This document shows positions 1-23,991 of a DNA stretch of 23,991 nt, piece after piece. The stretch covers positions 1 through 23,991 of the IMG/VR virus record IMGVR_UViG_3300031456_000019. One strand, given 5' to 3'. Within the stretch, counting starts at the first letter, position 1. The number at the start of each line of letters is the position of its first letter. This DNA comes from a virus. The notes beneath the pieces are model-generated. The model ran no database searches. It saw nothing but the letters and a program-made list of their open reading frames with translations, and had not been told where the DNA came from. Both the position numbers and the translations under genes were made by a program.

Positions 1-126
1 CCAGCCTGCGACCATCTCGGCGCTCTCGCGGTCGGGTAGGCCGGTGACCGTGAGTGCAACGCGATAGTTGTCGTCGCCCTCGACCTCGATCTTGCAGGCG
101 ATGGATAAGACGTAACCGTCGCTCAT
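1..126 (-). CDS. Hypothetical protein, C-terminus cut by window edge
   Basis: The first 42 codons are visible and the end lies outside the window. The chosen ATG at 126 overlaps the stop of the preceding gene (ATGA), the joining style used throughout this leftward operon. An in-frame ATG six bases earlier (132) is an alternative. The visible protein starts MSDGYVLSIACKIEVEGDDN and looks like a beta-rich small soluble domain. No family is recognised. It is the last visible member of the leftward gene series. Confidence 0.6.
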   Translation of the reverse strand, partial: MSDGYVLSIACKIEVEGDDNYRVALTVTGLPDRESAEMVAGW

Positions 127-386
127 ATCCATGTCTCCACGATGTGCGGCTCGTCGTTGGGGTGGCGGCTCATTCGCACGAGACCGGGCGGCACGATGGC
201 GCGCAGGCTTTCGAGCGTGTCGCCGAACCACGCATCCTTGCTGATCTCCGTGGTGCCACCCGGCATCGCGTACTGACAGCGCAGCACGTAGCCATCCGGG
301 TAATCCTTCGGGCGGTGGTAGATGACCCAGACCGCGAGCGCGCCCTCCGGTGCAGGACGGTCTATCGGCAACGGTCGCTTGGTCAT
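123..386 (-). CDS. Hypothetical small protein (87 aa)
   Basis: An 87-residue protein starting MTKRPLPIDRPAPEG. It has tryptophan-containing segments (VWVIYHRPKDYPDGYVLRCQ and DAWFGDTLESLRAIVPPGLV) that read like one compact alpha/beta domain. There is no signal peptide, membrane segment or recognisable motif. It overlaps both neighbours by 4 nt (ATGA), so translation is probably coupled. The composition is that of a real protein, and the opposite-strand ORF here is arginine-rich, as expected for a shadow. Function unknown. Confidence 0.65.
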   Translation of the reverse strand: MTKRPLPIDRPAPEGALAVWVIYHRPKDYPDGYVLRCQYAMPGGTTEISKDAWFGDTLESLRAIVPPGLVRMSRHPNDEPHIVETWI

Positions 387-775
387 GGTTTCCTCAGTTC
401 GGCGATGACGTCGAGCGCGGCAATGTCGTCGGCGGCCTCGGCAGACATGCCGTCAGCGATCAGTTCGCGCTTGCGATCATCGAAGCGCTTGACCCAGTTG
501 TCGCGGATTGTTGATTGCATGATGACAGGCATCGGCGGCCATCCGGTGTCGCCGACCGAGCAGGACTGCAGCGTGTCGACAAGTCCAGCGAGTTGCGCCC
601 TCACCAGATATTGCTCTGACGGGATGAACGACATGGCCTCGCCCAGCATGTGCGCGAAGGTCAATGCATTGTCGCCGCGAATGAACGTGCCCGGCCAGTC
701 GTCGCCAAATTGTACCGGGCCGGTCTCGACGCGTTCGATGTTCGTAGGATGGGGCAAGTGCAGGATGTCGATCAT
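383..775 (-). CDS. Hypothetical protein (130 aa)
   Basis: A 130-residue protein. The ATG at 775 is preferred over the in-frame GTG at 778 because GGGGAG then sits 5 nt before the start. The N-terminal part (MIDILHLPHPTNIERVETGP) is followed by a central helical stretch (NALTFAHMLGEAMSFIPSEQ) and an acidic C-terminus with helix-forming residues (SAEAADDIAALDVIAELRKP). No conserved domain, signal peptide or catalytic motif is recognised. The start overlaps the upstream stop by one base (TGATG) and the end overlaps the next gene by four. Confidence 0.65.
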   Translation of the reverse strand: MIDILHLPHPTNIERVETGPVQFGDDWPGTFIRGDNALTFAHMLGEAMSFIPSEQYLVRAQLAGLVDTLQSCSVGDTGWPPMPVIMQSTIRDNWVKRFDDRKRELIADGMSAEAADDIAALDVIAELRKP

Positions 776-1119
776 CACGTCTCCCCTTTCGGCTCTGCTT
801 GCTTCTTCTCCTCGTGCTCGGTGACCCCGGCCTCCAGCGCTTCGACAACGATGTCGGCAATGCGCGCGGAGCTTGCCAGCAGGTGCTGCTCGATCTTGAT
901 CGCGGTCTCGAACACATGGTCGAGGTGCAGCGGCGACATGTTTTTACCTTCCAGCTTGTACTGCTGGTAGAGCGTGCCGTCCTGCACGGTGTTGATGTCG
1001 TGATATTTGAGCGCGAGAGTCAGCGCCAACGCCGCGATGCCGTGAGCGGGCGCGACCTTGGTGTCGCCGATGGGCTCCATCGCCTTGAACGGGTTGTCGT
1101 CGCCCGGCTCGTCGGTCAT
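775..1119 (-). CDS. Hypothetical helical protein (114 aa)
   Basis: The ATG at 1119 is chosen over a GTG at 1122 because GGGGA lies 6 nt upstream. The protein is mostly helical: residues about 28-40 (GIAALALTLALKYHD) and 60-95 (DHVFETAIKIEQHLLASSAR onward) look amphipathic, and the C-terminus is a charged Lys/Glu tail (EHEEKKQAEPKGE). No transmembrane segment or known motif is seen. Function is unknown. Its repeated start context (AAAGGGGA, then GTGATG) resembles that of the next gene. Confidence 0.65.
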   Translation of the reverse strand: MTDEPGDDNPFKAMEPIGDTKVAPAHGIAALALTLALKYHDINTVQDGTLYQQYKLEGKNMSPLHLDHVFETAIKIEQHLLASSARIADIVVEALEAGVTEHEEKKQAEPKGET

Positions 1120-1433
1120 CACGCTTCCCCTTTCATTTCCGGTTGACCCTCGAACCGCGCGATCATCTCCTTGAACAGCACGACGAGGTCTTTGCGGTCG
1201 GCCCCGTTTGAGATGAAGTTGCAGCGCTCTGAGGCGCTACCGTCGTCATTGAACGGGAAGACGAGCAGCACAAAACCGGTCTTGCGGTCGGTGCCTCTGG
1301 CGAGGCCGTTGAACCCCTCATCGAGTACCGACGCGATGACCTTCATCTTGGTGCGATACTCGTCGGAAATCGGCGCATCGCCGAGCGGCATCGGCTCCGG
1401 CGGCGGCTGCTGCTTCTGCTTCTTCCTGCTCAT
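1119..1433 (-). CDS. Hypothetical protein (104 aa)
   Basis: The start is the ATG at 1433 (MSRKKQKQQPPPEPMPLGDA), preceded by AAGGAGG at 7 nt spacing, a very good ribosome binding site. A longer in-frame ORF to 1529 runs through the upstream gene and is rejected. A basic, proline-rich tail of about 25 residues precedes a globular domain (MKVIASVLDEGFNGLARGTD, then TGFVLLVFPFNDDGSASERC and ISNGADRKDLVVLFKEMIAR). Domains of this look are common as unknown proteins in rhizobial phages, but I cannot name a family. The start overlaps the upstream stop by 4 nt. Confidence 0.65.
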   Translation of the reverse strand: MSRKKQKQQPPPEPMPLGDAPISDEYRTKMKVIASVLDEGFNGLARGTDRKTGFVLLVFPFNDDGSASERCNFISNGADRKDLVVLFKEMIARFEGQPEMKGEA

Positions 1434-1852
1434 CGCTTGGCCTCCTTCGGTCGGCTGTAGGTCACGACGGCGCACAGGCCGTTCGGCTGCTCGATCCAGT
1501 CGACGGCGGGAACGATGGTGCCCAGCCATTCGATGTCGCGCCGGATCATCTCGATGGGGACGTAGGGAGCCTTCGCCTCACCGCGCTCGCCCGTGCCGAT
1601 GATGACCGCTTTGCCAGCGAACGGATTGTGCGTCGTCGGCAGCTTGAAGGCACAGATCGGCTTGCCATCGAGCAGGCCGAACTCATAGAGCCAGATCGTG
1701 TCGAGCATGTCCGAGATCAGGCCGTGGTCGAGGCCTTTGGCACCGATCAGTTCACGCACCCGCACGAGCGGGTCCTTGGCGTCGAGATCGACAAGCTCGA
1801 TGCGCCGCAGTTCGGGGTCGATCAGGTAGGCCTTGATCTGCTTGTCAGCCAT
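1430..1852 (-). CDS. Hypothetical phage protein (140 aa)
   Basis: A 140-residue soluble protein starting MADKQIKAYLIDPELRRIEL. The beginning, a short strand plus 'IDPELRRIELVDLDAKD', followed later by 'ICAFKLPTTHNPFAGKAVII', loosely resembles small phage proteins of the DUF3846 type. That match is from memory and weak. There is no membrane segment. It overlaps the upstream membrane-protein gene by 8 nt and the downstream gene by 4 nt, so it belongs to the same transcript. Role unknown. Confidence 0.65.
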   Translation of the reverse strand: MADKQIKAYLIDPELRRIELVDLDAKDPLVRVRELIGAKGLDHGLISDMLDTIWLYEFGLLDGKPICAFKLPTTHNPFAGKAVIIGTGERGEAKAPYVPIEMIRRDIEWLGTIVPAVDWIEQPNGLCAVVTYSRPKEAKR

Positions 1853-2129
1853 GGCTGTGATCCAGTTCGATCAGCGCGCGCAGCCTCGCGTCAACGCGGC
1901 GCATGACCCAGAGGTGTTGCATGTTGCGCTCGAACGCGACCGAGTTGAAGAACGCGACGGCGGTGTTCACCGCGCTCCAGAACGCGTTCCCGCGCAGCCA
2001 GTCGTCAATTGCAGCATAAAGACAGATGCCTCCAACGATGGCGGAGAGACCGGCAAGCGTCACAGCAAGTACCCGGTTGATGCGCAGCACGCGCCTCATC
2101 TCCAACAGATCGGACAGCGACGGTCTCAT
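1845..2129 (-). CDS. Small membrane protein (94 aa)
   Basis: The protein starts MRPSLSDLLEMRRVLRINRV. A clear hydrophobic segment follows at residues 20-40 (LAVTLAGLSAIVGGICLYAA). A weaker one lies at about 50-65 (FWSAVNTAVAFFNSVAF), and a basic amphipathic C-terminus follows. This suggests an inner-membrane protein with one or two spans. A holin-like role cannot be excluded, but it lies in the early leftward block with no endolysin nearby, so an accessory membrane function is equally possible. ATGA overlap with the upstream gene. Confidence 0.6.
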   Translation of the reverse strand: MRPSLSDLLEMRRVLRINRVLAVTLAGLSAIVGGICLYAAIDDWLRGNAFWSAVNTAVAFFNSVAFERNMQHLWVMRRVDARLRALIELDHSHG

Positions 2130-2395
2130 CGCTTGAGCCTTCCCACTATACGGCGGCGCACCTTGTCGAGAATTTCCAGACTTTGCTCTTTCTCCTCGGG
2201 CAGCAACGCGATGATGCGTCGAACAGTGCGATCAGTCGGTACCCACGACATACCGGAGGTGGCCAGCGGGATCGCTGAAGCGGAGACTACTTCGGAACAG
2301 CAGCAGTTGTGTGCGACGTCGAAGTCACGCATGTACTGCAGCCATGTGCGCCTAAGCTCGCGTGGCAGCGTCGTGCGGGTGAAGATCACGCTCAT
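2126..2395 (-). CDS. Hypothetical protein (89 aa)
   Basis: The ATG at 2395 (MSVIFTRTTLPRELRRTWLQ) is the start. The longer ORF upstream is arginine-rich shadow of the neighbouring gene. The first half carries a CCC cluster (DVAHNCCCSEVV). The C-terminal 35 residues (TDRTVRRIIALLPEEKEQSL, then EILDKVRRRIVGRLKR) form a basic amphipathic helix pair that could bind nucleic acid or a protein partner. No family recognised. ATGA overlaps on both sides. Confidence 0.6.
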   Translation of the reverse strand: MSVIFTRTTLPRELRRTWLQYMRDFDVAHNCCCSEVVSASAIPLATSGMSWVPTDRTVRRIIALLPEEKEQSLEILDKVRRRIVGRLKR

Positions 2396-2625
2396 GACAG
2401 CTTCTTCGGTTCGGATGGCCACACGCTCGCGCGGTCGATGGACTGGGCCATCATCACGCGCCCGGCATAGGTCACGACGTTGAAGCGCACGCGGCACTTC
2501 AGGTTCGCGCATTCGACGTTGATGGCTTGCCCGCCGCGCGGGCCGAGGACGAAGCCTCGCTTGCCGCAGGTCGGACAGTTGCCAGCGGTCAGCACATCGA
2601 GGCTGATCTGATCGAGATCGTTCAT
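2392..2625 (-). CDS. Small zinc-ribbon-like protein (77 aa)
   Basis: The start at 2625 gives MNDLDQISLDVLTAGNCPTC. Cysteines at about 17, 20, 39 and 44 form a CxxC...CxxxxC pattern typical of a zinc ribbon, with GKRGFVLGPRGGQAINVEC between the pairs. Small zinc ribbons in phage early regions usually bind nucleic acid or proteins, so metal binding is inferred from the cysteine spacing. The upstream extension to 3003 is a shadow of the next genes. It overlaps both neighbours by 4 nt. Confidence 0.65.
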   Translation of the reverse strand: MNDLDQISLDVLTAGNCPTCGKRGFVLGPRGGQAINVECANLKCRVRFNVVTYAGRVMMAQSIDRASVWPSEPKKLS

Positions 2626-2924
2626 GGCTTCTTCGTTCCCAGTCTGAATTGCGATGCCTGCGCGCCGGAAAGCAAAAACCAGTGCTGCCGGTGGCGGCCA
2701 TCCATATTGCACGGGTGCGGCGTGCGCAGGCCTAAACCAAGCTGGCCTTTGTCGACGCACTCCCAGCCGCCGATGGGACGGCCAAGCTCGCGCTGCGCGA
2801 ACGTCTCGATGTCCTGCGGCACCATCCAGAGCGGCGCACACACCGAGCAACTGATACCGGCAAGTTGGGCGAACACGACCGGCTGCTGGTCTGGTAGGTC
2901 GATGGTCCCGTGCCTGATCGACAT
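2622..2924 (-). CDS. Hypothetical protein with CxxC motif (about 100 aa)
   Basis: The ATG at 2924 (MSIRHGTIDLPDQQPVVFAQ) has GGAGGAG 10 nt upstream. An in-frame ATG at 2969 would add 15 residues and is the main alternative. The sequence contains SCSVCAPLW (CxxC), a later isolated Cys (GGWECVDKG) and PHPCNMDG with nearby histidines. It may therefore bind a metal, although the spacing matches no family I know. It is followed by the zinc-ribbon gene with an ATGA overlap, so two Cys-motif proteins are adjacent. Confidence 0.55.
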   Translation of the reverse strand: MSIRHGTIDLPDQQPVVFAQLAGISCSVCAPLWMVPQDIETFAQRELGRPIGGWECVDKGQLGLGLRTPHPCNMDGRHRQHWFLLSGAQASQFRLGTKKP

Positions 2925-2984
2925 TTGGGCAAAGCTCCTCCATCGGTCGTCCACGCCTGCGCCCGACATCGCAGCACCCCGGTG

Positions 2985-3344
2985 TTAACGGCGGCACCGC
3001 CATGTTCGGCCGTGGCCGTAGTAGACCTTGTGCATTCTATGGCGCTGGCAGAGGTCGAGCGTGAGTGACGCGCGCCTGCTGCTTACGGTTTTTGTTTTTG
3101 AATTTGGCGCAGGTGTCCTGCGCTCTACAGTTGGCGCAGGTGTCCTGCGCTCTACGTTTCGAAGAACAGTTGCCGGTGGCAAGTCTCCGACCGCCGACCA
3201 ACGGGACCGAAATGTCCCGCTGTCCATGCGAGCAGCACGCACACCTTCAGTCTCCACCGCCTTGGCCACGACCGGCTTATCCGGTGCAGGCCATGCGACC
3301 CACACTGCTGCCGGGATCGCAGCCAAGGTGATGATGACGCGCAT
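2985..3344 (-). CDS. Putative exported protein with 9-residue tandem repeat (119 aa)
   Basis: The start is the ATG at 3344, just after the stop of the upstream regulator gene. The N-terminus MRVIITLAAIPAAVWVAWPA reads as a signal peptide or membrane anchor. A basic middle region holds two copies of VERRTPAP, encoded by a 27-bp tandem repeat. The C-terminus (LDLCQRHRMHKVYYGHGRTW, then RCRR) has a Cys/His-rich look that I associate with small rhizobial exported proteins, though this is uncertain. An extension to 3398 would begin inside the upstream gene and lose the clean signal peptide. Function unknown. Confidence 0.6.
   Translation of the reverse strand: MRVIITLAAIPAAVWVAWPAPDKPVVAKAVETEGVRAARMDSGTFRSRWSAVGDLPPATVLRNVERRTPAPTVERRTPAPNSKTKTVSSRRASLTLDLCQRHRMHKVYYGHGRTWRCRR
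3104..3155. repeat. Two 25-bp direct repeats, 27-bp period, each a hairpin
   Basis: The copies run 3104-3128 and 3131-3155 and are identical over 25 bases. Each contains GCGCAGG-TGT-CCTGCGC, a perfect 7-bp inverted repeat (3107-3123 and 3134-3150). The repeat is in frame with the minus-strand gene and encodes VERRTPAP twice. Confidence 0.85.
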
Positions 3345-3348
3345 AGCA

Positions 3349-3645
3349 TCACGCGACTTTGCGCTTCTTTGCGTGGAGGTCGACAATGTTGTGGCCACGC
3401 TTCTTGACGAACGTGGACTCGTAGCCCAGCGCGCCAGCTACGGCGGCGATGGTGCAGTATTTCGGGCGCATCGTTGAGCCTTCGATCCATTGGACAATGG
3501 TGCTGCGCCCCACTCCTGATATCTCGGCTGCGTCGCTGTAGTTTATTCCCTCATCGTCCAGCATCGTGTGAATTTTGTCGATGACGGGGTCCTTGTCCCC
3601 TCGGAAGATGTACGCCTTGTATAACTGTAGTCGCTTCGCAGCCAT
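3349..3645 (-). CDS. Helix-turn-helix (XRE/Cro-like) protein (98 aa)
   Basis: A 98-residue DNA-binding protein. Residues about 33-75 (YSDAAEISGVGRSTIVQWIE onward) read as a lambda-repressor-type HTH: a helix, a turn at SGVGRSTI, then a recognition helix, and a following segment RPKYCTIAAVAGALGYE. The C-terminus is basic (VKKRGHNIVDLHAKKRKVA). The start ATG at 3645 has AGGAGG 9 nt upstream. It is probably a transcription regulator of the leftward operon or of another module. Its gene starts 4 nt after a putative winged-helix gene, so two regulators are adjacent. Confidence 0.75.
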   Translation of the reverse strand: MAAKRLQLYKAYIFRGDKDPVIDKIHTMLDDEGINYSDAAEISGVGRSTIVQWIEGSTMRPKYCTIAAVAGALGYESTFVKKRGHNIVDLHAKKRKVA

Positions 3646-3649
3646 AGCC

Positions 3650-4327
3650 TCAGCCCTCCTTGGTTGTCTCTTGCTTCACTGGCGTTTTGCCAGTTCGGTA
3701 ATGCCCGGGCGCTACGCGCACGAGCATCTCCTTTTGAACCAGCGAGGTGAGCGCAGGGCCGACACCCGTTGGCACAAATCCCAGTTTTTCCATCGCGGTC
3801 TTGATGTTGCCGAGGCTCACACCTTCACCGCTGCCGTTCTGCTTCTTGCTGACGTGCGCGACGATGCGTTCCAGCGCGCTCTTGCCGTCCTCGGGCCTGC
3901 GCGTCTTGCGCTTAAACTTCGGCGCGGCGTATTTGGTTTTTGCCTTTTTTGTTTTCTTGGCAGGCCTGCCCGGTCGAGCCTTTTTAGCGACCTCATAGAT
4001 GCCCATGTCGATGCGCTTAAGCAGGCCGTCTTTCGCGAACTTGCTGACCACCGCGTAGACCGCTGTCTTCGTCAGACCAGCCTTCTCTGCGGCGGTGGCG
4101 ACCTCCTTCATCGGGATGCGATTGTTGGAGGCCATATACTCGATCACGAACTCTTTCGGCGTCGGCATCGCCTTCAACGCGCCGTTCTCGTCGTCGCCGC
4201 CGTGCTTCACCGGCTCGATGACGAGGCTTCCTGCAACGGCCTTGCCCTCAAAGAGGGTCATCGCGTCGTACAGGATGCTGTGATCCGCGATCACGGTGAT
4301 CCTGACTAACTTTCGCATCTGTGCCAC
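3650..4327 (-). CDS. Putative DNA-binding protein with two winged-helix-like domains (225 aa)
   Basis: The GTG at 4327 is chosen because GGAG lies 8 nt upstream; the ATG three codons later would be too far. After about 50 N-terminal residues, residues 55-115 (PTPKEFVIEYMASNNRIPMK, then KAGLTKTAVYAVVSKFAKDG) form a winged-helix-like domain. A very basic Lys/Pro linker with AT-hook-like RPGRPAKK follows. A second domain of the same plan spans about 150-210 (SALERIVAHVSKK..., LGNIKTAMEKLGF, ALTSLVQKEMLVRVAPGHYR). The arrangement suggests a two-headed DNA binder or nucleoid-like regulator. The function is inferred from fold pattern only. Confidence 0.7.
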   Translation of the reverse strand: MAQMRKLVRITVIADHSILYDAMTLFEGKAVAGSLVIEPVKHGGDDENGALKAMPTPKEFVIEYMASNNRIPMKEVATAAEKAGLTKTAVYAVVSKFAKDGLLKRIDMGIYEVAKKARPGRPAKKTKKAKTKYAAPKFKRKTRRPEDGKSALERIVAHVSKKQNGSGEGVSLGNIKTAMEKLGFVPTGVGPALTSLVQKEMLVRVAPGHYRTGKTPVKQETTKEG

Positions 4328-4431
4328 TGGGCAATCTCCTCTGTGTTTCCCTTTGGTAGAGGTGTCCAGTTTACTCGACTCATTGTGTCATGCAATTCCA
4401 CAGCCCGATTATGGCTTTATTTCTTGTGCGG
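4328..4431 (-). promoter_or_regulatory. 104-nt gap, possible internal promoter for the distal leftward operon
   Basis: This is one of only two sizeable gaps in the leftward series. It is AT-richer than its surroundings. On the minus strand TTGCAT is followed after 16 nt by TAAACT, a weak promoter-like pair, and a good Shine-Dalgarno GGAG precedes the GTG start of the downstream gene. No clear terminator hairpin is seen. Confidence 0.25.
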
Positions 4432-4626
4432 CTAAGATAACTGGCCACCGTAGTCCGATGCCACCTGCCGCAGTATGTCCAATTGTCTCGACGCTTGTCG
4501 CTGGGTCAGCTTCCCCTTGGCGATCAGCGATGGGTAGACCCGCTGACGCATCGCGATTTCGCGCATGATCTCCGAAAACTTTTCCTGCGCTGTGAAAATC
4601 TGATCGCTTTTGCTGGGTTCTGTCAT
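4432..4626 (-). CDS. Hypothetical small helical protein (64 aa)
   Basis: The start at ATG 4626 (MTEPSKSDQIFTAQEKFSEI) overlaps the upstream stop by 4 nt; the 10-residue extension to 4656 is not needed. The whole protein looks helical and charged (FSEIMREIAMRQRVYPSLIA, then KLTQRQASRQLDILRQVASD). Small proteins of this pattern are frequent in phage early regions. Nothing identifies a partner or activity. It ends just before the 104-nt gap. Confidence 0.6.
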   Translation of the reverse strand: MTEPSKSDQIFTAQEKFSEIMREIAMRQRVYPSLIAKGKLTQRQASRQLDILRQVASDYGGQLS

Positions 4627-4952
4627 TGCAGCGTCTCCGTGCTCGCTCCGATGCACTCTTTCAGCATCATGGCTTGGTCGGCTTCACTGCACGGGATCGA
4701 GGCCACGCGCACCGGCTCAACGGCATCGCCGCGTGCGGCGCGGTCGAGCAGGTCGTCGCCTTTAACGACCATCATGTCGACGCCATCCGGCTTGGTGCGA
4801 TCCGGCCAAACGCAAAACACCACCTCGGCCTTTTTGGCGATCTCGAAAATTTGATCGACAGACCCGGTGAGAATTTTCCGGGTTTCAACGGCGAGGCGCA
4901 GCATGTCGGCGCGCACCGTCGTCACATAGCCGCTGTGTCCGTTGCCTTTCAT
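4623..4952 (-). CDS. Hypothetical protein (109 aa)
   Basis: The start ATG at 4952 has GGAGG 7 nt upstream. The sequence begins MKGNGHSGYVTTVRADMLRL and continues with an amphipathic helix (VETRKILTGSVDQIFEIAKK), then strands (AEVVFCVWPDRTKPDGVDMM) and a helical C-terminus containing IPCSEADQAMMLKECIG. It looks like a compact soluble alpha/beta domain with no known motif. ATGA overlaps on both sides indicate coupling with the 64-aa and 148-aa proteins. Function unknown. Confidence 0.65.
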   Translation of the reverse strand: MKGNGHSGYVTTVRADMLRLAVETRKILTGSVDQIFEIAKKAEVVFCVWPDRTKPDGVDMMVVKGDDLLDRAARGDAVEPVRVASIPCSEADQAMMLKECIGASTETLQ

Positions 4953-5395
4953 CGCGCTTCCTCCAGCGCGAGCAGACCCTCAGCAGTGAGCCGCTCGATC
5001 ACAGTGCGCCCATCGGTCAGGATCATGTAGGGCGCGAACACCGCCTCAAATGACAGTATCCCTGTCTCAATCGCCATCACCTGTCCCTTGACCCAGTCGC
5101 GCAGGATCGAGTTGACGGCGATCTGGCCCTGCGCCAGCGCGCGCTGCTGCCACATCTGCTGCGATGACTTGCGCCGGGCGTTCCACGGGTTCTCCTTCAT
5201 ATAGAGCGCGGCCCAGCCTTTGGCTGAGGCGCGGAGGTGCATGTTGCGGCCACGGTGGCGGAACGCGAGCACGATCTCGTGCTGCTCGTAATTGTCCATG
5301 AACCCGATCTGCTCGCAGCCGAACCGGCGCAACAGGCGCGTGATCTCGCCGCGCGCATTGTCACCAGTCGTTGCTTCGGCGTAGGGCGTTCCCAT
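4949..5395 (-). CDS. Hypothetical protein (148 aa)
   Basis: The ATG at 5395 overlaps the stop of the preceding gene by one base (TGATG). The protein (MGTPYAEATTGDNARGEITR, then LLRRFGCEQIGFMDNYEQHE) has a front alpha/beta part with strands such as EIVLAFRHRGRNMHLRASAK. A tryptophan-rich central part (GWAALYMKENPWNARRKSSQ) and a long helical segment (QMWQQRALAQGQIAVNSILR) follow. It resembles, loosely, phage proteins that contact DNA or single-stranded-DNA proteins, but no motif is decisive. The longer ORF to 5488 begins in the upstream gene and is not supported. Confidence 0.65.
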   Translation of the reverse strand: MGTPYAEATTGDNARGEITRLLRRFGCEQIGFMDNYEQHEIVLAFRHRGRNMHLRASAKGWAALYMKENPWNARRKSSQQMWQQRALAQGQIAVNSILRDWVKGQVMAIETGILSFEAVFAPYMILTDGRTVIERLTAEGLLALEEAR

Positions 5396-5577
5396 CACGG
5401 CACCGTCAGTGCGATCCAGAGGACCAGCAGGTTTGTCGCCGTCGACATCATCGCGATGGCCAGCAGCCGCCAGTCGAGGTGCTCCCATGGCGTGGTCTGA
5501 ATGATGACCGTCATCATGGTGGTGAGCGCGGCGAACGCCGCGATGAACACCAGTGCAAGCTCCACGACCAGCGACAT
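5395..5577 (-). CDS. Small two-span membrane protein (60 aa)
   Basis: The ATG at 5577 has AGGA 7 nt upstream and lies just after a strong hairpin; an ATG at 5598 would fall inside that hairpin. Two hydrophobic segments are visible: residues 4-25 (VVELALVFIAAFAALTTMMT) and about 37-58 (LLAIAMMSTATNLLVLWIAL), joined by a polar WEHLDW loop. The size and topology match many class II holins, but no endolysin or spanin is nearby, so 'membrane protein' is the safe call. Confidence 0.6.
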   Translation of the reverse strand: MSLVVELALVFIAAFAALTTMMTVIIQTTPWEHLDWRLLAIAMMSTATNLLVLWIALTVP

Positions 5578-5599
5578 TGCCTCATCCTTTCGCGCCATG

Positions 5600-5639
5600 C
5601 CCGACCGCTCGTGCGCCCTCGAAATGACGAGCGGTCGGG
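5600..5639. terminator. Perfect 13-bp inverted repeat in a 116-nt gap (terminator/attenuator candidate)
   Basis: CCCGACCGCTCGT at 5600-5612 pairs with ACGAGCGGTCGGG at 5627-5639 around a 14-nt loop. No T-tract follows on either strand, so a classical intrinsic terminator is not clear. On the minus strand it ends about 20 nt upstream of the start codon of the 60-aa membrane-protein gene. It could act as an attenuator, a processing site or a mRNA stabiliser. Confidence 0.5.
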
Positions 5640-5693
5640 ACACAGCACCCCTGCAGCGCGGTGGAAGGGACCTGCGGTGCCGGGGAAGTAACA

Positions 5694-5960
5694 TCATGCG
5701 TGGCCTGCGTGCTCGTCGCCGGGCTGGCGGTGCTGGGCCTCGTTCAGTGTCGTGATCCCGGATGTGAGCAGGTGGATCACACCGCGCGGGTCGGTGCAGT
5801 TGCTGATGATCGAGGCGTAGTCCACCTCCTCGCCGGTCTTGATCGCGACGAGGACGAAGGTGACGCGCTGCTCCTCCTCGACGTCGTTGTTGAACGCGTT
5901 CTCCAGTGCCTTGGCGACCACCGGCAGGCTGGCGTGGAATGTATCGAACTCGCCGTCCAT
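5694..5960 (-). CDS. Hypothetical protein (88 aa)
   Basis: The ATG at 5960 is preferred over GTG 5963 because AGGAG is then 6 nt upstream. The sequence MDGEFDTFHASLPVVAKALE... has an acidic N-terminal helix. A short strand region (QRVTFVLVAIKTGEEVDYAS) and a segment with ISNCTDPRGVIHLLTSGI follow, and the C-terminal tail is polar. No family recognised. It is the last gene before the 116-nt gap with the hairpin, and it overlaps the upstream stop by one base. Confidence 0.6.
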   Translation of the reverse strand: MDGEFDTFHASLPVVAKALENAFNNDVEEEQRVTFVLVAIKTGEEVDYASIISNCTDPRGVIHLLTSGITTLNEAQHRQPGDEHAGHA

Positions 5961-6217
5961 CACTTGCTCCTTTCATCCGCGTCCCGGCCAAGGTCAGTGT
6001 CGGCATTTCCAGAGCCGGGACGCGGTGTCTCCGGTGCGTCAGGACCACCACCGGAAATCAGGTTCTCACCGACGCGTATGCGTTCAAGCTCGCGCAGGTC
6101 GCCGAGGGTGAAGCTCACCAGCAGCGGCACCGACCAGTTGTCGGGCAACTCGTCCATCAGGTGCGGCTGGGCGACCGCGTAGGCCTTCAGGATCGCGGTG
6201 AAAAATCTCTGCTTCAT
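5960..6217 (-). CDS. Hypothetical protein (85 aa)
   Basis: The protein starts MKQRFFTAILKAYAVAQPHL. The N-terminal half forms a helical/strand module (DELPDNWSVPLLVSFTLGDL, then RELERIRVGENLISG). The last 30 residues (GGPDAPETPRPGSGNADTDL...) are proline/glycine-rich and probably disordered. There is no signal peptide or known motif. ATGA overlap with the upstream gene. Confidence 0.6.
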   Translation of the reverse strand: MKQRFFTAILKAYAVAQPHLMDELPDNWSVPLLVSFTLGDLRELERIRVGENLISGGGPDAPETPRPGSGNADTDLGRDADERSK

Positions 6218-6417
6218 CGTCTCGACATTCCTCGCTGGAGCCGCAGCATGTAGAGGTCACTCAGGCGTTCGATCTCATCGCGTGACTTGCCTGAATGTTT
6301 CAGTGCCGCGACGAAGGTGGCCAAGGTGGCGTTCGCGCGGGCATCAGCGCGCGCGGCTCGTCGCTCGCGGCCTGCTTGGACTGTCCTCTTCTGGGGGCGC
6401 TCCCTGTCGTGCATCAT
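6214..6417 (-). CDS. Hypothetical basic protein overlapping the upstream gene (67 aa)
   Basis: The ATG at 6417 has GTGAGGA 8 nt upstream; a GTG at 6432 is the alternative. The protein is very basic (MMHDRERPQKRTVQAGRERR, then AARADARANATLATFVAALK) with a C-terminal helix (DEIERLSDLYMLRLQRGMSR). This suggests nucleic-acid or protein binding. Its first 74 nt overlap the 3' end of the 247-aa gene in another frame, unusually long for this operon. The continuing ATGA link to the next gene supports it being real. Confidence 0.55.
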   Translation of the reverse strand: MMHDRERPQKRTVQAGRERRAARADARANATLATFVAALKHSGKSRDEIERLSDLYMLRLQRGMSRR

Positions 6418-7087
6418 TGTTTTTGTCCTCACTCTCGTGGGCAGGCAGATACTGGCGCATGCGTTGGACTGCCTGTAGCAACGCCCTCACTGCGTCCTCG
6501 CCTTCTTGCTTGGCTTCATCGATCAGGATCGGCAGGCCTTTCCCGATGGCCTTGACGACCTCGTCGCGCGTGGCGGTCTTGCCGTGGCAGAACCAGCGCA
6601 CGTCAATCGGCTCGCCGATGCGAAACAGCACACCATTGTCGACCGGCATCACGCGAAACTCCTGCGTGACCCAGACGCAGGTCGCACCGGGATTGTGCAT
6701 CACCGGCTTGCCGACCGGCGGCATGTGCCCCTCGGGCAAATCCTTGGTGTTGCGGCGCATGCGCGGCTTGGTCAGGAACGGACAATTCATTGCGGCGAAC
6801 ACCGCGCACGAGCGATGCGAAGGCGGCTCGGCGCTGACACGATTGATGGTGCACATCGGCCCGATGTTGAACGCCTTGTCGCGCGGCAGTGCGTGTCCGC
6901 AAATCCAGCACAGGTTCGCGCCGATGGCGTACTCGACCTTGGCGGCCCCGATAATCCGAAAGTCAGCCACCTTGTCCTTGCCGATGTGAACGAACCACGG
7001 GACCGGGAAGCCACGCGGATCGCGCGGCAGGGCCTTGATGCGCTCGTTCATGGTGCGCGGATCGATGGCGCTGTTGAGAGCGGTCAT
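6344..7087 (-). CDS. Conserved phage/rhizobial protein with Cys/His cluster (247 aa)
   Basis: A 247-residue protein. Its core carries CWIC at residues 60-63, C79, H91, C94 and C102 in the stretch LCWICGHALPRDKAFNIGPM, INRVSAEPPSHRSC and NCPFLTKPRM. I recall this 'CWxCG...IGPMCxxNR...EPPxHxxCA...CPFL' pattern in uncharacterised proteins of rhizobia and actinobacteria. The cluster probably binds a metal. The following part (PGATCVWVTQEFRVMPVDNG, then IGEPIDVRWFCHGKTATRDE) is globular, and the final 40 residues are polar and disordered. The enzymatic role, if any, is unknown. It overlaps both neighbours. Confidence 0.75.
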   Translation of the reverse strand: MTALNSAIDPRTMNERIKALPRDPRGFPVPWFVHIGKDKVADFRIIGAAKVEYAIGANLCWICGHALPRDKAFNIGPMCTINRVSAEPPSHRSCAVFAAMNCPFLTKPRMRRNTKDLPEGHMPPVGKPVMHNPGATCVWVTQEFRVMPVDNGVLFRIGEPIDVRWFCHGKTATRDEVVKAIGKGLPILIDEAKQEGEDAVRALLQAVQRMRQYLPAHESEDKNNDARQGAPPEEDSPSRPRATSRAR

Positions 7088-7326
7088 AGCTGGCTCCGTC
7101 CATATTTGCCGTCGATGGCGGCGTCAAAGATGTGCACGCCGGTCGCGACCCCGTACCAGTAGATTTGCTTCATCTGCTTGATGGTGTCGGGGTCGAGTGT
7201 CTCGCTGATGAGACTGGCGAGCAGGCGATCCCAACGCGCATCAAGCTCACGCTGCATCGCCAGCCCCGGTTTTGCGATGCCGTCGTCGGATATCGGGCTC
7301 GGGCTGCTCGGGTTGTTTGCGTCCAT
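7084..7326 (-). CDS. Hypothetical protein (80 aa), overlapping the HTH gene
   Basis: The ATG at 7326 has GAGG 6 nt upstream; in-frame starts further up (7338, 7377) are less supported. A disordered Ser/Pro-rich N-terminus (MDANNPSSPSPISDDGIAKP) is followed by a helical domain (MQRELDARWDRLLASLISET, then IKQMKQIYWYGVATGVHIFD). The first 80 nt lie inside the 3' end of the upstream HTH gene in a different frame. No family recognised. Confidence 0.6.
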   Translation of the reverse strand: MDANNPSSPSPISDDGIAKPGLAMQRELDARWDRLLASLISETLDPDTIKQMKQIYWYGVATGVHIFDAAIDGKYGRSQL

Positions 7327-7489
7327 GTTTGGCCTCATCGCGCATACGCTTGTGATACTCATTGATCTCGTCGTCATCGAACGTCATCGGCGTGGTGTTG
7401 AAGGGCGGCGGCAACTTGTTCAGATCGACCCAGCGCATGATGGTGCGCCGCGATCTGCGAAACAGGCGCGCGACGTCTTCCAGCGTCAT
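7247..7489 (-). CDS. Small HTH protein, MerR/excisionase-like (80 aa)
   Basis: Residues 1-31 (MTLEDVARLFRRSRRTIMRW...) read as a helix-turn-helix of the HTH_17/excisionase type: first helix VARLF, turn with R/S, recognition helix RRTIMRWV, then NKLPPPF. Such proteins act as excisionase-like recombination directionality factors or small regulators. An acidic helix and a basic disordered tail (RRRHRKTGAGDAA) follow. It lies directly downstream of the RecT-like gene (4-nt overlap). An Xis role with the serine recombinase on the other side is possible but unproven. Confidence 0.7.
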   Translation of the reverse strand: MTLEDVARLFRRSRRTIMRWVDLNKLPPPFNTTPMTFDDDEINEYHKRMRDEAKHGRKQPEQPEPDIRRRHRKTGAGDAA

Positions 7490-8346
7490 GCTCGCTCCTC
7501 CTGCTTCACCACGAAGCGTTGCTTCTCGATGGCGGCGTTGAGCATGCGGTGCATCTTCGGCTCGATCTCGGCCATGCGCGCTGTCGCATCGACGTTGTAC
7601 GCGGCCCAGCGGTCAAGCTCCGCAACTGTGCGCGCCGTGCGCGCGTTGGCAATGTAGGCCTGCGCCCATTGTCGCCAGTCCTCGTCACCGGCAGGCGCGA
7701 CCATGCGGTACGGCTCGATGTATTCGGCCTCGCTCGGCTGCTCGATGGTCGTGCCCTGCTGCAGGTCAGGCGGGTGCATCGGGGTCGGCTCGCGATGCGG
7801 TGTGACGTCGACCATGTCGCGCACCTCGTCATCGAACTGCATGCCGAGCATCACCTCGGACAGATGCAAACGGCCCCATGTGCGCGCGCCGGAATAGCCG
7901 AGTTGCTGGTCGGGCTGCTTGGTCCATTGCGCGTTCTGGGTCTTGACGTTGCCGAGGCGCACCTCGACCGAGCGTGACGTGGTCTCGCCGTGCAGGCGCG
8001 CGCTCACCGTGATGGTGCGCTCGTCGCCTTCGCCCGCGTAAACGTAGCTGAGCCGCTCGGCGAGCATGCCCGATGAGTTGAGCATCGCGGCGGCCATCTT
8101 GCCCGAAAAGCCGACCTTGCCCGAGATCACGTAGCACTCACCGATGGTGAGAAAAAAATCGAGGCGCAGGCGTTCGCAGGTGTTCATCACCAAAAAAAGA
8201 TCGGCCGGGCTTTTCTGGAATGCTGGCGGCACGAGGCGCGCGGTCGCAAGCTCGCGGCACAGCGCCATGCGATCCATCGCATTGACCGGCCATTGCATGG
8301 CGGTCGGCGGCGAGGCGACGACTGGCAGGTTGGAGGTGTCGTTCAC
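7486..8346 (-). CDS. recT: RecT-like single-strand annealing protein (286 aa)
   Basis: RecT-family proteins anneal complementary single strands next to a 5'-3' exonuclease during phage recombination and repair. The motifs seen match: MDRMALCRELATARLVPPAF, then CERLRLDFFLTIGECYVISG, GKMAAAMLNSSGMLAERLSY and the signature W-TKQPDQQLGYSGARTWGR at residues 141-159, followed by DDE at 172-174. The GTG at 8346 forms a GTGA overlap with the upstream exonuclease stop and has AAGGGAAG before it. The C-terminal 100 residues are lower-complexity. The exonuclease partner immediately upstream strongly supports the call. Confidence 0.85.
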   Translation of the reverse strand: MNDTSNLPVVASPPTAMQWPVNAMDRMALCRELATARLVPPAFQKSPADLFLVMNTCERLRLDFFLTIGECYVISGKVGFSGKMAAAMLNSSGMLAERLSYVYAGEGDERTITVSARLHGETTSRSVEVRLGNVKTQNAQWTKQPDQQLGYSGARTWGRLHLSEVMLGMQFDDEVRDMVDVTPHREPTPMHPPDLQQGTTIEQPSEAEYIEPYRMVAPAGDEDWRQWAQAYIANARTARTVAELDRWAAYNVDATARMAEIEPKMHRMLNAAIEKQRFVVKQEERA

Positions 8347-9146
8347 AGCACTTCCCTTTCGCGGATGGTGACGGCGCCGTTCTTGGCGCGGCGCACGGTG
8401 AGGTCGCCGTAGAGCACCGCGCCGACGTCGTCGGGCAGCATTTCCTTCACGGTCTTCTTCGCGGCATCGTGCTGGCGCGCGGCATCGCGTGTCGCGGACC
8501 ACTGGCGCATGGTCTCGATCATCGGCACACCCCAGTTCGGCAGCGGCACGGTCACGGCGAGGTCGACGGTGCGCCAAAGCTCGGGCGGCACCAGCACCGG
8601 GCGATGCACGGGCGGCGTCATGGTGTCGACGCAGCGCTGGAAGGCGGCGAGGCGGTCGAACACCTCGCGCTCGTAGGCCGCGTCGATGTTGATTTCAAAT
8701 TGCTCCAGCGTGAACCCGCGCAGCACGGCGAGTATGCCGCGCGCTGCATCGCGGCAGCGCATCTGCAGGAGAACCTGCGGCGTGTACTCGGTGATGATGT
8801 CGCGGCGGTCGCTGAAGGGGTTGCAGTGCTTGGCCTCGACCACGGCATCGTCGAAGGCGCGATAACCGTCCAGCGTTGCGCTGTAGGGCAGGGCGGGGTG
8901 CTCGATGAAGCGTTGCCGCTCGGTGATCTCGTGCTGGTCCACGCGCTCGATCCAGTCGAGAATGAACGGCTCGCACAGCTTGCCGAGTTGAACCGGCAGG
9001 TTGTTGCTGAAGTCCTGCGGCGCGATCTCGCCGAGGCGTTCCTGCCAGAGCGCGAACAGTTCGTCGGCGCTGCCGTGGACGATGATGCGCGCCTGCGATG
9101 CGGTGGTGTATCGCTCGCGCAAGGGCGAGAGGTGGCACTCGGTCAT
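8343..9146 (-). CDS. YqaJ/lambda-exonuclease-like recombination nuclease (267 aa)
   Basis: These enzymes resect double-stranded DNA 5'-3' to make the single strands that RecT anneals. The PD-(D/E)XK core is visible: E59 in LGKLCEPFI, D93 in SATLDGYRA, E104-x-K106 in VVEAKHC, and Tyr/Gln in YTPQVLLQM at about 121-128. The ATG at 9146 has GGAGG 8 nt upstream; the ORF to 9227 is an unsupported extension. It is the first gene of the leftward operon, directly downstream of the divergent control region. The helical C-terminus is followed by a basic end (LYGDLTVRRAKNGAVTIRER). Confidence 0.85.
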   Translation of the reverse strand: MTECHLSPLRERYTTASQARIIVHGSADELFALWQERLGEIAPQDFSNNLPVQLGKLCEPFILDWIERVDQHEITERQRFIEHPALPYSATLDGYRAFDDAVVEAKHCNPFSDRRDIITEYTPQVLLQMRCRDAARGILAVLRGFTLEQFEINIDAAYEREVFDRLAAFQRCVDTMTPPVHRPVLVPPELWRTVDLAVTVPLPNWGVPMIETMRQWSATRDAARQHDAAKKTVKEMLPDDVGAVLYGDLTVRRAKNGAVTIREREVL

Positions 9147-9258
9147 AGCTTCGCCCTCCCTCGGAAACGTGGTTGTGTAACGGTTGAATGTGGTTATCGT
9201 TTTCGCTTGGATGTTGTATGGGCACAAGCGGGCTTGGTCTGGGCCGCTCGGCTAACCC

Positions 9259-9286
9259 AACATAGCACGATCAAATCCTTCGACAA
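9259..9286 (-). promoter_or_regulatory. Possible leftward promoter
   Basis: On the minus strand TTGTCG is followed after 16 nt by TATGTT. This is a fair sigma70-type pair, and a start site near 9250 would give a leader of about 100 nt before the exonuclease gene. Spacing and sequence are not ideal. Confidence 0.35.
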
Positions 9287-9531
9287 TAAGGGCAATCCGG
9301 CGATGACACAGCGCCGTCACGTGCCATTTTGGCGTCTTGACAGCGCCCATCTGCGCTCGGTACCGCCCGTGAAATGGGCATTAACGGCGTGGCGAAATTG
9401 TGTTTTTCCGAATTTTTCCAAACTGCGCGGCGCTGTGGACACGGTCGTCTAAACCGCTGAAATGCCGGGCGTAATTACCGTCTATTCACGAGTGCGTGAG
9501 ACATTTTTGAAGGCTGTACCGGGGCGCAGAC

Positions 9532-9545
9532 AGTTGTCCACAACT
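9532..9545. promoter_or_regulatory. Palindrome AGTTGTCCACAACT (operator candidate)
   Basis: 6-bp arms with a 2-nt centre. Its middle, TTGTCCACA, differs from the DnaA box TTATCCACA at one position, so host DnaA binding is conceivable but weak. Confidence 0.45.
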
Positions 9546-9548
9546 TAT

Positions 9549-9567
9549 TAGGACCGGGTCGGTCCTA
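9549..9567. promoter_or_regulatory. Palindrome TAGGACCG-GGT-CGGTCCTA (operator candidate)
   Basis: A perfect 8-bp inverted repeat with a 3-nt spacer, just upstream of TTGACA at 9573-9578 and about 60 bp before the regulator gene. It is a typical size for a Cro/CI-type operator. No T-tract follows, so a terminator is less likely. Confidence 0.55.
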
Positions 9568-9573
9568 TCGGGT

Positions 9574-9586
9574 TGACATCTTGTCA
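9574..9586. promoter_or_regulatory. Palindrome TGACATCTTGTCA over a TTGACA hexamer
   Basis: 5-bp arms with a TCT centre, overlapping the TTGACA at 9573-9578. A repressor bound here would occlude a promoter reading towards the regulator gene. Confidence 0.4.
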
Positions 9587-9627
9587 TTCTTGACAGCGCC
9601 CGCATCCGTGTTCTTTGTGCCTGACCC

Positions 9628-9903
9628 ATGACTGATACGACATCAGATGGGTCTCCCAGCAAGCACCTGCTGTTCTCGTTCAACGAGGTCGTGCGCGCGC
9701 TCGGCGGCGTGTCCAAGCTCGCCAAGCTGACCGACTGCAGCAGGAGCAGCGTGTGGAATTGGCGCAAGGCCGGTGTTTTCCCGCCACGGCATTATCGTGT
9801 GATGCGCGATGTTCTGTTCGAGCAGGGTTATGTCGCCGATCTGCGCCTGTGGGCGTTCACCGGCAGCGAGAAACCACCCGCCACCATTGATGTCGCTGCT
9901 TGA
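9628..9903 (+). CDS. Cro/YdaS-like HTH regulator (91 aa)
   Basis: A 91-residue DNA-binding protein and the first rightward gene. Residues about 20-55 (EVVRALGGVSKLAKLTDCSR, then SSVWNWRKAGVFPPRHYRVM) match the YdaS/Cro type: helix, 'VSKLAKLTDCSRSSVWNW' helix-turn-helix, and the characteristic '(R/K)xGxxPxRxxxxMRDVL'. Such proteins control early-promoter choice in lambdoid-like phages. The palindromes immediately upstream are the obvious candidates for its operator. The C-terminus (FTGSEKPPATIDVAA) is probably disordered. Confidence 0.8.
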   Translation: MTDTTSDGSPSKHLLFSFNEVVRALGGVSKLAKLTDCSRSSVWNWRKAGVFPPRHYRVMRDVLFEQGYVADLRLWAFTGSEKPPATIDVAA

Positions 9904-9912
9904 GGGCGCGAC

Positions 9913-10329
9913 ATGGACGAGCGACAGCTTGGGCTGTTCAAGGGACCGCGTCAGCGTGGCAAGCGACCGCCGACGCCGAAAGAATTCGCGGTCCAGTGTG
10001 CGCTCGCCGATCTGGTCTCGCGCTGGATCATGCCGGGCTGGATATTCACGCATCTGCCGATGGGCGAGAAGCGCAGCAAGGCGACGGCGGGTCGCCTCAA
10101 GCGCATGGGCGTGAAGCCCGGCTGGCCTGATTTCATCTTCGTCGGGCCGGGCAAGGTGTTCTTCCTCGAACTCAAGCGCAGATCGCGCGGTGTGGCGAGC
10201 GCGGAGCAGAACATCGTCGCGTGGCATCTGATGCGCTGCGGTCACGGCTATCTGCTCACCGATAATTTCGAGGACGCGGTCGGCGCGTTGCGCGATCTCG
10301 GCATCGTGCGCGCGGTGGTGTCGGCATGA
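9913..10329 (+). CDS. VRR-NUC domain nuclease (138 aa)
   Basis: VRR-NUC domains are PD-(D/E)XK-fold endonucleases found alone in many phages, probably acting on branched or replication DNA. Residues 66-99 carry the motif: GVKPGWPDFIF (D73), VFFLELKR (E86-x-K88) and Q99 in AEQNIVAW; an upstream Glu is at E24. The N-terminus (MDERQLGLFKGPRQRGKRPP) is basic and may be flexible. The size matches stand-alone phage VRR-NUC proteins. It starts 9 nt after the regulator gene and overlaps the next gene by 4 nt. Confidence 0.85.
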   Translation: MDERQLGLFKGPRQRGKRPPTPKEFAVQCALADLVSRWIMPGWIFTHLPMGEKRSKATAGRLKRMGVKPGWPDFIFVGPGKVFFLELKRRSRGVASAEQNIVAWHLMRCGHGYLLTDNFEDAVGALRDLGIVRAVVSA

Positions 10330-10805
10330 GCCTCGACGTCAACACACCGCTCGGCCAGCAGACCTTGCGCGACGAGGGTTTCGCGGCTGACCTGTTCGAG
10401 CGGCACTACAAGGCGCGTTACCTGCACACGCCGAAGGATCGCGCGAGCAGGCTCGACGCTTTCGTGCTCAAGGGCAATACGTTGTGCGCGGTCGCGCTGA
10501 CCAGCTGCCGCTACAACGTCACGCTGGCGACATTCCATTCGACGTTCGACTGCGAGATGCTGCTGACATGGCGCAAGGTGCAGGTCGGCGCGTGGCTCTC
10601 GCGCGGACTGCAGGTGCCGCTGCTCGGGCTTTTGTATTTCGTTCCCGACCGCGTGCTGATGGTCGCCAAGCTCTACGACCTCGATCACTGGGCGGTGCCG
10701 TTTCGGCGTGCGCTCACCGAGACGCAGGCGACGGTGAATGGCGGCCGCGCGCTGCGCATGAACGTCTTCATCGACATGAGCCGTGCAACGCAGATCGCGG
10801 GGTGA
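10326..10805 (+). CDS. PD-(D/E)XK-like fold protein, apparently lacking the catalytic ExK (159 aa)
   Basis: The pattern RLDAFVLKGNTLCAVALTSC, then RYNVTLATFHSTFDCEMLLT and LQVPLLGLLYFVPDRVLMVA resembles phage restriction-endonuclease-like proteins. In homologues I recall, the third strand reads 'VAE(I/V)K(C/S)R(Y/D)' with catalytic Glu and Lys. Here D44 is kept, but the E and K positions are L58 and S60 (VALTSCRY). If the alignment is right, it is a non-catalytic DNA-binding or partner protein for the adjacent VRR-NUC. It starts with ATGA inside the VRR-NUC stop. The family call comes from memory and is moderate. Confidence 0.6.
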   Translation: MSLDVNTPLGQQTLRDEGFAADLFERHYKARYLHTPKDRASRLDAFVLKGNTLCAVALTSCRYNVTLATFHSTFDCEMLLTWRKVQVGAWLSRGLQVPLLGLLYFVPDRVLMVAKLYDLDHWAVPFRRALTETQATVNGGRALRMNVFIDMSRATQIAG

Positions 10806-10810
10806 GAGCC

Positions 10811-11017
10811 ATGAGGTTCGACAATCCGTTTGCGCGCAAGCCGATGCGGCAACGCGCGCCCGCCCGTTCCGGGCCGAAGCGGCACTACCAAGATGGCGAG
10901 TACGACCGGCACACCGGCCATCGCAAGCCGGTGACGTTGCCGCGCGTGCGTTTTCTCGAAAAGCCGTTTGATCCGACCGAGGTCTGGTTGAAGGGGGACA
11001 AGTCATGGCGACACTGA
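10811..11017 (+). CDS. Small basic protein (68 aa)
   Basis: The ATG at 10811 follows GAGAG and lies 5 nt after the previous stop. The protein is highly basic (MRFDNPFARKPMRQRAPARS, then GPKRHYQDGEYDRHTGHRKP) with a C-terminal PTEVWLKGDKSWRH. It looks mostly disordered and may bind DNA. The longer ORF starting at 10484 is a shadow of the previous gene. It overlaps the next gene by 13 nt, consistent with one transcript. No family known. Confidence 0.55.
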   Translation: MRFDNPFARKPMRQRAPARSGPKRHYQDGEYDRHTGHRKPVTLPRVRFLEKPFDPTEVWLKGDKSWRH

Positions 11018-11331
11018 TCGCGGTCTATTCCTCGGAGCGATGTGTCGGGCGCTGCGATGCGAACTGCTACAACGCGGTGCATGCGCGATGCGCGTGCATT
11101 TGCGGTGGCGTGAACCACGGCCTCGGGGTCGATCTGGCGCGCGCGAATGTTCTCGATGGCGTCGGGCTGAAGGCGAGCGACCTCAAGCGCTTCGCGGCCG
11201 AGCATGATCATCAGTGTGAGCTTGTCGTGATCGACCGCATTGCGGTGCCCGATGCGCGGGCGGCCTACACGGCGGCGTACATGAAGCTTCATCAGCTTGA
11301 GCTTCCACTCGGGGAGCCGGTTCATGGCTGA
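11005..11331 (+). CDS. Cysteine-rich metal-binding protein (108 aa)
   Basis: Residues 13-33 hold six cysteines (C13, C17, C21, C29, C31, C33 in SERCVGRCDANCYNAVHARC followed by ACICGGVNHG), ending in a conserved-looking CGGxNHG. This is a compact metal site of unknown type. I recall similar small proteins in phages and actinomycetes but know no function. The C-terminal half is helical (ASDLKRFAAEHDHQCELVVI). It sits between the basic 68-aa protein and the VapE ATPase, so a role in replication is possible. Confidence 0.6.
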   Translation: MATLIAVYSSERCVGRCDANCYNAVHARCACICGGVNHGLGVDLARANVLDGVGLKASDLKRFAAEHDHQCELVVIDRIAVPDARAAYTAAYMKLHQLELPLGEPVHG

Positions 11332-12556
11332 TGACGACGACAATGTCGTGCTGTTCGACATGCGGCTGCGGGCGCAATGGCAATCGCGGTGTTTGTTGAC
11401 CGAGAAGGGCAAGCTGATCCCGAACCATGCGAACGTGATGCTGGCGCTGCGGCTCGATCCGGCATTGCGCGAGAATTACGGCTACGACGAGATGCTGCGC
11501 AGCGAGGTGATGCTGCGCGAGCTTGGCCATCTCGAGCCGGTGCATCGTTATGTGACCGACGCGGATGCGTGCGATCTGTTGGAGTGGCTGCATCAGAACG
11601 GGATGCCGGGCTTGCGGCTCGATGTGGTGCGCAACGCGCTGTCGACGCGCACGCGCGAGTGTCCCATTCATCCGGTGATCGATTATCTGCAGTCGCTGCA
11701 ATGGGACGGGGTGCCGCGTCTGGGGATTTGGTTGACGTCGTATCTGGGCGCGCCGCTCGGGAATTACAGCGAGCACATCGGGCGCATGTTTCTGATCTCG
11801 ATGATTGCGCGTGTGGTGCAGCCCGGCTGTCAGGCCGACCACATGATCGTGTTGGAGGGGCCGCAAGGCATTCTCAAGAGCAGTGCGTGCCGCGTGCTCG
11901 GCGGCGAATGGTTCTCGGACAATCTGCCGGACATCACCAGCGGCAAGGAGGTCTCGCAGCATTTGCGTGGCAAGTGGCTGGTGGAGGTGAGCGAGATGCA
12001 CGCGATGAACCGCGCCGAGGCGACCTTGCTCAAGAGCTTCATCTCGCGCGGCGTGGAAATCTTCCGGCCTTCGTACGGTCGGATGGAGGTGCACGAGCCG
12101 AGGCAATGCGTGTTCGTCGGCACGACCAATCAGGATCAATACCTCAAGGACCCGACAGGCGGTCGCCGTTTCTGGCCGGTGAAGACCGGGATCACCGGGC
12201 GCATCGAGCTTGGCTTGCTGGCCGAGCAGCGCGACCAGTTGTTCGCCGAGGCGCTGGCGGCGTTTCAGGAGGGCGGCACGTGGTGGCCTGATCCCGCGTT
12301 CGAAGCTGAGATCATCAAGCCGCAGCAGGCCGAGCGTTACACGGGCGACATCTGGGAAGACCGCATCGACCAGTTTCTCATCGAGCGCACCCGGGTCTCC
12401 ACGCGCGAGATCGCCCGCGAGGCCCTCGGCTTTGTCGACAAGGAGTTGCGGCAGGAGCACAGCCTGCGCATCGCTTCCATCCTGCGCGATCTGGGCTGGG
12501 AGCCGAAACGCTCGGGCAGGACACGGTGGTGGTGCCGTAATGGATTGATCTCCTGA
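11324..12556 (+). CDS. VapE-type (SF3-like) replicative ATPase/primase-associated helicase (410 aa)
   Basis: Virulence-associated protein E family members are P-loop ATPases that act with primases in phage and island replication. Motifs: Walker A GPQGILKSS at 179-187, Walker B region WLVEVSEM at 218-225, sensor-like FVGTTN at 264-269 and GGRRFWPV at 279-286. A helical N-terminus (DLLEWLHQNGMPGLRLDVVR) and a C-terminal winged-helix-like part (STREIAREALGFVDKE, then RIASILRDLGWEPKR) flank the core. The ATG at 11324 has GGAG about 8 nt upstream and overlaps the previous gene by 8 nt. The origin-like region lies immediately downstream. Confidence 0.85.
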   Translation: MADDDDNVVLFDMRLRAQWQSRCLLTEKGKLIPNHANVMLALRLDPALRENYGYDEMLRSEVMLRELGHLEPVHRYVTDADACDLLEWLHQNGMPGLRLDVVRNALSTRTRECPIHPVIDYLQSLQWDGVPRLGIWLTSYLGAPLGNYSEHIGRMFLISMIARVVQPGCQADHMIVLEGPQGILKSSACRVLGGEWFSDNLPDITSGKEVSQHLRGKWLVEVSEMHAMNRAEATLLKSFISRGVEIFRPSYGRMEVHEPRQCVFVGTTNQDQYLKDPTGGRRFWPVKTGITGRIELGLLAEQRDQLFAEALAAFQEGGTWWPDPAFEAEIIKPQQAERYTGDIWEDRIDQFLIERTRVSTREIAREALGFVDKELRQEHSLRIASILRDLGWEPKRSGRTRWWCRNGLIS

Positions 12557-12592
12557 GACCGTCACCAACCGTCACACCGTCACAAGTGTGGT

Positions 12593-12598
12593 TATAAT
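12593..12598 (+). promoter_or_regulatory. Perfect TATAAT -10 hexamer between iterons
   Basis: TATAAT sits 9 nt after the third CCGTCAC and 21 nt before the fourth. The expected -35 position (about 12570-12575) falls in the iterons and does not resemble TTGACA. Activity would therefore be weak alone or activator-dependent, and a protein on the iterons would compete with RNA polymerase. It would read towards the packaging genes. Confidence 0.4.
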
Positions 12599-12629
12599 GT
12601 CAGAGATTAAGCGTCATGACCGTCACATT

Positions 12630-12734
12630 GGTGACGGTGTGACGGTTCGTGTCGATCTTCCCTTATATAGGTATACAAAGACCCTGTTTGTAACGCTATA
12701 TAAGGAAGATCGTCACTAGACCGTCACCGTCACC
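12630..12734. repeat. Imperfect palindrome of about 105 bp with AT-rich arms
   Basis: The inner arms 12654-12679 and 12687-12711 pair with one bulged C and a few mismatches: GATCTTCCCTTATATAG on the left, CTATATAAGGAAGATC on the right, around the loop GACCCTG. The symmetry continues outward: GGTGACGGTGTGACGG at 12630-12645 mirrors CCGTCACCGTCACC at 12721-12734 with a 2-nt gap. The core is strikingly AT-rich for this GC-rich window. Confidence 0.8.
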
Positions 12735-12819
12735 ACGCGCAGGGATTAAGCTTGACGCGATGGAGAACGGCGCGCAGTTTTCGCGGCTTCAAAGGTCGTG
12801 GTCGGCACCTCGGACCTAA

Positions 12820-13125
12820 ATGGCGCGAGCACCAACCGATTTGAGATCGCTGGCGCGTGCACACACCGAGATGGGGTTGCGCGTGCTTTGCGGCATTGCG
12901 CAGAACAGCGAGAGCGACAACGCACGCGTGGCTGCTGTCGGTCTGATCTGGGATCGCGGCTGGGGCAAAGCTCCGCAAGCGCATACTGGCGCAGACGGCG
13001 AAGGCGATATTCGCGTCACCATTCGGCACATCATCGAAGGCACTGCAGCGCCGCAAGTTCTTGATGCGAGCAACGACGCCAAGGTGCTGACCTTGGTGCC
13101 CAAGAAAACTGAGGGCGAGCCATGA
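12820..13125 (+). CDS. Putative small terminase subunit-like protein (101 aa)
   Basis: Residues about 8-50 (LRSLARAHTEMGLRVLCGIA, then DNARVAAVGLIWDRGWGKAP) match a short helical module often found just upstream of TerL in alphaproteobacterial phages ('LRxLARxHTxxAxxxL...ARVxAAxxLLDRGWGKxPQ'). Small terminase subunits recognise the packaging site and regulate TerL. The C-terminus (GDIRVTIRHIIEGTAAPQVL) is beta-like. The ribosome binding site is poor. TerL is separated by the serine recombinase gene, which is unusual, so the TerS role is inferred. Confidence 0.55.
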   Translation: MARAPTDLRSLARAHTEMGLRVLCGIAQNSESDNARVAAVGLIWDRGWGKAPQAHTGADGEGDIRVTIRHIIEGTAAPQVLDASNDAKVLTLVPKKTEGEP

Positions 13126-13131
13126 ATTGTG

Positions 13132-13187
13132 CGCTTGCCAATTGGCACACCCCATACTCAACGAATTCGCTTGCCAATTGGCACACC
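13132..13187. repeat. Two 20-bp direct repeats, each containing a 12-bp palindrome
   Basis: CGCTTGCCAATTGGCACACC occurs at 13132-13151 and 13168-13187, 36 bp apart. Each contains the perfect palindrome TGCCAATTGGCA. A degenerate third site (GCGCCAAATGGCAC) overlaps the recombinase start codon. They may be recombination-site arms or operators controlling the recombinase. Confidence 0.8.
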
Positions 13188-13200
13188 TTGGACCATATTG

Positions 13201-13216
13201 ACGTTCGTCAGAACGT
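13201..13216. repeat. Inverted repeat ACGTTC-GTCA-GAACGT
   Basis: Perfect 6-bp arms and a 4-nt spacer, 14 nt after the second 20-bp repeat and about 18 nt before the recombinase start. Possible crossover-type site or additional operator. Confidence 0.5.
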
Positions 13217-13233
13217 TCCAAGGGATGCGCCAA

Positions 13234-13875
13234 ATGGCACTCGTCGCTTACTACCGGGTTTCCACCGCACAGCAGGGCCGCTCGGGCCTCGGTCTGGAAG
13301 CGCAGCGCGCGACAGTGCTGGCCTTCGCGAAGGCCGAGGGGCTGGAGATCATCGCGGAATACACCGAGATCGAGACAGGGAAGGGCGCAGACGCGTTGGA
13401 TCGCCGCCCGCAGCTAAAGGCCGCTCTGAAGCACGCGAAACGCTCCACGGCCTCCGTATGCGTTGCCAAGCTGGACCGCTTGAGCCGCGATGTGGCGTTC
13501 ATTGCAGGCCTGATGGCACAGCGTGTGCCGTTCGTCGTGTGTGCGCTGGGCCGCAACGTCGATCCTTTCACGCTGCACATCTACGCCGCGCTCGCCGAGC
13601 AGGAGCGGCGCATGATCTCGCAGCGCACGTCCGCTGGCCTTCAGGCAGCGAAAGCACGCGGTGTCGTGCTCGGCAACGCCTCGATGGTCGAGGCACAGAA
13701 AGCCGCTGCAGCAGAGCGCGATCTTGCACTGCGCGAAGTGGTGATGCCGATGATTGGCCTGCCCTCGCGTGTCATCGCAAGCAAGCTGACCGAGCTTGGC
13801 ATCGAGACACCGAGAGGCGGCAAGGTCTGGTCGCACATGACCGTGCAGCGTGTGATGGCCCGCCTAGGCTGGTAG
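13234..13875 (+). CDS. Small serine recombinase (resolvase/invertase family, 213 aa)
   Basis: Serine recombinases cut and rejoin DNA with a catalytic Ser. Residues 5-11 (AYYRVST) give R8 and S10. Later active-site motifs are KLDRLSRD at 79-86 and [20 protein letters not shown] at 120-139. The C-terminal 45 residues ([20 protein letters not shown], then [15 protein letters not shown]) form a HTH DNA-binding part. The length is that of a resolvase or invertase rather than a large serine integrase. The ATG at 13234 has AGGG 9 nt before it; upstream in-frame codons read through the repeats and are rejected. Its place between TerS-like and TerL genes is odd. Confidence 0.85.
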
Positions 13876-13891
13876 GCCTCGCCCGGTCGGC

Positions 13892-13912
13892 CCCCGGGGG
13901 ACCTCCCCGGGG
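13892..13912. terminator. GC-rich hairpin after the recombinase gene (terminator candidate)
   Basis: CCCCGGGG at 13892-13899 and again at 13905-13912 can form an 8-bp stem around GACCT, followed by CTTTGTGT. The T-run is short and the 8-mer is self-complementary, so other folds are possible. It could separate recombinase and terminase transcription. Confidence 0.4.
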
Positions 13913-13987
13913 CTTTGTGTCCAAGGGAACCCATTTCACGGGTCCTCCGCGCGACGAGGCTCTCACATTTTCCGGTGAGCGCCCCTG

Positions 13988-15352
13988 ATGGACATCACGC
14001 TTCCCCACAATGGCTGGCTCCCGCGCGCGCATCAGATGGCGCTGTGGAGCTATCTCGCCAACGGCGGCAAGCGTGCGATGGCGGTATGGCATCGGCGTGC
14101 GGGCAAGGACGAGATTTGTTTGCATCACGCCTCGTGCGCGGCGATGCAGCGTGCGGGCAACTACTGGCACTGCCTTCCAGAATTCTTGCAAGGTCGCAAA
14201 GCCATCTGGACCGCGATCAACGCGCACACCGGCAAGCGCCGCATCGATGAAGCCTTCCCGCCGATGCTGCGTGAGACCACCAACGACAACGAGATGTTCA
14301 TCCGCTTTCTGAACGGCTCGACGTGGCAAATCATCGGTAGCGACCGCTACGACGCCACCGTCGGCGCAGGTGTCGCGGGCATCACCTACTCAGAATGGGC
14401 GCTCGCGAACCCGTCAGCGTGGGCCTACCACCGCCCGATGCTGGAGGAAAATAACGGCTGGGCCGCCTTCATCACCACGCCGCGCGGCAGAAACCACGCC
14501 CTCTCGATGTTCAACCACGCGCAAGCAACATCGGGCTGGTTCTCCGAACGCCTGACTGCGCTCGACACGCATGCGCTCTCGCAGGAGCGGCTGGAGGAGG
14601 CGCTCGCCGAGTATCAGGCCCTTTACGGCATGGACGTCGGGCGCGCGCAATTCCAGCAGGAATACATGTGCGACTGGAACGCCGCTATTCTCGGGGCATT
14701 TTACGCCTACGAGATGGCGCTGGTGCGCGCTGAAAACCGCATTATCGACATCGACGCGCAACCCGGTGTTCCGGTGCATCGCGCGTGGGATTTGGGCATG
14801 ACCGACGACACGAGTATCTGGTTTTACCAGATGGTCGGCTCGCAAATCTTTATTCTCGACCATTACGCCACCTCGGGCGTCGGCCTCGAACATTATCGCG
14901 ACATCATCGAGATGCGCTACCGCGACCGGGGCTGGACCCACGGCGAGGATCACGTGCCGCACGACGCGAAGGTGAAGGAGATGGGCACCGGCCGCACCCG
15001 CGTCGAGACCATGCGCCTGCTCGGTCTTAAGCCGATCTTGGTCCCGAACGCATCCATCGAGGACGGGCGCAACGCGGTGCGGCGCACGCTGCCGCTGTGC
15101 GTCTTCCATCCGCGCACCGAGGTCGGCGGCATCGATGCGCTGGAGCAGTACCGGCGCGAATGGGACGACGAGAAGAAGGCGTTCCGCGCCAACGCGGTCC
15201 ACGACTGGACCTCGCACCCGGCCGACAGCTTTCGCTACCTCGCGCTCGCATGGCGCGCGCCGCCGCCGCGCGTCGTGACACCGCCGCCGCTGCTTCCATC
15301 CGGCTGGATCATTCCGCCGCCACCCGAACCACGCGCGGGGATCATGCTGTGA
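13988..15352 (+). CDS. terL: Terminase large subunit, ATPase and nuclease (454 aa)
   Basis: TerL drives DNA into the prohead and cuts it. The ATPase has a Walker A-like HRRAGKD at 35-41 (the RxAGKD variant), Walker B-like GITYSEWA at 131-138 with E136, and a motif III ITTPRGRN at 162-169. The RNase H-like nuclease has AWDLGMTDDTS (D268), VPHDAK (D326) and HDWTSHPADSFRY (D406, D413) as candidate metal ligands. The C-terminus ends in a proline-rich tail. The ATG at 13988 is preceded by GGTGAG. The size and order of motifs fit podovirus/siphovirus-type terminases. Confidence 0.9.
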   Translation: MDITLPHNGWLPRAHQMALWSYLANGGKRAMAVWHRRAGKDEICLHHASCAAMQRAGNYWHCLPEFLQGRKAIWTAINAHTGKRRIDEAFPPMLRETTNDNEMFIRFLNGSTWQIIGSDRYDATVGAGVAGITYSEWALANPSAWAYHRPMLEENNGWAAFITTPRGRNHALSMFNHAQATSGWFSERLTALDTHALSQERLEEALAEYQALYGMDVGRAQFQQEYMCDWNAAILGAFYAYEMALVRAENRIIDIDAQPGVPVHRAWDLGMTDDTSIWFYQMVGSQIFILDHYATSGVGLEHYRDIIEMRYRDRGWTHGEDHVPHDAKVKEMGTGRTRVETMRLLGLKPILVPNASIEDGRNAVRRTLPLCVFHPRTEVGGIDALEQYRREWDDEKKAFRANAVHDWTSHPADSFRYLALAWRAPPPRVVTPPPLLPSGWIIPPPPEPRAGIML

Positions 15353-15444
15353 CACCGGAGCGCGCCCAGCAATTCGCTATCGGCGTGCTCGTGCTCGCCG
15401 TCATCCTCGTCGTCGCGATCTTGCTCGGAGGCATCGGGCAATGA
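15349..15444 (+). CDS. 31-aa transmembrane peptide
   Basis: A GTG at 15349 overlaps the TerL stop (GTGA). The product, MTPERAQQFAIGVLVLAVIL followed by VVAILLGGIGQ, is a single hydrophobic helix with a short polar N-terminus. It is too short for automatic gene finders, but the overlap, the clean composition and the position directly before the portal gene support it. The role is unknown. Single-span peptides in this position are seen in other phages, from memory. Confidence 0.5.
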   Translation: MTPERAQQFAIGVLVLAVILVVAILLGGIGQ

Positions 15445-15471
15445 GGAATGCCTATTTCGCACAGGTGCGTC

Positions 15472-17781
15472 ATGGCTAAACCGTACGGCGACGACATCCG
15501 CCACGACGATCTGGAATTCAACCCGGCCATCGAGCCGAAGAAGGCCAAGGCGTGGCTCAATCTCTTGGAGGAGAGCGAGACCGCGTTCGAACCGTACAAC
15601 ACGCACTGCGACCGCCTCGAACGGCTCTACGCTTCGCTCGAACGGCTCGCCGACATGCGCCGCGACAAGGAATTCCAGATGTTCTGGGCCAACATCGAGG
15701 TGATCAAGCCCGCGATCTACGCCACACCGCCGCGCCCGGTCGTGGTGCCGAAATTTCAGGACCGCCGCCCGGTCTACGATGCCGCCTCCGAGATGCTCGA
15801 ACGCGTCTGCGTCGTCCTGTTCGACCTCACGCGCATTCAGGATTTGATGCTGCTGGTACGCGACGATGTCGCGCTGATCGGTCGCGGCGTGCCGTGGTGC
15901 CGCTATGAGAGCGGCAAGGAGAGCGGCAGCTACTACGACAGCGAACGCGTCTGCATCGATTATAAAAACCGGCGCGACTTCCTCCATTCGGTCAGCCGCA
16001 ACTGGCGCGAGGTCGGCTGGGTCGCGGCGGCGAGCTACCTCACACGCAGCGAGGCGCGCGACCGTTTCTACGAGCACTCAGGCGATGCCTACAACGAGGC
16101 CGAATACCGCGTCGACAAGGAAGCCAAGGAGGTCGGCGGCGCCGACAGTCGCGAGCGGGCCAAGTTCTGGGAAATCTGGAGCAAGAGCGAGCGGCGCGTC
16201 GTGTGGGTGGCGAAGGGCTGCGAAGACATTCTCGATGAGGACGATCCGCACCTCGATCTCTCGGACTATTTCCCGTGCCCGCGCCCGGCCTACGGCACCG
16301 TGCAGCGCAATTCGCTCGTCCCCGTGCCCGACGTGATGCAGTACCGCGATCAGCTTGATGAATTGAATTTGCTGACCTCGCGCATTCACGCCCTCTCCGA
16401 TGCGCTGGAGGCGAAGGGCTTCTATCCGGCCGGTGGCGCCGAGCTTGGCGATGCCGTGCAGGCCGCGATCAAGATGAAAACCCCCGGGCGCGTGCTCGTC
16501 CCGGTGTCGAACTGGGCCGCGTTCGGCGGCACCAAGGAGGTGATCATCTGGTTGCCCATCGACATGATCGCGCAGACCATCACGGCGCTGGTCGGACTGC
16601 GCAAGCAGATCATTGACGACATTTATCAAATCATGGGCCTGTCCGACATCATGCGCGGCGCGACCGACGCGCGCGAAACGCTCGGCGCGCAGCAACTCAA
16701 GACGCAGTACGGCTCGACCCGCATTCGCGACAAGCAGGCCGAGATGGAGCGGGTCGCGGTCGACCTCGTCACCATCACGGCCGAGATCGTCACCGAGAAA
16801 TTCGACCCGATCACCATGATCGAGATGAGCCAGAGCCAGTTGCCGACGCAGGCGATGCAGCGCCAGCAGGTCATGATGCTGCAGCAGCAGCTTGGCCAGC
16901 AGCAGCAGATGATGCAGATGCTGCAGAGCAATCCGCAAGCGCAGCAGGTGATGCAAAGCAATCCGCAAGCCCCGCAGATGCTGCAGCAAGCGCAACAGGT
17001 GATGCAGGACGGACAGGACGCCATCGCCAAGGTGATGGCCAAGCCGACCGTCGAGCAGGTGCTCGCCTTCCTGCGCAACAATCGCGCGCGCTCCTTCGTG
17101 CTCGACATCGAGACCGACAGCACCATCCAGCAGGATGAGAACGCCGAGAAGCAGCGCCGTTCCGAATTCGTCGGTGTGCTGGCGCAGCTGCTGCCGCAAC
17201 TCACGCAGATGATCCAAGTTGCCCCCGACACCGCCGAATTCTGCGGCGAGGTGCTTAAGTTTGCCACCGCGCCGTATCGCGCCGGTCGCTCGCTGGAAGG
17301 CTCGATCAATGATCTGGTCGACAAGATGAAGGAAAAGGCCGACGCGCCACGCGGCGACGACCCGACCACCGCGCAGGGCAAGATCGCGCTGCAGATCGAG
17401 CAGATGAAGGACAAGCGCGAGCGCGACAAGAACCAAGCGGACGCGCAACTGCAGGCGGCCGAACTCAAGATGAAGGCCGACAACAATCGCGCGCAGATCG
17501 AGAGCGAACAGCGCATCGCGATGGCCAAGATGCGCGAGGGTCAGCAGACCGACGCCGCCAAGCAGCAGCAGACCAATCTGAAAATGATCGCGGATCGCGA
17601 GAAGCATCAGGCCTCGATGATCAAGGCCGACACCGACATGCAAGTCACACGGCAGAAGGCCGCGCTGGCGCAGCAGGCCGCGATGAACAAGGGCGCCGAC
17701 ATGGCGGCACGCGCCGACGAACGCCGCGCCGCGCAGCAGTTCAAGCTCACGCAGCAACCCGGAGGGATTTTCCGCCAATGA
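15472..17781 (+). CDS. Portal protein with long Gln-rich, coiled-coil tail (769 aa)
   Basis: The portal forms the dodecameric DNA gate at the head vertex and contacts TerL. It follows TerL, is of podovirus-type size, and has portal-like segments such as FWANIEVIKPAIYATPPRPV, the mid-domain QLDELNLLTSRIHALSDALE and IIDDIYQIMGLSDIMRGATD followed by RETLGAQQLKTQYGSTRIRD. Residues about 455-516 are extremely Gln/Met-rich with a short repeated SNPQAxQ unit. Residues about 633-750 are charged coiled-coil (REGQQTDAAKQQQTNLKM and similar). The ATG at 15472 is preferred over 15448 because CAGG lies 6 nt upstream. Confidence 0.8.
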   Translation: MAKPYGDDIRHDDLEFNPAIEPKKAKAWLNLLEESETAFEPYNTHCDRLERLYASLERLADMRRDKEFQMFWANIEVIKPAIYATPPRPVVVPKFQDRRPVYDAASEMLERVCVVLFDLTRIQDLMLLVRDDVALIGRGVPWCRYESGKESGSYYDSERVCIDYKNRRDFLHSVSRNWREVGWVAAASYLTRSEARDRFYEHSGDAYNEAEYRVDKEAKEVGGADSRERAKFWEIWSKSERRVVWVAKGCEDILDEDDPHLDLSDYFPCPRPAYGTVQRNSLVPVPDVMQYRDQLDELNLLTSRIHALSDALEAKGFYPAGGAELGDAVQAAIKMKTPGRVLVPVSNWAAFGGTKEVIIWLPIDMIAQTITALVGLRKQIIDDIYQIMGLSDIMRGATDARETLGAQQLKTQYGSTRIRDKQAEMERVAVDLVTITAEIVTEKFDPITMIEMSQSQLPTQAMQRQQVMMLQQQLGQQQQMMQMLQSNPQAQQVMQSNPQAPQMLQQAQQVMQDGQDAIAKVMAKPTVEQVLAFLRNNRARSFVLDIETDSTIQQDENAEKQRRSEFVGVLAQLLPQLTQMIQVAPDTAEFCGEVLKFATAPYRAGRSLEGSINDLVDKMKEKADAPRGDDPTTAQGKIALQIEQMKDKRERDKNQADAQLQAAELKMKADNNRAQIESEQRIAMAKMREGQQTDAAKQQQTNLKMIADREKHQASMIKADTDMQVTRQKAALAQQAAMNKGADMAARADERRAAQQFKLTQQPGGIFRQ

Positions 17782-19076
17782 TGGGCGACCTCGCCGCGCA
17801 GGACACCTATGACGTCGACCCGATGACCGGGGCGGTGATGAACCCGACGCCGCGCGCGCAGGGAAAATTCGGCCGCGTGGTCGAGGGCATCGGTGCGGGC
17901 TTGCGCGACTGGGCGATGCTGCCGGGCCGCGCCTACAAGGAAGGTCTCACGCCCGAGGAGGAGGTCGCATGGGCCGCGCCGACCGCGATGGGAATGGTCG
18001 GCGCATCGCGCCTGCCGGGTGGCGCGCCGCCCGGATCGCTCGGCGCTGCCGGTGGCGGCAAGCTGATCCAGCCCGATGTCATGGGCGGCGTGGCCGAGCT
18101 TGGCGACCCGCTATGGCATGGCATTTCGAAAGTGAAGCTCGAACGGCCCGTCGCCGAGATGTCTGCAGCGCGCGAAGCGATGCCGGTGAACGAACGGGTG
18201 ATCTCACCTGAGGCGCTGCAGGGCGGCGTGCTGATGCCTGCGGTCGGTGATCGTTCAATGGCCAGTGCGCGCCTCACCGGCATCGGCGACAAGCCGCTCG
18301 CGTCCCCGGTCGACCTGCAAGGCGGTCACGGCTTCATGGCGGCGAACGCTGACACCGGGCACGTCTGGGCCTCCGACAAGGGCGTCATCTCGACAATCGC
18401 GAACCGCGCCAAGCGTATCGCCGAGCAGGAAGGTGCGCCGGTCTATCTGCCCTACACGGCGATGGGCGAACGCTCGGTCGATTTTTCCCATCACGTCTCG
18501 GACACGCTCGCCGAGATGGCCAAGGGCGCGAAAATTCTCAAGCGCTCCAGCGATCCGGCCAAGGGTTCGGCGGCGAGCTTCGATGCCGCGATGCGAACCG
18601 AGCGCGGCGTAGAAGATTTCCCCGGCATCAAGGACCCCGGGCTGCGCGCCTATCTGGTCGACGCGTCGGGCGACGTGCGCAACAAGTTCGCCAAGCTGAT
18701 GGACAGCCGCAAATATCAGGACGCGGGTTTTCCGAGTGTCGCCGAGGCACGCTTCGCCGTCACGGACCCGCGACTGCTGCATGAGCCAACTGGCGCAGCC
18801 GGTCTGTCGATCTCAAAGGTGGACCCGGAGAAGATCGCGCCGTCGAGCCATCGCACCTACTCGACTGCGCTCGGCGGCAGCTACCTCGGCGGCCTCGGCC
18901 GCTCGGTGCCGAAAGAGGTGATGTATCCCGACATCATGTCGGCCTACGCGCAGCAGGGCTATGCCCCGGTGCAGTTTGACTACCTGATGGGCAAGGGTCG
19001 CGCGCCGGTCTTCCAGCGCACCGATCAGCGCTGGCTCGACAACATCATGCGGCATCTGGAGGAGACGCGTCAGTGA
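17778..19076 (+). CDS. Unknown head-region protein (432 aa)
   Basis: ATGA overlap with the portal stop. The sequence MMGDLAAQDTYDVDPMTGAV, a helical AMLPGRAYKEGLTPEEEVAW and a glycine-rich segment lead into a globular middle (PVNERVISPEALQGGVLMPA, GDRSMASARLTGIGDKPLAS, VDLQGGHGFMAANADTGHVW). The middle reminds me, tentatively, of segments in phage polyvalent/MuF-type proteins. The C-terminal half is alpha/beta with SKVDPEKIAPSSHRTYSTAL and a Tyr-rich GYAPVQFDYLMGKGRAP. It could be a minor head or injected protein, but no activity is established. Confidence 0.65.
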   Translation: MMGDLAAQDTYDVDPMTGAVMNPTPRAQGKFGRVVEGIGAGLRDWAMLPGRAYKEGLTPEEEVAWAAPTAMGMVGASRLPGGAPPGSLGAAGGGKLIQPDVMGGVAELGDPLWHGISKVKLERPVAEMSAAREAMPVNERVISPEALQGGVLMPAVGDRSMASARLTGIGDKPLASPVDLQGGHGFMAANADTGHVWASDKGVISTIANRAKRIAEQEGAPVYLPYTAMGERSVDFSHHVSDTLAEMAKGAKILKRSSDPAKGSAASFDAAMRTERGVEDFPGIKDPGLRAYLVDASGDVRNKFAKLMDSRKYQDAGFPSVAEARFAVTDPRLLHEPTGAAGLSISKVDPEKIAPSSHRTYSTALGGSYLGGLGRSVPKEVMYPDIMSAYAQQGYAPVQFDYLMGKGRAPVFQRTDQRWLDNIMRHLEETRQ

Positions 19077-19279
19077 GCAGGCTCAGTGCAGACCGAGAGC
19101 GGCAACTTGCTGGAGAGCGCAACGCTCGTGGCGAGCCTGCCTGCGGCATCGGCGTCGTCAAGCTCCTCCAAAAGGTCAACCAGATCGCCGTCCGTGTTGA
19201 CGGTGATCAGGCGATAAACCTCGGGCGCCTCGGAGACGTCGAGGACAAGGGCGGTGGCGTCGGGGCTGATGTCGCGCAT
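19070..19279 (-). CDS. Possible minus-strand small gene, excluding the plus-strand reading (69 aa)
   Basis: The minus frame gives MRDISPDATALVLDVSEAPE, then VYRLITVNTDGDLVDLLEEL and a C-terminal ADAAGRLATSVALSSKLPLS. This composition looks like a real small acidic alpha/beta protein. Its third-position GC (about 79%) is nearer that of neighbouring genes than the plus frame. Against it, no Shine-Dalgarno is visible before ATG 19279 and it would be the only minus gene in a plus-strand head operon. The two readings cannot both be taken with confidence. Confidence 0.35.
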   Translation of the reverse strand: MRDISPDATALVLDVSEAPEVYRLITVNTDGDLVDLLEELDDADAAGRLATSVALSSKLPLSVCTEPAH

Positions 19280-19285
19280 CGCTGA
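19073..19285 (+). CDS. Possible small gene after the 432-aa gene, alternative strand reading (70 aa)
   Basis: GTG 19073 overlaps the preceding stop (GTGA) and has GGAGGAG about 8 nt upstream, matching the style of this operon. The product (MSRLSADRERQLAGERNARG, then IGVVKLLQKVNQIAVRVDGD) has a shadow-like composition. Its third-position GC (about 70%) is lower than its first-position GC (about 79%), unlike neighbouring genes. The minus-strand reading of the same bases is the competitor. Confidence 0.35.
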   Translation: MSRLSADRERQLAGERNARGEPACGIGVVKLLQKVNQIAVRVDGDQAINLGRLGDVEDKGGGVGADVAHR

Positions 19286-19313
19286 TCTGTAGCGCAACCA
19301 AGGGAGGCCGACA

Positions 19314-19871
19314 ATGGCGCAAAGTGCAACCACGGTAACACCTGACGGCCCCTCGCCGCCGACCAACTTCGGCGGGCAGGTCGGCATGCGACCGCCGACC
19401 ACGGCGGGCTTGAACCCGATTGACGACGGCGCGGCGGGCTCCGCGCTGGTGTTTGCAGCACCGGTCAGCGGCACCGCCTCCGAGGGCGCTGGCAGCGAGG
19501 TCAACGTCGTTGCGCCCGGCTCACGCGCGGAGTGTCCGACTATCGCAACCTCCGACCTCGGCAATTTCACGCGCGAGCCGAACGGGCAGCACGCCTCGAC
19601 CTTGTCGCCGAGCGCGAGCGCGAGCATCAGCGGCCTCGTCCCGGCCTCGCTCGTGGCCGGTGCTGGCACCAACGCGCTCGCGGTGAACGGCGCAGGCTTC
19701 ACGCGGCAATCGGTCGTCTACGTCAACGGTGTTGCGCAGGTCACCGCCTTCATCAGCGCGGTGCAACTCAATGTCGCGGCGGCACCGAAGAAGGCGACCG
19801 CAGGCACGCTCCCGGTCACCGTCGTGACCGACCGCGTCGGCACGGCCCCAGCCAACTGGACGTTCACATAA
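19314..19871 (+). CDS. Ig/TIG-like head decoration protein candidate, copy 1 (185 aa)
   Basis: GGGAGG lies 6 nt before the ATG. The N-terminal part (MAQSATTVTPDGPSPPTNFG, then VGMRPPTTAGLNPIDDGAAG) is shared with the next gene. The C-terminal 80 residues (VAGAGTNALAVNGAGFTRQS, then VVYVNGVAQVTAFISAVQLN and GTLPVTVVTDRVGTAPANWT) show the IPT/TIG pattern of a beta-sandwich: 'GxGFTxxSxVYVNG...T.F....L...PK...GTxxVTV'. Ig-like domains decorate many phage heads and bind surface sugars. Role and location on the virion are inferred. Confidence 0.65.
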   Translation: MAQSATTVTPDGPSPPTNFGGQVGMRPPTTAGLNPIDDGAAGSALVFAAPVSGTASEGAGSEVNVVAPGSRAECPTIATSDLGNFTREPNGQHASTLSPSASASISGLVPASLVAGAGTNALAVNGAGFTRQSVVYVNGVAQVTAFISAVQLNVAAAPKKATAGTLPVTVVTDRVGTAPANWTFT

Positions 19872-19884
19872 GTGGAGGCTCGCC

Positions 19885-20436
19885 ATGGCTCAAAGCGCAA
19901 CAACGGTGGCACCGGAAAGCCCGACGCCTCCGACGAACATGGCCTGCGTCGGCATGCGACCGCCGACGACCGCTGGCCTTGCGCAACTCGATGACGGTGT
20001 GGCGGGATCGCTCACCGTGTTCGTCGCGCCTGTGAGCGGCACAGCGCACGAAGGCGCTGGCACCGAGGTGGTCGTGACCTCGCTGCACTCGCGGCCTGAG
20101 TGCCCGACACAGTCGGTGTCCGACCTCGGCAACTACACCACCAAGCCGAACGTCGATCACGCATCGAGCAACTCGCCCGCGACAGGTCCGCAACTCGACA
20201 CCATCGGCCCCAACCCGACCGCCGGTGACGGCGCTTCGGTCACGCTGACCTGCACCGGCAACTTCTTTCACAAGACGTCGGTGATCTATCTGAACGAACA
20301 GCCGCTGGAGACGCACTTCTTCTCGCAATGGAATATCGACACGCACGTGAACAAGAAGGCCTCGCCCGGCACATGGAAAGTCACCGTCCGAAATGGTGGC
20401 ATCACCTCAGCAGCAGTCGATTGGACCTTCACATGA
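19885..20436 (+). CDS. Ig/TIG-like head decoration protein candidate, copy 2 (183 aa)
   Basis: A tandem paralogue of the preceding protein. The N-terminus MAQSATTVAPESPTPPTNMA and VGMRPPTTAGLAQLDDGVAG aligns closely with it, and both proteins end in WTFT. The C-terminal domain (PTAGDGASVTLTCTGNFFHK, then TSVIYLNEQPLETHFFSQWN and SPGTWKVTVRNGGITSAAVD) keeps the TIG-like plan but has diverged. Two adjacent copies suggest duplication followed by specialisation, for example of different surface contacts. It ends 4 nt into the next gene (ATGA overlap). Confidence 0.65.
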   Translation: MAQSATTVAPESPTPPTNMACVGMRPPTTAGLAQLDDGVAGSLTVFVAPVSGTAHEGAGTEVVVTSLHSRPECPTQSVSDLGNYTTKPNVDHASSNSPATGPQLDTIGPNPTAGDGASVTLTCTGNFFHKTSVIYLNEQPLETHFFSQWNIDTHVNKKASPGTWKVTVRNGGITSAAVDWTFT

Positions 20437-20729
20437 CCAACAAGCACGAGCACGAGCACGAGCGCACCGAGGCGACACCGCCGACGACAAAACCGGCAGC
20501 GGCTCCCGCCCAGCCGAAAGCAGGTGCACCGCTGCGCAGCATCAACGAGCCTGACGCGCCGAGCGAAGCGACCGGCGATCTGCCCAGCATCAACGAGCCA
20601 CCGGGATCGGACGTGCTCGCGCAGTCTAAGAATGTTGAGCATCAACCGTCACCGACCGTCACAAATGTTGCACGTGAAACGAAGCACGAGACATCACGCG
20701 ACGACAACAAACACATGGGACGACGTTGA
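20433..20729 (+). CDS. Small disordered His/Glu-rich protein (98 aa)
   Basis: The start at 20433 overlaps the previous stop by 4 nt. The N-terminus MTNKHEHEHERTEATPPTTK is rich in His and Glu. The middle is Pro/Ala-rich with two INEP units (LRSINEPDAPSEATGDLPSI, then NEPPGSDVL), and the C-terminus is polar. It is probably entirely disordered. No domain is recognised. The coding DNA near the 3' end carries two CCGTCAC motifs and a parS-like site, which may constrain the protein sequence more than function does. Confidence 0.55.
   Translation: MTNKHEHEHERTEATPPTTKPAAAPAQPKAGAPLRSINEPDAPSEATGDLPSINEPPGSDVLAQSKNVEHQPSPTVTNVARETKHETSRDDNKHMGRR
20646..20662 (+). repeat. Second double CCGTCAC motif (10-bp spacing)
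   Basis: CCGTCAC at 20646-20652 and 20656-20662 repeats the 10-bp spacing seen at 12559 and 12569. The stretch CCGTCACCGACCGTCACA matches CCGTCACCAACCGTCACA at 12559-12576 with one difference. Confidence 0.75.
20666..20681. other. parS-like site TGTTGCACGTGAAACG
   Basis: Compared with the chromosomal parS consensus TGTTNCACGTGAAACA, only the last base differs. It lies inside the 98-aa gene, 4 bp after the double CCGTCAC motif. Binding by host or plasmid-type ParB is plausible from sequence but untested. No parA or parB is in the window. Confidence 0.6.
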
Positions 20730-20736
20730 GGCTTTC

Positions 20737-21060
20737 ATGCCGACGCTGATCGAGATCGAGCCGGGCAGGTGGCGGATCGCGCGCGAGCGCGGACCCGTTG
20801 CCTGCTCGCACATGCCGATGCCGTATCTGATCTGCGATGAGATGCCGCCGACCGAGCAGGTCGACGGGCGCTTCTACACATCGAAGCGGAAATTCCGCGA
20901 CGTCGGTCGCGCGCACGGGCTGACCGAGATCGGCAATGAAAAGCCAAAGCCGAAACTGCGTGCGACCAACGATGCGACCGTGAAGACCGCGCGCCGCGAT
21001 GCGCTACGCCGCGCGGTCGCGCGCTACCGGGCCGGGGAACGGCCCCGACAGAACAGGTAA
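20737..21060 (+). CDS. Hypothetical protein (107 aa)
   Basis: The ATG at 20737 has GAGG 5-6 nt upstream. The protein begins MPTLIEIEPGRWRIARERGP and contains a short Cys-His stretch (VACSHMPMPYLICDEMPPTE). A DGRFYTSKRKFRDVGRAHGL region and a basic helical C-terminus (RRDALRRAVARYRAGERPRQ) follow. It lies between the decoration-protein genes and the scaffold-like gene, so a head-assembly accessory role is possible. No family is recognised. A longer ORF from 20524 overlaps the previous gene and is rejected. Confidence 0.6.
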   Translation: MPTLIEIEPGRWRIARERGPVACSHMPMPYLICDEMPPTEQVDGRFYTSKRKFRDVGRAHGLTEIGNEKPKPKLRATNDATVKTARRDALRRAVARYRAGERPRQNR

Positions 21061-21063
21061 GCC

Positions 21064-22407
21064 ATGTCCGACGTCAGCAACGCACCGAACGCCAACCCGC
21101 CGCAGCAGCAGCAGAACGCGCCTGCGAACGAGGTGGCCATCGACACGAACCCGGTCTCCGCGCCGCAGCCGGTCGGCTCGCAGGCCCCCGACAAGCCGAG
21201 CAGCGAACAGCCGCGCGCGGAAAGCCGCCGCGAGGCGATCCAGAAGGCGTTCGCCAAGGCGCGCGAGACCAACCCACCGAAGGCCGCCGACGCCAAGATG
21301 GGTCACAACCAGCCGCCCGAGGAGACCAAGCGCGAGGTGCCGCAGCGGCGCGAGACGCGCGAGCGCGAGAAGCTTGAGCCGATTGATTTGCGCAAGCGCC
21401 CGGCCGATCAGCCGCGTGCCGAGCAGCCGCGCGAGCAGGGCCGCTTTGCCCCAGCCAAGGCCGCCGATGAGCCGCAGCGCCAACAGGCTGCACAGCAGCA
21501 GGGCGGCGCGCAGGGCGCGCAAACCGCTGCGCAAACGCAGGCAGCAGGCGCGCAAACGGCGCCGTTGCCCGACACGGCACCCTACGCCAAAGCGCCACCG
21601 CGCATGACCGACCGCGCCAAATCCGAATGGGGCGCGACCCCGGAGAGCGTGCGCGCCGACGTCCACCGCATGCATGTCGAATTCGACGGCGCCTACAAGC
21701 GCTACAAGGGCGATCACGAGACGATGAAGACGCTGCGGCCGTTCGAGGCCATGGCGAGGGAGCACGGCACGACACTGCAGCGCGCGCTCAACAATTACGT
21801 CGGCATGGAGCAGAAACTGCGCACCGACGTGGTCGGCGGGCTCGACATCATCGTCAACAATCTGAACCTGCAGACCCCTGATGGTCAGCGGCTCACGCTG
21901 CGCGATGTCGCGCACCACATCCTCAATCAGTCGCCCGAGCAGCATAAGCTCCGGCAGAACGAGAACGCACAGAGCGCGGCAAGCCAGCAGATCGGGCAAT
22001 TGCATCAGATGGTGAGCACGCTTGCGTCGGGAATTAAGGAGATGCAGTATGAGCGGCAGTTCGCCAACACGCGAACGGCGCTCGACCGCTACGCGGAGGA
22101 CCCGAAGCATCCCCGCTTTGATGAGCTTGCCGACCTGATCGAGCAAGAGGTCAAGCTGGGCTTCGACATCGACACCGCGTACCAGCGCGCCGAACTGCTT
22201 CGGCCCGGCCCCGCTCGGGCGGCTCAAACCCGCACCAACGGCACCGGTAACGGCACAGCGGCTCAGACCCGCAACCCCGACCGCTCCATCCACGGCGCGC
22301 CAGACGTAGCCTCCTCAAACGGGGCGTCCCGGGCCAAGGGCGGCAAACCGGTCGGTCGACGCGAAGCCATCGCCAACGCGATGCGACGAGTAAGCGGCAC
22401 GATCTAA
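21064..22407 (+). CDS. Scaffolding-like protein (447 aa)
   Basis: It is the gene before the capsid gene. About 180 N-terminal residues are disordered and rich in Gln/Ala/Pro/Arg (NPPQQQQNAPANEVAIDTNP and a long EQPREQGRFAPAKAADEPQR stretch). A helical core spans about 185-370 (MTDRAKSEWGATPESVRADV, then HRMHVEFDGAYKRYKGDHET, RPFEAMAREHGTTLQRALNN and DELADLIEQEVKLGFDIDTA). The C-terminus is basic (VGRREAIANAMRRVSGT). This architecture is typical of phage scaffolds, which template prohead assembly and then leave. The role is inferred from architecture and synteny, not sequence identity. Confidence 0.65.
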   Translation: MSDVSNAPNANPPQQQQNAPANEVAIDTNPVSAPQPVGSQAPDKPSSEQPRAESRREAIQKAFAKARETNPPKAADAKMGHNQPPEETKREVPQRRETREREKLEPIDLRKRPADQPRAEQPREQGRFAPAKAADEPQRQQAAQQQGGAQGAQTAAQTQAAGAQTAPLPDTAPYAKAPPRMTDRAKSEWGATPESVRADVHRMHVEFDGAYKRYKGDHETMKTLRPFEAMAREHGTTLQRALNNYVGMEQKLRTDVVGGLDIIVNNLNLQTPDGQRLTLRDVAHHILNQSPEQHKLRQNENAQSAASQQIGQLHQMVSTLASGIKEMQYERQFANTRTALDRYAEDPKHPRFDELADLIEQEVKLGFDIDTAYQRAELLRPGPARAAQTRTNGTGNGTAAQTRNPDRSIHGAPDVASSNGASRAKGGKPVGRREAIANAMRRVSGTI

Positions 22408-22459
22408 ACGATCACGCGCGGCTCAGACCCGCAACTCCACACACGACGGCTCAGACCCG
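22220..22459 (+). repeat. Four copies of CGGCTCA(R)ACCCG
   Basis: Copies start at 22220 (CGGCTCAAACCCG), 22259, 22419 and 22447. Copies 2 and 3 share CGGCTCAGACCCGCAAC over 17 bases. The first two are in the scaffold-like gene (encoding AQT) and the last two fall in the 131-nt gap before the capsid gene, in another frame. Direct orientation in all four. Confidence 0.75.
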
Positions 22460-22538
22460 GACCCATATCGCCGCGACCAGCGCGCGCATGCGCGGCTGCT
22501 CGCTTTGATCTGAACCCGTTTTCCGTGGAGCGGCAATC

Positions 22539-23561
22539 ATGCCGAATATCAACACCAACGCTGCCTACCAGCAAATCCTCTCGATGGCGATTGAAGACCG
22601 CTCATCGAGCTACGAAGACCTCGTCTCGAACAACAACGCGCTGCTCACCGTGATGCGGCGCAAGGGCCTGTGGAATACCTACTCCGGTCCCCGCATTCGC
22701 CAGACGCTGCAGATTTCGAAGCAGGTCGCGCAGTGGTACTCGGGCTTCGATCAGTTGCTCAACCCGTCCATCGATCTGTTCAACGACGCCTACTTCGACC
22801 CGAAGATGGTCGTCGTGCCTGTCATCCTCTCGATGCAGGAAATCTTGAACAACGAGGGCGAAGCGCAATTGATGGACGTCTACGACACGTACATGGATGC
22901 GGCCGAGCGCGCGCTCGAAGACACCATGGACGCTGGCATCTACAGCGACGGCACGGCGAACGGCGGCAAGCAGATCACCGGCCTCGCGACCGCAGTGCCC
23001 ATCGTGGTCAACACCGGCATCTATGGCGGCATCGACCGTAACACCGCCGCGATCTGGCGCACCTCGATCTTCGACGCGCAATCGGCGTCTGCGCCAATCG
23101 GCACGCAGGTCACCAAGGACACGATCCGCCCGTTCCTCAACTACATCATGACCAAGCAGTCGCGCGGTCGTCAGTATGCCGATCTGCTGCTGATGTCGCC
23201 CGAGCACTATGCGGCGTACGACGCGGCCACCATCGCGATCCAGCGCCAGACCAACGAGACCTCGCTGGGCAAGCTCGGCTTCAGCGCGGTGGAATACATC
23301 GGCGGCGGCAAGCGCGCCGAGATCGTGCTCGACGGCGGCATCGGCTCGAACATGCCAGCGAACACGACGTTCGGTCTCAACACCGACAGCTTCCGCATTC
23401 GCTACCACCCCGCCCGCAACTTCGACAAGATTTTCGATGGCGAAGGCATGATGCCAATCGACAAGGACGCCATCGCGCAATTCATCGGATGGATGGGCGA
23501 ACTCACGCAGGTCAACCCGCTGTTCAACTGGCGTTTCTATGACAGCAACCCGGCGACCTGA
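22539..23561 (+). CDS. Major capsid protein (340 aa)
   Basis: It forms the icosahedral head. The protein has a helical N-terminus (INTNAAYQQILSMAIEDRSS), a spine-type region (YSGFDQLLNPSIDLFNDAYF, then KMVVVPVILSMQEILNNEGE) and the segment NGGKQITGLATAVPIVVNTG, a pattern I associate with HK97-fold capsid proteins. The A-domain-like part (LLLMSPEHYAAYDAATIAIQ) and C-terminal FNWRFYDSNP follow. It has no obvious cleavable scaffold domain, in line with a separate scaffold-like gene just upstream. Its position in the module fits. GGAG lies 8 nt before the ATG. Confidence 0.85.
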   Translation: MPNINTNAAYQQILSMAIEDRSSSYEDLVSNNNALLTVMRRKGLWNTYSGPRIRQTLQISKQVAQWYSGFDQLLNPSIDLFNDAYFDPKMVVVPVILSMQEILNNEGEAQLMDVYDTYMDAAERALEDTMDAGIYSDGTANGGKQITGLATAVPIVVNTGIYGGIDRNTAAIWRTSIFDAQSASAPIGTQVTKDTIRPFLNYIMTKQSRGRQYADLLLMSPEHYAAYDAATIAIQRQTNETSLGKLGFSAVEYIGGGKRAEIVLDGGIGSNMPANTTFGLNTDSFRIRYHPARNFDKIFDGEGMMPIDKDAIAQFIGWMGELTQVNPLFNWRFYDSNPAT

Positions 23562-23571
23562 TCACCGAAGC

Positions 23572-23598
23572 TTTCGGCGAGATGGTACCTCGCCGAAA
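23572..23598 (+). terminator. Hairpin after the capsid gene
   Basis: TTTCGGCGAG at 23572-23581 pairs exactly with CTCGCCGAAA at 23589-23598 around a 7-nt loop (ATGGTAC). There is no T-tract, so it may be a partial terminator or an RNA-stabilising 3' structure that sets the high level of capsid mRNA. Confidence 0.5.
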
Positions 23599-23662
23599 CC
23601 CGGGGCTGTCGCTCTCTTGGTCCAAGTGTGAGCGGCGGTCCCGGGACACAACGGAGAACACC

Positions 23663-23991
23663 ATGGCTGTCGACCCCAAGGACCCCGATGCCTCGCTGGT
23701 TGCCCTGTTCCGTCACCACGCGATCCTGAACGAGAGCAAGACTGCGAAGGAAGGGCGGCCGATCTTCGATGACATCGAGGTCGTTGAAATCCGCTTTCCC
23801 GGCTCGCGCTCGATGAGCGCTTTCCCGGCGACCGCCGTGTCGCACTGGGCCGTCGACCCGTTCACCGGAGGTCAGGCGAAGATCACCTATGCGGAAAGGT
23901 TCTCGCGCCAGTACCGGCAATTCAAGGAGCACGCGACCCAGACCAAGTCAGGCACACCGTTGACGCACGCGCCGTTTCTGACCGAAGGCCG
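23663..23991 (+). CDS. Conserved post-capsid phage protein, cut by window edge
   Basis: The ATG at 23663 has GGAG 6 nt upstream, and about 109 codons are visible. The sequence (MAVDPKDPDASLVALFRHHA, then DDIEVVEIRFPGSRSMSAFP and FSRQYRQFKEHATQTKSGTP, LTHAPFLTEG) matches a conserved unknown protein I recall immediately downstream of capsid genes in several tailed phages ('xxFxxQYxxFK...SGTPLxxAPFL'). A role in head completion or connector assembly is plausible from position. The rest lies beyond the window. Confidence 0.7.
   Translation, partial: MAVDPKDPDASLVALFRHHAILNESKTAKEGRPIFDDIEVVEIRFPGSRSMSAFPATAVSHWAVDPFTGGQAKITYAERFSRQYRQFKEHATQTKSGTPLTHAPFLTEG

Follow-up and report, generated by a model that had tools for sequence, protein, structure and literature searches.

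SaPI Rep helicases recognize, through a C-terminal domain, iterons that lie directly downstream of the helicase gene (PMC7581432), and E. coli PICI origins always comprise two iteron sets around an AT-rich region, with the pri-rep-ori unit driving plasmid replication (PMC6092414). Here we analyse a viral sequence of 23,991 bases (the window, taken at its full length) and propose that the block at 12559-12733 is very probably a phage replication origin with VapE as its initiator. We infer VapE binding, ring loading, melting and the start of replication from an iteron array and its layout, the linkage of such arrays to VapE across the family, the homology of VapE to PriRep1, a melting-prone gap and co-variation between iterons and the VapE C terminus.

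A repeat array directly after VapE in a tailed phage

The window is a fragment of a tailed phage. Its genes run from RecE/RecT-like genes on the minus strand, through a helix-turn-helix (HTH) protein and a nuclease-like protein, to VapE, the array, a small protein, the terminase large subunit, the portal and the major head protein. PICIs lack structural head genes; because terminase, portal and major head protein are all encoded here, the record is a phage and not a PICI. The minus-strand genes at 7489-9146 form a recombination pair, with a RecT-like annealing protein (phrog_561) adjoining a RecE/YqaJ-like exonuclease (phrog_434). The features considered below are as follows.

11297-12556, plus strand: VapE-family AAA+ ATPase/helicase, proposed origin-binding initiator (PF05272, E = 3e-74; phrog_256 DNA helicase, E = 6e-94)
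12332-12553, plus strand: predicted C-terminal winged-helix domain of VapE (residues about 346-419), proposed iteron reader (AlphaFold2 models, fold neighbours, column scan)
12559-12583, plus strand: outer left iterons, CCGTCAC at 12559, 12569 and 12577 (exact motif matches)
12571-12598, plus strand: sigma70-like promoter match GTCACA-16-TATAAT overlapping the left iterons (one found against 0.2 expected in shuffles; a consensus match only)
12611-12626, plus strand: degenerate iteron GCGTCAT at 12611-12617 and exact CCGTCAC at 12620-12626 (motif matches)
12631-12645, minus strand: inner left iterons at 12631-12637 and 12639-12645, with TGACGG directed at the AT gap (exact motif matches)
12646-12709, no strand: AT-rich gap with a TATATA-bearing dyad, proposed melting site (least stable DNA; dyad arms 12661-12679/12687-12705)
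12710-12733, plus strand: right iterons, TCGTCAC at 12710-12716 and CCGTCAC at 12721-12727 and 12727-12733 (motif matches)
12820-13125, plus strand: small protein, conserved ahead of the terminase in relatives, possible TerS (phrog_15261, unknown function; homologues in TerL relatives; outside the origin)
13988-15352, plus strand: terminase large subunit, anchor for the packaging-site test (phrog_2, E = 1e-18; phrog_2472, E = 3e-35)

The block contains eight exact copies of CCGTCAC, of which those at 12559, 12569, 12577, 12620, 12721 and 12727 are on the plus strand and those at 12631 and 12639 on the minus strand, and it begins 3 bp past the VapE stop codon (at 12556). With the degenerate copies GCGTCAT and TCGTCAC there are ten CGTCA-core sites, arranged as two sets on either side of the AT-rich region. 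The whole window holds 15 copies of CCGTCAC against 4.85 expected, a number reached in none of 100 shuffles; in 150 Markov simulations of the window there were never more than three copies of CCGTCAC per 180 bp, and no 7-mer rose above five. The region between the sets is an imperfect dyad (arms 12649-12661/12704-12716 and 12661-12679/12687-12705), such that 12629-12735 is 79% identical to its own reverse complement, and by nearest-neighbour energies the 40-, 60- and 80-bp stretches of lowest stability in the entire 24-kb record fall in or at the gap. Two copies of GATTAAGC flank the dyad at 12605-12612 and 12744-12751, the first overlapping a degenerate iteron. A preliminary description, made from the sequence alone, had already reported eight motifs in both orientations within about 175 bp, some five copies expected by chance in the window, a dyad of about 105 bp, the two flanking copies and a position right after a VapE-type ATPase, and our counts agree with it throughout. 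The next densest 7-mer cluster in the window, CTCGCGC near 21260, was dismissed as coding sequence rich in Arg/Glu codons.

No terminator or RNA element was found. The promoter-like match over the left iterons points to a possible second, regulatory role, in which VapE binding would act on downstream genes. GC skew, proposed earlier as a check, gives the origin no support: there is no origin-like change in the window, nor in the average over relatives. AT skew turns from negative to positive across the array (window about 12500) within same-strand genes, a change that is absent on average in relatives. An iteron plasmid with a DnaA-assisted Rep of the Rep_3/RepA type was considered and rejected, as the window has no DnaA box (TTWTNCACA) and no Rep-family initiator was matched among the proteins scanned near the array.

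VapE is related to a solved initiator helicase

With a start at 11297, VapE is taken as the longest frame; relatives point to the ATG at 11324 as its probable true start. The protein matches PDB entry 7pds (PriRep1) in sequence (E = 4e-45), and its AlphaFold2 model matches the same entry in fold (E = 1e-27, Z = 29; model residues 23-419, 385 residues aligned, 27% identity). VapE thus has one strong relative of solved structure, an entry that bears the title 'The structure of PriRep1 with dsDNA' and the deposited description 'Similar to D. nodosus vapE'. PriRep1 is the SaPI1 initiator, a staphylococcal self-loading initiator helicase. The preliminary description saw no obvious initiator (Rep) family protein; VapE itself, as a relative of PriRep1, would fill that place and belongs with the self-loading AAA+ helicases of PriRep1/VapE or D5 type. 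No NCBIfam family matched VapE.

The last 75 residues of VapE are predicted to form a winged helix, with helices at 352-361, 369-376 and 386-398 and strands at 401-406 and 409-414 in the AlphaFold2 models. Compared with 7pds residues 335-471, this C-terminal piece aligned over 78 residues with a Z of 6.3, a value that is weak taken alone. A Foldseek search with the C-terminal domain by itself gave no match at E = 0.001 or better, and its top rows were mostly winged helices.

The layout is conserved across VapE loci, with diverse iterons

We assembled 137 non-redundant VapE loci from GTDB genomes and IMG/VR, 133 of which had a full 400-bp tile after the VapE stop. In that first tile, 62% of the 133 loci carried a 7-mer in at least four copies, compared with 2-11% in ten other tiles and 1.5% in shuffles; for at least six copies the corresponding figures were 40%, 0-2% and 0. 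Lack of conservation in VapE-bearing relatives had been set out in the preliminary description as grounds for refutation. The array is conserved there, and the iteron-origin reading put forward in that description is well supported. Across 77 arrays the median start was +4 bp from the VapE stop, the span 175 bp and the largest gap 81 bp. The gap had an AT fraction of 0.51 versus 0.37 in the gene and was the richer in AT in 72 of the 77; in 54 of 89 loci it ranked within the lowest 2% of the surrounding 6 kb for stability. Iterons bordering the gap faced inward in 34 of 41 arrays with a TGACG core.

The layout is constant, with two iteron sets, an AT-rich gap of about 80 bp and inner copies that face inward, whereas the iteron sequence is diverse, with about 34 kinds. 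VapE relatives in IMG/VR share the layout with other iterons, including CCGTCACA, GCGTCACC, AGCGTCAT, GGTGACAG, TGACGCAT and GGTTACA, and blastn of the array against named phages gave no match, as expected with differing iterons. Among 13 named phages examined, the array directly followed VapE in six, lay at most 800 bp away after a small ORF in three, was 1.6 kb off in one and was absent from three; examples are the arrays of Corynebacterium CL31 (10 copies), Paenibacillus Lena (9), Marinobacter PS3 (8) and Rhodobacter RcGingersnap (6). The spacers of 96 arrays were enriched in ATAGGAA (11 gaps against 0.9 expected), TATGGAAA and CTCTATA (compare 12661-12705 of the window), words that may represent a common melting element or, in part, shared descent.

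The other 38% of VapE loci had no array of at least four copies in the first 400 bp. For some of these, inserted genes displace it (loci L018 and L019; Pseudomonas Haddon and U5), an explanation that does not extend to FoX5, P2559Y and BcepNY3. Both L018 and L019 retain the layout in their array (CGTCATG), which the inserted genes place 1.6-2.6 kb past VapE. The insertions (L018 1971-4700; L019 2686-4440) include a minus-strand gene of about 262-278 aa common to both.

Iteron sequence co-varies with the C terminus of VapE

Over 97 loci, iteron similarity correlated with C-terminal identity when ATPase identity was held (partial Mantel 0.216, p = 0.001), as against 0.129 for the ATPase with the C terminus held and 0.002 for the N terminus. 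The contrast was sharper in 44 non-overlapping closest pairs: rho was 0.50 (p = 0.0006) for the C terminus with the ATPase held and 0.015 (p = 0.92) for the ATPase with the C terminus held. In random, non-closest pairings it faded, to a mean partial rho of 0.19 for the C terminus and 0.14 for the ATPase. The evidence that the iteron tracks the VapE C terminus is thus good but not uniform. The clearest case, a Methylobacterium pair (L132 and L122), has ATPases that are 96% identical and C termini that are 53% identical; all of its iterons differ, CCGGACGAC in one and CACGGCGCAC in the other, while the spacer can still be aligned. A scan of alignment columns, which counts non-independent pairs and whose t-values serve as a ranking only, placed R410, Q386, R405 and K404 among the columns most tied to the iteron; these residues belong to the predicted recognition helix and wing.

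We tentatively suggest, as a possibility somewhat short of an even chance, that across the whole family VapE initiators and origins work as a fast-diversifying lock-and-key. The iterons of one origin would all shift in concert with the winged helix while the ATPase stays nearly unchanged, giving dozens of orthogonal replicons and a readable protein-DNA code (recognition helix around Q386, wing K404-R410), and phages would avoid cross-firing of each other's origins and those of satellites.

Alternative functions of the array

The array sits upstream of the terminase genes, and in L018 and L019, with their inserted genes, it remains on the terminase side and not beside VapE, as might be expected if the terminase recognised it as a pac or cos packaging site. 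We nevertheless regard such a site as very unlikely. Among 71 TerL relatives without VapE, no array of at least five copies was found between 1.6 and 0.4 kb ahead of TerL, and only 2 of 64 had one in the last 400 bp. In 126 of 137 VapE loci neither this small subunit nor TerL has a homologue, and an array is nonetheless present in most; the iteron also follows the VapE C terminus. That the array follows VapE, not the terminase, argues against packaging. Some terminase relatives bear another initiator with its own array 3' of it (Prim-Pol/AAA_25 in L054, D5_N in L085), which would fit the exchange of initiator and origin together as a single cassette. Short-repeat arrays at the 3' ends of such non-VapE initiators were noted in the regions L054 1257-3290, L085 1066-3738 and L105 2650-4527, and the repeat of L105 is CCGTCAC itself, though its helicase is not VapE. 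CCGTCAC arrays also occur in viral contigs without a VapE match (L093, L095, L099 and L101), among high-GC frames with no clear neighbouring initiator.

It is also unlikely that the array is, instead of an origin, an operator cluster for a phage repressor or activator, or an auto-regulatory VapE site for the downstream late genes. HTH proteins are encoded nearby and the promoter-like match overlaps iterons, but arrays occur at the 3' end of VapE even where the neighbouring genes are unrelated, and an AT-rich gap prone to melting lies at their centre. This layout equals the one seen in PICI origins that have been tested (PMC6092414); regulation may come as an additional role. The least probable alternative, and an extremely improbable one, is a partition or incompatibility site, with centromere-like repeats, of a plasmid-like prophage: the repeats come after a helicase and not a partition ATPase, no ParA/ParB-type gene lies beside the array among the scanned proteins, and although centromere-binding proteins are among the winged-helix neighbours of the C-terminal model, so are many regulators.

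Proposed origin and relation to known systems

In the replication origin that we propose, the VapE C-terminal winged helix would read CCGTCAC iterons on either side of the AT-rich gap, and the two sets of inward-pointing sites would load VapE rings face to face. The gap would then melt and VapE would unwind the DNA as the replicative helicase. Primase and polymerase would come from the host; use of a host primase is suggested because no primase was recognised in the window.

VapE has been labelled 'virulence-associated' since its first naming. In streptococcal work its role is still described as acting via an unknown mechanism (PMC6813308). The link between the VapE family and an adjacent origin-like array in most loci offers a testable function, that of replication initiator, in phages and satellites alike. 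The Streptococcus satellite phage Javan610 (L275) has seven copies of AACTACA directly after its VapE-like gene, which suggests that an origin also adjoins the vapE genes of streptococcal satellites, genes that have been studied for virulence. With iterons and C terminus changing in concert, domain swaps could directly test the specificity code of an origin-binding helicase, and the VapE arrays are a supply of many candidate orthogonal replicons. We found no report of VapE together with an iteron in the open-access literature searched.

The preliminary description suggested that the system might be undescribed. Rep-helicase/iteron origins directly 3' of rep are, however, known for SaPIs, E. 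coli PICIs and SCCmec (PMC7581432, PMC6092414). The SaPI origin with its Rep helicase (PriRep1, 7pds) shares with the window a VapE-type helicase, a C-terminal origin-reading domain and iterons directly 3' of the gene (PMC7581432); the window phage differs in having its own terminase, portal and capsid genes, another host group, another iteron sequence and a helicase without a recognised primase partner. The pri-rep-ori unit of E. coli PICI EcCICFT073 has been shown to drive plasmid replication, but PICIs are satellites without head genes, and their Pri-Rep probably falls outside this VapE clade. In SCCmec, the C-terminal domain of the Cch2 helicase likewise binds short direct repeats downstream of its own gene, at a putative origin (PMC7581432), although Cch2 is of D5/Primase_Cterm type and has an AAGTG iteron in only three repeats. 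PLE RepA and other RepA_N iteron origins also pair a phage-satellite initiator with iterons, but the RepA_N protein is without a helicase domain and the iterons are of another type (PMC7145576). The window fits the SaPI/PICI-type Rep-iteron origin in every feature that sequence can test, and on that basis is a putative member by architecture and initiator homology. The origin type itself is already known; here it is found in a phage with its own head genes.

Follow-up and report, generated by a model that had tools for sequence, protein, structure and literature searches.

Organization of the locus

The locus described here lies in the IMG/VR virus contig IMGVR_UViG_3300031456_000019, the whole of which (23,991 bases) was analysed and is referred to below as the window. 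A terS-like open reading frame, a 38-bp dyad, a recombinase gene, a terminator-like hairpin and terL follow one another in this order (Table 1), and because genes for a portal and a major head protein lie downstream, we read the locus as part of the packaging and head cluster of a tailed phage. The terS-like gene belongs to the same family as the gene that precedes recombinase and terL in one relative (L033), and a position ahead of terL is found for it in relatives more generally. Among annotated phages, the nearest terL genes are those of Rhizobium phage RHph_I3_18 (64%) and Bradyrhizobium phage ppBjS10J-1 (61%), while a DNA search with window positions 12500-14000 against phage records gave no match.

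Two further features of the record may be mentioned. Between a VapE-like helicase/primase gene and terS, positions 12556-12735 hold eight copies of CCGTCAC on both strands together with 35-nt and 19-nt inverted repeats, partly kept in L133 and L138; this region is a candidate replication origin or packaging-linked site. Farther downstream, the adjacent and similar open reading frames 19314-19871 and 19885-20436, both starting MAQSATTV, look like a tandem duplication of one unassigned gene.

Table 1. Features of the terS-terL interval and a distant recombination gene, in window coordinates
Feature	Position	Strand	Remarks
RecT-like ssDNA annealing protein	7486-8577	-	phrog_561, E 2.4e-31
Terminase small subunit-like gene (terS)	12820-13125	+	phrog_15261 (unknown function in PHROGs)
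20-bp repeat, copy 1, CGCTTGCCAATTGGCACACC	13132-13151		palindrome 13136-13147; proposed operator
20-bp repeat, copy 2, CGCTTGCCAATTGGCACACC	13168-13187		palindrome 13172-13183, overlaps -35; proposed operator
Sigma70-like promoter TTGCCA-17-CATATT	13171-13199	+	-35 in repeat copy 2; -10 inside crossover dyad
Crossover-site dyad CCTTGGACCATATTGACG-TT-CGTCAGAACGTTCCAAGG	13186-13223		centre 13204-13205; proposed recombinase substrate
Inner inverted repeat ACGTTC-GTCA-GAACGT	13201-13216		part of the 38-bp dyad
Degenerate third repeat copy CGCCAAATGGCA	13228-13239		2 mismatches; overlaps SD-start spacer and ATG 13234
Small serine recombinase, 213 aa	13234-13875	+	PF00239, E 1.9e-25; phrog_125, E 5e-28
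Terminator-like hairpin 3' of recombinase gene	13892-13912	+	flank aligns with terL-proximal part of interval in L131-L133
Terminase large subunit (terL)	13988-15352	+	phrog_2 terminase large subunit, E 9.8e-19

The enzyme encoded between terS and terL is a small serine recombinase of the resolvase/invertase class, combining the PF00239 match and the catalytic Ser/Arg motif with a predicted long E-helix followed by a C-terminal HTH. Residues R8, S10, D81, R82 and R85, which we take to be the catalytic residues of a serine recombinase, are invariant across 42 aligned relatives, and the AlphaFold2 model built from 42 relatives (mean pLDDT 86.6) predicts helices at residues 111-141, 149-173, 178-188 and 201-211. 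The predicted 25-residue helix 149-173 lies between the E-helix and the HTH, and might account for the site being wider than gamma-delta's 28 bp. Translation is best placed at ATG 13234, with AAGGGA at 13220-13225 and a spacer of 8 nt, the alternative being ATG 13225. Because it is the recombinase frame that matches PF00239 and has a third-position GC of 0.78, we discarded the overlapping open reading frame 13122-13988 as a shadow frame.

A recurrent dyad with a polar centre

The original prediction, made from this DNA alone, had pointed out an inverted repeat between the palindromic repeats and the gene, and it is present as the inner repeat of Table 1, but merely as the inner part of the 38-bp dyad. 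The larger element begins 61 nt past the terS stop and consists of 18-bp half-sites around TT, with 14 of the 18 positions pairing and a core, ACG-TT-CGT, that pairs at 6 of 6. On pairing alone it ties with position 5534 of the record, which is without the ACG/CGT core; on a combined score of dyad plus core, 13186-13223 is the best place in the whole record.

Dyads of 32-38 bp with the core ACG-NN-CGT recur near the start codons of recombinase relatives, of which we collected 80 viral and 36 bacterial ones in addition to those on plasmids. Genes for small serine recombinases have this shape in front of them in phages and bacterial genomes, and also on plasmids, where they lie beside repA/parA. 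The dyad was found in 40 of 94 non-redundant upstream regions of 130 nt, the window included, against 0.6% of mononucleotide shuffles, a comparison in which the rules had been written after the first examples were seen, the rows are related and the shuffles preserve base composition but not dinucleotides. These counts exclude regions shorter than 150 nt or at least 85% alike, the partial matches L070, L071, L111, L115, L116 and L118, and also L121, L124 and L125. The draft genome of Bauldia litoralis ATCC 35022 alone has at least six recombinase matches belonging to this family (L086, L088, L089, L093, L111 and L116), and in the four whose upstream DNA was read (L086, L088, L089 and L093) the dyads are near-identical. 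In a tree of 90 recombinases, which leaves out the short L009, L080, L103 and L114, the window adjoins L007 inside a 13-row viral clade, and another clade of 30 viral rows is without the dyad in front of the gene.

Serine recombinases cut with a 2-bp overlap at the centre of their sites, and this centre sets the polarity of the site. Our dyad-finding rules are blind to the central dinucleotide, which nonetheless is self-complementary in none of 50 sites less than 80% alike, where 12.5 (25%) were expected; P is 5.6e-7 if the sites are independent, and the true value is larger because they are related. With near-copies included, the count is 0 of 70. The dyad thus appears to behave like the crossover site of a serine recombinase, and the central dinucleotide of such sites is discussed in PMC3783163. 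Copies of the arms within 150 nt are not enriched around the 50 sites, that of the window among them (2% upstream and 4% downstream at p<=0.05), so there is no sign of accessory sites of the Tn3 type.

A single family-type site was found in the window, and likewise in L037, L018, L019, L140 and L039, five contigs that have end repeats, with the arms judged by eye. Strict-rule hits numbered one in G035, G037, G032, G005, G007, G001 and G019, two in G033 and G018, three in G002, four in G017 and five in G036; the surplus hits are without family arms by eye and were judged to be chance. An invertible switch, in which the repeats or the dyad would recombine with an inverted partner, is suggested by the phrog_125 label of DNA invertase, but with no second family-type site in the window or the five end-repeat contigs and a centre that is never self-complementary, we regard inversion as extremely improbable.

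Some observations run against the assignment. A position matrix from 32 other sites misses the window's own site as a finder, scoring it -12.8, below all 32 (-2.3 to 38.1); its arms are atypical, so that only symmetry, core and place identify it, and we keep the matrix as counter-evidence. The closest relative, L007 (69-70% identical), is missing the dyad despite a kept promoter, and no convincing site was found in its 18.4-kb contig. L134 has a site and no serine recombinase in 41.6 kb. Taken with the recurrence above, comparison of sequences nevertheless gives good support to 13186-13223 as a putative crossover site, and points to the recombinase as the enzyme that would act there.

Position of the dyad relative to the end of terS

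Where related phages have their recombinase gene 1-6 kb from the dyad, the dyad is still at the 3' end of terS. This is so throughout the 30-row clade where the fetched DNA sufficed, with the recombinase gene as much as 3 kb away, and in L018/G032 the recombinase occupies 4094-4720 while the site, at 10422, overlaps the end of an Sf6-like terS. Sites mostly fall between -25 and +21 nt relative to the terS stop, and the placement holds for two types of TerS, the phrog_15261 type and the Sf6-like PF20901/phrog_309 type. L033, whose terL is different, repeats the window order of terS, site, recombinase and terL; its site is weaker and overlaps the end of terS. Other arrangements exist: in L036 and L068 the site is near the recombinase start with terS beyond the recombinase, and in L036 terL is on one side; in the L037 and L052 phages the site is away from any recognisable terS.

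With repeats of identical terS surroundings excluded, 15 of 26 recombinase loci, including the window, have the best dyad of the entire locus within -60 to +150 nt of the terS stop; among terL-retrieved loci, this is true of 6 of 8 with a recombinase against 1 of 46 without. Under a looser site rule, 20 of 32 recombinase loci having TerS show a site there, compared with 1.2% of regions shuffled for base composition but not dinucleotides. Lower-scoring dyads were sought in seven of the twelve site-less loci, including L067, where the sequence ends too early; L058, L060, L061, L062, L065 and L066 have one at the terS position with the centre ACC-AA-CGT, and L016 has none there. The presence of site and enzyme is also correlated, as a site occurs in all 8 of the terL-related contigs with a small recombinase and in 1 of the 26 without (34 contigs, P 5e-7), or, for terL-retrieved contigs only, in 5 of 5 against 1 of 26 (P 3.5e-5). 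In RHph_I3_18 and ppBjS10J-1, the cultured phages nearest in terL, the DNA that was read contains no family-type dyad.

Because the best dyads gather at the terS end in recombinase loci, the terS-terL interval is probably a recombination locus, as the original prediction had suggested. That prediction had named integration, resolution or inversion as its role; resolution, or cyclisation, fits best. For integration, the dyad would be attP and the small serine recombinase the integrase, and no PF00589 integrase was found in the 24-kb record, itself a fragment. Alongside the small enzyme, however, the contigs of L019 and L140 encode another PF00239 protein, whose open frame of about 605 aa has the length of a large serine integrase, and the L144 contig has a tyrosine integrase. 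These separate integrases in three relatives' contigs make integration unlikely as the main role, and we give it quite a small chance.

Palindromic repeats as probable operators

The claim of two identical 20-bp repeats, each with a 12-bp palindrome, was correct: the two copies of CGCTTGCCAATTGGCACACC lie 36 bp apart, are 100% identical and contain TGCCAATTGGCA. A search of the 24-kb phage record, which had been proposed as a check, found these two exact copies only, and six matches at up to two mismatches against 0.99 expected, a number reached in none of 100 shuffles. The degenerate third copy described over the start codon is likewise there, but may be a chance occurrence, since the record has three more two-mismatch matches in other places. 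When viral contigs were scanned for an exact 19-mer, one match came up, inside what appears to be a tape-measure gene (named by eye).

The layout had been likened to a res or attachment site or to an operator. We set aside the palindromes as crossover or accessory sites, given that the arms of the 50 sites are not copied nearby; with no such enrichment, and with palindromes that overlap the promoter as operators do, the repeats are probably not the crossover site and are most likely promoter operators of the recombinase gene. L007 keeps TTGCCA and CATAT at equal spacing, the SD and part of the palindromes. A reading of TTGGCAC as a sigma54 promoter was dropped, as by eye there is no -12 element. 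Palindromes of the type GGGCCANTGGCCC stand in a similar place in the recombinase promoters of L003, L004, L037 and L052, with several further copies in the phages of L037 and L052, and TAGGC-N7-GCCTA-like palindromes stand in recombinase promoters of part of the 30-row viral clade; these too may be operators.

Such findings lend some weight to a purely regulatory cluster, in which repeats and dyad alike would be operators of the recombinase gene and recombination would take place elsewhere: the promoter hexamers share positions with repeat copy 2 and with the dyad, and related promoters carry palindromes that are multi-copy in two phages. Yet many phages have the dyad at terS, 1-6 kb from the recombinase gene, and the central dinucleotide avoids self-complementarity, which makes this alternative improbable.

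Relation to plasmid resolvases and origin of the module

Presumed multimer-resolution serine recombinases of plasmids, such as those linked to repA on pSM103mini and to parA on roseobacter plasmids, are of the same subfamily, with 43-57% identity over nearly the full length. Of 9 plasmids examined, 7 have a similar dyad no more than about 100 nt from the gene; in L123 and L128 it is about 0.4 kb upstream. The plasmid genes are often near rep and/or parA within the fetched stretches, some of which are without either, and this context suggests multimer resolution. Unlike these relatives, the window enzyme sits on a phage, between terS and terL.

It is therefore conceivable that the module does nothing but resolve multimers, keeping a plasmid-like circular phage or prophage monomeric, with its place at terS inherited and non-functional. 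The plasmid neighbourhoods just described would agree with this, as would the finding of no second site copy on the nine plasmid stretches and the recurrence of a block of divergent recombinase and terS in one 30-row viral clade. Against it, a ParA-type PF01656 match occurs in only 1 of 12 contigs, several phages carry integrases, and a site at terS is seen with both TerS types and in several gene arrangements. We consider resolution as the sole role unlikely, although it has a substantial minority share of the probability.

In the nearest relatives by terL (L131-L133, 82-86%), the terS-terL interval measures 359-395 nt and lacks both recombinase and site; window positions 13880-13988 align with the terL-proximal part of this interval. 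For this reason the recombinase module probably entered the window by insertion between terS and the terL-proximal part of the interval. The same interval (3148-3501 in L131, 3109-3501 in L132 and L133) includes a short conserved stretch with a peptide like ACAAATSRI; a similar stretch is seemingly on the opposite strand in L134 (minus, near 3000), the contig with a dyad and no recombinase.

A possible role in cyclisation and monomerisation

We favour a site-specific recombination module in which a single crossover site beside the packaging start serves to cyclise and monomerise phage DNA, with a probability of roughly 0.55. The site, its tie to the recombinase and its place at terS are supported by comparison; for catalysis, cyclisation, operator function and the physiological role, the locus suggests the following course of events. 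A recombinase dimer would bind the dyad, cut the central 2 bp and join two sites in direct orientation. With one polar site per genome, recombination would act only on dimers or redundant ends, so that the substrates would be dimeric or concatemeric genomes, or both ends of one linear molecule packaged by the headful. Headful phages usually begin packaging in or near terS. Terminal redundancy starting at a pac near terS would place the site at both ends, and a site at the terS end may fall within the redundancy of the first headful. As two copies are needed, and multimers or redundant ends have them, the likely job is cyclisation and multimer reduction: incoming DNA would be made circular without RecA, and multimers would be reduced to monomers. 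Recombinase on the dyad would cover the -10 element and so also repress its gene, and the TGCCAATTGGCA repeats, as operators over and upstream of the -35, could be bound by a phage regulator, for which the HTH protein encoded at 9628-9903 is a candidate, or by the recombinase. The RecT-like protein encoded in the window is another possible route to circles and counts against cyclisation by the recombinase.

More broadly, widespread temperate phages may have taken up plasmid resolvases and parked the crossover site at the terS end, inside the headful terminal redundancy, as an independently evolved serine counterpart of P1 Cre-lox and a marker of the packaging start; we put this wider proposal forward tentatively, at slightly less than even odds. 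Searches of open-licence literature gave no recognisable description of a serine recombinase site at terS. If the proposal is true, a sequence rule (38-bp dyad, core ACG-NN-CGT, polar centre) would describe the substrates of a large recombinase group found on plasmids and in phages, and the presence of a resolvase beside packaging genes in phages that also have an integrase would be explained. RecA-independent cyclisation by a serine recombinase would also become directly testable, and candidate orthogonal crossover sites would be at hand together with their enzymes.

Comparison with known systems

The best matches of solved structure are DNA invertases (4m6f and 3uj3), and the PHROG label likewise points to the Gin/Hin systems, from which the window differs in that no inverted second site was found. 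With Tn3 and gamma-delta resolvases and their res sites, the window shares the catalytic domain family and a crossover dyad preceding the gene for the enzyme. The gamma-delta crossover site is 28 bp, compared with 38 bp in the window; the window family is, moreover, without recognisable sites II and III, and the window model has the long helix 149-173.

The P1 Cre-loxP system offers a parallel in arrangement, with a single dyad of polar centre accompanied by its own recombinase, and with resolution and, for the window, proposed cyclisation as functions. In P1 the site is near the packaging genes, as in the window, and Cre-lox also cyclises P1 DNA. A single polar site per genome characterizes the window family as well, if the surplus strict hits are chance as judged. 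P1 packs about 112% of its genome, and Cre-loxP is described as a multimer resolution system in PMC10999674. The window enzyme is, however, a serine recombinase while Cre is a tyrosine recombinase, the sequences are unrelated, and cyclisation is only proposed for the window; the system may thus work like Cre-lox, yet it is no member of it, since its recombinase uses serine rather than tyrosine.
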